The notes beneath the pieces are model-generated. The model saw only the letters and a program-made list of their open reading frames with translations, was not told the DNA's origin and ran no database searches. The position numbers were made by a program, and so were the translations under genes. DNA of 47,846 nucleotides from a bacterium (GTDB lineage Bacteria > Joyebacterota > Joyebacteria > Joyebacterales > Joyebacteraceae): the NCBI GenBank assembly GCA_025774935.1, contig JALGZK010000018.1, positions 1 through 47,846 of the forward strand, in the 5' to 3' direction. Positions 1 through 47,846 of the stretch are shown piece by piece (the first letter of the stretch is position 1; every line of letters begins with the position of its first letter).

Positions 1-115
1 ACCGCGAATCAGCTGCGGGCGTGAAGGGTGGCGCGGCACGTGCCGGCCGCCGAAGGCGGCCCCCCTTGCAGGTGACGTGACACCCAAGCCCGTCAGCTGC
101 ATTCGCTAGTTAGGC
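1..115 (-). other. attC recombination site of cassette 5 (left end cut by the window edge)
   Basis: The R'' core is GCCTAAC on the minus strand at 115-109, just downstream of the cassette 5 gene. The body differs from the sites at 1852-1975 and 2637-2760 at only two or three positions. The far end is truncated: only the last bases of the R' core (AC at 1-2) are inside the window. The arms can pair as a long hairpin, and the unpaired G between CGAAT and CAGCTG in the minus-strand arm is typical of the extrahelical bases that orient attC recombination. Confidence 0.88.
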
Positions 116-148
116 GGCAGCCCGTGCTCGCCGGCTGAGCCTCCAGAC

Positions 149-877
149 TCAGCGGCGGAACAGCCCCTTGATAGCACCCCACTGCTGAGCCTTCGCAGGG
201 GTACTGTCCCTCCATGTTATCAGAAGGTCTGCTCCCCCCGCGTTCCAGCCGGGGAGCGACCCGAGTCCGACTAGCCCATCAGAGTAGTCCACGGTGAGCC
301 CAACGCAGAAGAGACTCCGTCCACTCACAAGGTCCTGCACATCAGAGACGGCGCTCCCGCCCAGAACATAGCGACGGGTACCGTACTCTGTTCCCATGTC
401 GACGTCGGTGTAGGCCGGGCACGACGTCAAGCAGCTCCAGGCGCTCCAGCACTCCGGAGGCGGCAGATACGCACCCTCCATCTTCCGGTACACGAGTCTC
501 ACCCCCGGCTCGTTCCCGTCACTGGGCCCGAAGTAGTCCTCGATCTCCACCCGGATGACCTCGGCTCCTTCGGGCAGACCGGCAAGGTCCCAGACTACCC
601 ATGCACCGAACAGCGTCCCGGAGTGAGTGCGACCGAACTGGACGAAGTCTGGCATGTCCAGCAGGGTACACATCGATGAGTCCTCCACGAACACCCCGGC
701 AATACCATAGGGCTCCTGCACGTTGGTGATGCGTGTGACGGTGGACTCGCGCGATGCCGGAACGAGAGGAAGGGACTCAACGGATTGGGCTGGATATGCC
801 GGTGTCCGGGCTGAACCATAGACCGGCATTGCCAGCGTGACGCACAGCACACCCGAGATGATCGCTATCACTCTCAT
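149..877 (-). CDS. Cassette 5: secreted protein of unknown function with WGAIK-type C-terminal tail
   Basis: I do not recognise the family of this 242-residue protein. The first 20 or so residues form a typical Sec signal peptide (MRVIAIISGVLCVTLAMPVYG), so the product is exported. The mature part is beta-rich, with several Trp and Gly residues and a few cysteines (for example near ECWSAWSC). It ends in QWGAIKGLFRR, closely matching the tail of the cassette 1 protein (SWGALKAGFR) although the rest is unrelated, which suggests a sorting or anchoring tag. The start is an ATG with GGAG upstream. The gene lies between attC sites 931-1112 and 1-115 and fills the cassette almost completely. Function unknown; a surface or extracellular role is inferred. 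Confidence 0.85.
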   Translation of the reverse strand: MRVIAIISGVLCVTLAMPVYGSARTPAYPAQSVESLPLVPASRESTVTRITNVQEPYGIAGVFVEDSSMCTLLDMPDFVQFGRTHSGTLFGAWVVWDLAGLPEGAEVIRVEIEDYFGPSDGNEPGVRLVYRKMEGAYLPPPECWSAWSCLTSCPAYTDVDMGTEYGTRRYVLGGSAVSDVQDLVSGRSLFCVGLTVDYSDGLVGLGSLPGWNAGGADLLITWRDSTPAKAQQWGAIKGLFRR

Positions 878-930
878 ACTCCGACCTCATCCCCCGGCCG
901 AACGCGGCACTCCCCTCTCAAGGGCTGCCC

Positions 931-1112
931 GCCTAACGAATCGCGAATCAGCTGCACCAGGCGCTGGCGCGGCAAGTGCCGGCCGAGCGCAGCGAGGCCC
1001 CCCTTGCAGTTGACGTGACAGTGCCGAAGCGACGCCGCCCGTGGCAGTGCAACGGCGCTGGGACGGGCGCCCGGGCGGCGGAGCGGGTGTCAGCTGCATT
1101 CGCTAGTTAGAC
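931..1112 (-). other. attC recombination site of cassette 4 (long variant, 182 bp)
   Basis: The ends are GTCTAAC (minus strand, 1112-1106) and GTTAGGC (937-931). The outer arms are the same as in the other sites: TAACGAATCGCGAATCAGCTGC on the plus strand at the left and GTCAGCTGCATTCGCTAG at the right. The middle is longer and different, very GC-rich and able to form extra hairpins. The site follows the cassette 4 gene, which ends at 1127. Confidence 0.9.
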
Positions 1113-1126
1113 GGCACCGCACGTCA

Positions 1127-1810
1127 CTAGCGCTCCCCAACGAGCTCCAGCAGATAGGCGCCGTTCGCTTCGTACCGCGCCTGGAGTTCATTGAAGCGCG
1201 TGTCGTACTCCGTGAGCCTCGCCAAGCCAGTCTCGGCTTCACCGTCCTCAATCTCGATGATTCCACGGTGAATCTGCTCTAGGCAGTGCACCTGCGACGC
1301 CTTCAAGGTGTAATTCTCCATCATGAACCCAATCACGTCGTTGTCGCCGAACGACGCAAACGGCCCCGTGCACTCGCGCTGCCGCTCGACGGCCTCGCGG
1401 CAGGCTTCAAGAGCTAGAGGGGCACGGCCCCGGTACTCCGTCGCGGTGATGTCCTCCATGTTCCAGGCGTGCATCAGCATGTACGCAGCGACGACCTCCT
1501 CCTGCAAAGCTCGATGTGCGCGCCGGGCCTGCTCCACTTGAAGCTCGGACGGCCAGTCGGCCGGATCATAGTCCTCTGACGCGACAGACATACCAGACTC
1601 ACTGACGACACCGAGTGTACTCAGGCGCGACATCAAGGCTCCGAGTGAACCCAAGGCCGCGATTACTGCGGCGACGATCAGACCTCGTCGGACGAAGACA
1701 GCTACGGGGCGCTTCGTGATTTTGGCGAGAAGCCAGCCCACGAAGGCGCAGACTGCTCCCCACACCACCAGTGAGGAGACGAAACCCAGAATGACCCCGT
1801 AGGTGAACAT
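1127..1810 (-). CDS. Cassette 4: membrane protein of unknown function with helical external domain
   Basis: This 227-residue protein is of no family I can name. Residues about 5-28 and 43-62 are two hydrophobic membrane-spanning segments with basic residues between them (KITKRPVAVFVRR). The remaining roughly 160 residues are polar and predicted helical, rich in Glu, Ala and Arg, with Cys near EACREAVERQRECTGP and VHCLEQ. The N-terminal hairpin probably holds this helical domain at the membrane. The ATG start has AAGGGAG six bases upstream. The gene is bounded by attC sites 1852-1975 and 931-1112, so it is a complete one-gene cassette. Nothing in the sequence shows its function. Confidence 0.82.
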   Translation of the reverse strand: MFTYGVILGFVSSLVVWGAVCAFVGWLLAKITKRPVAVFVRRGLIVAAVIAALGSLGALMSRLSTLGVVSESGMSVASEDYDPADWPSELQVEQARRAHRALQEEVVAAYMLMHAWNMEDITATEYRGRAPLALEACREAVERQRECTGPFASFGDNDVIGFMMENYTLKASQVHCLEQIHRGIIEIEDGEAETGLARLTEYDTRFNELQARYEANGAYLLELVGER

Positions 1811-1851
1811 GGAAACTCCCTTCTCTCGTCAGGTCGTCGCCGTGCGGTGCC

Positions 1852-1975
1852 GGCTAACGAATCGCGAATCAGCTGCGGGCGTGAAGGGTGGCGCGGCACG
1901 TGCTGGCCGCCGTAGGCGGCCCCCCTTGCAGGTGACGTGACACCCAAGCACGTCAGCTGCATTCGCTAGTTAGGC
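1852..1975 (-). other. attC recombination site of cassette 3
   Basis: This 124-bp imperfect palindrome has cores GCCTAAC (minus strand, 1975-1969) and GTTAGCC (1858-1852). The second core departs from GTTRRRY at one position. Apart from that terminal core, the body differs by only a few bases from the site at 2637-2760, and by about three from the one at 1-115. It directly follows the cassette 3 gene, whose stop is at 1982. Confidence 0.92.
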
Positions 1976-1981
1976 TGCACT

Positions 1982-2605
1982 TCACTCCCCTACCACCGTG
2001 TCGTCAGTGTGCGCGCCGAACTCCTCGGATCTCACCTCGGTGGCCTGAGTGTACCGCGCCAGACGGTCGTCCCATCCAGCGGAGGCCCCGAATGCCCGGC
2101 GCGCAAACTCAACAGAGCTGACTGCCTCAGCAAGCGAGACGGGGTCTGATGAGTCGTACAGCTTCATCGGGTCTCCGATGGCCACCATGTTCGGGGGCAC
2201 GAAGGCTCCCTCGGGGACAAGCGCGCCTGCATGCACAAACGCCCCCACTGCCACAGCGGCGCCCGACTGCACACGCGCCCCCTGGAGCACGGTCGCGCCA
2301 GTGGCTATGTACGAGCACCGCTCCACCGTGCAACCTAACAGCGTGGCGTGCGGCGAAATGAAGACATGGTCGCCCACGACCACGGGATACTCAGCGTCTC
2401 CGGCTCCCGTGGCCCGCAGGACGGAGTTCGCACACACGATGCTGCACTCCCCAAGGGTAATCATCGAGGCCTCGGAGTCGAGAACTGCACCGTACATCAC
2501 CCTCGACTTAGGTCCTATCCGGATGTTCCCGACGAGTACAGCTGTCGGCGCGACGTACACTGTCTCGTGAACCGCCGGCTCGTGTCCCCTATGCTTGATG
2601 AGCAT
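1982..2605 (-). CDS. Cassette 3: left-handed beta-helix protein, gamma-carbonic-anhydrase-like, degenerate metal site
   Basis: This 207-residue protein has hexapeptide-repeat periodicity over residues 15-150 (AVLVGN, VMYGAV, AVAVGA and similar), the left-handed beta-helix fold of the gamma-carbonic anhydrase/YrdA/PaaY group. A helical C-terminal tail of about 60 residues follows. The group binds zinc through three histidines. Here the usual VLH is VLR (SVLRATG), and the usual GHxxxxHG appears as SPHATLLG, so only one ligand is visible. A working carbonic anhydrase is therefore doubtful; a scaffold or acyltransferase-like role is possible. The start has GAGG upstream (CGAGGACACAGATG). The gene fits tightly between attC sites 2637-2760 and 1852-1975. 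The fold is confident; the activity is not. Confidence 0.85.
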   Translation of the reverse strand: MLIKHRGHEPAVHETVYVAPTAVLVGNIRIGPKSRVMYGAVLDSEASMITLGECSIVCANSVLRATGAGDAEYPVVVGDHVFISPHATLLGCTVERCSYIATGATVLQGARVQSGAAVAVGAFVHAGALVPEGAFVPPNMVAIGDPMKLYDSSDPVSLAEAVSSVEFARRAFGASAGWDDRLARYTQATEVRSEEFGAHTDDTVVGE

Positions 2606-2636
2606 CTGTGTCCTCGACTACATGGTCTGAAGTGCA

Positions 2637-2760
2637 GCCTAACGAATCGCGAATCAGCTGCGGGCGTGAAGGGTGGCGCGGCACGTGCCGGCCGCCGAAG
2701 GCGGCCCCCCTTGCAGGTGGCGTGACACCCACGCCCGTCAGCTGCATTCGCTAGTTAGGC
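2637..2760 (-). other. attC recombination site of cassette 2
   Basis: This 124-bp palindrome has cores GCCTAAC (minus strand, 2760-2754) and GTTAGGC (2643-2637). It is nearly identical to the sites at 1-115 and 1852-1975. The symmetry extends past the right core into GGCGGCA, which recurs beside the attC sites near 115, 1112 and 3661. Confidence 0.93.
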
Positions 2761-2839
2761 GGCAACACAGGACCACGCTACCAGCCAGCCCGTTACTCCG
2801 TATCGCTTGACATCGACCGAAGCTCGGGACACGCGTCTC

Positions 2840-3481
2840 CTAGGTTGCGTGTCTCTCCGAGACAGCCCACAGCATGATGAGACTCTTCACGAGCTTCACG
2901 AGTCCATAGAGCACTGGACCGTACCAGATGAAGAAGAGGAACGAACCGGAGACGGTCGCGATGATAGAGATTCCGCCCCCCGCGACTATCCAGATAAGCG
3001 AGATCCAGAGCTGCCTGACAGCGTCGGCACGTGACGCCTGCCTTCCCTCGGGAGTGTCGTGCACGGCTCCCGTGTGTTCCATGTGAGTAGCGACAGTCTT
3101 GTCCATCAGCTTCTGCGCCGTCTCCTCCTCACATCCGTGCTTCGTCAGATGAGTCAGGATGTCCTTCTTGGCCTGGGACTTGTCCCACTGACCAGCGAAG
3201 TACGTGACCACGATGAACCCTAGAATGTCATCGGCTTCCGTGTCCACCGACGCAAGCTCTCCGCCGCAGAACTCGCACGCCGTGAAGTACGTCGGGACAG
3301 AGCGCCCACACTGCGGGCACTGCAGCGAGCTGTCGAGTCTTCGCATCGCGGCACGCGCGAGGGACTCCCAAACCGCCTCGCCCGGATAGGTTTCCTGCCA
3401 GGACTCCGAAGAGAAGTCCCATCCGCACTCGCACAGATCGCCGCTAGAGGGTGTGGGCGATCCGCAGCGTGGACATGTCAT
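2840..3481 (-). CDS. Cassette 2: double zinc-ribbon membrane protein of unknown function
   Basis: This 213-residue protein starts at the ATG at 3481, which has GGGGGGAAG just upstream and begins directly with a metal-binding motif. A TTG ten codons earlier is less likely. Residues 1-20 hold one zinc ribbon (CPRCGS...CECGW) and residues about 43-65 a second (CPQCGR...CEFCG). A polar helical region follows (residues 70-150). Residues about 160-200 contain two hydrophobic segments that should span the membrane. Zinc ribbon plus C-terminal membrane hairpin is common in small bacterial membrane proteins of unknown role. It forms one cassette between attC sites 3558-3661 and 2637-2760. Function not known. 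Confidence 0.82.
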   Translation of the reverse strand: MTCPRCGSPTPSSGDLCECGWDFSSESWQETYPGEAVWESLARAAMRRLDSSLQCPQCGRSVPTYFTACEFCGGELASVDTEADDILGFIVVTYFAGQWDKSQAKKDILTHLTKHGCEEETAQKLMDKTVATHMEHTGAVHDTPEGRQASRADAVRQLWISLIWIVAGGGISIIATVSGSFLFFIWYGPVLYGLVKLVKSLIMLWAVSERHAT

Positions 3482-3557
3482 CGCTTCCCCCCCGTGCGAG
3501 GATACGAGCAAGCTCCAAGAACACCACTCTGCCGTCGTGACCAGACGGCGTGTTGCC

Positions 3558-3661
3558 GCCTAACGAATCGCGAATCAGCTGCGAGCGTCACGGCTGGCGC
3601 GACAGGTGCGCAAGCAGCTGGCGTGACAGCCAAGCTCGTCAGCTGCATTCGCTAGTTAGAC
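3558..3661 (-). other. attC recombination site of cassette 1 (short variant, 104 bp)
   Basis: Cores are GTCTAAC (minus strand, 3661-3655) and GTTAGGC (3564-3558). The outer arms match the other sites, but the central stem is shorter and different (GCGAGCGTCACGGCTGG on the plus strand). This is the site nearest the integrase and closes the first cassette. Plus-strand GCCGCC before the left core and GGCGGC after the right core extend the pairing. Confidence 0.92.
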
Positions 3662-3673
3662 AGGCGGCAAGGC

Positions 3674-5077
3674 CTATCTGAATCCTGCTTTCAGAGCACC
3701 CCATGACGAGCGCTCAACCACTACTGCGCAGCTGCCGCATCCCTCACCATGCGCACCGACCAGCTCACTCCACTCGTTGTTCTCGGGCAGACACGGTGAG
3801 TCGGCGCACAGCGTGAAGTCATCCACTGCTGCTCCGCAGAACAGGGGGTCCACAACGAGGTTGCTGGCTGACTGGCCGCAGAGACTGTCACCACCGGCGT
3901 TCTCGAACAGCACGCAATGCTCAAGGTCGAGGTCGAGGGCGGAGCAGTCAATGGCTGAGCCCTCGGTCGTGTAGGCAATGATGCAGTTGTGGACGGCGAG
4001 GTCCCAACGTCCTCCCTCGATGACGGCACCGGCTGTGGACGCGTTGTGTGCGAGGGTGCACTCCGCGATCGTGATGTACGAATTGTCCCCCAGGGCCACA
4101 GCCCCCCCGTGATCGGCCGAATTGCGTGCGAAATCACTGCGGAGTATGATCAGGGTCTCCCCACCCGCATCGATCGCCCCGCCAGTCGATGCTTCGTTCT
4201 CTTCGAACAGACAGTCGACGATGCCCACTGAAAGAGGACCGATCCCGACCTGAATGCCCACGGCTCCGCCAAACCGATCCGCGACGTTCCCCAGAAACTC
4301 CGTGCCGGTTATGTTGATGCCATCCCGAGTGGACAAGCGAGGAGGCGCACTGCCCTGTCCTGTCGGACTGGTCACGTGGCTATCCACGTAAACGGCTCCA
4401 CCGTCGCTTCCCGACGAGTTGCCTACGAAAACACAATCTCCAATGCCAGCGCCGTACCCTGGGGAGTCGGCGTAGACGGCTCCACCCTCGTGCGTGCACG
4501 TGTTACTCGTGAACGAGCAGCGCTTGATTCGAGGAGAGGCCCAGTAATCTGCACCGATGGCCCCGCCTTGGACGGCGTCGTTGCCTTCGAAGACGCAAGC
4601 ACGTATGACCGGAGAGCCCCAGGTCTCACAGCGCACTGCCCCCCCACGACCACCGTGGTTGTCGTTGAAGACACAGTCCGCGATGAGAGGATCGGAGTCG
4701 TCGACGTAGATCGCGCCTCCGCCGTAGCTGTGGAACCCCCCGCGAAAGGTGAACCCGCTGATTGCGGTCGTGGTGTCATGCCCAGCCGCTACGTAGATGG
4801 CACGCCCCGCCCCTTCGCAGTCTATGACAGTAGCGGAGGAGCCCTCCTCGGACATGAGTCGGACCGTCGCGAAGCCGATCACGACTCCCCTGTTGCCGGG
4901 GCCTGTGTATGTACCTGTAGCCACGAGTACCGTGTCCCCGACGTCGGCAGCATCGACTCCGGCCTGAATGGTCGGTTGATCTGCTGGTACGTGAATGACT
5001 CCGGCGACGGCGACCGCTGAGACCGCAAGCACGCTTAGAACCGCGATCCATCCTAGATATCCCCGTGGTGAACCCAT
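3674..5077 (-). CDS. Cassette 1: secreted right-handed parallel beta-helix protein with WGALK-type C-terminal tail
   Basis: This 467-residue protein has a signal peptide (residues 8-28, hydrophobic). The next stretch (IHVPADQPTIQAGVDAA, then GDTVLVATGTYTG) is the classic opening of the polymorphic beta-helix proteins common in FCB-type candidate phyla. From about residue 85 to 410, repeats of the form GGA(I/V)...C.F.GN mark the coils of a right-handed beta-helix with Cys ladders. The C-terminal part holds a CADSPCLPENN and GAHGEGCGSC segment and ends in SWGALKAGFR, a likely sorting tail shared with the cassette 5 protein. The start has GGAG seven bases upstream and lies 28 bases inside the attI junction. 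This is the first, probably most recently inserted and best expressed cassette. Exported or surface role inferred. Confidence 0.88.
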   Translation of the reverse strand: MGSPRGYLGWIAVLSVLAVSAVAVAGVIHVPADQPTIQAGVDAADVGDTVLVATGTYTGPGNRGVVIGFATVRLMSEEGSSATVIDCEGAGRAIYVAAGHDTTTAISGFTFRGGFHSYGGGAIYVDDSDPLIADCVFNDNHGGRGGAVRCETWGSPVIRACVFEGNDAVQGGAIGADYWASPRIKRCSFTSNTCTHEGGAVYADSPGYGAGIGDCVFVGNSSGSDGGAVYVDSHVTSPTGQGSAPPRLSTRDGINITGTEFLGNVADRFGGAVGIQVGIGPLSVGIVDCLFEENEASTGGAIDAGGETLIILRSDFARNSADHGGAVALGDNSYITIAECTLAHNASTAGAVIEGGRWDLAVHNCIIAYTTEGSAIDCSALDLDLEHCVLFENAGGDSLCGQSASNLVVDPLFCGAAVDDFTLCADSPCLPENNEWSELVGAHGEGCGSCAVVVERSSWGALKAGFR

Positions 5078-5098
5078 TTGAGTCTCCAGATGCCGCCT

Positions 5099-5125
5099 GT
5101 CTAACTACACTTAGGTTCCCTAGCG
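5099..5125 (-). other. attI-like recombination site (attI/cassette 1 junction)
   Basis: On the minus strand the sequence CCTAAGTGTAGTTAGAC (plus 5115-5099) carries a GTTAGAC core fitting GTTRRRY and an inverted CTAA half-site six bases away (CTAA-GTGTAG-TTAG). That is the simple-site layout of attI. It lies between the integrase 3' end and the first cassette. No attC-type long palindrome is present here, which separates it from the array sites. The exact left limit of attI cannot be read from sequence. I found no convincing cassette promoter in 5106-5301. Confidence 0.75.
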
Positions 5126-5301
5126 CGATGCGCGTGTTGCCGCGAGATTCGCGTCTTTATGTCGACTGCGATGGTGGCGCGGGTCCGGCAAGTCCACTCG
5201 TCCCCAGTCGCTAAACGCGAAATGTGTTCTATGCTGCGGGACCTAAACGTCTCGGCTCGCGGTGTCGTGCGCGTTTCGGGAAGCCTCCCCTCACGGACCT
5301 C

Positions 5302-6360
5302 CTAGAGAGTATCCACTGGGCTCTGCACTCCCAGCTCCGAGCCGGACACCACGTGGGTGTAGATCATCGTCGTCCGGATGTCCTTGTGTCCCATCAGCTT
5401 CTGTATCGTCCGGATGTGGTACCCGGCTTCCAGCAGGTGCGTCGCGAACGAGTGCCTGAACGTGTGACACGTCACCCGCTTCGGCAGGCCTGACTTCCCC
5501 GCGGCCTCCTTCACCGCCCGCTGCAGCACCGACTCGTGTACGTGCTGCCGCCGCGGTTCGCCCGTCTCCCGGTCCTTGCACAACCGCGACGACGGGAAAA
5601 CGTACTGCCAGCCCCACTCAGCACCGCCGTTCGGGAACTTCCTCGCGAGCGCGTCCGGAAGTGTCGCTTTGACGCGTCCGATCTTCCGGTCGTGTTCGAA
5701 GACCACGCGCACCCGACGGATCTGCTCCTCGAGCGCAGGGCGCAGCGCCTTCGGCAGAAGCGTCGCGCGGTCCTTGTCGCCCTTCCCGGCCCGGACTATG
5801 ATGCGTCCCCGGCTTAGGTCGATGTCCTTCACGCGAAGCCCTGTGCACTCGCGCAACCTCAGACCGGAACCGTACAGGAGAGACGCCATCAGCCGCTTCG
5901 AGCCCTCCATGAGTCCGAGAACGTGGCGGACCTCCTCCTTCGACAGCACCTGTGGCAGCCGACTCCGTTTCTTCGCGGGCACGATCTCGGTGAACGATCC
6001 GAGGTTGAGCTTCAGCACCTTCCGATAGAGGAAGGCGAGAGCGCTCCGCGCCTGCAGCTGCGTCTTCGCGCCGACACTCCCGCGAACCGCGAGATCGGTC
6101 AGGAACTCCTCGACGTGCCTCGCCCTGAGCGTTCCCGGATGCTGATGCCCGTGGAACTCGACGTACCGCCGGATCCACGCGGCGTACGCCTCCTCGGTCC
6201 GGGGGCTGTAGTGCTCGCCTTTGAATACCCTGTGCGCAGACTCGAGGAGTCTCTCGAGGGTGGGGCGGTCAAGCTGGCGACGGGCGGAGCCCGCGGGGGC
6301 GTGTTCGCGCTCGCCGCACGGGCCTGGCCGACCGCCGCGACGGTTCCTGCGCGTGGGCAT
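5302..6360 (-). CDS. intI: Integron integrase IntI (tyrosine recombinase)
   Basis: This 352-residue site-specific recombinase exchanges cassettes between attI and attC sites. The N-terminal SAM-like DNA-binding domain (about 30-120) precedes the catalytic domain. Visible catalytic residues are Arg in GSGLRLRE, Lys in GKGDKDR, His/Arg in HTFRH (about 299-302), His in MGHKD (about 325) and the Tyr nucleophile in TMIYTH (about 334). The IntI-only insertion is clear at about 237-256 (ALARKFP...EWGWQYVFPS) and separates it from XerC/D. The tail GVQSPVDTL also matches IntI proteins. The start chosen is the ATG at 6360 with GGGGGAG upstream; an ATG at 6414 lies at the predicted transcription start and is unlikely. 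The gene is intact and points toward the cassettes, the reverse of class 1-3 integrons and like a few chromosomal ones such as that of Treponema denticola. Confidence 0.97.
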   Translation of the reverse strand: MPTRRNRRGGRPGPCGEREHAPAGSARRQLDRPTLERLLESAHRVFKGEHYSPRTEEAYAAWIRRYVEFHGHQHPGTLRARHVEEFLTDLAVRGSVGAKTQLQARSALAFLYRKVLKLNLGSFTEIVPAKKRSRLPQVLSKEEVRHVLGLMEGSKRLMASLLYGSGLRLRECTGLRVKDIDLSRGRIIVRAGKGDKDRATLLPKALRPALEEQIRRVRVVFEHDRKIGRVKATLPDALARKFPNGGAEWGWQYVFPSSRLCKDRETGEPRRQHVHESVLQRAVKEAAGKSGLPKRVTCHTFRHSFATHLLEAGYHIRTIQKLMGHKDIRTTMIYTHVVSGSELGVQSPVDTL

Positions 6361-6401
6361 ATACTCCCCCTCAATCGGGGTCGACAGAGGGGTGTCCGTC
6401 A

Positions 6402-6420
6402 AGTTGATTCGCATTCAACT
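6402..6420. promoter_or_regulatory. Dyad overlapping the intI -10 box and transcription start (possible operator)
   Basis: AGTTGA-N7-TCAACT is a perfect 6-bp inverted repeat. It overlaps the -10 box and the expected transcription start of intI, where a repressor would block the promoter. Many intI genes are repressed by LexA, whose box varies between phyla. This dyad could be such a box or that of another regulator; nothing in the window identifies it. Confidence 0.4.
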
Positions 6421-6447
6421 ATAGCGCGGGGATGACGCGGTTGTCAA
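6418..6447 (-). promoter_or_regulatory. Sigma-70-type promoter of intI (TTGACA-18-TATAGT)
   Basis: On the minus strand TTGACA (6447-6442) is followed after 18 bases by TATAGT (6423-6418). The -35 matches the consensus fully and the -10 at five of six positions. The predicted start near 6411 leaves a leader of about 50 bases before the integrase ATG at 6360. Because the cassettes lie downstream in the same direction, this promoter may also serve them. Confidence 0.75.
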
Positions 6448-6512
6448 GAGCCCATTCGGTGAGGTGTCGACGTGGGGAAGACGGCCGAGCCTGGGGCAGC
6501 CCGAACCTGAGG

Positions 6513-6872
6513 TCAGTTCCTTCCATCCCGTGCCGCGATCGACCGCTCTTCGTGCTCGAGCTCACGCATCAGGAAGAAGTTGAGCACGGTCCGGAGGCCG
6601 ACGATCGCGGCGAGGTGCCCGATGGCCGTCCAGGAGGGAGCGACAGCCGTCTTGAGCACGTCGGCGCCGATGAGGAACTCCAGACCGAGCGACAGGGAGT
6701 CGCCGAGCTTCATCCTGCTCCTGGCCATCTCACGGTGCTCACACTGCTTCGGTACGGCCCTCGTGAAGTAATGCCAGAGTGCCTGGCCCGTCCCGATGGC
6801 GATGACGAGGACTGCGACGCCTTCGATCACGTACGCGACGAACTCAGCGGCTGTTCTGACGTACTCCATCAC
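6513..6872 (-). CDS. DUF1622 family membrane protein
   Basis: This 119-residue protein has three hydrophobic segments, at about 8-28 (VAYVIEGVAVLVIAIGTGQAL), 55-72 and 78-98. The pattern LSLGLEFLIGADVLKTAVAP...LAAIVGLRTVLNFFLMRELEHE is characteristic of DUF1622, a small inner-membrane family of unknown function. The first codon is GTG followed directly by ATG, and AGGAGG lies 10-13 bases upstream. Forty-eight bases separate it from the gene at 6921-7442, so the two are probably co-transcribed. It is the last chromosomal gene before the integrase. Confidence 0.85.
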   Translation of the reverse strand: MMEYVRTAAEFVAYVIEGVAVLVIAIGTGQALWHYFTRAVPKQCEHREMARSRMKLGDSLSLGLEFLIGADVLKTAVAPSWTAIGHLAAIVGLRTVLNFFLMRELEHEERSIAARDGRN

Positions 6873-6920
6873 GGTGCGACGCCTCCTGTGGGACTGGACG
6901 ACTCGGGGGCCGGACTGCCG

Positions 6921-7442
6921 CTACCCCAGCGACCGGATGAAGTCGAGGTCGAGGTCGCCCTTCGCGCCCCACCCCTTCTTCCCCGCCGGGATCGACGGAC
7001 GGAATTCCTCGTAGAGACCATACGCGGCGTCCGCGAGCTCGGTGGGTTTGTAGGACTTCGCGAGAGAGCGCATCGCGTCTCGAACCGCGGGAAGCTCCTC
7101 GCCGAACTTCTTCTCGAGGTATGTCGCGACGGCGTCGGGGTCGATCGGCTTGTCCCGCACCACCGCTCGCACGCCGTTCTCCGTCTCGATCGCGGGAACC
7201 GGGCGGCCGCAGATCTCGACCCAGAACTCCTCGCCTAGTCCACCCTTCGGCCGCTTCTTCCCGCGCTCCTTCCCGGGCCTATATATGCCCAGACGCCGGC
7301 CCTTCGCCTGGGCGTTGAGGCCCGCCACGGCCTTACCGAGGGTGAGGGCCTCCGCGCTACGGAAGCCGAGTCTCTCGGCGACCACCGCGGCCCAGAGCGT
7401 CAGAACCGGCGCCCGGTTGATCGACACTACCTGCTTCGCCAT
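6921..7442 (-). CDS. Conserved uncharacterised protein
   Basis: This 173-residue protein starts at the ATG at 7442 (MAKQVVSINRAPVLTLWAAV), with GAGGATCCGG just upstream. The open frame extends 46 codons further but that part is Arg-rich and unlikely to be translated. The N-terminal half (SINRAPVLTLWAAVVAERLGF, then ALTLGKAVAGLNAQAKGRRLGIY) resembles a conserved hypothetical family that I recall from many genomes without a known function. The middle is basic (GKERGKKRPKG), and the C-terminal half is helical with a short acidic end. No signal peptide or membrane segment is seen, so it is cytoplasmic and may bind nucleic acid, which is only a guess from charge. It lies between the coiled-coil gene and DUF1622. 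Confidence 0.75.
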   Translation of the reverse strand: MAKQVVSINRAPVLTLWAAVVAERLGFRSAEALTLGKAVAGLNAQAKGRRLGIYRPGKERGKKRPKGGLGEEFWVEICGRPVPAIETENGVRAVVRDKPIDPDAVATYLEKKFGEELPAVRDAMRSLAKSYKPTELADAAYGLYEEFRPSIPAGKKGWGAKGDLDLDFIRSLG

Positions 7443-7495
7443 CCGGATCCTCGACGGCCGCCCGCGCCACCTCCGCCGGCGGCCCGCCCGTCTGA

Positions 7496-7762
7496 CTAGC
7501 GGAACGTGCGTCCCGTCGAGTCGAGCGCGCGCCGCGCCTGCGAGAGCCTCCGCACGATCCCGTGCTTCGCCTCCTCCCACTCGTCGTCGGTACGGTGCTC
7601 AGCCTCGTTGAGTTCCAGGCGGCACGTCTTCAGGTCGTCCTCGATCTCGTCGAGATCCCCCGACTGCTCCGAGGTCGCCTTCCCCTTCAGTACCTTCAGC
7701 CTCGACTCGCACTGGACGAGCGCGTCCTTCACCTCGTCGCGGGTCTTGAGTTCGTCTGTCAT
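7496..7762 (-). CDS. Small coiled-coil protein, unknown function
   Basis: This 88-residue soluble protein is almost entirely charged helix (for example LKTRDEVKDALVQCESRLKVL and DLDEIEDDLKTCRLELNEAE) with heptad-like spacing, so a two-helix coiled coil is likely. One region resembles small proteins found beside stress and chromosome-associated genes, but I cannot name a family. The ATG at 7762 has AAGGAG eight bases upstream. Fifty-three bases separate it from the next gene, so it may be the first gene of a three-gene operon ending in DUF1622. Confidence 0.7.
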   Translation of the reverse strand: MTDELKTRDEVKDALVQCESRLKVLKGKATSEQSGDLDEIEDDLKTCRLELNEAEHRTDDEWEEAKHGIVRRLSQARRALDSTGRTFR

Positions 7763-7841
7763 GGCGGCTCCTTGTGAGGGAGTCGGTGCCGGCCCCCGGC
7801 GGGACCGTGCCTCCGTCCCAGGGTCATCTGTGGTGCATTCC

Positions 7842-7868
7842 TGCGTCAGCTCTATCTTATCTGATGCA
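7842..7868 (-). terminator. Weak hairpin downstream of the AI-2E permease gene
   Basis: TGCGTCAG and CTGATGCA can form an 8-bp stem with one G-T pair around an 11-base loop. It lies about 35 bases beyond the stop of the permease gene in its direction of transcription. No U-run follows, so this is at best a weak or factor-assisted terminator. Confidence 0.3.
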
Positions 7869-7901
7869 TCCGCGTTTGGGTAGTTCCGAGAGACCTGCCC
7901 G

Positions 7902-8963
7902 TTACTTCTCCCCGAGGACCTTGATCCGGTCTCCCAGAATGTCCTGGATGTAGACCATCTGGACGAGCACGATGAGGGCCACGGCGATCGGCGTCGCCAG
8001 GAGCATCCCCATGGCCCCGAAGAGCACCGACAGGACGATCTGTGCCGTGAGCAGGAGCGCCGGAGGGATGGAGACCGCCCTCTGCTGGATGAGCGGCGTC
8101 ACGAGGTAGCTCTCGAGGATCTGGACGACAGCGAAGACGATCACCGTGTACAGCACGAGGCTCGGGCTCTCCGCGAGCGCCACGAGGATCGCCGGGACCG
8201 CCCCGAAGATGGGCCCGAGGAGCGGGATGAACGAGAGGAGCCCCGCGATGAACCCGAGGGCCAGCGGAAGCGGCACGCCCGCTATCCAGAGGCCGAGCGC
8301 CGTCAGCCCGCCCACGACAACCATCGACGAGATCCGCCCCACCAGCCACCACCGGAGCGCGCGCGCAATCGCGGAGGAGACTTCCCTGGCGCGCCTCCTG
8401 CGGTCCTTCGGGAAGAACCGGACGATCCCTCGGACGTAAAGGCCGGGGTCGGCGGCGAGGTAGAACCCAACGATGAGGATGATGAAGAAGTCGACGACCA
8501 CGCTCGTCGTGGCCGAGAACGCCGCGCCCACTCCCTTCAGGGTCCCGGCCGTCATGAAGGCCCCCTCGCCAGGCTCCGGGAGCGCTCCCAGGACCCGCTG
8601 TCCCCACTCGGTCGTCGAGAGCTTCTCCTGAAGCGTCTCGAGCGCGCCAGGGACCCGCTCGATGAGGCTCCCAATCTGCGCCCCGACCGGCGCGCCCGCC
8701 GCCCACACGACCAGCACCATGAACCCGATGAAGAGCACGATCCCGACCGCCAGCGCCGGCCCGTGCCTGAGCCGCGTCCGCTTCTCGATTCCCTTCGCGA
8801 TCGAATCGAGGAAGACCGCGAGCAGGATGCCCGCGAACACGGTCAGGAAGACGCCGAAAACCTGTCGAAGAACGTAGAGCAGGACCAACGCTCCAACGAC
8901 GATTAGCGTCCCTACGATGATGCGCTTCAGGAAGTCGGTCTCCGCGCGGGAAGTCGAGCACAT
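7902..8963 (-). CDS. AI-2E family transporter (TqsA/PerM-type permease)
   Basis: This 353-residue inner-membrane protein has about eight hydrophobic segments. It opens with LKRIIVGTLIVVGALVLLYVLRQVFGVFLTVF-type helices, then a soluble stretch at about 95-150, and a C-terminal half with the family signature LPLALGFIAGLLSFIPLLGPI and GMLLATPIAVALIVLVQMVY. Named for the AI-2 exporter TqsA, the family also includes Na+/H+ antiporters and permeases of unknown substrate, so the transported compound is not known. The start ATG at 8963 has GGGGGAG upstream. It follows trkA by 43 bases, so coupling to potassium or ion homeostasis is possible but unproven. Confidence 0.92.
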   Translation of the reverse strand: MCSTSRAETDFLKRIIVGTLIVVGALVLLYVLRQVFGVFLTVFAGILLAVFLDSIAKGIEKRTRLRHGPALAVGIVLFIGFMVLVVWAAGAPVGAQIGSLIERVPGALETLQEKLSTTEWGQRVLGALPEPGEGAFMTAGTLKGVGAAFSATTSVVVDFFIILIVGFYLAADPGLYVRGIVRFFPKDRRRRAREVSSAIARALRWWLVGRISSMVVVGGLTALGLWIAGVPLPLALGFIAGLLSFIPLLGPIFGAVPAILVALAESPSLVLYTVIVFAVVQILESYLVTPLIQQRAVSIPPALLLTAQIVLSVLFGAMGMLLATPIAVALIVLVQMVYIQDILGDRIKVLGEK

Positions 8964-9006
8964 GGTCTCCCCCTGACGTGTGGTCTTCGGTGGCGGCGCG
9001 GCGTCG

Positions 9007-9684
9007 CTAGCCCTTCCGGTGAAGGAACTTGGACGCCCTTCTGAGATCAGCCCTGTTCGCGACGAGGAACACCCTGTCCCCCGCGAGCACCTGCGCCTGG
9101 CCGCGCGGGATCACGAACTCCTCGGCCTCCCCCCGGTAGAGTCCGGTGATCACGCAGGCTTCGGGGAACGACGGGTCCGCGGCGATCTCGCTCACGGTCT
9201 TCCCCGACACGGCGGCGTCGTCCGGAACCGTGTCGACGACGATCGCCGCCTTCCCCGCCCCGAACGTCGCGATCTGCCGGAGGTGCGGCTCGTCGATCTC
9301 GAGGAGGAGCTGGTTCACGAACACGTTCACGATGTGCGACGTCGCGGTGACGCCCGCCTCGCGGTACGCGGTCTCGTACCTCGGGTCCCTCATCCGGGCG
9401 ATGACCCGCGGCACGCTGTAGCTCTTCGCGAGCAGCGCGAACGCGAGGTTGTCGGCGTCGACCCGCATCGTGGCCACGACCACGTCGGCCTTCGATATGC
9501 CCGCCTGTTCGACGATGTCGATGTCGGTCGCGCTCCCGCACACGACGAGTGCGCCGCTCGTGGCCGCGAGGCGCTCGCAGACCACCGGGTCCTGGTCGAT
9601 GACGACGACGTCGTGCTTCGACTCCGTGAGCCTCTCGCCCAGGTTTCCGCCCACGAGCCCTGCCCCGGCGATGATGATGTACAT
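9007..9684 (-). CDS. trkA: Trk potassium uptake regulatory subunit TrkA (single RCK unit)
   Basis: This 225-residue cytoplasmic protein begins with a Rossmann NAD-binding RCK_N domain: IIIAGAGLVGGNLGERL, the GxGxxG loop, and an acidic strand end VVVIDQD. A C-terminal RCK_C domain follows at about 135-220 (GKAAIVVDTVPDDAAVSGKT to GDRVFLVANRADLRR). It gates the TrkH channel in response to nucleotides. E. coli TrkA has two such units in tandem (about 458 residues); this is a half-length form like KtrA and many bacterial TrkA proteins. It lies 39 bases downstream of trkH in the same direction. Confidence 0.93.
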   Translation of the reverse strand: MYIIIAGAGLVGGNLGERLTESKHDVVVIDQDPVVCERLAATSGALVVCGSATDIDIVEQAGISKADVVVATMRVDADNLAFALLAKSYSVPRVIARMRDPRYETAYREAGVTATSHIVNVFVNQLLLEIDEPHLRQIATFGAGKAAIVVDTVPDDAAVSGKTVSEIAADPSFPEACVITGLYRGEAEEFVIPRGQAQVLAGDRVFLVANRADLRRASKFLHRKG

Positions 9685-9723
9685 GGCGTCCTCCGCTTGC
9701 GGTCGGCGCGCCCGTGGCGCGCC

Positions 9724-11235
9724 TCAGCGCCAGCTCCTGCGGCTGAACAGAAGGAGGAGCGGGATGATCTCGAGCCGCCCGGCCAGCATCCCGAGGATGT
9801 ACACGCCCTTCACGAGAGGGTGGAGCACCGTCATCTCGGGACCCGAGATGTAGCAAGGGCCGATGTTCCCGAGCGCGGAGAACATCCCGCTCGCCGCCGA
9901 GAGCGCGCCGTGCTCGGACAGGAGCGCGGTCACCCCTCCCCCGAATGCGAGCAGGATCACCCACGCGAAGAAGAGCGCGGCGACGCGGCGGAGCTCCTCG
10001 GCCGGGACGACCTGCCCGTCGACCACGACCGGCTGCACGGACGCCCGCCCGTAGGTGACGAGGAGGATCTGCCTCCCGACCATCTTGAGCAGCACGCCGA
10101 TCCGGAGGACCTTGATGCCCCCGCCGGTCGAGCCGACGCAGCCCCCGATCACCATGAGGATGAGGAAGACCTGTTTCGCCGCGGCCGGAAAGAAGTCGCT
10201 CCCGATGTCCTTCGTCGCGAACCCGGTCGTCGTCACGATCGACACGACCTGGAAGAGGCTCGCGCGGAAGACCTCGTGGAGGCCGGCTCCGGCGGCGCCC
10301 GCCGCGCCCGCGTCGGCGCCGAACCGTTTCAGGTGGTCGGCGATCACGATCGCGAGCGCTCCCGCGAGGATCGTCCACCAGAGCCGCATCTCCAGGCTGT
10401 CCCAGAGCGCGCGAACGCCCCCCGTGACCACCCGGGCGTGAACGACGAAGTTGATGCCCCCGAGGAGCATCGCCACGATCACAGTGTACTCGATGAGGAC
10501 GTGGTTCCGGAAGCCCGCGTGTGCGTAGTATCCGATCGAGAGGTCGTGGGGCGAGTAGCCTCCCGTCGAGAGCGCGGTCATCGCGTGCGCAATCCCGTCG
10601 AAGACGCTGGTCCCCTCGAGCACGAGGGCGAGGGCGATCGCGAGCGTGAATCCCCCGTAGATCATCCAGAGGATCCGGAGCGTGTTGACGAGCCCCGGCG
10701 CGGGCCTGCGCGCGAAGACCTTGTGGCTCTCTGCCCGGTAGAGCCTGTGGGCCGATTCCCCCGTGTAGAGGATCGCGAGGAAGAACGCGAGGATCCCGAG
10801 CCCCCCGAGCCACTGGAGGAACGCGCGCCAGAAGAGGATGCTTACCGGAAGCTCGTCGAGGCCGGTGATCATCGTGATGCCGGTCGTCGTGAGTCCGCTC
10901 GAGGTCTCGAAGTAGGCGTCGAGGTAGCTCATCCCGAGACCGAGGCTGAACGGGACCGCGCCGATCGCCGAGACCACGATCCACGCGAGCGCCGTCAGGA
11001 GCATCGCGCGACGGTTGTCGAGTGGAGCGAACCGGAAGTTCCGCTTGAGGAGGACACCGACGAGGAAGACGACGACGGCCGGGAGCGCGAATCCGATGAT
11101 CCGGACCGGCTCCCGGCCGCCAGTGAAGCTCAGAAGCTCGATGGCGAGCGGTATGAGCATCAGGAGGCCGAACACCCACGCAATGAGCCCCAGGTAATCC
11201 AGAATGGGGCGGAAGTACGGGAGCCGGTTCCTCAT
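9724..11235 (-). CDS. trkH: Potassium uptake protein TrkH
   Basis: This 503-residue inner-membrane K+ channel subunit has four pore-loop repeats. The filter-like segments are visible as SSGLTTTGITMI, TALSTGGYS, VTTTGFATKD and GCVGSTGGGIKVLRI, the last typical of the TrkH/TrkG/KtrB superfamily. About ten to twelve hydrophobic helices cover the whole length. It imports K+ driven by membrane potential or a coupled ion and is controlled by TrkA, encoded just downstream. Length matches TrkH (about 480-500). The start ATG at 11235 follows weak purine-rich sequence. Confidence 0.95.
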   Translation of the reverse strand: MRNRLPYFRPILDYLGLIAWVFGLLMLIPLAIELLSFTGGREPVRIIGFALPAVVVFLVGVLLKRNFRFAPLDNRRAMLLTALAWIVVSAIGAVPFSLGLGMSYLDAYFETSSGLTTTGITMITGLDELPVSILFWRAFLQWLGGLGILAFFLAILYTGESAHRLYRAESHKVFARRPAPGLVNTLRILWMIYGGFTLAIALALVLEGTSVFDGIAHAMTALSTGGYSPHDLSIGYYAHAGFRNHVLIEYTVIVAMLLGGINFVVHARVVTGGVRALWDSLEMRLWWTILAGALAIVIADHLKRFGADAGAAGAAGAGLHEVFRASLFQVVSIVTTTGFATKDIGSDFFPAAAKQVFLILMVIGGCVGSTGGGIKVLRIGVLLKMVGRQILLVTYGRASVQPVVVDGQVVPAEELRRVAALFFAWVILLAFGGGVTALLSEHGALSAASGMFSALGNIGPCYISGPEMTVLHPLVKGVYILGMLAGRLEIIPLLLLFSRRSWR

Positions 11236-11307
11236 CGTCCCCGCCGTCGTGGAGAGGTGCTGGCCGTTCGGTCGCCCGGGGCGCTCCCCGCGGCGGCCGC
11301 CAGCCCG

Positions 11308-11805
11308 CTAGTCGATCTGCTCGAACATCTTCCCGGCGGTCCCGCAGATCGGGCAGACGTCGGGCGCGCCCTCACCCACCGTGTAGCCGCACACAGGACA
11401 GACGAAGTACGGGAACTCGCCCTGGTCGCCACCGAGGCTGGCGAAGAGCCCCTGGTAAAGGTCCGCGTGGACCTTCTCGACCGCGTTGGCGAACTCGAAC
11501 GAACGCTGCGCGGACGCGTGGCCCTCGGCCTTCGCGTGCTCGATCATCTCCGGGTACATGTTCGTGAACTCGTGGGTCTCGCCGGCGATCGCGTCCTGGA
11601 GGTTCGCCGCGGTGTCGCCGACGCCGTCCATCGCCCTCAAGTGGGCGTGGGCGTGGACCGTCTCGGCCGCCGCGGCCGCGCGGAACATCCTCGCGACCTG
11701 AGGGTGGCCTTCCTGGTCGGCCTTCTTCGCGTACGCCAGGTACTTCCGGTTCGCCTGCGACTCGCCGGCAAATGCTGCCTTCAGATCCTCGATGGCCTTC
11801 GACAT
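11308..11805 (-). CDS. rbr: Rubrerythrin
   Basis: This 165-residue non-haem iron protein reduces hydrogen peroxide in anaerobes and microaerophiles. The N-terminal ferritin-like domain carries the di-iron ligands in AGESQANRKY, AETVHAHAHL, AIAGETHEFTNMY and AVEKVHADLY (ExxH motifs). The C-terminal rubredoxin-like domain has the CPVCGY...CPICG iron site. The N- and C-terminal halves match the short rubrerythrin type (about 165 residues). The ATG at 11805 has AAGGAGG seven bases upstream. It stands alone between trkH and the GlmL-like gene, consistent with an oxidative stress role, and fits an anaerobic or microaerophilic cell that also carries ferredoxin oxidoreductases. Confidence 0.95.
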   Translation of the reverse strand: MSKAIEDLKAAFAGESQANRKYLAYAKKADQEGHPQVARMFRAAAAAETVHAHAHLRAMDGVGDTAANLQDAIAGETHEFTNMYPEMIEHAKAEGHASAQRSFEFANAVEKVHADLYQGLFASLGGDQGEFPYFVCPVCGYTVGEGAPDVCPICGTAGKMFEQID

Positions 11806-11941
11806 CGAACTGCCTCCTTGCTCGCGCGATGCGCGGCCCTGACCGTCCCGCCCCGCCGGAATCCGTCCGTACGGAGCGCGTGGTATGATGGTGTTCGAAT
11901 GGGTAGATTCTAAACCGGGGGGCGGGATTCACCGAAGCGCT

Positions 11942-14536
11942 TTATTCCCGCGCCGGCATGACGATCCTCGGCCGGCGAACGCCGACCCGGAGCTGGGTCG
12001 TGCCGTCGATGAGGACGAGCGCGCCCGCGCGGGCCGCCAGGAGGTCCGCCAGCTCGGCCGGCATCACGCGCTCTCCGAACCCCTCGGTCACGACGACCGA
12101 GAACGCGGGTTCGCCGTCGAGGACGTCACGCAGGTGCGCCCCGGCTCCGATGAGCCCGGCGACGCCCGCACGCGACGCCTCTTCGATGAGCGCCCGGTCG
12201 ACGGTCCCGCAGACGACGACGCCCCCGGCCGCGAGCGCGCCCACGCTCAGGAAGCCGGACGCCTCTCCCCCCCATCCCCACACGCCGTCGATCTCGGTGA
12301 CCTCAGCAGCGACGACGCATCCGCGCTCCGTCACGTCCTCGACCTTCCCGGGGAGCCAGGCGAGGACCTCCTCCTCCTCGAGAACCGGCTCGATCATGAC
12401 GATGCCGAACTGCCTGTCGATCCTGTTGACCCTTCCCCTAACCGGCGACTTCGACACGACGAGCGGCGCCGTGCCCGTCACGGCCGCGAGCCACTGGCCA
12501 CGCTCGAGTTCCTCGCCCGCGTCGACCCTCAGGTACGGTTTGAGCCTCGACGGGTGCACCCCCAGTTCTCTCGCGACCTGGACCGAGGTGAGGACCTGCG
12601 CCCTCTCCGGGCTCTCGCGCACGACGAGCGTGCCGTCCGGGAGGATCTTCTCGATCGTTCCCTCGACGGGCGCGCGGAACTGCTTCGGACCGAGGACGCG
12701 ACGCGGCACGCGGGCGATCATCTCGCCGACCGCCACGACGTCGCCCACTCCCTTGAGCAGGACGTCGCCGATTTGCTCCGGGTCGATGTCGAGGTCCCGG
12801 GCCACGTGCAGGAAGAACGGCCGCAGGAACTGCCGCACGCTCCGGGCCACGACCGTGTCCGTGTCGAGCGCGTCCCCCTTCCGCACGAAGACCTCGCCCT
12901 CGATCGCGAGCTCGCGGCGCTCGAGGACCCGCCCGCGGCGGAGTCGCGGAGCGTCATCGAGGGCGACGCGGTGCGCTCGGGCCGGGTCCCGGTCGGCGGG
13001 CGGACCGGCGGTATTGCGATGGGACGTTCTCACTGCGAGCGCTCTCGCTTCCTCCCCGGGCTCGTACGTCCCGAGACGGACGAGTCCGAGCTCGAAGAAG
13101 AGCTCCGTCGCGAGGGACGCGTCCGCTTCACCGAGCACGCCGAGGTGCGGGAACATGAACGCGCTGTCGACCGCGAGCTCGACCGCGCGCGTCGGGGCGA
13201 GAGCGTCCACGAGCATCTTCGCCGCCGCGTCACGCGGGGAGTGCGAGAGGATCCCGCCGCTCCCGACGACGATGTCGTAGTCCCGAAGCCCGACGGCTCC
13301 CGCAGTCCCCGGGCCAAGCATGGTCTCTATGTCGAGCGCCGCCGGGCGATCCCCGTCGGGTGTCCCGCGCATCACCCTGAGGTGTTCGCGGACCGCCGCA
13401 CGGATCGCGACCGACGCCAGAGCGCGCTCGAGCGCGACCTCCTCGGGAGTCTCCGGGAGCGCCGTCGGATTGACGTGCTTGTCACCCACGCGGTTCCATA
13501 TGTCACGGTCCTCGATCTCGAAGTCGAGGAGCGACGCGACCGCGCGCGGTCCCGCCTGCTCGAGCACGTTCAGGACGCTGTAGCTCATCCCGAGGTTGGC
13601 GCTCACGGTCCGCATGACCTTCCCGCGTCCCGCGGTGAAGACGTCAGTCGTCGCGCCGCCGATGTCGATCGCGAGGACGCTGCCTCCGAGTTCTTCGGAC
13701 ACGAGCTTGAGCACGTTCGCGAACGCGGCGGGCGTCGGCCGGATCGGAAGCGAGACCCACGGCTTGAGCCGTTCGTACCCCGGCGCCTGCGACATCACGT
13801 GGTCCATGAACAGGCGATGGATCGCCTCTCGCGCGGGCCCGGGGTTCTCTTCCTGCTCCGTCGGCCGGACGTTCTCGACCGGGTGGAAGAGGAACCGGTC
13901 GCCGAGCGCCCGCTGGACGTAGTCACGCGCGTTCACGTTCCCGCCGTAGACGACGGGGAGCTTCTGTTCGGGATTGAGCTTCGGGTGGAGGTCCGACTCG
14001 ACGATGAGCTCCGCGAGGAAGACCGGCCCGCTCATGGCCTCTCCGTCGAAGCCCCCGGCGAGGAGCACCATGTCGGGACGAAGTCGCGTGAGGTCCTCGA
14101 TCTGCCGGTAGGGGGACCTGCGATCGTTCACGCAGACGACGTCGAGCACGATCGCACCGGCGCCGAGCGCCACGCGGTCCGCGGTCTCGGCCGTGAACTG
14201 GCTCACGAGGCCGGTCACCACCATCGCGAGCCCGCCGCCCGCGCTCGAGGTCGACAGGAGCGGTACCGCCGGCGCCCCTCCCTCGCGCTCGCCACGATCC
14301 AGGAGCGTCTCACCGGTCGTCCGTTCGAGCGCGCGGATCGCAGCGAGCACCCCGACCGTGACGTCCTCGTGGGGCCTCTCGACCGTGGTCGTCGCCTCCT
14401 CGCGGAAGAACGACCAACGGCCGCCCTTCCTCGCGAAGAGAATCGCCTTTGTCGTGGTGCTCCCGACGTCGGTGACGAGGATCCTGTCGGCCCGCTCGAG
14501 GGCCACCCGCGATGCGCTCGCGCTCTCTGCGCTCAT
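11942..14536 (-). CDS. GlmL/MutL-like ASKHA ATPase with a large unassigned C-terminal extension
   Basis: This 864-residue protein starts at the ATG at 14536 with GGAAGG upstream; the frame extends 38 codons further but with atypical composition. Residues about 18-490 match the MutL/GlmL family, ATPases thought to reactivate B12-dependent aminomutases such as glutamate mutase. The phosphate loops are seen in ILVTDVGSTTTKAILF and VLAIDIGGATTDVFT, and VLLAGGFDGE and IVVGSGGILSH also fit. GlmL is usually about 460 residues; here about 370 more follow. Parts of the extension look like barrel-sandwich hybrid (lipoyl-like) segments (GEVFVRKGDAL, FRAPVEGTIEKI, SPVRGRVNRIDRQFG), then a Rossmann-like end (VVVTEGFGERV, LIDGTTQLRVGVRRP). 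No mutase gene lies nearby. Family is confident for the first half; function of the whole is unknown. Confidence 0.8.
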   Translation of the reverse strand: MSAESASASRVALERADRILVTDVGSTTTKAILFARKGGRWSFFREEATTTVERPHEDVTVGVLAAIRALERTTGETLLDRGEREGGAPAVPLLSTSSAGGGLAMVVTGLVSQFTAETADRVALGAGAIVLDVVCVNDRRSPYRQIEDLTRLRPDMVLLAGGFDGEAMSGPVFLAELIVESDLHPKLNPEQKLPVVYGGNVNARDYVQRALGDRFLFHPVENVRPTEQEENPGPAREAIHRLFMDHVMSQAPGYERLKPWVSLPIRPTPAAFANVLKLVSEELGGSVLAIDIGGATTDVFTAGRGKVMRTVSANLGMSYSVLNVLEQAGPRAVASLLDFEIEDRDIWNRVGDKHVNPTALPETPEEVALERALASVAIRAAVREHLRVMRGTPDGDRPAALDIETMLGPGTAGAVGLRDYDIVVGSGGILSHSPRDAAAKMLVDALAPTRAVELAVDSAFMFPHLGVLGEADASLATELFFELGLVRLGTYEPGEEARALAVRTSHRNTAGPPADRDPARAHRVALDDAPRLRRGRVLERRELAIEGEVFVRKGDALDTDTVVARSVRQFLRPFFLHVARDLDIDPEQIGDVLLKGVGDVVAVGEMIARVPRRVLGPKQFRAPVEGTIEKILPDGTLVVRESPERAQVLTSVQVARELGVHPSRLKPYLRVDAGEELERGQWLAAVTGTAPLVVSKSPVRGRVNRIDRQFGIVMIEPVLEEEEVLAWLPGKVEDVTERGCVVAAEVTEIDGVWGWGGEASGFLSVGALAAGGVVVCGTVDRALIEEASRAGVAGLIGAGAHLRDVLDGEPAFSVVVTEGFGERVMPAELADLLAARAGALVLIDGTTQLRVGVRRPRIVMPARE

Positions 14537-14662
14537 GCCGCGCCGTACCTTCCGCGTGGTCCACTGCGAGTGCGTTCGTGGCTGCGAGGCACGAGCGTAC
14601 GGCACGAGACGCGCCGAATCAACCGGCGCGCGCGGAACCGCCCGTGGCACCCCACATCAGAG

Positions 14663-14690
14663 CGCGGGCCCGGATGGCTCCGGACCCGCG
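14663..14690 (-). terminator. Strong GC hairpin downstream of the DUF3795 gene
   Basis: A 10-bp stem with one mismatch (CGCGGGCCCGG against CCGGACCCGCG) closes a six-base loop. It lies between the DUF3795 stop and the start of the GlmL-like gene. No U-run follows, so a role in transcript ending or mRNA stability is possible but not certain. Confidence 0.4.
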
Positions 14691-14708
14691 TCGGGATCTG
14701 AATCTGGT

Positions 14709-14727
14709 CGGCGCCGCTCTGGCGCCG
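14709..14727 (-). terminator. Short hairpin immediately after the DUF3795 stop codon
   Basis: CGGCGCC-GCTCT-GGCGCCG forms a 7-bp perfect stem four bases beyond the TAA of the DUF3795 gene. It has no U-run. Together with the hairpin at 14663-14690 it could separate this gene from the next. Confidence 0.4.
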
Positions 14728-14731
14728 TACC

Positions 14732-15076
14732 TTACAGCTCTGCCTTCACCTTGTCGAGACGCGCCTTCGCCTCCGGCACCATCTCAAAGAGCCCGGCCAC
14801 GGTCTCGCAACCGTAATCGGGGCAGTGCCCGCAGTTCAGGTGACCGCGCTCGCGCGCGCACTTCCTGATCTCGCAGGTCTTCGTGTGGCTGAAGAGGTTC
14901 GGCCCGTCGGAGAGACATCCGGTGCAGTTGATGTCGGAGGCCTTGAGGTCGGCGTTGTACATCGTCGACCACTCCTTCGCGACCTCTTCCCTCTTCGCGT
15001 CGTCGTCAGTCATGGTGGCGATGTAGGCTCCGCAATCGTGGCAGTGCAGCCCGCAGCACGACAGCATCTCCTTCAT
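14732..15076 (-). CDS. DUF3795 family cysteine-rich protein
   Basis: This 114-residue protein has ten cysteines in metal-site-like groups: CCGLHCHDCGAYI at the start, CTGC at about 51, then CEIRKCARERGHLNCGHCPDYGC at about 67-90. The opening (SCCGLHCHDCGAY) and the CP.Y.C segment are the signature of DUF3795, a family frequent in anaerobes, probably zinc- or iron-sulfur-binding, of unknown role. The ATG at 15076 has GGAGGGG upstream. It follows rng by 64 bases. No membrane segment is seen. Confidence 0.88.
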   Translation of the reverse strand: MKEMLSCCGLHCHDCGAYIATMTDDDAKREEVAKEWSTMYNADLKASDINCTGCLSDGPNLFSHTKTCEIRKCARERGHLNCGHCPDYGCETVAGLFEMVPEAKARLDKVKAEL

Positions 15077-15140
15077 GGTCCCCTCCGGTCTCCGCGGGCC
15101 GCGGTCTCGCGCTGCGCGAGTGCCGACCCGGTGCCCGCGG

Positions 15141-16676
15141 CTACCCCTGCTTCTCGGACGCGAGCTCCTTGCCGCTCCTCACGCCCACCACCCGGAACTC
15201 CTCGCGACCCAGATCGCGGTCGTCGGTGACCTCGATCCCACGCCTCGTATCCTTCTCGAGCATGCGGAGCCAGCCCTCTTCCTCGCCGACGACGTGGACG
15301 GCCATCTCCGGCGACACCACGAGCTTGAGCTTCTTCTCCCTGCGCGAGGAAGCGACGCGTCGCACTGCCCGCTCGATGAGGAACATGATCGAGTCGAGCG
15401 ACAGCACCTTGCCGGTTCCCTCGCAGCAGGAGCACTCGTCGGTGTACTGGTGGAGCAAGCTCGGGCGAACGCGCTGACGGGTCATCTGTACGAGCCCGAG
15501 CTCGGTGATCGGGAGGACCTTGCTCCTCGCGCGGTCCCGCGCCAGGACCTTCTTGAGCTCCTGTACGACCTTCTGCCGATTCCCCTCGGTCGCCATGTCG
15601 ATGAAGTCGATGACGATGATCCCGCCGATGTCGCGCAGCCTGAGCTGCCGGCCGATCTCGCGCGCGGCTCCGAGGTTCGTCTTGAGGATCGTCTCCTCCT
15701 GGTCCTTCTTTCCGGTGTAGCGGCCCGTGTTCACGTCGACCGCGGTCAGCGCCTCGGTGTGGTCGATGACGACGTAGCCGCCCTTCTTGAAGTAGACCTT
15801 TCGGCGGAGGCTCTTCTCGATCTCGCCCTCGATCTCGTACGCGTCGAAGACGGGAGTCGAGTCCTTGTAGTACTCGACGCGCCCTCGTAGATCGGGAGCG
15901 ACCATCCTGAGGTAGCCGCCGATCTCGCGGTATCCCCTGCGCGAGTCGACCACGAGACGGTCGACGTCCGACGTGAAGACGTCGCGCACGAGCCCGGCCG
16001 TCAGCCCCATCTCGCTGTGCACGAGCGCGGGCGCGCGCTTCTTCTCGGCGGTCCCCGTCGTCTTCTTCCAGGACTTCACGAGGTACTTGAGGTCGCGCTT
16101 GATCTGGCGCTTGCTCACTCCCTGCGCGGCGGTCCGCACGATGAGCCCGCCCCAGGGCGGGCGGATCTCCCTCGAGATCTCCTTCAGGCGCTCGCGCTCC
16201 TTCGGGTCCTCGATCTTCCTGGAGACGCCGACGGCGCCGGAGAACGGAACGAGGACGAGGAACCGGCCGGGCGTAGAGATCTGGGAGGTGACGCGGGGCC
16301 CCTTCGTTCCAATCGGCTCCTTCGTGACCTGGACGAGGACGTCCTGGCCCTTCTCGAGCAGGTCCTGGATGGGCGCGTTCGGCGGGACCACCCGCTGGCC
16401 GTCCTCGACCTCCAGCTGGTCGACGCTCCCGTTCGTCGTCTCGAGCACGAGGTCCCGCATGTCCGAAACGTGCAGGAATGCGCTCTTCTCCGACCCGATA
16501 TCGACGAAGGCCGCCTGCATCCCCGGCAGCACGGCCCCCACGACGCCCTTGTAGATGTCCCCGACCATCCTGCCGCCCTCGCCGCGCTCAACCAGGAGCT
16601 CGACGAGCTGGTGGTCTTCGAGGATGGCGATCCTCGTCTCCCCGGGGGTGTCGTTGATGACGATTTCCTTGTACAC
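15141..16676 (-). CDS. rng: Ribonuclease G/E family endoribonuclease
   Basis: This 511-residue endoribonuclease cuts single-stranded AU-rich RNA, maturing 16S rRNA and turning over mRNA. An S1 RNA-binding domain sits at about 37-120 (GDIYKGVVGAVLPGMQAAFVDI, then SAFLHVSDM), followed by the 5' sensor and RNase H-like regions. The DNase I-like catalytic part holds the conserved Asp in GGIIVIDFIDM, and the zinc-link motif is CSCCEGTGKV near residue 418. Length matches RNase G rather than the longer RNase E, because the C-terminal scaffold is absent. The start is GTG with AGGAGG immediately upstream. It has its own promoter and lies after the TIGR03960 gene, a neighbourhood seen in many bacteria. 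Confidence 0.95.
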   Translation of the reverse strand: MYKEIVINDTPGETRIAILEDHQLVELLVERGEGGRMVGDIYKGVVGAVLPGMQAAFVDIGSEKSAFLHVSDMRDLVLETTNGSVDQLEVEDGQRVVPPNAPIQDLLEKGQDVLVQVTKEPIGTKGPRVTSQISTPGRFLVLVPFSGAVGVSRKIEDPKERERLKEISREIRPPWGGLIVRTAAQGVSKRQIKRDLKYLVKSWKKTTGTAEKKRAPALVHSEMGLTAGLVRDVFTSDVDRLVVDSRRGYREIGGYLRMVAPDLRGRVEYYKDSTPVFDAYEIEGEIEKSLRRKVYFKKGGYVVIDHTEALTAVDVNTGRYTGKKDQEETILKTNLGAAREIGRQLRLRDIGGIIVIDFIDMATEGNRQKVVQELKKVLARDRARSKVLPITELGLVQMTRQRVRPSLLHQYTDECSCCEGTGKVLSLDSIMFLIERAVRRVASSRREKKLKLVVSPEMAVHVVGEEEGWLRMLEKDTRRGIEVTDDRDLGREEFRVVGVRSGKELASEKQG

Positions 16677-16752
16677 GGTCCTCCTGAGCTATGGTCTGAC
16701 GCCGACTTACGAGTCTCCTGCCGGCGGCTGTTTCCCGTTGTCCTCGAGCTTC

Positions 16753-16781
16753 AGTATAGGCATCACTGAGCCGCTGTTCAA
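16753..16781 (-). promoter_or_regulatory. Sigma-70-type promoter of rng (TTGAAC-17-TATACT)
   Basis: On the minus strand TTGAAC (16781-16776) and TATACT (16758-16753) are separated by exactly 17 bases in the gap between the TIGR03960 gene and rng. The predicted start near 16746 gives a leader of about 70 bases before the GTG at 16676. Long rng leaders can be sites of autoregulatory cleavage; nothing here shows that directly. Confidence 0.65.
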
Positions 16782-16814
16782 GCCGGTTCGGCCTCGCCCC
16801 CGTCCCGACCCCGC

Positions 16815-19499
16815 CTACTGGATCGGCTCGAGTCCCGGGCGGCCCGTCGTCCGTCGCCTCAAGAGCCCCACGCGGTGGACCCTGGCGAGGCTCTCCTCCC
16901 CGTACGGCCCGCTCTGCCCGTCCTCTACGTCGCCGGGCTCCCCGGACTCCCCGTGCCCGCCAGGTCGCCCCACCTCGGGTGCCAGGAGCCGGACGAGGTC
17001 GACCGGCCTCACGGAGCCCTTCTCCCCGAGCGCGAGGACCGTCCGGATCGACGTCGGATCGTCCCCGGCGGGGTCGAGTTCGATGATGTGCTCCGAGGGC
17101 CTCACGACACGCGTCTTCTCGCCCCGGTGGATCTCGACGCTGGGAACGCGACGGACGGCCTCCAGCCTCTCCCCGACCTCCTCGGCGGAGAGTCCTGCGA
17201 GTCCTGCGACGCCGCTAACGACGTACTCAGCCGCTGCCGCCTGCGCCGCGACCGGCACCTTCGACTGGACCGGCGTCACGGAGATCAGCCGGAGACCGGG
17301 CGGCAGGCGCTCCGAGAGGCGCGACGCGATCTCGTGCTCTCCGACGGCGCGGAGGAGTTCCATCTCGAAGAACTCGGCCTCACCAGTCGCCCCGACCGGG
17401 AGCGGTGGACCGAACGAGACTTTGGGGTGTGGGTTGAATCCCTGCGAGTGGGCGATCGGGATCCCAGACATCGTGACCGCCCGAAGCACCGCTCGAACGA
17501 CGTCCAGGTGCGAGAGGAACCGGATCGCGTCGCCCTTCTCGTACCGGACGCGCCAGCGGTCCGCGGCGGATCCGTTCCTGATCCGCCTCTCCCGGCGACC
17601 GAAGCCCGGGGCCCTGTCACTCGCGTCGCCCCGGCCGACAGTCTCCGGCAGCCCGACGCGAACGACGCGCGCGTCCTCGCACGCGCCGCAGTCGAAGCAG
17701 CCGGCCTCCCGGCAGTCGGGCGTCGTCGTGCCGTCGAGTGCCTTCTCCCTCTCCGCGAGGAGGAACTCCGACGTCGGCCCCGCGTCGATGTGCCCCCAGG
17801 GCAGCGCAGTCCCGTCCGGGATCGCTTCGAGGTAGGCGTCGGGCTCCACGCCGGTCTCCTCGAACGCCCTCCGCCAGACATCGAAGTCGAACGTCTCGGT
17901 CCAGCTGTCGAACCGCGCGCCCCCTCTCCAGGCGGCCTCGATCGCGGCCGCCACTCGGCGGTCGCCCCGCGCCATCACCCCCTCAAGGAACGAGACCTCG
18001 GGGTCCCTGAGCGACAGCTTCACGCCCTTCATTCTGAGACGCTCGCGGAGGAGCCTCTCCTTCCGTCGCGTCTCCTCGATCGTGTCCTGCTTCTCCCACT
18101 GAAAGGGCGTGTGCGGCTTCGGCACGAACGGCGAGATGGACACGTTGATCCTCGCGCCCTTCTTGTGCTCGCGTCCCACGGCGCGGATCTTCCGAACGAG
18201 GTCGACGATCCCCTCGAGGTCCTCGTCGGTCTCGGTCGGGAGGCCGATCATGAAGTACAGCTTCACGCGGTTCCATCCCGACGCGAAGGCGACGTCGACC
18301 GTCTCCAGGATGTGGTCCTCGCTCTCGTTCTTGTTGATGACGTCGCGGAGCCGCTGCGTTCCCGCCTCGGGGGCGAACGTGAGCCCCGCCTTCCGGACAC
18401 GTCCGATCCCGTCGGCGAGTTCGAGTCCGAAGCGGTCGACCCGGAGCGACGGGAGCGAGATGCTCACGCGCCGGTCGAAGAGCTTCTCGTTCAGCCGCGA
18501 GACGAGGGCCGCGAGCTCGTCGTAGTCGGACGCCGAGAGCGAGACGAGCGAGACCTCGTCGTACCCCGACGCATCGATGCCGCGTTCGACCAGCCCGACG
18601 AGGTCCTCGACGGGGCGGCTCCGGACCGGCCTCGTCACCATTCCCGCCTGGCAGAAGCGGCAGCCGCGCGTACAGCCCCGCATGATCTCGACCGCGAGGC
18701 GGTCGTGGGTCGCTTCGGTGAGAGGCACGACCGGGCAGACCGGGTGGTTCGATCCGTCGAGCACGGGTTCGACCCGGCCTGAGACGACGTCTGGCGCCTC
18801 GGGATCGACGGGCACCACAGCGCGGCGGAGAGCGCCGTCGGCGGGGCCGCCCGGACTCGCAGGCTCATAGAGCGACGGCACGTACACGCCGGGGATCCGC
18901 GACGCGCGCCTGAGAAGCTCAACGCGGTCCGCGCCCAGCGCTCCCTTCGTCTCGAGCACGAGGTCGGCGAGCTCGAGCACGGCCGTCTCGCCGTCGCCGA
19001 CGACGAAGAGATCGAAGAAGGGCGCCATCGGCTCGGGGTTGAACGCGCAGGGCCCACCGCCGACGACGAGGGGGTGCGAGACCCCACGCTCGGCCGCCCT
19101 CAGCGGGATCCCCGCCAGATCGAGCATCGTGAGCACGTTCGAATAGTGGAGTTCGTACTGGAGGGTGAAGCCGATGACATCGAATTCCGAGGCCGGGGTG
19201 TGCGTCTCCCAGGAGAAGAGCGGGAGCCTCCGCTCCCGCATCAGGTCCTCCATGTCGGTCCACGGCGCGAACGTTCGCTCGGCCGCGACCTCGGGCCGTC
19301 GATTGAGGATGTCGTAGAGAACCCGGATGCCCAGGTGGGACATGCCGATCTCGTAGACGTCCGGAAAGGCAAGGAGGAATCTGAGTCGAACGTCCCCGGG
19401 GTCCTTCTCGGGGACGTTCCTCTCGCCGCCGACGTAGCGGCTCGGCCTCGCGACCAGCGGGAGGACCTCGCGCTCGAGCCTCTTCCGGAGCTCGCTCAT
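16815..19499 (-). CDS. TIGR03960 family radical SAM protein with C-terminal DUF2344
   Basis: This 894-residue protein starts at the ATG at 19499 (MSELRKRLEREVLPLVARP) with GGAGG close upstream. The family usually begins just before the PSRYVGGE motif, so a start 24 codons earlier is unlikely. The N-terminal part resembles the B12-binding-like region of this family. The radical SAM core carries RGCTRGCRFCQAG (CxxxCxxC) at about residue 270. A Cys cluster near 615-630 (DCREAGCFDCGACED) follows. From about 670 the DUF2344 (TIGR03936) domain is seen (WRVRYEKGDAIRFLSHLD, HSQGFNPHPKVSFGPPLPVG). The reaction is not established; the gene often sits beside rng and ribosomal protein genes, and an RNA- or ribosome-related role is usually assumed. 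Order here: vor cluster, this gene, then rng. Confidence 0.92.
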   Translation of the reverse strand: MSELRKRLEREVLPLVARPSRYVGGERNVPEKDPGDVRLRFLLAFPDVYEIGMSHLGIRVLYDILNRRPEVAAERTFAPWTDMEDLMRERRLPLFSWETHTPASEFDVIGFTLQYELHYSNVLTMLDLAGIPLRAAERGVSHPLVVGGGPCAFNPEPMAPFFDLFVVGDGETAVLELADLVLETKGALGADRVELLRRASRIPGVYVPSLYEPASPGGPADGALRRAVVPVDPEAPDVVSGRVEPVLDGSNHPVCPVVPLTEATHDRLAVEIMRGCTRGCRFCQAGMVTRPVRSRPVEDLVGLVERGIDASGYDEVSLVSLSASDYDELAALVSRLNEKLFDRRVSISLPSLRVDRFGLELADGIGRVRKAGLTFAPEAGTQRLRDVINKNESEDHILETVDVAFASGWNRVKLYFMIGLPTETDEDLEGIVDLVRKIRAVGREHKKGARINVSISPFVPKPHTPFQWEKQDTIEETRRKERLLRERLRMKGVKLSLRDPEVSFLEGVMARGDRRVAAAIEAAWRGGARFDSWTETFDFDVWRRAFEETGVEPDAYLEAIPDGTALPWGHIDAGPTSEFLLAEREKALDGTTTPDCREAGCFDCGACEDARVVRVGLPETVGRGDASDRAPGFGRRERRIRNGSAADRWRVRYEKGDAIRFLSHLDVVRAVLRAVTMSGIPIAHSQGFNPHPKVSFGPPLPVGATGEAEFFEMELLRAVGEHEIASRLSERLPPGLRLISVTPVQSKVPVAAQAAAAEYVVSGVAGLAGLSAEEVGERLEAVRRVPSVEIHRGEKTRVVRPSEHIIELDPAGDDPTSIRTVLALGEKGSVRPVDLVRLLAPEVGRPGGHGESGEPGDVEDGQSGPYGEESLARVHRVGLLRRRTTGRPGLEPIQ

Positions 19500-19551
19500 G
19501 TCCTCCGCCCTGCCGATGCGTCCGGCTCTGCGCCCGGGCGGGCGCGAGGTG

Positions 19552-20088
19552 CTACTCGACGAGCGCGGCACCGCGTCTCATCGCCTCTCGGTTCATCTCC
19601 ATGACGTTGTCGCCCTTGCCATAGAGCTGAACGTCGAGGGAACCCATGAGGGTGTCGAGATCGAGCGTCCCCAGCTTCTTCGAGAACGCCCCGAGCATGA
19701 CCATGTTGGCCGCCCGGGATGTCCCGACCTCTTCTGCTACGTCGTTCGCGGCGATCTTGACGACGTTGACGTCGTTTCGCTCGACCTCCCGGTCGATGAG
19801 CGACGTGTTGTAGAAGATCCAGCCACCGGGCTTCACAGTCGGCTCGAACTTGTCGAGCGACGGCCCGTTCATGATGAGGACGACGTCCGGCTCCTCGACC
19901 ATCGGCGACGCGATCGCGCCGTCCGACACGATCACGGAGCAGTTCGCAGTGCCGCCCCGCATAGCCGCCCCGTACTGCGGGAAGAACGTCGTGTGCTTGT
20001 CCTCGACCATGGCAGCGTGCGCGATGAGCCGCCCCATGAGGACGATTCCCTGACCGCCGAAGCCCGCGCACCTGATCCTCTGTGTCAT
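19552..20088 (-). CDS. vorC: 2-oxoacid:ferredoxin oxidoreductase gamma subunit
   Basis: This 178-residue subunit is the gamma part of a CoA-acylating 2-oxoacid:ferredoxin oxidoreductase. It opens with the family motif RCAGFGGQGIVLMGRLIAHAA and contains YGAAMRGGTANCSVIVSD, both typical of the gamma (KorC/VorC/PorG) fold. It has no iron-sulfur motif. The ATG at 20088 follows a purine-rich stretch, and the gene lies 28 bases downstream of the beta subunit, so it is the last gene of the vorDBAC order. Substrate choice (2-oxoisovalerate or 2-oxoglutarate) cannot be fixed from sequence alone. Confidence 0.92.
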   Translation of the reverse strand: MTQRIRCAGFGGQGIVLMGRLIAHAAMVEDKHTTFFPQYGAAMRGGTANCSVIVSDGAIASPMVEEPDVVLIMNGPSLDKFEPTVKPGGWIFYNTSLIDREVERNDVNVVKIAANDVAEEVGTSRAANMVMLGAFSKKLGTLDLDTLMGSLDVQLYGKGDNVMEMNREAMRRGAALVE

Positions 20089-20116
20089 CCGCAGTCTCCC
20101 TCTGGTTCTCGCGTCT

Positions 20117-20902
20117 CTAGTTCCCGGGCTCGACCTCGACCGTGGCTTCCTCGCCGATGTCCCTGTAGACGCCGGGCTTGAAGTAGTCGAGCATGTTGTT
20201 CTGGAGCCAGTCCATCGCCTCGGGCGGCGTCATGCCCCAATTCGTCGGGCACGGCGACACGATCTCGACGAGGGTGTAGCCCTTCTTGTCGATGGCGTAC
20301 TGGAACGCCTTCTTCAGGTATTTCTTTACGGTCAGGACGTTCTTCGGCGAGTCGACCACGCCTCGCGCCAAGAACGCCACGCCGCCCAGGGTCTGAAGGA
20401 GCTCACAGACCCGGATCGGGTATCCCATGATGGCGGGGTCTCGACCGAGCTGGCACGTGGTCGACTTCTGGCCGATCAGGGTGGTCGGCGCCATCTGTCC
20501 GCCGGTCATCCCGTAGATCGCGTTGTTCACGAAGACCGTGACGAAGCTCTCGCCGCGGTTCGCGGCGTGGATCGTCTCGGCCGTGCCGATGGCCGCGAGG
20601 TCCCCGTCGCCCTGATAGCTCACGCAGACCACGTTCGGGTTCGCCCGCGTTATCCCCGTCGCCACAGCCGGCGCGCGCCCGTGCGCCGCCGACACCACGT
20701 CGAAGTTCCAGTAGAGGTCCGCGAACACCGAGCACCCCACCGGCGCGATCCCGACCGTGCGTTCCCTGACGCCGAACTCGTCGACGAGCTCCGAGACGAG
20801 CCGGTGGACGATCCCGTGCCCGCACCCCGGGCAGTAGAAGCGTCCCTCCGCCTTCATCGCCTCCGGCATGCCGAAGACCTGTTTCATCTGCGTGGTGCCC
20901 AT
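20117..20902 (-). CDS. vorA: 2-oxoacid:ferredoxin oxidoreductase beta subunit (thiamine pyrophosphate-binding)
   Basis: This 261-residue subunit binds thiamine pyrophosphate. It has FYCPGCGHGI near the N-terminus and the TPP motif GDGDLAAIGTAETIHAA ending in the NN of FVNNAIYGMTGGQ. Together with alpha and gamma it oxidatively decarboxylates a 2-oxoacid to an acyl-CoA and passes electrons to ferredoxin. The length is normal for the separated-subunit type. The ATG at 20902 has GGAG upstream (GAGGAGACACCC). It lies 37 bases after the alpha gene and 28 before gamma. Confidence 0.93.
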   Translation of the reverse strand: MGTTQMKQVFGMPEAMKAEGRFYCPGCGHGIVHRLVSELVDEFGVRERTVGIAPVGCSVFADLYWNFDVVSAAHGRAPAVATGITRANPNVVCVSYQGDGDLAAIGTAETIHAANRGESFVTVFVNNAIYGMTGGQMAPTTLIGQKSTTCQLGRDPAIMGYPIRVCELLQTLGGVAFLARGVVDSPKNVLTVKKYLKKAFQYAIDKKGYTLVEIVSPCPTNWGMTPPEAMDWLQNNMLDYFKPGVYRDIGEEATVEVEPGN

Positions 20903-20939
20903 GGGTGTCTCCTCGTGTTCGGTTCCGCCTGGCGCGGCG

Positions 20940-22046
20940 CTAGAAGTTCCTGACGATCTCCCCGTCCTTCGACGCGAGGACCTTCTTGAGATCCCGGATG
21001 ATCTCGGTCTGGACCGGGACGCCGCCCGCCGTCCGGGCGTGCAGGTGTACGCGCGCCTTCCCCTCGACCGCGAGCCTCACGTCCTCCCACATCTGCCCGA
21101 GACTCATCTCGACGACGAGCATGTTCTTCACCCTGTCCGCGAGCTTGTTGAGGGGGTCGTACGGGTAGGGCCAGATCGTGATCGGCCGGAAGAGCCCGAC
21201 CTTGATCCCCTCTTCCCGCGCGGTCTCCATCACCGAGCGTGCGATCCGGGACGCCGTCCCGTAGGCGACGATCACGACGTCCGCGTCGTCGGTCATCACC
21301 TCTTCGTATCGCGTCTCGTTCTCGATGATGGTCTCGTACTTCTTCTGGAGCATGAAGTTCCGCTCTTCCATCCCGCCGGGGTTCAGGATGAGCGACGTGA
21401 TGAGGAGCGCGTCCGGAGTCGACGGGTCGCCCAGCCGCCACGGCTGCTTGGACGGAAGGTCGGGAATCGGCTCGTACGGCTTGAGCACGAGCGGCTCCAT
21501 CATCTGCCCGAGGATGCCGTCGGCGAGGATCATCGCGGGGTTCCGGTACTTGTCCGCGAGATCGAATCCGAGCATCGTGAAGTCGTAGAGCTCCTGGACG
21601 TCGCTGGGGCCGAAGGCGATCACGCGGTAGTCGCCGTGACCTCCGCCCCGCGTAGCCTGGAAGTAGTCTGACTGCGCGGGCGAGATGTTGCCGAGGCCCG
21701 GTCCGCCGCGGTTCACGTTCACGTAGAAGACCGGGAGCTCCGCGCTCGCCATGTAGGAGATCCCCTCCTGCTTGAGGCTGATCCCCGGGCTCGACGACGA
21801 CGTCATCGAGCGCTCCCCCACCGTCGCCGCCCCGAAACACATGTTGATCGCCGCGATCTCGCTCTCGCTCTGGATGAAGACCCGCCCCTCCTCCAGCATC
21901 CTCTTCGACATGTAGGCGGTGAGCTCGTTCTGCGGCGTGATGGGGTAGCCGAAGAAGGCCCGGCAGCCCGCCTGGACGGCGGCCTCGCCGATGGCCTCGT
22001 TCCCCTTCATCAGCACCTTCTCGCCGATCGGGATCTTCTCACTCAT
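20940..22046 (-). CDS. vorB: 2-oxoacid:ferredoxin oxidoreductase alpha subunit (VorB-like)
   Basis: This 368-residue subunit starts at the ATG at 22046 (MSEKIPIGEKVLMKGNEAIG) with AAGGAG upstream. The frame runs further upstream but overlaps the ferredoxin gene. Motifs typical of the family are FFGYPITPQNELTAYM, FIQSESEIAAINMCFGA and VNVNRGGPGLGNISPAQSDY. The C-terminal third (VVIVAYGTASRIARS, GLFRPITIWPYP) is the transketolase-C-like domain. Among paralogues it looks most like the 2-oxoisovalerate enzyme VorB, which makes branched acyl-CoA, though KorA-type 2-oxoglutarate activity cannot be excluded. It follows vorD by 71 bases. Confidence 0.92.
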   Translation of the reverse strand: MSEKIPIGEKVLMKGNEAIGEAAVQAGCRAFFGYPITPQNELTAYMSKRMLEEGRVFIQSESEIAAINMCFGAATVGERSMTSSSSPGISLKQEGISYMASAELPVFYVNVNRGGPGLGNISPAQSDYFQATRGGGHGDYRVIAFGPSDVQELYDFTMLGFDLADKYRNPAMILADGILGQMMEPLVLKPYEPIPDLPSKQPWRLGDPSTPDALLITSLILNPGGMEERNFMLQKKYETIIENETRYEEVMTDDADVVIVAYGTASRIARSVMETAREEGIKVGLFRPITIWPYPYDPLNKLADRVKNMLVVEMSLGQMWEDVRLAVEGKARVHLHARTAGGVPVQTEIIRDLKKVLASKDGEIVRNF

Positions 22047-22117
22047 CCAATGAAGCTCCTTCGGGTCCTCCGGGTCGCGCGCCCGGCTCGTCCGGACGCC
22101 ACTGACAGCCCTTGGCT

Positions 22118-22321
22118 CTACTTGTACACCTCGATGGCCAGGTCGGGACACATGATCGCGCAGAAGGTGCAGCCGGTGCACTTCTCGGGATCGAAGCACT
22201 CGACCGGGTGATAGCCCATGCTGTTGAACTCTTCGGCGAGTCTCAGGATCTTCTGGGGACACGCCTCCAGGCAGTAACCGCAGCCCTTGCACCGCTCGAC
22301 ATCGACCTCGATCTTCGGCAC
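22118..22321 (-). CDS. vorD: Ferredoxin-type delta subunit of the 2-oxoacid oxidoreductase
   Basis: This 67-residue protein has two 4Fe-4S motifs: CKGCGYCLEACP and CTGCTFCAIMCP. It is the electron-transfer subunit of the VorDBAC complex, carrying electrons from the TPP centre to soluble ferredoxin. The start is GTG (22321) with GGAGG seven bases upstream. It is the first gene of the four-gene cluster and has a possible promoter just upstream at 22384-22413. Confidence 0.93.
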   Translation of the reverse strand: MPKIEVDVERCKGCGYCLEACPQKILRLAEEFNSMGYHPVECFDPEKCTGCTFCAIMCPDLAIEVYK

Positions 22322-22383
22322 TCAACTACCTCCATGCAAGAAGGCAAGCACGTCTCCTGACGGAAAGGCCCTAAACCTTGCAC

Positions 22384-22413
22384 AATGTAGCACGAGAGCC
22401 GTCAGCTCTCCAA
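22384..22413 (-). promoter_or_regulatory. Possible promoter of the vor cluster (TTGGAG-18-TACATT)
   Basis: TTGGAG (22413-22408) and TACATT (22389-22384) on the minus strand are 18 bases apart, about 65 bases before the vorD start. A 6-bp hairpin (GAGAGC-TGACG-GCTCTC, 22410-22394) lies in the same place and overlaps the end of purS, so part of this signal could belong to transcript ending instead. Confidence 0.4.
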
Positions 22414-22989
22414 GGGCTTTTCCTCGCCCCAGGGGAGCACTACGCGGGATACCTGCGAGTGGGGATTAGAGAGGAGACCGTCCCGTCGACCCGTCGCCAC
22501 CCCTATTCTTCTGATGAGCGGGAGGAGGTCGGGTTCCTCGGGAGACGGTGTTCGCGTGAGAGCGACGCGCCAGCGCACCCACTTCCGCGCGCTCCTGACG
22601 TCGGTCACGCCGAGCCTGCGTATCGCGGACAGAATCGAATCGCCCTCGGCGCTTTCCCGGTCGGAGACCAAGATGGCGACCTCGTCGTCCGCGAGGTCCG
22701 CGCCGACGGACGGGTCCGGGCCGCCGAACGGAACGTCCGCGCGGGCGAGCGTGTAGCGGTGTTTGTTGGGGTTGGCGAAGAGGTTCGTCGTCGCGACGAG
22801 CTTCTCGACGACGGCCTTCGCGTCATCGAAACTCACCGCGTCGACGCCCAGCTCCCAGCGCTCCTCCCGAGTGAGGTCGCGCACCTCGTCGTCGAGCCCC
22901 ATCTTGACCCGGATCGCCTCGAGGGCCGAGCGGGCCTCGTTGTCCGGGATCTTGAGCGAGATGGTGAGCCTAAGCTGGAAGATCGCCAT
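22402..22989 (-). CDS. purS: PurS-like protein, apparent tandem duplication of the PurS domain
   Basis: This 195-residue protein follows purQ directly (overlap region 22989-22993), where a PurS of about 80 residues is expected. Residues 1-85 fit PurS (QLRLTISLKIPDNEARSALE, then VVEKLVATTNLFANPNKHRY). Residues about 95-190 repeat the pattern (VAILVSDRESAEGDSILSAI, then RDGLLSNPHSQVSRVVLPWG), aligning GDSILSAIRRLGV with ARSALEAIRVKMG and LLSNPHSQ with LFANPNKH. PurS joins PurL and PurQ in formylglycinamidine ribonucleotide synthase and helps channel ammonia. PurS normally forms dimers or tetramers of one domain, so a built-in pair is plausible. The start is the ATG at 22989, with GGAGGT upstream; a TTG lies one codon earlier. 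Identification rests on context and the weak repeat. Confidence 0.7.
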   Translation of the reverse strand: MAIFQLRLTISLKIPDNEARSALEAIRVKMGLDDEVRDLTREERWELGVDAVSFDDAKAVVEKLVATTNLFANPNKHRYTLARADVPFGGPDPSVGADLADDEVAILVSDRESAEGDSILSAIRRLGVTDVRSARKWVRWRVALTRTPSPEEPDLLPLIRRIGVATGRRDGLLSNPHSQVSRVVLPWGEEKPLES

Positions 22990-22992
22990 CAA

Positions 22993-23829
22993 TCAGACCT
23001 CCCTCGGTTCGGCACCGAAGAACCCGGCCAGGGACGACATGACAGGCAGGCCGGGACCGGGGCCGAACATCGCCTCGGCGTCCCGCGCCTCCCGCTTCCG
23101 GGCGCCCCAGGGGCCGGCGAGGTTCCCGGGCACCTGGTAGAGCCGCGCCGCCCGCTCCGGGTGCGGCATCATCGCGACGACGTTGCCCTCGGGATTCGAG
23201 ATGCCAGCGATCGCCTTCGTCGAGCCGTTCGGGTTCGCGGGGAACTCCCTCGCCTCCCCCGCCTCCGGCCCGCAGTAGGTGAGAACGACCTGGTCGTTCG
23301 CGAAGAGCGTCTCGATGAGGCCCTTCTCGGCGGAGACGAACCTGCCCTCTGCGTGCGCCACCGGGATCGGCACGACGTCCCCGCGTTCGTAAGCGCGGGT
23401 CGCGCACGTCCCGTCGTTCGCGACCCTCAGGTGCGTCCACCTCGTGTAGTAGCCGTCGCGGTCGGGCATGATGTTCGTGGCGAGCCCCATCTGCACCCTG
23501 CCGCGCTCGATGCCGGGCACCATGCCGGCCTCGAGGAGGATCTGCGCGCCGTTGCAGATGCCGATCACCGGCTTCCCGCGCTCCGCCTCCTCGAAGAGGC
23601 AGTCGACGATCTCGTCCTTCGCGGCGATCGATCCCGCGCGCACGCGGTCCTGGTACGAGAACCCGCCGGGAAGAACGTAGCCGTCGTACTCGACGAGCTC
23701 GCTCGTCGGCCCGTTCCACATGAAGACGTCGCACTCGAGCCCAGCGTCGACGACCGCGCGCTTCGTCTCTTCCTCGCAGTTCATCCCCGGAAACCGTATC
23801 ACCGCGATCCTGGGCATGCTCTTCGTCAT
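22993..23829 (-). CDS. purQ: Phosphoribosylformylglycinamidine synthase glutaminase subunit PurQ
   Basis: This 278-residue class I glutamine amidotransferase supplies ammonia to PurL in purine biosynthesis step 4. The nucleophile Cys is in GICNGAQILLEAG, and the His/Glu pair is in MMPHPERAARL. The N-terminus (RIAVIRFPGMNCEEETKRAV, then YVLPGGFSYQDRVRAG) is typical. It is about 40 residues longer than the common 220-230 residue PurQ; the end (GPWGARKREARD...GFFGAEPREV) is the likely extension. The ATG at 23829 overlaps the TGA of purL by four bases (ATGA), indicating translational coupling. Confidence 0.95.
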   Translation of the reverse strand: MTKSMPRIAVIRFPGMNCEEETKRAVVDAGLECDVFMWNGPTSELVEYDGYVLPGGFSYQDRVRAGSIAAKDEIVDCLFEEAERGKPVIGICNGAQILLEAGMVPGIERGRVQMGLATNIMPDRDGYYTRWTHLRVANDGTCATRAYERGDVVPIPVAHAEGRFVSAEKGLIETLFANDQVVLTYCGPEAGEAREFPANPNGSTKAIAGISNPEGNVVAMMPHPERAARLYQVPGNLAGPWGARKREARDAEAMFGPGPGLPVMSSLAGFFGAEPREV

Positions 23830-26216
23830 AGCATCACCTCGGTGGCCCCGCCGGTCCAGGCCCGCGTCATCGCGTCGACCGGGACCTCGACGTCGCCGCC
23901 CTCGACCGACGCGAGGACGATCCCGACCTCCTCCGTCGTCTCCCCCACCCTCCGGAACCAGACGCGCCGCTCCTCGAAGACCTCGAGTGCCGCGGCTTCG
24001 TCAGGAGGCGCGATCTCGAGCAGGTAGCCTCCCGACTCGCAGAAGATGAGCCTGCACGCCTCCGGCACGCCGACCGTGCCGTCCGCGGGGGCCATCGCGG
24101 CCAGGTCGACGCGCGCGCCGATCTCGACGTCGGGCGCGGAGAGAAGCGTCATCTCCGCGACGGCCGCCGCGACTCCCCCGTCGGAGATGTCGTGGCAGGC
24201 CTGAGTGAGTCCTCGCTCCGCAAGGTCGGTCACGGCGGCGGCCATCGCGCGCTCGTCGGCGAAGCTCACGGTCGCAGGCGCCTTCCCCATCGCGCCCAGC
24301 ACCGACCGCATGAACTCCGAACCGCCTAGTTCCCCGGTGCGGCGCCCGATCAGGTAGATCGCGCTGCCGGCGTTCCTGAACCCGATCGTCGTATGGCGCG
24401 ACAGGTCGTCCAGTCGCCCGATGCAGCACACGATCGGCGACGGCAGGATCGCGCTCCCGGCTGCCGACTGGTTGTAGAAGCTCACGTTCCCTGAGACCAC
24501 GGGGATCGGCTCGTCCGAGTCCTTCATCCCGATCCCGCGCGCCGCGTCGCCGATGCCCCGGACGGCCTCGACGAAGTCGTGGAAGACCTCCGGAACCTCG
24601 GGGTTCCCGAAGTTCAGGCAGTCGGTGAGGGCGATCGGGACGGCGCCGGTCGCGCAGACGTTCCGCACGGACTCCGCGACCGCCGCGGCCCCGGCCTGGT
24701 ACGGGTCGAGGGCGCCCAGGAACGGGTTCCCGTCCGCCGAGACGGCGACCCCCACGTTCTCACCCGGGATAGGCGCGAGCACGCCCGCGTCGGCCTCGCC
24801 CGGCCGGACGACCGCGTTCCCCTTCACCTCCCCGTCGTAGTGCCGGTAGATGTGCTCGCGTGACGCGACGTTCGGCGAGCCCACGACGCCGAGGAACGCC
24901 GCCACGAGCCCGAGGTCTGCGGGCACGTCCGGCTCGACGAGCCCGCGCTCCCGCTCGCTCGCGTCGCGCACGTACGCGATTCCCGTCGTGATGGCCTCGG
25001 TCGAGGCGTCGCAGACGACCTCGCCCTTGTGCTCAAGCACGTAGCGCGGCTCGGCGATGACCTCGCCGATGACCGCCGCCTGCGCCCCGTGGCAGAGCTC
25101 CGGGAGCTCGAACTCCTCGTTGAAGATCCGGAGGACCTCCGGCGTGAGCTCCCGCGGGACGACGAGCGCGTACCGCTCCTGCGTCTCGGAGCACGCGATC
25201 ACCTCGGGCGTCATGTCCGGCTCCGCGACCGGCACCCTGGACAGGTCGACGCGGATGCCGAGACCGGCGGCCGCCCCGAGCTCGGACGTCGCGCACGCGA
25301 TCCCGCCCGCGCCAAGGTCCTTGAACCCGATCGCGACGCCGCGCTCCCGGAAGAGATCGAGCACGCGGAAGGTCGCCACCGTCAGCATCCGCTTCAGGAA
25401 CGGGTCGGGGACCTGCACCGCGTACTTGTCGGAGAGCGTCTTCTCCTCGTCGAGGATCCTGGACGCGAACGTCGCGCCCCCGAACCCGGAGGGGTCGGTC
25501 GGCTTCCCTACGAGGATGACGTCGTACGGAACGTCCCGCGCCTCTTCCGGCACGCGGGAGCGCTTGATCTCGCTCTCCTCGACGAGGCCGATCGCGACCA
25601 CGTTCACGAGGCAGTTGTCGTCGTACGACCGGTCGAAGTAGACGTCGCCCCCGAGGTTCGGCACGCCGAGCGCGTCGCCGTACTGCCAGATCCCCTCGAC
25701 CACGCCGTGGACGATCTCCCTCGTCCGCTCAGCGTTCGGCCCGTTCGGGTCGCCGAAGCGGAGCGGGTCCATGACCCCTACTACGTCCGCTCCCATGCAG
25801 TAGACGTCGCGGACGATGCCGCCGATGCCGGTGGCTGCTCCCTCGTTCGGGACGATCTGTGACGGGTGGTTGTGGCTCTCGTGGGCGACGGCGACGCAGT
25901 AGCTCTTCCCGTCGATCTCGCAGAGCCTCACTACACCTGCGTCCTCGCCCGGCCCCAGCACCACGTGCGGCGCATCGGTCGGCAGGTGCTCCTTGAGGAC
26001 GCCTCGCGAGCTCTTGTAGGAGCAGTGCTCGCTCCACATCGTGTTGAAGATGTGCGCCTCGACGACCGTGGGGTCTCGCGCGAGGATCGTCGCGACCTTC
26101 CGCGCCTCGCTCAGGGAGAAGTTGAGGCCCGCCTCGGCGAGCCTCTGCTCCAGCTCCATGTCGGTCGTCTGGAAGATCCTGACGGTGCGCGTAGACGGCG
26201 CCGCCGTGGGCGTCAT
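23826..26216 (-). CDS. purL: Phosphoribosylformylglycinamidine synthase subunit PurL
   Basis: This 796-residue protein is the small-type PurL that works with PurS and PurQ, converting FGAR, ATP and ammonia to FGAM. The start is the ATG at 26216 (after GAGGAGG); the long upstream open frame is a shadow of the degP gene. Motifs of the PurM-like superfamily are TMWSEHCSYKSSRG, VAHESHNHPSQIVPNEGAATG and VVSGNVSFYNQ, with the two AIR-synthase-related halves clear. It overlaps degP upstream by four bases and purQ downstream by four, so the three are one transcript unit. Confidence 0.96.
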   Translation of the reverse strand: MTPTAAPSTRTVRIFQTTDMELEQRLAEAGLNFSLSEARKVATILARDPTVVEAHIFNTMWSEHCSYKSSRGVLKEHLPTDAPHVVLGPGEDAGVVRLCEIDGKSYCVAVAHESHNHPSQIVPNEGAATGIGGIVRDVYCMGADVVGVMDPLRFGDPNGPNAERTREIVHGVVEGIWQYGDALGVPNLGGDVYFDRSYDDNCLVNVVAIGLVEESEIKRSRVPEEARDVPYDVILVGKPTDPSGFGGATFASRILDEEKTLSDKYAVQVPDPFLKRMLTVATFRVLDLFRERGVAIGFKDLGAGGIACATSELGAAAGLGIRVDLSRVPVAEPDMTPEVIACSETQERYALVVPRELTPEVLRIFNEEFELPELCHGAQAAVIGEVIAEPRYVLEHKGEVVCDASTEAITTGIAYVRDASERERGLVEPDVPADLGLVAAFLGVVGSPNVASREHIYRHYDGEVKGNAVVRPGEADAGVLAPIPGENVGVAVSADGNPFLGALDPYQAGAAAVAESVRNVCATGAVPIALTDCLNFGNPEVPEVFHDFVEAVRGIGDAARGIGMKDSDEPIPVVSGNVSFYNQSAAGSAILPSPIVCCIGRLDDLSRHTTIGFRNAGSAIYLIGRRTGELGGSEFMRSVLGAMGKAPATVSFADERAMAAAVTDLAERGLTQACHDISDGGVAAAVAEMTLLSAPDVEIGARVDLAAMAPADGTVGVPEACRLIFCESGGYLLEIAPPDEAAALEVFEERRVWFRRVGETTEEVGIVLASVEGGDVEVPVDAMTRAWTGGATEVML

Positions 26217-27502
26217 CGCGGTGCCTCCTCGAGCTTCATGCTGAACCTCATCGCCTGCCCGTCGCGCGTGATCGTGAGCGTGATCGTGTCGCCGACGCGG
26301 AACCCGTGGAACGCGCGCCTGGCCTCGTGGACGGTCGCGATCGGCTCGTCGTCGATCGCCACGACGATGTCGCCCGGTCTCAGACCCGCCCGGTCGGCGG
26401 GGCTGTCCGGCTCGATGAAGGTCGCTAGCGCCCCGTCCGCGTCCGCGATGCCCAGACGGGCCGCCCACGTCGGCGTCAGCTCCTGCACGCCCACCCCGAG
26501 CCAGAGGTCCCGCACTCGCCCGAACTCGATGAGCTCGTTGATGACTCGTCCGGCGAGGTTCACCGGGATCGCGAACCCGACGCCTCGCGAGCTCGCGTCC
26601 GACGTGACGATGAACGAGTTGATGCCCACCACCTCTCCGGTCCCGTTCACGAGAGGACCGCCGGAGTTCCCCGCGTTGATCGCGGCGTCGGTCTGGATCA
26701 TGTCCTTGTAGATCGCCGACGCGAGCGCCCCGCCCTCCGTCTGACCCGACGCGGCACTCGCCGGCCGGACGTCGCGGTGGAGGGCGCTCACCACGCCGAC
26801 CGTGACGGTCGGCTGCGGGTCGCGCACGAGCTCCGCGAACGGGTTCCCGATGGCGACGACCCACTCGCCGACCATGAGGTCGTCCGAGTTCCCGATCGGC
26901 GCGGTGGGAAGCCCGTCGCCTTCGATCTTGACGACGGCGAGGTCGTACATCTCCTCGCTCCCGAGGACGCGGCCCTCGAGCTTCCTACCGTCGGGCAGGG
27001 TCACCTTCACGTCCTCGGCGTTCGCCACCACGTGCGCGTTCGTGAGAACGTAGCCGTCCGGGTCGACGATGACGCCCGACCCGAGCGACCTGTACTCTTC
27101 CTCGTAGATCTGGTCCGGGAACGCGCCGCGGAAGAAGCGCTCGAAGTACTCGTCGGAAGGAAACGTCGCCCGAGGCGCCGTCGAAGTGCGCGAGCTGGTG
27201 ACGCTGATGGAGACCGTCGCGGGCCCCACCCTCTCCGCCGCGCGGACGATGGCGGTGCGGCGCGAGGCGTCGATGCCACCGGCCCCGGGCTCCATGAGCC
27301 CGGTCGCCGCCGCACCTCCGCCCTCCGCCGATCCGCGGACGGGGGACTCGCGCCCGAGCATCGTGGCGCCGCGGTCGATGAGCGCCTGCGCGGCTCCGCC
27401 CTGGCCCGCTCGCAGGTTCTGGACGACCCGGAAGAGACCGTACGAGAAGCCGGCCAGTACGCACACGAGTGCGATGACGATGTACTTCGCAGCACGGGAC
27501 AG
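26213..27502 (-). CDS. degP: DegP/HtrA-type trypsin-like serine protease with PDZ domain (probable CTG start)
   Basis: This protein of about 429 residues is a membrane-anchored periplasmic protease/chaperone of the S1C family. The start region includes AAKYIVIALVCVLAGFSYGLF, an uncleaved anchor or signal helix. Reading upstream from a GTG at 27466 the frame stays open to a TAG at 27515, and the only well-placed Shine-Dalgarno sequence (AGGAGG, 8 bases) precedes a CTG at 27502, so I propose that start. The catalytic triad is His in LTNAHVV, Asp in YDLAVVKIE and Ser in NAGNSGGPL. The PDZ domain covers about residues 325-420 (RLGIADADGAL..., GLRPGDIVVAIDDEPI). It lies between transaldolase and purL, overlapping purL by four bases. 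Confidence 0.9.
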   Translation of the reverse strand: MSRAAKYIVIALVCVLAGFSYGLFRVVQNLRAGQGGAAQALIDRGATMLGRESPVRGSAEGGGAAATGLMEPGAGGIDASRRTAIVRAAERVGPATVSISVTSSRTSTAPRATFPSDEYFERFFRGAFPDQIYEEEYRSLGSGVIVDPDGYVLTNAHVVANAEDVKVTLPDGRKLEGRVLGSEEMYDLAVVKIEGDGLPTAPIGNSDDLMVGEWVVAIGNPFAELVRDPQPTVTVGVVSALHRDVRPASAASGQTEGGALASAIYKDMIQTDAAINAGNSGGPLVNGTGEVVGINSFIVTSDASSRGVGFAIPVNLAGRVINELIEFGRVRDLWLGVGVQELTPTWAARLGIADADGALATFIEPDSPADRAGLRPGDIVVAIDDEPIATVHEARRAFHGFRVGDTITLTITRDGQAMRFSMKLEEAPR

Positions 27503-27514
27503 GAGAGAACCCTC

Positions 27515-28162
27515 CTAGCGCCCCTTCACCTTCTCCCAGTCAGCGAGGAAGGCCGCGAGGCCCTTGTCGGTGAACGGGTGCTTGAACATCTTCTCGAACA
27601 CACCGTACGGGAGCGTGATGACGTGCGCGCCCTCGACGGCCGCCTCGACGGCGTGGAGCGGACTCCGCACGCTCGCGACGATCACCTCGGTGTCGAACCC
27701 GTAGTTCTCGTAGATCGCCAGCGTCTCGCGCACGAGGTCCATGCCGACGTGGCCGGCGTCGTCGAGCCGCCCGATGAAGGGGCTCACGTACGTCGCCCCG
27801 GCCTTCGCCGCGAGGAGCGCCTGGTTCGATGAGAAGACCAGAGTGCAGTTCGTGGGGATCCCGAGTTCCTTGAGCTGTCGGAGCGCGTTGACCCCTTCCT
27901 TGATCATCGGGATCTTGATGACGACGCACTCGTGGATCGCGGCGAGCTTCTTCGCCTCCTCCACCATACCCGCGGCGTCCGTGCTCACTACTTCCGCGCT
28001 TACGGGTCCCTGGACGATCTCGCAGATCTCGCGAATGATGTCCTCGAACTTCCCGGACTCCCTGGAGATGAGCGTCGGGTTCGTCGTCACGCCGTCGACG
28101 CACCCGAGAGCCGCTGCCTCCCGGATCTGCTCTATGTTGGCGGTGTCCAGAAAGATCTTCAC
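27515..28162 (-). CDS. fsa: Transaldolase/fructose-6-phosphate aldolase family protein
   Basis: This 215-residue TIM-barrel aldolase is of the small TalC/FSA group. The Schiff-base Lys is in ECVVIKIPM (about 83), and [19 protein letters not shown] and [13 protein letters not shown] are the family's opening motifs. It interconverts sugar phosphates in the non-oxidative pentose phosphate pathway, or cleaves fructose 6-phosphate; sequence alone cannot separate the two. The start is GTG with AGGAGG six bases upstream, and its stop overlaps the ribosome binding site of the next gene, degP. Confidence 0.93.
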
Positions 28163-28172
28163 GCAGGGCCTC

Positions 28173-28919
28173 CTATGGGTAAGCGACCCTCGCGAGGTAG
28201 AGCCCCCACGGCGGAGCCGTGGGTCCCGCCCGCCCGCGGTCGCGGGCCTCGAGAACGGCCGCCACCTCTTCGGGGGGGAGTCTGCCCCTGCCCACCTCGA
28301 CGAGCGTCCCGACGATCGAGCGCACCATCCCCCGGAGGAAACGGTTCGCCTCGATTCTGAGAATCAGGATTCCACCGAATCTGTCCTCGTATTCTAGCGA
28401 AATCTCGTCGAGGCGGCAACGGTGATGGTCTGGGTCGCTCCCAGCCAAGCAGAACGACGAAAAGTCGTGTTCACCCAGAAAAGACGAGAGCCCGTCTCGC
28501 ATGAGCATGTGGTCGAGCGCCCCACGCACGAACCATCGACGCCTCTGCCAGATCGGGCTCTCGGTACACCCAATAAGGTAGATGTATGTACGGGCCGTAG
28601 CGTTGAATCGCGCGTGGAAATCTCTTGGGACGTCCTCGACCCCGTGGATGAAGACGTCGTCCGGGAGGCGGGCGTTCAGGGCCCCCTGGAGCCTCTCCGG
28701 GGGCAGCTCGGTGGAAGTGTGCGCGTGGGCGACCTGGCCCAGCGCGTGGACCCCAGCGTCGGTCCTCCCCGCCCCCGTGACGGCCGTCGGCTCGCCCGCG
28801 AGGTCCTCGAAGGCGCTCTCGAGCACGCCCTGGACCGTCCGCTGGTCTGGCTGAACCTGCCAACCTGCGAACTCGGTGCCGTCGTACTCGATGGTGAGCT
28901 TGATCGTTCGCGTGGCCAC
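28173..28919 (-). CDS. truA: tRNA pseudouridine(38-40) synthase TruA
   Basis: This 248-residue enzyme makes pseudouridine at positions 38-40 of the tRNA anticodon arm. The opening [19 protein letters not shown] and the catalytic Asp in [17 protein letters not shown] are diagnostic, and [17 protein letters not shown] marks the conserved C-terminal half. Length is typical. The start is GTG at 28919 with AGGAG about 15 bases upstream. It follows ecfT by 61 bases; the EcfT-TruA pairing is common in bacteria. Confidence 0.95.
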
Positions 28920-28980
28920 CTGGTGGGAGTCTCCTCTCGGGCCGCATTCCCGCTCGCCCCTGCGCTCCCGGATCGTCCGG

Positions 28981-29781
28981 CTAGACGAGCCGCGGCAGAA
29001 CGAGCGTCACGACGACGATGAGTCCTATCACCGCGAACCCGCAGTAGTCCCGACCGTCGAGCGTGAGTTCGACGTACTTCGTGCGTCCCACGGCGCCGCG
29101 GTAGCAGCGCGCGTCCATCGCGAGCGCGAGGTCGTCCGCGCGGCGGAAGGCGCTCGCGAAGAGCGGAATCAGGATCGGGACCGCGCTCTTCGCCCTCGCG
29201 ACCGGTCCCCCCTCGAACGTCGCTCCCCGCCCGATCTGCGCCTTGATGATCCGCCGCGCCTCGTCCAGAAGCGTCGGCACGAACCGGAGCGCGATCACCG
29301 AGATCATCGCCAGCTCGTGGATGGGAACGCCGAGCCTCGCGAACGGCTTCCCCAGCTTCTCGACCCCGTCTCCGAGGTCGACCGGCGAGGTCGTCGCGGT
29401 CAGGAGCGTCGCCGCCGAGACCATGAGCCCGATCCGCCACGCGAAGATCGCCCCGAGCCCGAGCCCCTCCCACGTGAGCGCCGGGAGCCACGCGAAGACC
29501 GCCATGCCGTCCGTGAAGAACCCGTGCATGATGAGGACGATGACGAGAAGCCACCGCAGCGAGCCCAGGTTCCTGAGAAGGAGCCCCGCGGGAAGACTCG
29601 AGGACGCGACGAGCAGGCCCAGCGTGATCGAGAGGAAGACGTACGCGACGGGACTCTCGGTCAGGAGCACCGTGACGAGCAGCGCAAGCACGCCGACCAT
29701 CTTCACCCGCGGGTCGAGCGCGTGAATCGGCGACCCTGTCGGGTAGTATCGTCCGAGACTGAGATCAGAGAGGAAGCCCAT
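28981..29781 (-). CDS. ecfT: Energy-coupling factor transporter transmembrane protein EcfT
   Basis: This 266-residue inner-membrane subunit links ECF vitamin transporters to their ATPases. It starts at the ATG at 29781 (MGFLSDLSLGRYYPTGSPIH) and has about five hydrophobic segments. Typical features are HALDPRVKMVGVLALL early and the coupling-helix region with the Ala-Arg-Gly motif (KAQIGRGATFEG), then AMDARCYRG. It belongs to the CbiQ/EcfT family, which needs EcfA ATPases and an S component, but none is found in this window. The preceding asd gene overlaps its start by 17 bases. The frame extends upstream but overlaps asd, so the shorter start is chosen. Confidence 0.9.
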   Translation of the reverse strand: MGFLSDLSLGRYYPTGSPIHALDPRVKMVGVLALLVTVLLTESPVAYVFLSITLGLLVASSSLPAGLLLRNLGSLRWLLVIVLIMHGFFTDGMAVFAWLPALTWEGLGLGAIFAWRIGLMVSAATLLTATTSPVDLGDGVEKLGKPFARLGVPIHELAMISVIALRFVPTLLDEARRIIKAQIGRGATFEGGPVARAKSAVPILIPLFASAFRRADDLALAMDARCYRGAVGRTKYVELTLDGRDYCGFAVIGLIVVVTLVLPRLV

Positions 29782-30781
29782 CGACGACAAGCTCCGCGAT
29801 CTGCACCGCGTTGAGCGCGGCGCCCTTCCTGAGGTTGTCCGCGACGACCCACATCCACAGCCCGTGCTCGACGGACCGGTCCCTGCGGACCCTGCCGACC
29901 CAGACCTCGTCGGTGCCCGACGCGCCCACCTGCGTCGGATAGGCGGCCGCATCCGGGTCGTCGAGGACCCCGACGCCCTGCATCTCAGCGAGGAGCGTCC
30001 GCGCGTCCGCCGGGCTAAGGTCGTCCTCCGTCTCGACGTTCACCGCGACCGCGTGGGTGCGGACGACCGGGACCCTCACGCACGTCACCGCGACGGCCAG
30101 ATCCGGGAGCTCGAGGATCTTCCGCGTCTCGAGGATCATCTTCGTCTCCTCGCGAGCGTTCCCCTCGTCGTCGAACTCGTCGATGTGTGGGAGGCAGTTG
30201 AACGCGATCTGGTGGGGGTAGACCTCCGTGATGACGGGGCTCCCCTCGAGCACGGCCCGCGTCTGCTCGTCGAGCTCTCGCGTCGCCGCGAGTCCCGTCC
30301 CGGAGACGGACTGGTACGTCGTTGCGACGACTCGCCTGAGCCCCGCCGCCTCGTGGATCGGCTTGAGCGCCAGTACCATCTGGATGGTGGAGCAGTTCGG
30401 GTTCGCGAGAATGCCGGAGTGTTCGGCCGCCGCGTGAGCGTTCACCTCGGGAACGACGAGCGGGACGTCGGGCTGCATCCTGAACGCGCGGCTGTTGTCG
30501 ATGGCGACCGCGCCCTCCTCGACCGCCGCAGGCACGAACTCCGACGAGACTGCCGCGCTCGTCGCGAAGAGGACGACGTCGAGCCCAGCGAGCGCGTCGG
30601 CCGTGAGAGGCTCGACCGGGATATCCCCGCCGCCGAACGGCACGGTCCTGTCCTCGCCGCGAGCGGACGCGAGCGCGCGCACGGCCACGGGCGGAACCCC
30701 CCGCTCCTCGAGGATCGCGAGCATCTCGAGGCCGACGGCCCCCGTCGCCCCTGCGACTCCGACGTTCTGAGGAGTTCTCAC
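29765..30781 (-). CDS. asd: Aspartate-semialdehyde dehydrogenase
   Basis: This 338-residue enzyme reduces aspartyl phosphate to aspartate semialdehyde, the branch point to lysine/diaminopimelate, threonine and methionine. The NADP-binding loop is GVAGATGAVGLEML at the N-terminus. The catalytic Cys is in ILANPNCSTIQM, and the C-terminal acid/amine-binding and dimer regions (CVRVPVVRTHAVAVNVE, RKGAALNAVQIAE) are present. The start is GTG at 30781 with AAGGGAAC upstream. It follows batE by 58 bases, so it may be separately transcribed or lie at the head of a run continuing to ecfT and truA. Confidence 0.96.
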   Translation of the reverse strand: MRTPQNVGVAGATGAVGLEMLAILEERGVPPVAVRALASARGEDRTVPFGGGDIPVEPLTADALAGLDVVLFATSAAVSSEFVPAAVEEGAVAIDNSRAFRMQPDVPLVVPEVNAHAAAEHSGILANPNCSTIQMVLALKPIHEAAGLRRVVATTYQSVSGTGLAATRELDEQTRAVLEGSPVITEVYPHQIAFNCLPHIDEFDDEGNAREETKMILETRKILELPDLAVAVTCVRVPVVRTHAVAVNVETEDDLSPADARTLLAEMQGVGVLDDPDAAAYPTQVGASGTDEVWVGRVRRDRSVEHGLWMWVVADNLRKGAALNAVQIAELVVDGLPL

Positions 30782-30839
30782 GCGGTTCCCTTCCCCGACA
30801 GCCCGCCGACCTGGCCGGCCGGTGCAGGTGCCGCGGCGG

Positions 30840-31697
30840 CTACGACCGCCACTCGATCGCCTCGACCGCGTCCGACGGGAGCCACCCCTCGAGGTCCGTT
30901 CCGGGGACGGAGATCCTGATCCACTCGTCCCGGCCCTCGCGCAGGCGCACCTTCGTTCCCTCGTGGAGCTGGAACTCGAGCACGAAGTCCGTGCCGGGTC
31001 CCGTTCGGACGGCGACCTCGGGCGCGGTCACGATGGCGCCGCGCACCGCTCTGTCGCGGTAGATCCGCTCGCCGAGTGCCCCGCCCGCCACCACGAACAC
31101 GACCGCGCAGACGACGATGGTCCGCACGATCCACGGAGCGAACGCGCCCCGGAGTATCGCGACGATGGCGAAGAGCACGGCGAGCACGTAGAAGACGCTC
31201 GCGACGGCCGACAGGCGGCCGGCTGTCGCCCATCTCCTGACACCGCCGAGAAGCCCCGAGAACGGACCGCCGACGGCCGTCTGACGATCCGCGAGCAGCT
31301 CGCGGACGAACTCGAGGTTCGACGCGGCGTCCGCATGCGCGGGCTCGAGCGCGAGCGCGCGCTCGTACGCAAGGACGGCTCGCCCGATCCGTCCCTCCTT
31401 GTAGTAGGCGTTTCCGAGGTTGTAGAGGACGTCCGCGTTGTCGAACCGCCCGGCCGCGATCCCCTCGTAGGCGGCCGCGGCCTCCCGGTATCTCCCCTCG
31501 GCGTAGAGCGCGTTCGCCTCGATAAAGAGACCCGTCGCGGTCTCGGCGTCGATAGCGGCACGGGCGTCCATCGGGGGGGATGGGTACGGCCGGCCCGGCT
31601 CCTGCCCGGCTGCGCCGGAACCCAGCGCGGCGATGAGGAGGACGACCGGCAGCGCGGCTGCCGTCACCGTGAGGCGCTGTCTCGCACGTTTCGTCAC
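30840..31697 (-). CDS. batE: BatE-like TPR and SH3-domain membrane protein
   Basis: This 285-residue protein has a signal-like helix (residues 9-30), TPR repeats (ANALYAEGRYREAAAAYEGI, VLYNLGNAYYKEGRIGRAV), two further hydrophobic segments at about 155-205 and a C-terminal bacterial SH3-like domain ending LEGWLPSDAVEAIEWRS. That architecture matches BatE, the last member of the Bat cluster. The start is a GTG at 31697 with GGAGGAGG upstream, whose TGA-containing overlap (GTGA) with batD suggests coupled translation. The long open frame further upstream is a batD shadow. It probably works with BatA-D at the inner membrane. Confidence 0.85.
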   Translation of the reverse strand: MTKRARQRLTVTAAALPVVLLIAALGSGAAGQEPGRPYPSPPMDARAAIDAETATGLFIEANALYAEGRYREAAAAYEGIAAGRFDNADVLYNLGNAYYKEGRIGRAVLAYERALALEPAHADAASNLEFVRELLADRQTAVGGPFSGLLGGVRRWATAGRLSAVASVFYVLAVLFAIVAILRGAFAPWIVRTIVVCAVVFVVAGGALGERIYRDRAVRGAIVTAPEVAVRTGPGTDFVLEFQLHEGTKVRLREGRDEWIRISVPGTDLEGWLPSDAVEAIEWRS

Positions 31698-33502
31698 CGG
31701 CGCCTCCTCCCCGGGAGCTTCTCCAGACCCCTCAGGCACGTCTGCGCGTCCGAGAGGAGCCGTTCGGCGTCGACCGCGTCGGAGCCCCCGGCGAACCGGC
31801 CGAGGTCGCACTCGTTCAGAAGACGCCTGACGCGGTCGATCAGTTCGCCGTCCGCCCCGGCCTTCCGGAGCGCCGACTCGAGCTCCGCCTGCGTCATCCC
31901 CTGGGTCTCGACGTTCAGGCGGTCGCCGACGAACCCGGTGAGCGCCCGGGCGATCGCCGAGCAAGCCCCGGTTCGGTCGCCCTTCGACAGATACGAACGC
32001 GCCTCGCGGAACTCGTTTCTCGCCTTCCCGCTCGCGCGCGCGTACCGCGCGAGTCCGCGGTCGGTCGCGTAGCGGTCGCGGCGGCGCTTCCCCGTCCACG
32101 CGGTGACGAGCGCCGCGAGCGGCAGCAGCTGGAGCCCCAGGAACCACGGTCTCGTGTGGACCGGAGCGCCGGCGGGTCTGAGCGTCTCCGTCGGCTCGTG
32201 GATGTATCGGATGTCCCAACCGACCCTCGAGATCCGCGTGCGCGCGGGGAGCGATGGCACCTCCTCGGCCGCAGCAGCCGGGGCGACCTCGAGCGTGAGC
32301 TCGCCGGGTCCGGTCTGTTTGTACGTCCTGCTCGCCGGGTCGAAGTACGACATCGACAGGTCCGGGATGGTCTTCGTGCCGGCCGTCTGCGGCACCAGCA
32401 CGAACTCGAACGTCCTGCTTCCCCCGACGACTCCGTTGTCGGTCGACACGTTCGTCGAGCTTCCGGACTCGTAGACCTTGAACTCCGCAAGGTCCGGCGT
32501 CGCCGGAGCGGGCACCGTCCGGATGTTCCCGTTCCCGGAGAGCCTGATCGCGAGTGTCACCGGCTCGAGCGCGTCTGCGGACTCCGGATCGAGCGAGGCG
32601 CGAAGACGGTAGCTTCCGACCGCCCCTCCGAAGTCGGCCGGCCGCCCTTTCGCGGGAAGGGGCAGAATCTCGACGGTGATCGGGTCGGTCCTGAGCGTGT
32701 GCTCCGTCCCGCGCGTCGGGAAGAACGTGAAGGGTCTCCCCCGTTCCTCGTAACGGATGATCGCGGGCCCGATCGTGGCCTCGCCCGCCGCGGCTCCGAA
32801 GAGGGCCGTCTTGATCTCGACCACGTGATAGCGGTACGTGCCGGCGGTCTCGTAGTACTCCTCCTGCGAGGGGAACTCCTCGACCCAGAACCCCGTCAGG
32901 TCGGGTGGCGTGTACCTCGGCTGTCCGCTCAGGTTCACGCGGCGGTAGAACTTGAACGAGAGTGTGATCTGCTCGTCGACGTACGCGCGTTCCTTGTCGA
33001 CCGACGTCGTGATGAAGATCCCGCGGTCGTCGGCGCGCACTCCGCTCGAGGGGCGCTCTTCGAGCGACTCGGGCTCCGCCGGCGGGGCGTCACCCTCGAG
33101 GACCTCGATCTCGATCGGCTCGGTCCGGTAGACGACGTTGTCGAACTCGACCTCCGCCGGCCCGATCGTGAACGTGCCGGCCGCGCGCGGATAGAGGACG
33201 AAGTTCCAGCTCTTGGACGTGCTCATCTTCCCGTTGACGAAGCTGAAGTTGGAGGAGGTTCCTGCGGTCTGCATGTTGAACGCGTCGGCCAGGTTCGGGA
33301 GCGTAGGCTCGGGCACCTGTCGCATCGTGCCCTCGATCGTGATGGTGAGGGTGACGGGCTGGATGACCGTGGTCGTCGTTCGGTCGACGCGAGCGCTCAC
33401 GCTCACCTCGTCGGCCGCCGCAACGAGCGGCACCGAGAGCGCGAGCACGACCGCCGCGAGAAGGGCGCCCGCGACGAGAGGATGTCTACCAGTCCTTCTC
33501 AA
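31694..33502 (-). CDS. batD: BatD-like protein (BatD, oxygen tolerance family)
   Basis: This protein of 602 residues (proposed TTG start at 33502, with a purine-rich GAGGGAG upstream) begins MRRTGRHPLVAGALLAAVVL, a signal peptide. The BatD ectodomain follows: VSARVDRTTTTVIQPVTLTI, the SSNFSFVNGKMSTSKSW segment typical of the family, and YPRAAGTFTIGPAEVEF. A single transmembrane segment occurs near residue 450-470 (FLGLQLLPLAALVTAW), then a cytoplasmic tail. The ORF can also be read from an ATG 60 bases upstream, but that sits well inside batC. It overlaps batC by 17 bases and batE by four. Role in membrane or stress complexes is inferred from family. Confidence 0.85.
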   Translation of the reverse strand: MRRTGRHPLVAGALLAAVVLALSVPLVAAADEVSVSARVDRTTTTVIQPVTLTITIEGTMRQVPEPTLPNLADAFNMQTAGTSSNFSFVNGKMSTSKSWNFVLYPRAAGTFTIGPAEVEFDNVVYRTEPIEIEVLEGDAPPAEPESLEERPSSGVRADDRGIFITTSVDKERAYVDEQITLSFKFYRRVNLSGQPRYTPPDLTGFWVEEFPSQEEYYETAGTYRYHVVEIKTALFGAAAGEATIGPAIIRYEERGRPFTFFPTRGTEHTLRTDPITVEILPLPAKGRPADFGGAVGSYRLRASLDPESADALEPVTLAIRLSGNGNIRTVPAPATPDLAEFKVYESGSSTNVSTDNGVVGGSRTFEFVLVPQTAGTKTIPDLSMSYFDPASRTYKQTGPGELTLEVAPAAAAEEVPSLPARTRISRVGWDIRYIHEPTETLRPAGAPVHTRPWFLGLQLLPLAALVTAWTGKRRRDRYATDRGLARYARASGKARNEFREARSYLSKGDRTGACSAIARALTGFVGDRLNVETQGMTQAELESALRKAGADGELIDRVRRLLNECDLGRFAGGSDAVDAERLLSDAQTCLRGLEKLPGRRRR

Positions 33503-34358
33503 CCTTCTCCCTCTTCCTGGCTTGCGCCGCGCGGAGCTCCGCCTGGAGCTCGCGCTCCGCATGGTCGATCGCGTCCAGGAGCCTCGCGGCGTCCTCCGGT
33601 GACATCGCCGGCTCCTCCTGCGGCTCCTGCGGTTCCTGCTGCTCCTGGTCCTGCTGTTCCTGCTCCTGCTGCTCCTGGTCCTGCTGTTCCTGGTCCTGCT
33701 GCTCCTGGTCCTGCTGTTCCTGGTCCTGCTGTTCCTGGTCCTGCTGCTCCTGATCCTGCTGCTCCTGGTCCTGCTGGTCCTGCTCCTGCTCCTGCTGCTC
33801 CTGGTCCTCTTGATTCTGCTCCTGATCCTGCTGGTCCTGGTCCTGCTGCTGCTCCTGCTGCTGTTGCTGCTGCTGTTCCTGCTGCTCGAGCAGCCTGAGA
33901 GCGACCTCGAGGTTGTGCTTCGCGTCCGCGTCCGCCGGGTTCCGGCGCAGGGCGTCCTTGTACGCCTCGATCGCAGACTGGATGTCGCCGAGCTGAAGGT
34001 GTGCGTTCCCGGAGTTGTAATGCGCGCCCGATGCGAGGAACGGGTCCTCCGCTCCCGCCGCCTTCCCGAACTCCCGGAGGGCGTCCGGCATCTCGCCCTT
34101 CCGGAAGAGCGCGTCCCCGGCGTTGAAGAAGAGCTCGAGGAGCTCGGGCGCGAGAACCTGCGCGCTCCTGTACTCGGTCAGCGCCTCGTCGTACTGCGAC
34201 TCGCGGTAGTGCTTGTTTCCCTGCCGGTTCCTTCCCTCCGGGGAGTCCCCGAACCCGAGGAGTACGGGGCAGACGATGAGGACGAGGAGCGCGAGCGCGG
34301 TCCTCGACCGTCCCGCGCGCGGTCGCGCGGTTACCGGTGCTTCACTCGCCACGCTCAC
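33486..34358 (-). CDS. batC: BatC-like TPR protein with long Gln/Asp/Glu repeat
   Basis: This 290-residue protein has a signal/anchor helix (TALALLVLIVCPVLLGFG) and TPR units (GNKHYRESQYDEALTEYRSA, SGNAHLQLGDIQSAIEAYKDA). Residues about 160-250 are low-complexity, mostly the five-residue unit DQEQQ repeated many times. A short charged C-terminal helix ends KREKVEKDW. TPR plus low-complexity tail matches BatC of the Bat cluster. The first codon is a GTG at 34358; a second GTG two codons later (34352) has better spacing from GGAGGAGG. It overlaps batB by 17 bases and batD by 17. Confidence 0.85.
   Translation of the reverse strand: MSVASEAPVTARPRAGRSRTALALLVLIVCPVLLGFGDSPEGRNRQGNKHYRESQYDEALTEYRSAQVLAPELLELFFNAGDALFRKGEMPDALREFGKAAGAEDPFLASGAHYNSGNAHLQLGDIQSAIEAYKDALRRNPADADAKHNLEVALRLLEQQEQQQQQQQEQQQDQDQQDQEQNQEDQEQQEQEQDQQDQEQQDQEQQDQEQQDQEQQDQEQQDQEQQDQEQQEQEQQDQEQQEPQEPQEEPAMSPEDAARLLDAIDHAERELQAELRAAQARKREKVEKDW
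33612..33890 (-). repeat. 15-bp tandem repeat inside batC (Gln/Asp/Glu-rich)
   Basis: The plus strand reads as repeated CTGCT(G/C/T)(C/T)TCCTGGTC-type units, which in batC encode DQEQQ over and over with a few variants (EQEQQ, DQDQQ). Near-exact repetition of a 15-base unit is prone to slip-strand expansion and contraction, so the number of units could vary between strains while keeping the frame. Confidence 0.85.
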
Positions 34359-35367
34359 CCCTCCTCCGCACCCGCTCGGGCAGGAACGTCGCCGCGAGCA
34401 GGAACGCCAGCCCCGCCCCGAGAGGGAACTGGAACCTCTCCTCGTAGTACGCGTACATCTTCGACTCGAGCTCTCCCTGCTGCATCTTGGAGATCTCCTC
34501 GGCGATCGCCTCGAGCTCGCGCTCGGTGTCGGTCGCCCGGAAGTAGCGGCCGTCGGCGGCGAGCGCCACGTCCTCGAGCGTCGCCTCGTCGAGGCGCGAC
34601 ATGACGATCTGCCCGCCGGTATCCCGCTTGTACCCGGACCCCTCGTCGGGGCCGAGCGGGATCGGCTCGCCCGCGGTCGACCCCAGGCCGATCGTGTAGA
34701 TCCGGATCCCCACCTCCGCCGCCTCCGCCGCCGCCCCGAGGGGATCCTCTCCGTGGTCCTCGCCGTCTGTCATTATAACCAGGACTTTCGTCCGGTCAGG
34801 CTCCGTCTCCATGGCCCGGATCGCGCCGCGAATCGCAGCCGCGAGGTCGGTCCCGGGCTTCGGAATGACGCCCGGCTCCACGGCGGAAAGTAGCATCGAC
34901 GCCGCGCCGTAGTCCAGCGTCAACGGGCACTGCACGAACGTCTGCCCGGAGAAGATGATGAGGCCGACGCGGTCGCCGTCCAGAAGATTGATGAGGGAGA
35001 TCGCCTCCCGCCTCGCCTTCTCGAGTCTGTTCGGGCGGAGGTCGCGCGCCCTCATCGAATCCGACACGTCGAGCGCGATCATGAGGTCGACCCCTCGCCT
35101 CTTCGCCACGCCGAGCTTCGTTCCGACCTGCGGCCTGCCCGCCGCGAGCCCGAGGCAGAGGACGGCGAGCACGACGAGCGTCGCCCGCGAGCGCAGACGT
35201 CCGAGCACCGCGCCGGGCGCGATCCTGTCGACGAGCGAGGGTTCCGCGAACGCGCGCCGCGCCGCGCTCCGGCGCCTGAGCGCAACGAAGGACAGCACCA
35301 CGGCCACCAGGACCGGCACGGCCAGGTACCAGACGATGAGGGTCTCTGTCGCTACCGCGAATCTCAC
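34342..35367 (-). CDS. batB: BatB-like von Willebrand factor A domain membrane protein
   Basis: This 341-residue protein has two N-terminal transmembrane helices (WYLAVPVLVAVVLSFVAL, then LRSRATLVVLAVLCLGLAAG). A vWA domain follows at about 90-285 with the metal-ion-dependent adhesion motif DVSDSM, a second DGEDHGEDPL segment, and one hydrophobic C-terminal helix (FPLGAGLAFLLAATFLPERV). vWA plus three membrane segments is the BatA/BatB pattern. The start is GTG (35367) with GAGGTGA upstream. Its partner BatA is encoded 35 bases upstream in transcription order. Confidence 0.88.
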   Translation of the reverse strand: MRFAVATETLIVWYLAVPVLVAVVLSFVALRRRSAARRAFAEPSLVDRIAPGAVLGRLRSRATLVVLAVLCLGLAAGRPQVGTKLGVAKRRGVDLMIALDVSDSMRARDLRPNRLEKARREAISLINLLDGDRVGLIIFSGQTFVQCPLTLDYGAASMLLSAVEPGVIPKPGTDLAAAIRGAIRAMETEPDRTKVLVIMTDGEDHGEDPLGAAAEAAEVGIRIYTIGLGSTAGEPIPLGPDEGSGYKRDTGGQIVMSRLDEATLEDVALAADGRYFRATDTERELEAIAEEISKMQQGELESKMYAYYEERFQFPLGAGLAFLLAATFLPERVRRRGERGE

Positions 35368-35402
35368 GCTGACTCACCTCGGCGCTGCGTCATGGCGGGC
35401 GT

Positions 35403-36398
35403 CTAGGGCAGCCGCCTGACGATGACCGCCTCAATCAGAACCTCAACAAGCAGCAGGATAAGCCCGAGGAGGATGATCCTCGGTGCCAGCTCCGTGTACG
35501 TCGTGAAGTGCTTCACCTCTATCTTCGACTTCTCGAGTTCGTCGATCCTCCGGTACACCTCGGCGAGCATGCCCTCGGACTTCGCGCGGAAGTACTTCCC
35601 CCCCGTGAGGTCCGCGATCTCCCTCAGGGTGTCCTCGTCGAGATCCATCGGGACGTTGACGTACTGGCGCCCCCACACGGGGTCGTCGACGGGCACCCGC
35701 CCGCCCTCTGGCGTCCCCGCGCCGATCGTGTAGATCCTGATCCCGAGAGACTGCGCGGCTTCGGCCGCCGTGATCGGGTCGATCTCGCCCGAGTTGCTGC
35801 GGCCGTCAGTGAGGAGGATGATCACCTTGCTCTCGGCGTCGCTCTCGCGCAGGCGGTTCGCGGCGGTCGCGATCCCCATGCCGACCGCCGTGCTCCGCTC
35901 GTCGATCATCCCGACCTCGATCGACTCGAGGAGCTCGAGGAGCACGTTGTAGTCGAGAGTAAGGGGACACTGCGTGAAGCTCTGCCCGGCGAAGACCACC
36001 ATGCCGACCCTGTCGCTCACCCGTCCCCGGATGAAGTCCGCGACTACGTCCTTCGCGACCGTGATCCTGTTCTTCGGTCTGAAGTCCTCGGCGAGCATGC
36101 TGCCGGAGACGTCGATCGTGAGAACGATGTCGATCCCCTCGGTGAGGACCGACTCCGATCCGCTCCCCGTCTGCGGGCGCCCGAGCGCGAAGAGCGCGAG
36201 CGCCAGGACGAGCGCCCGGAGCACGGGCCCCGCGAATCGCTTCCAGGAAGTTCGCCTCCCCGACGCCTCACGTGCGAGCCCGATCGCGGGATAGCGCACC
36301 GCCGCCCGCCTCCGCTTCGAGTAGCGAAACTCGACCAGGAGGTAGAGCGGCACGAGCGCGAGAAGCGCCAGAAGCCAAGGGTTAGCGAACCGGAACAT
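35403..36398 (-). CDS. batA: BatA-like von Willebrand factor A domain membrane protein
   Basis: This 331-residue protein starts at the ATG at 36398 (MFRFANPWLLALLALVPLYL) with GAGGAAG upstream. Two membrane helices (about 7-23 and 55-75) precede a vWA domain with the MIDAS DVSGSM and LTDGRSNSGEIDP; one more helix ends the chain (RIILLGLILLLVEVLIEAVI). It resembles the BatB protein next to it strongly enough to be its paralogue (for example CPLTLDYNVLLELLES against CPLTLDYGAASMLLSA). Overlaps the BatD-like gene by 17 bases. Together they probably form a membrane-bound metal-dependent complex driven by MoxR. Confidence 0.9.
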   Translation of the reverse strand: MFRFANPWLLALLALVPLYLLVEFRYSKRRRAAVRYPAIGLAREASGRRTSWKRFAGPVLRALVLALALFALGRPQTGSGSESVLTEGIDIVLTIDVSGSMLAEDFRPKNRITVAKDVVADFIRGRVSDRVGMVVFAGQSFTQCPLTLDYNVLLELLESIEVGMIDERSTAVGMGIATAANRLRESDAESKVIILLTDGRSNSGEIDPITAAEAAQSLGIRIYTIGAGTPEGGRVPVDDPVWGRQYVNVPMDLDEDTLREIADLTGGKYFRAKSEGMLAEVYRRIDELEKSKIEVKHFTTYTELAPRIILLGLILLLVEVLIEAVIVRRLP

Positions 36399-37563
36399 CG
36401 CCTGCTTCCTCGTCCTTGTCGGTGCTGCCGTCGCGTTCCTCGGAGCGGTCTCCGCCGTCGTCCCCGCCGTCCCGGTCGGCCAGCGCCACCGTCTCCGGCG
36501 CCGACGTCTCCGCCTCCGCCTCACGGAATCTCGTCCGCTCGACGAACGCCTCGACCTCGTCGAGGTCCTCTCGGGCGCGGGCGGCCTCGGGCAGGTACTT
36601 CGCGAACTTCGTGAGGTCCGCGTGTGAGAGGGTCTTCTTCGTCCAGTCGACGTCCTCCGCGGCGATCGCCGCGTCCCACATCGCCGGCACGAGCTCCGAC
36701 GTCGTCATGTCGATCGCGCCGACCGAGAACCGGTCCCGGATGTAGAGACGGAGGATCTCCGTCACGCGCACGTAGAACCCCGGGATCTCTCCCCGGCCGA
36801 TCGGGTCGTCGCGCCTCAACTCAGCCAGGCGCTCGAGCGCGAGCACATGCGCGGCCCTGCGTGGCACCGGCGGCTCCTCCTCGACCTCCTCGGCAGGCTG
36901 CCTCCGCCGCGACCGCCACCACTTCCTGAGGAAGTAGGCGGCGAGAACGGCCGCAGCGACGGTGGCCGCCACGACCAGGAACGGCCAGATCCTCCTCGGG
37001 AACTCGATCGGCGGTTTGATGTCCCGCGGGCCGATCTCCTCTGCGGGGATCGTGTCCGGCAGGACGCTCTCTATCACGACGTAGAGCGTGTCCGTCGCGA
37101 GGGCCACGGTGTCCCCGTCGGCGTCGACGTAGTCGAACGCGAGCCCCGGGACGCTCAGCGTTCCCGTCTCGAACGCTGCCAGGAGGTAGTGGCGCGTCTC
37201 GACGACGCCACCCTCGATCTCCTCGGGCGGGAGGATGAGCGAATCCCGTACCTCGAACGGCGCGACCGAGTCCGCGACCCGCGGGAAAGGGATCTGGAGG
37301 TCCGGAGGACGCGTGAGCGTTACTGTGAACGTGAGCTGGTCACCGACGGTCGCGGTCCGGGGTTCGATCGACGCCGTCACCCCGACGGGAACGCGAGGGA
37401 CGTCCGCGACCGCCTCCGCGTCCGGCGCCACGTCGGCCGTCGCCTCCTGGGCGCGGACCGGGCCCGGCCCCCCGAGGACGACAGCGCCGGCGAGCGCGAT
37501 GGCGACCGCCAGTACGAACGCGTGCGCGGCGGGGGCCGTCGCGTGTCTCAGCGGCGGGGCCAT
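36382..37563 (-). CDS. BatD-like/DUF4381-type membrane protein
   Basis: This 393-residue protein has a signal peptide (FVLAVAIALAGAVVLGGPGP), then an external immunoglobulin-like region (VTASIEPRTATVGDQLTFTVTLTR, FAFDYVDADGDTVAL-type strands). A transmembrane helix follows at about 210-228 (FLVVAATVAAAVLAAYFL), then a charged cytoplasmic domain (LALERLAELRRDDPIGRGE, IPGFYVRVTEILRLYIRDRF) of the DUF4381 type. The last 50 residues are acidic and low-complexity. It sits between DUF58 and batA with a one-base gap and a 17-base overlap. Membrane-linked partner of the MoxR-Bat system by context. Confidence 0.8.
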   Translation of the reverse strand: MAPPLRHATAPAAHAFVLAVAIALAGAVVLGGPGPVRAQEATADVAPDAEAVADVPRVPVGVTASIEPRTATVGDQLTFTVTLTRPPDLQIPFPRVADSVAPFEVRDSLILPPEEIEGGVVETRHYLLAAFETGTLSVPGLAFDYVDADGDTVALATDTLYVVIESVLPDTIPAEEIGPRDIKPPIEFPRRIWPFLVVAATVAAAVLAAYFLRKWWRSRRRQPAEEVEEEPPVPRRAAHVLALERLAELRRDDPIGRGEIPGFYVRVTEILRLYIRDRFSVGAIDMTTSELVPAMWDAAIAAEDVDWTKKTLSHADLTKFAKYLPEAARAREDLDEVEAFVERTRFREAEAETSAPETVALADRDGGDDGGDRSEERDGSTDKDEEAGDVPVR

Positions 37564-37564
37564 C

Positions 37565-38470
37565 TCAGCTCCTCCCCCGCGACGTGACGAGAGGCCCGGC
37601 GCGGCGGGCTCGCATCCTGAAGAACTTCTCGAGCGGCTCGACGTACGGCCGGTCGGTCGAGATCGCGATCGAGTCGACCCCGAGCTTCGTGAAGAGCCGC
37701 CGCCGTTCCTCCTCGATCCTGTCGACCTCGGCGGCGAACCGCTCGGCGAACCGCGAGCCCCCCGTGTCGATAGCGACCCTCTCGCCCGTCTCCGGGTCCT
37801 CGAACTCGACGAGCCCGAGGCGCGGGAGTTCGCGCTCCCTGGGATCCGACATCTCGATCGCGATGAGGTCGTAGCGCCGGTTCGCGACGGCCAGCGACCG
37901 CTCGTAGCCCTCCGTCAGAAAGTCGCTCACGAGGAAGACGACGGCGTGCCGCCGGACGACGTTCGAAAGATAGTCGAGGGCGCCCGCGATGTCGGTCTCC
38001 TTCCCTTCCGGCTCGTGGTACAGAAGCTCCCGCACGACCCGGAGAACGTGCCGCCTCCCCTTCCGCGGCGGGACGACCTTCTCCACCCGGTCCGTGAAGA
38101 CGACGAGGCCGACGCGGTCGTTGTTCCTGATCGCGGAGAACGCGAGAAGGGCGCAGAGCTCGGCGGCCAGCTCGGACTTCAGGCGCTTGACGGTGCCGAA
38201 GTCGCCCGAGCCGCTCGCGTCGACGAGGAACACGATCGTCAGCTCCCGCTCCTCGTCGTACTTCTTGATGTACGGGTGTCCCATCCGAGCCGTCACGTTC
38301 CAGTCGATGGCGCGGATGTCGTCGCCGGGAAGGTACTCCCTGACCTCCGTGAACTCGATGCCGCGCCCCTTGAAGACGCTCTGGTACGCGCCGGAGAACA
38401 CGTCTGTCACGAGACGCTTCGTCCGGATCTCGATCCGGCGGATCTTCTTGATGACCTCTTTGGGAATCAT
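37565..38470 (-). CDS. DUF58 family protein (vWA-like)
   Basis: This 301-residue protein carries the DUF58 core DDIRAIDWNVTARMGHPYIK, followed directly by a vWA-like fold (ELTIVFLVDASGSGDFG and VVFTDRVEKVVPP). No membrane segment is present. DUF58 proteins are nearly always encoded after moxR and are thought to be clients or adaptors of the MoxR ATPase; the reaction is unknown. The ATG at 38470 lies 17 bases downstream of the moxR stop, and its own stop is one base from the next start, so the genes are co-transcribed. Confidence 0.92.
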   Translation of the reverse strand: MIPKEVIKKIRRIEIRTKRLVTDVFSGAYQSVFKGRGIEFTEVREYLPGDDIRAIDWNVTARMGHPYIKKYDEERELTIVFLVDASGSGDFGTVKRLKSELAAELCALLAFSAIRNNDRVGLVVFTDRVEKVVPPRKGRRHVLRVVRELLYHEPEGKETDIAGALDYLSNVVRRHAVVFLVSDFLTEGYERSLAVANRRYDLIAIEMSDPRERELPRLGLVEFEDPETGERVAIDTGGSRFAERFAAEVDRIEEERRRLFTKLGVDSIAISTDRPYVEPLEKFFRMRARRAGPLVTSRGRS

Positions 38471-38486
38471 GAGCGTCCGGGAGCCG

Positions 38487-39473
38487 TTACGGGACCTCGA
38501 CGTTGTCGAGGATCCTCTGGACGATGTCCTCGGAGGTGAGTTCCTCCGCCTCGGCCTCGTACGTGATGATCACGCGGTGCCTCAGCACGTCCATCGCCAC
38601 GGCCTTGATGTCCTCCGGGGTCACAAACGCGCGACCGTCGAGGAACGCGTGCGCCCTCGCCGTGATCGAGAGGTAGATCGATGCGCGGGGCGAGGCGCCG
38701 TACGCGATGAGGTCGCCGATGCCGAGACCGAACTCAGACGGCTCGCGCGTCGCGAACACGATGTCCAGGATGTACTTCTTGATCTTCTCGTCGACGTAGA
38801 TCTCGGTCACGAGCTCGCGAGCCTTCAAGATCGTGTCGGGCGAGACCACGGGGGACGCGACGGGCTCACGCCCCTTCGACATCCGGTTCATGATCTCGAG
38901 CTCTTCTTCCCTCGCCGGATAACCGACCCTGAGCTTGAGCATGAAGCGGTCTACCTGCGCCTCGGGGAGCGGGTACGTCCCCTCCTGCTCGATCGGGTTC
39001 TGCGTGGCGAGGACGAGGAACGGCTCGTCGAGCGCGAACGTCTCGCCGCCGATTGTGACTTGGCGCTCCTGCATCGCCTCGAGGAGCGCGCTCTGCACCT
39101 TCGCGGGCGCCCGGTTGATCTCGTCGGCGAGGATCAGGTTCGCGAAAATCGGTCCCTTCTTCGTCGAGAACGACCCCGTCGACGGCGCGTAGATCTGCGT
39201 CCCGATGAGATCGGCCGGAAGGAGATCCGGCGTGAACTGGATGCGCTGGAACCCGGTGTCGATCGCCCGCGCGAGCGTCCGGACGGCGAGCGTCTTCGCA
39301 AGACCAGGAACGCCTTCGATGAGGACGTGTCCGTTCGCGAGGAGCCCGATCAGGAGCCGCTCGACCATGTAGCGCTGTCCGACGATGACCTTGTCGATCT
39401 CGGAGAGAAGGGCCGAGACGAACCCGCTCTCGCGCTCGATGCGCTCGCCGATGGCTTTGATGTCCGAGTACAA
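38487..39473 (-). CDS. MoxR family AAA+ ATPase
   Basis: This 328-residue AAA+ ATPase helps fold or activate metal-dependent vWA proteins such as BatA and BatB. The Walker A is the MoxR type LIEGVPGLAKTLAVRT, Walker B is LILADEINRAPAKVQSALLEAM, and sensor residues are in VLATQNPIEQEGTYPLPEAQ. Length is typical. The start is a TTG at 39473 with GGAGG five bases upstream. It heads the moxR-DUF58-BatD-like-batA-batB-batC-batD-batE run, one of the clearest operons in the window. Confidence 0.95.
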   Translation of the reverse strand: MYSDIKAIGERIERESGFVSALLSEIDKVIVGQRYMVERLLIGLLANGHVLIEGVPGLAKTLAVRTLARAIDTGFQRIQFTPDLLPADLIGTQIYAPSTGSFSTKKGPIFANLILADEINRAPAKVQSALLEAMQERQVTIGGETFALDEPFLVLATQNPIEQEGTYPLPEAQVDRFMLKLRVGYPAREEELEIMNRMSKGREPVASPVVSPDTILKARELVTEIYVDEKIKKYILDIVFATREPSEFGLGIGDLIAYGASPRASIYLSITARAHAFLDGRAFVTPEDIKAVAMDVLRHRVIITYEAEAEELTSEDIVQRILDNVEVP

Positions 39474-39547
39474 CGAGTCCTCCCTTCTTGGGTGTCGTCC
39501 GTGTGTCGTTTGACCCCACTGGACGCCGCGAGCGTTGAAGACGACTC

Positions 39548-39603
39548 CCGGCGCCCTCCGGCGGCCCTCCGCTGGCCATCCAGTGGTCCTCCGGTGGCGC
39601 CGG
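39548..39603 (-). terminator. Complex GC-rich palindrome after pmbA (terminator-like)
   Basis: An 8-bp outer stem CCGGCGCC/GGCGCCGG encloses a second 7-bp stem CCGCTGG/CCAGTGG (one G-T pair) around the loop CCAT. It sits seven bases beyond the pmbA stop and about 75 bases before moxR. No U-run follows. It probably separates the tldD-pmbA unit from the Bat cluster. Confidence 0.5.
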
Positions 39604-39609
39604 CCGCTG

Positions 39610-40962
39610 CTAGAACTCCGTCGAGCCGGTGAACTTGAAGTCTCGGATGAGCATCGTCGGCGCGGTGACCGAACCGATACCGCCCCAGTTCCTCCCGGCC
39701 GTCTCGCGATCGCGGCTCACGCCGTCGACGTTCGAGTAGGCCCGGAGCATGCTGTCGGTGAACCGGAGGTTCTTGACCGCGGTCGTGATCTTGCCGTCCT
39801 CGATCAGGAACGTGCCGTCGCGCGTCATCCCGGTGAAGAGCGCCTTCCTCGTGTCGAGGAGGCCGTTGATGTAGTGGAACCGCGTTATGAGGAGCCCGCG
39901 CTTGACGGATTTCACGAGGTCCTCCGCGGTCGAGTCCCCCGCGGCGATGAACAGGTTCGACGGCCCCGGCCCGGCCCGGAACGACGCCATGCCCGCGTGC
40001 CCCGTCGACTCGACGCCGTCCTTCGCCGCCGTCTGCGAGTCGTAGACCGGTCCCTTCGCGATGCCGTTCTCGACGATCGCCACGCGCCTCTTCGGGACGC
40101 CCTCGTAGTCGAACGGGATCGGGATGCCGGCGGTGTCCAGGCCGTCGTCGTAGATCGTGACGTTGTCGCCCATGACCTTCTCGCCGATCCGTCCCGTCAT
40201 GAAGCTCTGCCCCTCCTGCACCTGCTTCGCGCCGAACGCCGTGAAGTTGAGCCACTCCATGATCTCGGAGGTCGCACGCGGCTCGAGCACGACGTCGATC
40301 GGCCCCGGCTCGATCGCGACCGGGTTCGCCGCCGCCTTGCACTTGTCGACCGCAATCGTCGCTACCGCCTCCGGGTCGATATCGTCGACACCGACGGCGT
40401 AGGCCGTCGACGATCCGCTGATCCCGTCATCGTCCATCGCGAAGACGGACAGGAACCCGTCGCTCGCGTCGTAATGCTGGCGCGTGCCCTTGGAGTTCGC
40501 GACCGCGAGCGAGATGTTCGCCACTCGGTAGGCGCCGGAGATGGTGAGGTCCGCGGCCTTCGCGACGTCGACCGCCTTCCCGACGGCGTCGGCGCGCTCC
40601 GCGGGAGTCATGGCCGCGGTCACCGCCGAGTGCGCGACAACCTCAGGCGCCGGCCCCGCCTTCGGCAGGCCCGGGTAGTCGTGCTGCTCGGGGCTCTGCT
40701 TGGCGATCTCCGTGGCGCGCTCGATCGCCTTCCCTAATCCCTCCTTGTCCGCGCGGTTCGTCGAGGTGACGCCGATCCTCTTCCCGACTGCGACGCGCGC
40801 GATCAGGTAGTTGTTGTCCTCTCGAACGTTCTGGTGGATCACGGAGTTCGCGAACCTCGTGAGCGATGTCTGGTGCGTGTAGGCGACGAGTTCCGTCTCG
40901 TCCGCCGGGGAGTTCGCGAGCGCGTCCGTGAGAAGCGCGGTGAGCTCGTCTCTTCCGATCAT
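39610..40962 (-). CDS. pmbA: TldD/PmbA family protease subunit (PmbA-like)
   Basis: This 450-residue protein starts at the ATG at 40962 (MIGRDELTALLTDALANSPA), whose ATGA overlaps the TGA of tldD by four bases; GAGGAA is upstream. It is a PmbA/TldE-type partner that forms a heterodimeric metalloprotease with TldD; the partner carries the zinc ligands. Family features include the SLTRFANSVIHQNV opening, TNRADKEGLGKAIERATEIA and the C-terminal LRFTDSMLRAYSNVDGVSRD. The complex degrades unfolded or modified peptides such as microcin B17 precursors in E. coli and CcdA. Substrate here unknown. Confidence 0.93.
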   Translation of the reverse strand: MIGRDELTALLTDALANSPADETELVAYTHQTSLTRFANSVIHQNVREDNNYLIARVAVGKRIGVTSTNRADKEGLGKAIERATEIAKQSPEQHDYPGLPKAGPAPEVVAHSAVTAAMTPAERADAVGKAVDVAKAADLTISGAYRVANISLAVANSKGTRQHYDASDGFLSVFAMDDDGISGSSTAYAVGVDDIDPEAVATIAVDKCKAAANPVAIEPGPIDVVLEPRATSEIMEWLNFTAFGAKQVQEGQSFMTGRIGEKVMGDNVTIYDDGLDTAGIPIPFDYEGVPKRRVAIVENGIAKGPVYDSQTAAKDGVESTGHAGMASFRAGPGPSNLFIAAGDSTAEDLVKSVKRGLLITRFHYINGLLDTRKALFTGMTRDGTFLIEDGKITTAVKNLRFTDSMLRAYSNVDGVSRDRETAGRNWGGIGSVTAPTMLIRDFKFTGSTEF

Positions 40963-42401
40963 TTCCTCACCCCCACTTCGACGTTGCGGAATCTCGATGG
41001 CGAAACACCGTGTCCTACGTGCGCGACCTGCCCCGGTTCTCCCTTCCCGCAGCTCGGGATGCCCCAGATGTGCCACTCCTCGGGGCCCGTGATCGCGTCG
41101 CACGACCCCCAGAACTCGGGGGTGATGCCCGTGTAGACGGGGTTCTTGTACATGCGGCCGAGCCGCCCGTCCTTGATCTCCCAGGCTATCTCGCAGCCGA
41201 ACTGGAAGTTGAGCCGCCGCTGGTCGATGCTCCAGCTCTTGTTGGAGTCGATGAAGATGCCTTCCTTCGTGTCGGCGATGAGATCCTCCAGGGTCCCCTC
41301 ACCCGGGAGCACGTTGATGTTCGTCATCCTGACGAGCGGGATCCTGTTCCAGCCGTCGGCCCGCATGGTCCCATTGCTCCGGAGACCGATCTTCGGCGCC
41401 GTCTCGCGGCTCATGATGTAGCCCGTGAAGACGCCCTCGGTGACGATCTCGGAGCACTGCGCGGGCACCCCCTCGTCGTCGTAGCCGAACGTCCCGAGGC
41501 CTCCCGGAGACGTCGCGTCGGCGACGATGTTCACGATGTCCGACCCGTATTTGAGGTCGCCGAGCTTGTCGACCGTCAGGAAGCTCGTCCCCGCGTACGA
41601 CGCCTCGGTCCCGAACACGCGGTCGAGCTCGATCGGGTGCCCGCACGACTCGTGCACCTGGAGCGCGAGCTGCGTGCCGCCGATGATGAGCGTCGTCTTC
41701 CTGGACGGGCACTCCTCCGCCGTCAGGAGCTTGGATGCCTCGCGGCCGGTCTTCTCCGCGTGCGCGGCGAGGTCCAGTCCCCTCGTGAACTCGAACCCGG
41801 CGGTCGAGTAGTCGCCGCGGAAGCTCGCGGGGTACGACCGCGTCTGGCGCTCGCCGCCGGCCATCGCCGTGGCGGCGATACCTCCCCCCGCCTCCGTGAT
41901 CGTCTGCTCGATCTCGCTCCCCTCGCTGCTGACGAAGAGCTTCTCGGTCCTGAAGTTCATCATGGACGCCGTCGCGATCTTGACCTGCGGCGTCTTCGAC
42001 ATCCCGGCGCACGACGCCGACAGGATGCCCAGCTTGTCGTCGAGCGGGACCGCGAACGGGTCCTCCTCGACGGGCGTCTCATACGTGTCTACGACCGCGT
42101 CCTGCCCGTCCAGGAGCACCTTCTGCTTCCCGACCCGCGCGCTCGCGCGGGCGATCTCGAACGCCTGGCCGGCGACCTCGCTCACGTTCTCTGGCGTCGC
42201 GATAGAGCTCGATGAGAACCCCCACGCCCCGGAGTTGAGCACGCGGATGCCGAACCCCTCCGAATCGGTGACGGACGCCGTCTCGAGCTCCCCGTTCTTC
42301 ATGACGAGGATCTCCGAGAGGCTCCGCACGCATCGCGCGTCAGCGTATTCGGCCCCCTTGGCCCGCAGGGACTCGACCGCCGCCTTCAGAAGTTCCTTCA
42401 C
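40959..42401 (-). CDS. tldD: TldD metalloprotease
   Basis: This 480-residue subunit carries the zinc site of the TldD/PmbA protease. The helix LALQVHESCGHPIELDRVFG holds the HExxxH motif (HESCGH), and further family blocks are GEGTLEDLIADTKEGIFIDS and PVYTGITPEFWGSCDAITGP. It acts as a heterodimer with PmbA, encoded directly downstream with four-base overlap. No RiPP precursor or modification gene is seen beside it, so a general peptide turnover role is likely. The ATG or GTG at 42401 lies 27 bases after trxB. Confidence 0.95.
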   Translation of the reverse strand: MKELLKAAVESLRAKGAEYADARCVRSLSEILVMKNGELETASVTDSEGFGIRVLNSGAWGFSSSSIATPENVSEVAGQAFEIARASARVGKQKVLLDGQDAVVDTYETPVEEDPFAVPLDDKLGILSASCAGMSKTPQVKIATASMMNFRTEKLFVSSEGSEIEQTITEAGGGIAATAMAGGERQTRSYPASFRGDYSTAGFEFTRGLDLAAHAEKTGREASKLLTAEECPSRKTTLIIGGTQLALQVHESCGHPIELDRVFGTEASYAGTSFLTVDKLGDLKYGSDIVNIVADATSPGGLGTFGYDDEGVPAQCSEIVTEGVFTGYIMSRETAPKIGLRSNGTMRADGWNRIPLVRMTNINVLPGEGTLEDLIADTKEGIFIDSNKSWSIDQRRLNFQFGCEIAWEIKDGRLGRMYKNPVYTGITPEFWGSCDAITGPEEWHIWGIPSCGKGEPGQVAHVGHGVSPSRFRNVEVGVRK

Positions 42402-42428
42402 CTGTTACCTCCCCCGGTAACCCGCCCG

Positions 42429-43349
42429 CTACCACTTGCCGTCTTCGATGTACTTCTGGGCCATGAACGCGGCCGTCGCGCCGTCTCCCACGGCGGTGGC
42501 GATCTGCCTCAGGGGCTTGCACCGGCAGTCGCCGGCCGCGAAGAGCCCTTTCGTCTTCGTCTTCATCGCCTCGTCTGTCAGGATGAACCCCTTGTCGTTC
42601 CGCTCCGCGAGCTCGCCCGCGATCTCGGTCTTGGGCTCCATCCCCACGAAGAGGAAGACGCCCGTCACCAGCACGGTCCGCTTCTCGCCGGCCTTGTGGT
42701 CCATCAGGTCGACAGACTCGACTCCGTCTGTCCCGTTGATCCGCTCCACTGTGTGGCTGAAGAGGCACTCGATCTTCTCGTGCGCCCTGGCGCGCTCACC
42801 CAGGATCGGGGTGCCCCTGAACTCGTCCCGCCTGTGGACGAGGGTGATCGTCTTCGCGAAGGTGGTGAGATAGAGCGCCTCCTGAAGGGCGCTGTCTCCG
42901 CCTCCCACGACCAGGATGTCCTCGTTCTTGAAGAAAGGCCCGTCGCAGGTGGCGCAGTAAGAGACCCCGCGGCCAATGAGCTCATCCTCGCCGGGGACGC
43001 CGAGCTTCTTGTATCCGGTCCCCGTGGCGACGATGACCGACTTCGCGGCGTAGGCCTCCGTCCCCGCGGTCACGCGGAAGCCGTCGTCGGTCTCCTCGAG
43101 CTTGGTCGCCGCTGCGCTCGCGAGAAGGGCGCCGAAGTCCTGTGCGTGTGAGACGAGCTTCGTGGCGAGGTCCATGCCGCTGATCGACCTGATGCCCGGG
43201 TAGTTCTCGATGAGCTCGGTCGTGGCAGCGTAGCCGCCCGGCATCATCATCTCGAGGACGAGCGTCCTGAGCCGGGCCCTCCCGGCGTAGAGCCCCGCCG
43301 TGAGCCCGGCGGGCCCCGCTCCGATGATGATGAGGTCGTAGCTCTCCAT
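42429..43349 (-). CDS. trxB: Thioredoxin reductase
   Basis: This 306-residue flavoenzyme reduces thioredoxin with NADPH. FAD loop is IIIGAGPAGLTAGLYAGRA at the N-terminus, the redox-active disulfide is in SYCATCDGPF (CATC), the NADPH loop is VVGGGDSALQEAL, and the second FAD motif is GLFAAGDCR near the end. Length and order fit the low-molecular-weight type. The ATG at 43349 has GGGAG six bases upstream. It may have its own promoter (TATACT at 43395-43400) and is followed by tldD-pmbA in the same direction. Confidence 0.96.
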   Translation of the reverse strand: MESYDLIIIGAGPAGLTAGLYAGRARLRTLVLEMMMPGGYAATTELIENYPGIRSISGMDLATKLVSHAQDFGALLASAAATKLEETDDGFRVTAGTEAYAAKSVIVATGTGYKKLGVPGEDELIGRGVSYCATCDGPFFKNEDILVVGGGDSALQEALYLTTFAKTITLVHRRDEFRGTPILGERARAHEKIECLFSHTVERINGTDGVESVDLMDHKAGEKRTVLVTGVFLFVGMEPKTEIAGELAERNDKGFILTDEAMKTKTKGLFAAGDCRCKPLRQIATAVGDGATAAFMAQKYIEDGKW

Positions 43350-43394
43350 GGGCGCTCCCGCTCATGCCCGAACCGCCTGAATCGCAGGTCAAAG

Positions 43395-43400
43395 AGTATA
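43395..43400 (-). promoter_or_regulatory. Possible -10 box (TATACT) of trxB
   Basis: TATACT lies about 46 bases before the trxB start in the spacer after the pilQ terminator. No good -35 box is seen 16-18 bases upstream. The location between a terminator and a gene start supports a promoter here, but the call rests mainly on one hexamer. Confidence 0.4.
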
Positions 43401-43527
43401 GCGCAAAGGTGTACGGCCCGCCACTCGGCAGTTGGGCGGCGAAACGCCCGGAGAGACCGCCGTTCGCGGTCTGGACGCGGTCGGATGCGCTCCGCCCGGG
43501 CCCCCGCACGCAGAACCCTCAAAGAGA

Positions 43528-43555
43528 GACCCGGGGCTCTGGTGAACCCCGGGTC
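43528..43555 (-). terminator. Rho-independent-like terminator after pilQ
   Basis: GACCCGGGG-N10-CCCCGGGTC is a perfect 9-bp stem with a 10-base loop. On the minus strand it is followed by TCTCTCTTTG, a pyrimidine-rich but not pure T tail. It lies about 55 bases beyond the pilQ stop and ends the pilM-N-O-P-Q unit. Confidence 0.65.
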
Positions 43556-43609
43556 GTCCGATCGGTCGTGCTGTCCGGCGCGGCGGGCGCCGTCTTCCTT
43601 GTCGTCCCC

Positions 43610-44833
43610 CTAGGAGATGATCGTCGGGGTGATCTTGATGACGAGATCGGAAGTCGTCGTCTGTGCCTTCACGTGCTTGAAGAGATACCCGAGAAGCGGG
43701 ATGTCGCCGAGGAAGGGCACCTGAACCGTCTCGGTGCTCTCGAACTCGGCGAGGAGGCCGGCGATCATGAACGCCTGCCCGTTCTGGACCCTGACCTGGG
43801 TCGAGGCACGCCGCTCCTTCGTCCAGGGAATCTCGTCGTTCGGCCCCTTGAAGCCGACGATGTTGCTCACGTTCGGCTCGACGAGCGCGGTGATGTACCC
43901 GTCGCCGGAGACGCGCGGCGTCACGCTCACCTGGACACCGACGCGCTCCTTCTCGACGCTGACCTCGTAGAGACCCGTCTGCGTGAGGCCCGACACGGTG
44001 TACGGGATCACGTCGCCGATGTGGATCTCGGCGGTCCGGTTGCTGAGCGTCGCGAGCGTAGAACGACTGACCACGTGCGCCTTCCCCTTGTCCTGCAGGA
44101 AGTCGAGCGCGACCTCGAGGAGCCTCGACTGCCTGTAGAGGTCCTCGGCCTGGAAATCGAGCGGGACCCACGGCAGTTCATCCGGAATCGCGCCCGGTTC
44201 GTTCGGCGGGGGCTGCGTCTCGGAGATGATCACGGTCTGATGGAGGATCTTCGACCAGTCGATCCCGTACTCCCAGAGATCGTCGGTCTGGACCTCGATG
44301 ACCTCCGTCTCCAGAAGGACCTGGATCGGCGGCACGTCGAGCTCCTGGATGACCGAGAGAACCTGCTCGTACCCGCCCGGCGAGGCGACCACCATCATGC
44401 GGTTCCCCGTGGGATCGGCCGAGACCTTCTCCGCAATCTTCTCGATGATCGGTTCCAGCTCGAACGCGTCTGCGAACTGGAGTGGAATCACATAGGTCGA
44501 CAGCCCCGTCTCCGTCCCCAGAGTCGTAGGATCGCCGACGAGGATCGAACCCCCGATCCTCTCATATCCGAGCCCTGCGGCCCGGACGACGAGGTTCAGA
44601 GCTTCGTCGACCGGCGTGTTCTTCAGATGGATGGTGATCTGGCGGTTCTCGACCTCGGGACTTGTCACGATGTTGAGGTCGCTCTTCGCCGCGAGGATCG
44701 AGAGAACCTCGCTCAAGGGCGTCCTCGTCGCGTCGACCGTCACCGTGCCGTTCTGCGCCATGGACGAGTACGGCGGTACGAGCAACGCTGCCAGAACCAC
44801 CAGCAGGAGTATCGCTGACCTTTTCATAGGCAA
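43610..44833 (-). CDS. pilQ: Type IV pilus secretin PilQ
   Basis: This 407-residue protein is an outer-membrane secretin through which the type IV pilus passes. It has a signal peptide (SAILLLVVLAALLVPPYSS) and an N-terminal STN-like/N0 module (TPLSEVLSILAAKSDLNIV). An N1-type domain follows (STYVIPLQFADAFELEPIIEK), then the C-terminal secretin beta-barrel with VPFLGDIPLLGYLFK. At 407 residues it is short for PilQ, which often has AMIN domains and exceeds 600; no AMIN domain is seen here. The ATG at 44833 follows a purine-rich site. It is the last gene of the pil cluster and is followed by a terminator-like hairpin. Confidence 0.92.
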   Translation of the reverse strand: MPMKRSAILLLVVLAALLVPPYSSMAQNGTVTVDATRTPLSEVLSILAAKSDLNIVTSPEVENRQITIHLKNTPVDEALNLVVRAAGLGYERIGGSILVGDPTTLGTETGLSTYVIPLQFADAFELEPIIEKIAEKVSADPTGNRMMVVASPGGYEQVLSVIQELDVPPIQVLLETEVIEVQTDDLWEYGIDWSKILHQTVIISETQPPPNEPGAIPDELPWVPLDFQAEDLYRQSRLLEVALDFLQDKGKAHVVSRSTLATLSNRTAEIHIGDVIPYTVSGLTQTGLYEVSVEKERVGVQVSVTPRVSGDGYITALVEPNVSNIVGFKGPNDEIPWTKERRASTQVRVQNGQAFMIAGLLAEFESTETVQVPFLGDIPLLGYLFKHVKAQTTTSDLVIKITPTIIS

Positions 44834-44905
44834 CCCCCTAACTCGGTCTTCGTCCGTTCGTTTTCCCCCAGATGGTCACTGCTGTCGGTCGAGGATGTTG
44901 TTCCC

Positions 44906-45391
44906 CTACGGGTACGCGTACGTCTTCCCGTCGTCGGTGGTCACTCCGTCGTGCCTGATCGAGACCACCCTTTTTCCTCCCAGCGTGTCACCGACCTTGA
45001 CCACGACGTTCGTCCCGTCGCTGCTCCGCATGATGGCGCGCGGGTTCTCGTCGATGATCACCGCGGCCACCGTGTAGCGAGGCGCGGCAGGCTTGGGCTT
45101 CGTCGGCTTCGGCTGCGTCGTCGTCTTCGGCTTCGGTTTGCTGTAGGGCATCAGCGGGTCGCGGAGCGTCAGTCCCTCGTCCGGCATCGGTCCCGGCGCC
45201 TGGACGAGATCCGCGACGATCTCGACGATCTCGTCGCCATCCCCTGGCTCAGCCCCCGGTGACGCCACGGCCAGTTCGGTCAGGTCGCCCGTGAGGCTCG
45301 AGCTCCCCGAGATGACACCCCACGCGACTACCACGGAGAACGTCGTGACGGCGAGCATTGCTGGAACCCGGAATCTGTTGATCGAGCTCAT
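44906..45391 (-). CDS. pilP: PilP-like pilus assembly protein
   Basis: This 161-residue protein begins with a hydrophobic segment (VPAMLAVTTFSVVVAWGVI) that anchors it or serves as a signal. A Pro/Lys/Thr-rich linker (YSKPKPKTTTQPKPTKPKP) leads to a small beta domain (YTVAAVIIDENPRAIMR, then VVVKVGDTLGGKRVVSI) of the kind found at the end of PilP, which contacts PilN/PilO and the PilQ secretin. Position between pilO and pilQ supports this. Sequence is weak, so a general PilP-type assignment is safer than strict orthology. Confidence 0.75.
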   Translation of the reverse strand: MSSINRFRVPAMLAVTTFSVVVAWGVISGSSSLTGDLTELAVASPGAEPGDGDEIVEIVADLVQAPGPMPDEGLTLRDPLMPYSKPKPKTTTQPKPTKPKPAAPRYTVAAVIIDENPRAIMRSSDGTNVVVKVGDTLGGKRVVSIRHDGVTTDDGKTYAYP

Positions 45392-45425
45392 GCCTCGTCT
45401 CGCTCCGGCGCCAGAGGCGCCTTCT

Positions 45426-45929
45426 CTAGCGGCTCACGACCGTGAGCCGGATGACTGCGGTGTGGACATCGCCCGCGCCGACCTCCGCGGACCTCATGTC
45501 GAACCACTCGACCAGCACGAGTTCGGGAAGCTCCTCGAGGAAGTCCATGAACTCGGCGAGGGCGGTGTAGCTGCACTCCAGTTCCAGGAGGTAGCCGCGC
45601 TCCATGTAGTCCCCGATCCTCTTCTCGCCCTTCGGCTGCACGGTCTTCGGGGTCATGTCGAGCACCCGCAGCTTCTCGCTCATCTTGAGCAGGAAGTCCT
45701 GGTCGCCCACGTTCCCGTCGTCGAGCTCCGACGGCAGGAACTCCGCGATCTGCTCGAGCTCGTCGGAGTGGTCGATCACGTACGTGAGACGCTGCTCCGC
45801 CGCGGCGACGTCGCCCGCGAGCGACATCAGCTCCGCCCTCTCTGGGCGGTAATGGAAGATCGTCGCGGCGATGAGAGCCACCAGGACGAGCAGCGGGATT
45901 CCGAGCTGTGCTCTCGCGCGGTTCAGCAT
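45426..45929 (-). CDS. pilO: PilO-like pilus assembly protein
   Basis: This 167-residue protein has one N-terminal membrane helix (LGIPLLVLVALIAATIFHY), a coiled-coil stretch (AELMSLAGDVAAAEQRLTYVI) and a C-terminal ferredoxin-like domain (YLLELECSYTALAEFMDFLEEL). This is the PilO/GspM pattern. It pairs with PilN at the inner membrane to align the pilus machine. It follows pilN by two bases. Confidence 0.85.
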   Translation of the reverse strand: MLNRARAQLGIPLLVLVALIAATIFHYRPERAELMSLAGDVAAAEQRLTYVIDHSDELEQIAEFLPSELDDGNVGDQDFLLKMSEKLRVLDMTPKTVQPKGEKRIGDYMERGYLLELECSYTALAEFMDFLEELPELVLVEWFDMRSAEVGAGDVHTAVIRLTVVSR

Positions 45930-45931
45930 CG

Positions 45932-46537
45932 TTAGAAGTTCCCTGCGTCGGGTCTCATCAAGGGGCAGAAGACCTCGAACTCGACTCCGTCTTCACCGGC
46001 TTCGGTCGTCCAGTTCATCGCCACCAGCACCGCCTCGTTGAAGTCCTCGCGGAAGCCAGGCTCGTTCCGGAGCGACTGGACGAACGTCATGAGTCTGTCG
46101 ACTCCCTCTTCGCGGCGGCCGGCCTTGAGCGTTCCATACAACTGCAGCCCGAGCACCGGCTCGCCTCCGCCGGCCGGGACCCCCTCGGTCACGATGATCC
46201 GCGAGAACCAGACCTCGTCCGGCGTCAGCGTGGCGACCCGCTTGAGCGCCCGTCCCCAGTCGACCAGTTCGCGCCTCGCCTTGAGGATCTCGACCTGTTC
46301 CTCGTCGAGCGTGACGCCGTCCCCTGTGACGCGCGCCATCGCCAGCTCCGTCCTGTCGAGACGCACGGCGGCGGCCTCGCGCGCGGCGTCCGTCGCGATG
46401 AGCGCCTGGGCGAAGAGACCGACCACCACGGCGTTCACGCCCAGTACCGTGACGGCCACCGCGAGGTTCCGGGCGCGCGTCTTGTCGCGCTCCCGCCTCT
46501 CGGTCCCCAGACGGCACATGTTGATTCTGAGCAGCAC
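45932..46537 (-). CDS. pilN: PilN-like pilus assembly protein
   Basis: This 201-residue protein starts MLLRINMCRLGTERRERDKT, a short cytoplasmic tail whose first residues (LLRINM.) correspond to the PilM-binding motif INLLP-like segment, though changed here. One membrane helix follows (NLAVAVTVLGVNAVVVGLFA), then a helical/coiled stretch and a ferredoxin-like C-terminal domain (PVLGLQLYGTLKAGRREEGV). It bridges PilM in the cytoplasm and PilO in the periplasm. It follows pilM by five bases. Confidence 0.82.
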   Translation of the reverse strand: MLLRINMCRLGTERRERDKTRARNLAVAVTVLGVNAVVVGLFAQALIATDAAREAAAVRLDRTELAMARVTGDGVTLDEEQVEILKARRELVDWGRALKRVATLTPDEVWFSRIIVTEGVPAGGGEPVLGLQLYGTLKAGRREEGVDRLMTFVQSLRNEPGFREDFNEAVLVAMNWTTEAGEDGVEFEVFCPLMRPDAGNF

Positions 46538-46542
46538 TTGCG

Positions 46543-47571
46543 CTAGCTCCTTCTCGCCAGTCCCATGGCGAGCGCGAATCTCGGACCCTGCTCGAGCAGG
46601 TCGCCCAGCTCGACTGCGGACGCCTGAATGCGCTCGAGCGGGTTGAGCACTTCCGTCTCGACGCCGAGCGCTTCAGTGAACGCCTCGGCGATGCCCGGAG
46701 TCAGTGCGCGGCCACCGGCGAGATAGATGTGCTCGATCCCGCGCCGACCGGTCTCGTTGTTGTAGAACGTGAGGGAGAAACGGATCTCGCGGAGGGCCGT
46801 CCTGAACCACCGCGTGGACGTGAAGTCCCCGCCCTCGACGATGCCCTCGTCGTCGCCCGCGTCGTCGCAGGCCGGCCCGGAGTCGTCCCGCGGGGCGTCC
46901 GTCTCGGACGGCATCGGGATCGACCGCGCGAAGAAGAGGCTCTCGGCCGTGTAGACCGAGAAGTGGGCGAACGAACAGCCGATCTCCATCACGGCGATGG
47001 CCCGGCCGTCGATCAGTCCTTCCTCGTCGACCTCGTTCATGAGTGCGATCGGAGCGATGTCAATGATGTCGGGTACGACGCCGGACTCCTGGAGGAGCGC
47101 GATGTGGTCGTTGACGACGACGCCCTCGGCGGCGGTCAGCACGACCTGCATCTGTTCCTTCGGGTCCTTGTCGGCGCGCTCGAGGACCTCGCATCCGAGG
47201 ACCGCGTTCGTGGTGTCGAACGGGACGTGTTTCTTAGCTTCCCACTGGGCGGAGGTCGCGAGGTCGTTGGCGGACATCCGGGGGAACGCGACGTGCTTGA
47301 TGCTGACCTGCGGGCCGCCTATCGCGGACGTGACGGGGATCGCTCTCTTGAGGCGCGCCCCGGCGCCCTCGAGCGCCCGCCTGATCGCCTCGATCGTCCG
47401 CTCCCGCCTCGCCTCCCGGATCTCCTCGGAGTCGGCGGTGACGTCGCCGATCTCGGCGACGGCGAGGCCCAGGAGCGTCGGCGTTCCGCCGTTCTGCGCG
47501 AGGCGGACTGCCTTGACGCTCGAAGACCCGATGTCCAGTCCTGTCGTTATGAGCTTCGATCGGAGGAACAC
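46543..47571 (-). CDS. pilM: Type IV pilus assembly ATPase-like protein PilM
   Basis: This 342-residue actin-like cytoplasmic protein holds the PilMNOP inner complex. The proposed start is a GTG at 47571 (FLRSKLITTGLDIGSSSVKA), which places the phosphate loop GLDIGSSSVKAVRL eight residues in, as in the family; an ATG nine codons upstream (47598) is the alternative but has no ribosome binding site. Other marks are VSIKHVAFPRMSANDL, EAKKHVPFD and HIYLAGGRALTPGI. It has an unusual acidic insertion at about 235-260 (DAPRDDSGPACDDAGDDEG), not usual in PilM. It is followed by pilN. Confidence 0.9.
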   Translation of the reverse strand: MFLRSKLITTGLDIGSSSVKAVRLAQNGGTPTLLGLAVAEIGDVTADSEEIREARRERTIEAIRRALEGAGARLKRAIPVTSAIGGPQVSIKHVAFPRMSANDLATSAQWEAKKHVPFDTTNAVLGCEVLERADKDPKEQMQVVLTAAEGVVVNDHIALLQESGVVPDIIDIAPIALMNEVDEEGLIDGRAIAVMEIGCSFAHFSVYTAESLFFARSIPMPSETDAPRDDSGPACDDAGDDEGIVEGGDFTSTRWFRTALREIRFSLTFYNNETGRRGIEHIYLAGGRALTPGIAEAFTEALGVETEVLNPLERIQASAVELGDLLEQGPRFALAMGLARRS

Positions 47572-47603
47572 GACTCCCCCCCCACGTTGTCCGTTCATCT
47601 CTA

Positions 47604-47846
47604 CTAGTAAATCTCCCGATTGCGGCACACCGCGGCCGTCTCCATCCACTGCGTCACGTCGTCCCACGGGTCCTCGGGCGTGTTGCGGTCGTCGACAAGG
47701 CGCACCCGGATCCGTACCTTCTCCATGTTCTCGACATCGAACTCCAGGCTGTCGATCTGAGTCAGCACGGTGTTCCCGAAGACGTCCTGGAGCTCGTCGT
47801 TGGCGTAGGTGTAGGTGCCTACCGTGCTGTCGCCCACACTCGTGCC
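47604..47846 (-). CDS. 3' part of a probable minor pilin or pseudopilin gene (cut by window edge)
   Basis: Eighty complete codons remain of an open frame that runs into the right window edge and ends in TAG at 47604, six bases before the alternative pilM ATG. The visible part (YTYANDELQDVFGNTVLTQI, then VRIRVRLVDDRNTPEDPWDD and a CRNREIY end) is beta-rich and resembles the C-terminal half of minor pilins, whose end often reads as VRIRLRV plus a short chain. The start and the prepilin peptide, which would decide the family, lie outside the window. The position before pilM supports a pilus role. Confidence 0.55.
   Translation of the reverse strand, partial: GTSVGDSTVGTYTYANDELQDVFGNTVLTQIDSLEFDVENMEKVRIRVRLVDDRNTPEDPWDDVTQWMETAAVCRNREIY

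Follow-up and report, generated by a model that had tools for sequence, protein, structure and literature searches.

A short C-terminal tail on exported proteins of uncultured bacteria, borne by two integron cassettes, as a likely sorting tag

Results

Dozens of exported proteins in the genome studied here end in the same short tail, which explains why two unrelated proteins encoded by cassettes of a single integron share it. This integron opens the window, by which we mean the whole stretch of 47,846 nucleotides that was analysed (contig JALGZK010000018.1 of assembly GCA_025774935.1). In our view the tail likely directs the export or the sorting of the exported proteins that carry it, a conclusion that is strongly supported but remains inferred, no secretion experiment being available. 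We take it to be a short sorting tag at the C-terminus that looks hitherto undescribed and, with less assurance, incline to see in it a minimal export signal of the type IX kind, whose receptor is inferred.

Two tagged proteins in one cassette array

The first 6.4 kb of the window form an integron made up of an integrase gene and five cassettes, which all lie on the minus strand (as do all coordinates given for its parts) and have attC sites, each some 100-180 bp long, between them. The criteria of an integron cassette array, namely an integrase together with a series of ORFs between which attC sites recur (here four complete ones and a truncated one), are met; the product of intI (5302..6414, in the same orientation as the cassettes) reaches 411 bits with the integron integrase model TIGR02249, for a cut-off of 265. 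Cassette 1 (3674..5077) encodes a protein of 467 amino acids composed of a signal peptide, a right-handed beta-helix/PMP-repeat passenger (Pfam Beta_helix, 3.7e-14; Chlam_PMP, 1.6e-17) and the C-terminal tag SSWGALKAGFR, and is followed by an attC site at 3556..3662. Three untagged cassettes come after it: cassette 2 (2840..3511; attC at 2635..2762), a zinc-ribbon membrane protein according to ORF reading and Pfam; cassette 3 (1982..2605; attC at 1850..1975), assigned by Pfam and NCBIfam to hexapeptide-repeat proteins related to gamma carbonic anhydrases; and cassette 4 (1127..1810; attC at 929..1112), whose membrane-anchored product belongs to no known family (ORF reading, Pfam and NCBIfam). 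The ORF of cassette 5 (149..877) reads as a protein of 242 amino acids with a signal peptide, a passenger that matched no Pfam or NCBIfam family and the C-terminal tag QQWGAIKGLFRR; its attC site (1..116) is truncated by the contig start. Because the start of the window coincides with a contig end, the cassette array may extend further.

The cassette 1 protein terminates in ERSSWGALKAGFR (that is, SWGALKAGFR) and the cassette 5 protein in KAQQWGAIKGLFRR (QWGAIKGLFRR), each directly before its stop codon, and pattern matches place the DNA of the two tags at 3674..3703 (WGALKAGFR and stop) and 149..181 (WGAIKGLFRR and stop). Sec-type signal peptides open both proteins (MGSPRGYLGWIAVLSVLAVSAVAVAG; MRVIAIISGVLCVTLAMPVYGSA). 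A preliminary description had claimed that both proteins possess signal peptides and share a tail without any other similarity, and on the sequence evidence both claims held: direct comparison aligns the tail alone (6/11 identities, E = 0.22), so that the two proteins are otherwise unrelated. It needs one correction, the final arginine of the cassette 5 protein being an extra residue after the motif. AlphaFold models computed without alignments reached a pLDDT of only 39 and 32 and were discarded.

Both cassette proteins have tagged relatives in the same genome: the cassette 5 protein is 41% identical over 226 amino acids to a tagged chromosomal protein, and the cassette 1 protein is a member of the largest tagged family. 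The codon usage of the two genes is yet markedly foreign, with a codon fit of 0.017 and 0.022 (second and third lowest among 68 tagged genes; median, 0.30); their probable source is therefore another bacterium that uses the tag. The proposal that both cassettes came from the same lineage has to be read in that light. As far as can be inferred from sequence alone, integrons appear to exchange ready-tagged surface proteins.

A protein-level signature at the extreme C-terminus

Searching the 3.24-Mb genome with the back-translated pattern W-G-x-[hydrophobic]-K-x-x-[FY]-R plus stop codon returned 78 matches, while the reversed pattern used as a control returned none, which rules out chance at the genome level. 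With a slightly relaxed protein pattern, 77 distinct tailed ORFs were read out; this number is a lower bound, since near variants occur (WSGIKGLYR, WGSIKALYQ, WGKIKAFFGF). The 77 tails align to the consensus [ST]-P-V-E-x-[AST]-[ST]-W-G-x-I-K-[AGS]-[LM]-[YF]-R-COOH. Although W, G and K were imposed by the search pattern, other residues were not forced, or only partly so (I in 63/77, Y in 65/77 and R in 76/77), and conservation extends upstream, with E at -4 in 55 tails, V at -5 in 54 and P at -6 in 53. The motif proposed in the preliminary description, W-G-x-(I/L)-K-x(2)-(F/Y)-R, thus held in part: it covers only the core of a signature that reaches further upstream and in most cases opens with [ST]PVE.

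Nothing follows the motif in 60 of its 66 occurrences in called genes, so that it stands at the extreme C-terminus, and in 71 of the 77 tails the R/K position is the last one. Across the tails R is spelled with six different codons, G with four, and K and Y with two each; this free synonymous variation indicates that the constraint acts on the protein rather than on DNA or on attC. The 77 proteins fall into 42 passenger clusters, between which no relation can be detected. No hydrophobic helix, defined as a 15-residue stretch above 1.6 on the Kyte-Doolittle scale, was found in the last 45 residues of any tail (0/77); the tail is therefore not a sortase signal of the PEP-CTERM, GlyGly or MYXO type, no membrane helix preceding it. 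Its mean hydrophobic moment is 0.53 at 100 degrees and 0.58 at 180 degrees (strand).

Tagged proteins carry signal peptides

A signal peptide without further membrane helices was called in 93% of the tagged genes (55 of 59) but in only 27% of the untagged ones (98 of 365; odds ratio 37, p = 3.5e-23). This test was restricted to tagged genes of at least 100 amino acids, applied the same alternative-start rule to both sets and relied on a home-made caller, not SignalP; its background of 424 genes was drawn from the stretches around the matches and not from the whole proteome. Tagged proteins are small, with a median of 274 and a maximum of 485 amino acids, compared with a median of 548 and up to 1333 for proteins of the same genome that end in a type A sorting domain. 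A few of them are predicted lipoproteins.

Occurrence in other genomes

All 20 genomes examined from the phylum-level group of the window, which represent one family and eight genera, possess the tail, with 17-78 matches each and zero in the controls. Outside this group, 8 of about 270 sampled genomes contain 11-33 matches (controls 0) while most others have none, and in one further phylum-level group 7/7 genomes are positive; in several other genomes the tails again terminate signal-peptide proteins. A Zixiibacteriota MAG, the only genome returned when a genome collection was scanned with a stricter (indeed too strict) pattern, holds 86 tails of the GxIKxxFR type in which tryptophan is mostly replaced by L, V or F (PASLGRVKALFR). 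The phenomenon is far broader than the preliminary description stated. Separately, seven tag-poor genomes that encode SprA each contain a single clear tagged gene, which specifies an orthologous small secreted protein ending in TWGSIKA[ML]FR with one variable residue; a search of the loci examined did not find the beta-domain of this protein upstream of any type A domain. Searches of Pfam, NCBIfam and the literature, from which most subscription papers were excluded, brought up no description of the tag.

The preliminary description had read the tail as a sorting, anchoring or processing tag and had named two observations that would refute this idea, a lack of enrichment at the C-termini of exported proteins and absence from the rest of the genome. 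Both were looked for and neither was met: the test fixed beforehand found the motif elsewhere in this genome (77 tails), in 20/20 genomes of the group and in other groups, and the enrichment among signal-peptide proteins is that given above. A C-terminal tag on exported proteins is thereby supported, and its sorting role remains inferred.

Type IX components accompany the tail

A partner machine had also been anticipated, by analogy with PEP-CTERM or type IX signals. An exosortase of the PEP-CTERM kind fails the phylogenetic profile, whereas the type IX components SprA, PorV and PorU fit it. In a panel of 79 genomes, SprA (TIGR04189) was found in all of the tail-rich genomes (17/17) but in only 17/62 of the remainder (p = 3e-8) or, counted per family, in 8/8 against 15/58 (p = 9e-5). 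Every tail-rich genome also encodes PorV-family proteins and C25 peptidases. The genome of the window encodes a SprA (529 bits for a cut-off of 200), a PorU (530.7 for 420) whose gene directly adjoins that of PorV, and a PorV that passes the subfamily model (231 for 90) but misses the equivalog cut-off (166.9 for 250). It further encodes many type A sorting domains that end in GVYFYRL...RKMVLLR and pass TIGR04183. Taken together, these components indicate that a type IX-like pathway exists in this genome. The model of the GldM motor gave no match in 34 genomes, in a search without any positive control.

A second argument comes from passenger swapping. The cassette 1 beta-helix aligns (E = 5e-26) to a 913-amino-acid protein of the same genome whose type A domain passes the TIGR04183 cut-off, and ten other full tagged beta-helix proteins match it too. 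One beta-helix passenger family thus occurs with either signal, as expected if both were alternative addresses for one route. The tag and the type A domains also have in common a basic last residue and a lysine 4-5 residues earlier, which in the tag is invariant and stands at a distance of four; this resemblance was partly built into the search pattern used and is possibly meaningful, no more than suggestive.

Discussion

SprA and PorV bind type A domains, whose near-invariant C-terminal lysine is reported to be important for function (PMC10994853). One translocon accepts several signal classes by means of class-specific shuttle proteins (PMC12618676, PMC10202324), and the classes differ in the shuttles they use (PMC12618676). 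Against this background, we consider it rather more probable than the contrary that a type IX-like translocon reads the tag, an inference that rests on co-occurrence and passenger swapping and not on secretion data. The tagged proteins would cross the inner membrane via Sec, their signal peptides being shown by the sequence. Once in the periplasm, they would be recognised by their final 10-16 residues ([ST]PVExx[ST]WGxIKxx[YF]R, the C-terminus being free), a putative flexible linker and short amphipathic peptide that would serve as an export address. The likeliest reader would be a SprA/PorV-type outer-membrane translocon, for which the tag would replace the type A domain of about 80 residues, and the cargo would then arrive at the cell surface or in the medium. 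The suggestion that the two cassette proteins use the same export route is supported.

Several facts speak against the type IX reading. Fifteen SprA-positive families of the panel have no or very few tags, and a signal of ten residues is unlike the type A, B and C folds of about 80-100 residues. Both the tag and SprA may also do no more than mark one superphylum, in which case their co-occurrence would be confounded by ancestry.

The alternative that survives best, and which we hold possible, is that the tail is a sorting tag read by a dedicated, as yet unrecognised receptor or peptidase unrelated to type IX, SprA co-occurring through common ancestry. In its favour, SprA-positive, tag-free families exist, the tag bears no sequence relation to type A domains, and PEP-CTERM, GlyGly-CTERM and MYXO-CTERM each have a partner of their own, as published. 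Against it, no candidate was found, and neither the exchange of passengers with type A proteins nor the all-or-none profile of SprA requires an extra machine. An anchoring device, that is, an amphipathic C-terminal peptide docking exported proteins on the membrane or on an envelope polymer, seems unlikely. On a helix, W, I, L and Y would lie on one face with K and R beside them, in line with the moment at 100 degrees; the strand moment, however, is as high, a membrane anchor needs neither an invariant G and K nor an exact C-terminal R, and a few tagged proteins are predicted lipoproteins, which possess an anchor already.

We regard it as very unlikely that the tail is a processing signal for the exosortase of the genome, a reading contradicted by the phylogenetic profile. 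An exosortase does occur in 7/8 tested genera of the group, including the genome of the window (TIGR02602 above cut-off), but it is missing in five tail-rich genomes (G044, G117, G255, G153, G290), the tails lack the hydrophobic helix, and in the genome of the window the enzyme has its own PEP-CTERM protein of the ordinary kind (TIGR02595, 23.7 for 16); the exosortase was therefore rejected as the partner. Finally, chance, descent of both proteins from one ancestor or a remnant of the cassette boundary at the DNA level, the last suggested by the location of both cassette tails within a few dozen bases of attC, are all but excluded by the 78 matches against 0, the 42 unrelated passenger clusters, the position of nearly all sampled tagged genes away from attC and the variation of synonymous codons.

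Returning to the type IX reading, a bolder version can be put forward, for which the arguments seem to us evenly balanced: a peptide of about ten residues would be a complete outer-membrane export address for the SprA/PorV-type translocon of several uncultured phyla, commoner there than the folded-domain signal, and integrons would pass ready-tagged surface proteins from one of these bacteria to another. The cassette passengers being already tagged, a captured gene would, by inference, be exported correctly at once, and tagged cassettes would give surface proteins a tangible way of passing from one species to another and functioning immediately. C-terminal sorting tags reveal which proteins of an uncultured bacterium reach the surface, and in several phylum-level groups whose exported proteome is mostly unannotated this tag marks dozens of proteins in each genome. 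If type IX reads the tag, a folded domain some 80 residues long is no general requirement, which makes a basic question about the machine testable, and a very small export tag is on offer.

Comparison with known C-terminal signals

The tag resembles PEP-CTERM/exosortase in being a short C-terminal homology region on many unrelated exported proteins that came to light through the same kind of phylogenetic profiling; it differs in that PEP-CTERM joins its motif to a membrane helix and a basic end, whereas the tag has no helix and the exosortase is missing in several tag-rich genomes. MYXO-CTERM/myxosortase, GlyGly-CTERM/rhombosortase and LPXTG/sortase are likewise terminal tags, read by an envelope protease, but their tripartite layout with a membrane helix is not met by the tag (the tails were checked, the enzymes were not). 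Among the type IX sorting models the tag matched none. The type B and type C domains, of about 100 residues with several conserved motifs, are unlike it in this respect, and yet they illustrate how several signal classes can be served by one translocon. The type A signal (TIGR04183/PF18962) is a beta-sandwich of about 80 residues, while the tag comprises 9-16 residues on smaller proteins; the type A family model spans about 72 positions with GVYxxR and final K motifs, and neither cassette protein matches TIGR04183 even at E = 1, nor any type A model in Pfam, whereas other proteins of the same genome do match. The likeness to type A is nevertheless the closest in kind: both are C-terminal addresses borne by many Sec-exported proteins per genome on unrelated passengers, both occur with SprA, PorV and PorU, in both the last residue is basic and a lysine lies nearby and, in the genome of the window, both are found on a common passenger family.

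Discussion

The longest tagged protein with a signal peptide in the window's own genome has at most 485 residues, while cargo of the type A sorting domain of type IX secretion reaches 1333 residues, and it is conceivable that the two signals divide cargo according to size. Since a PEP-CTERM protein (L071:4057-4374) and an exosortase (L170:9744-10682) are also encoded there, C-terminal sorting signals of three kinds coexist in this genome. The same single 3.2-Mb genome (G000), from a little-known lineage, yielded 26 matches to the gingipain-like peptidase C25.

In seven genomes positive for the type IX translocon SprA, the tag is missing apart from one single-copy secreted protein of about 130 residues (stretches L153-L159), whose nearly invariant end reads TWGSIKA[ML]FR. 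This protein, a small beta-domain without any Pfam or NCBIfam family, might be an ancestral, or a core, tagged protein. A predicted lipoprotein of the window's genome (L081 / L008, G000:C27:11615) carries one domain twice in tandem and terminates in the tag; behind the first of the two domains lies a degenerate internal version of the tag, SWGGLKHIFLHG, and it is tempting to see here a duplication of domain and tag together.

An attC-like site on a different contig from the window (L099:3232-3399, corresponding to G000:C4, about 15231-15398) is 89% identical to the window attC at 932-1111, and cassettes or attC fragments therefore lie elsewhere in the genome. Within the window, the cassettes (149-5077) and the integrase gene (5302-6414) share one orientation. 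Whereas classic integrons have a divergent layout, the arrangement here is the opposite, the 3' end of the integrase gene facing the cassette array.
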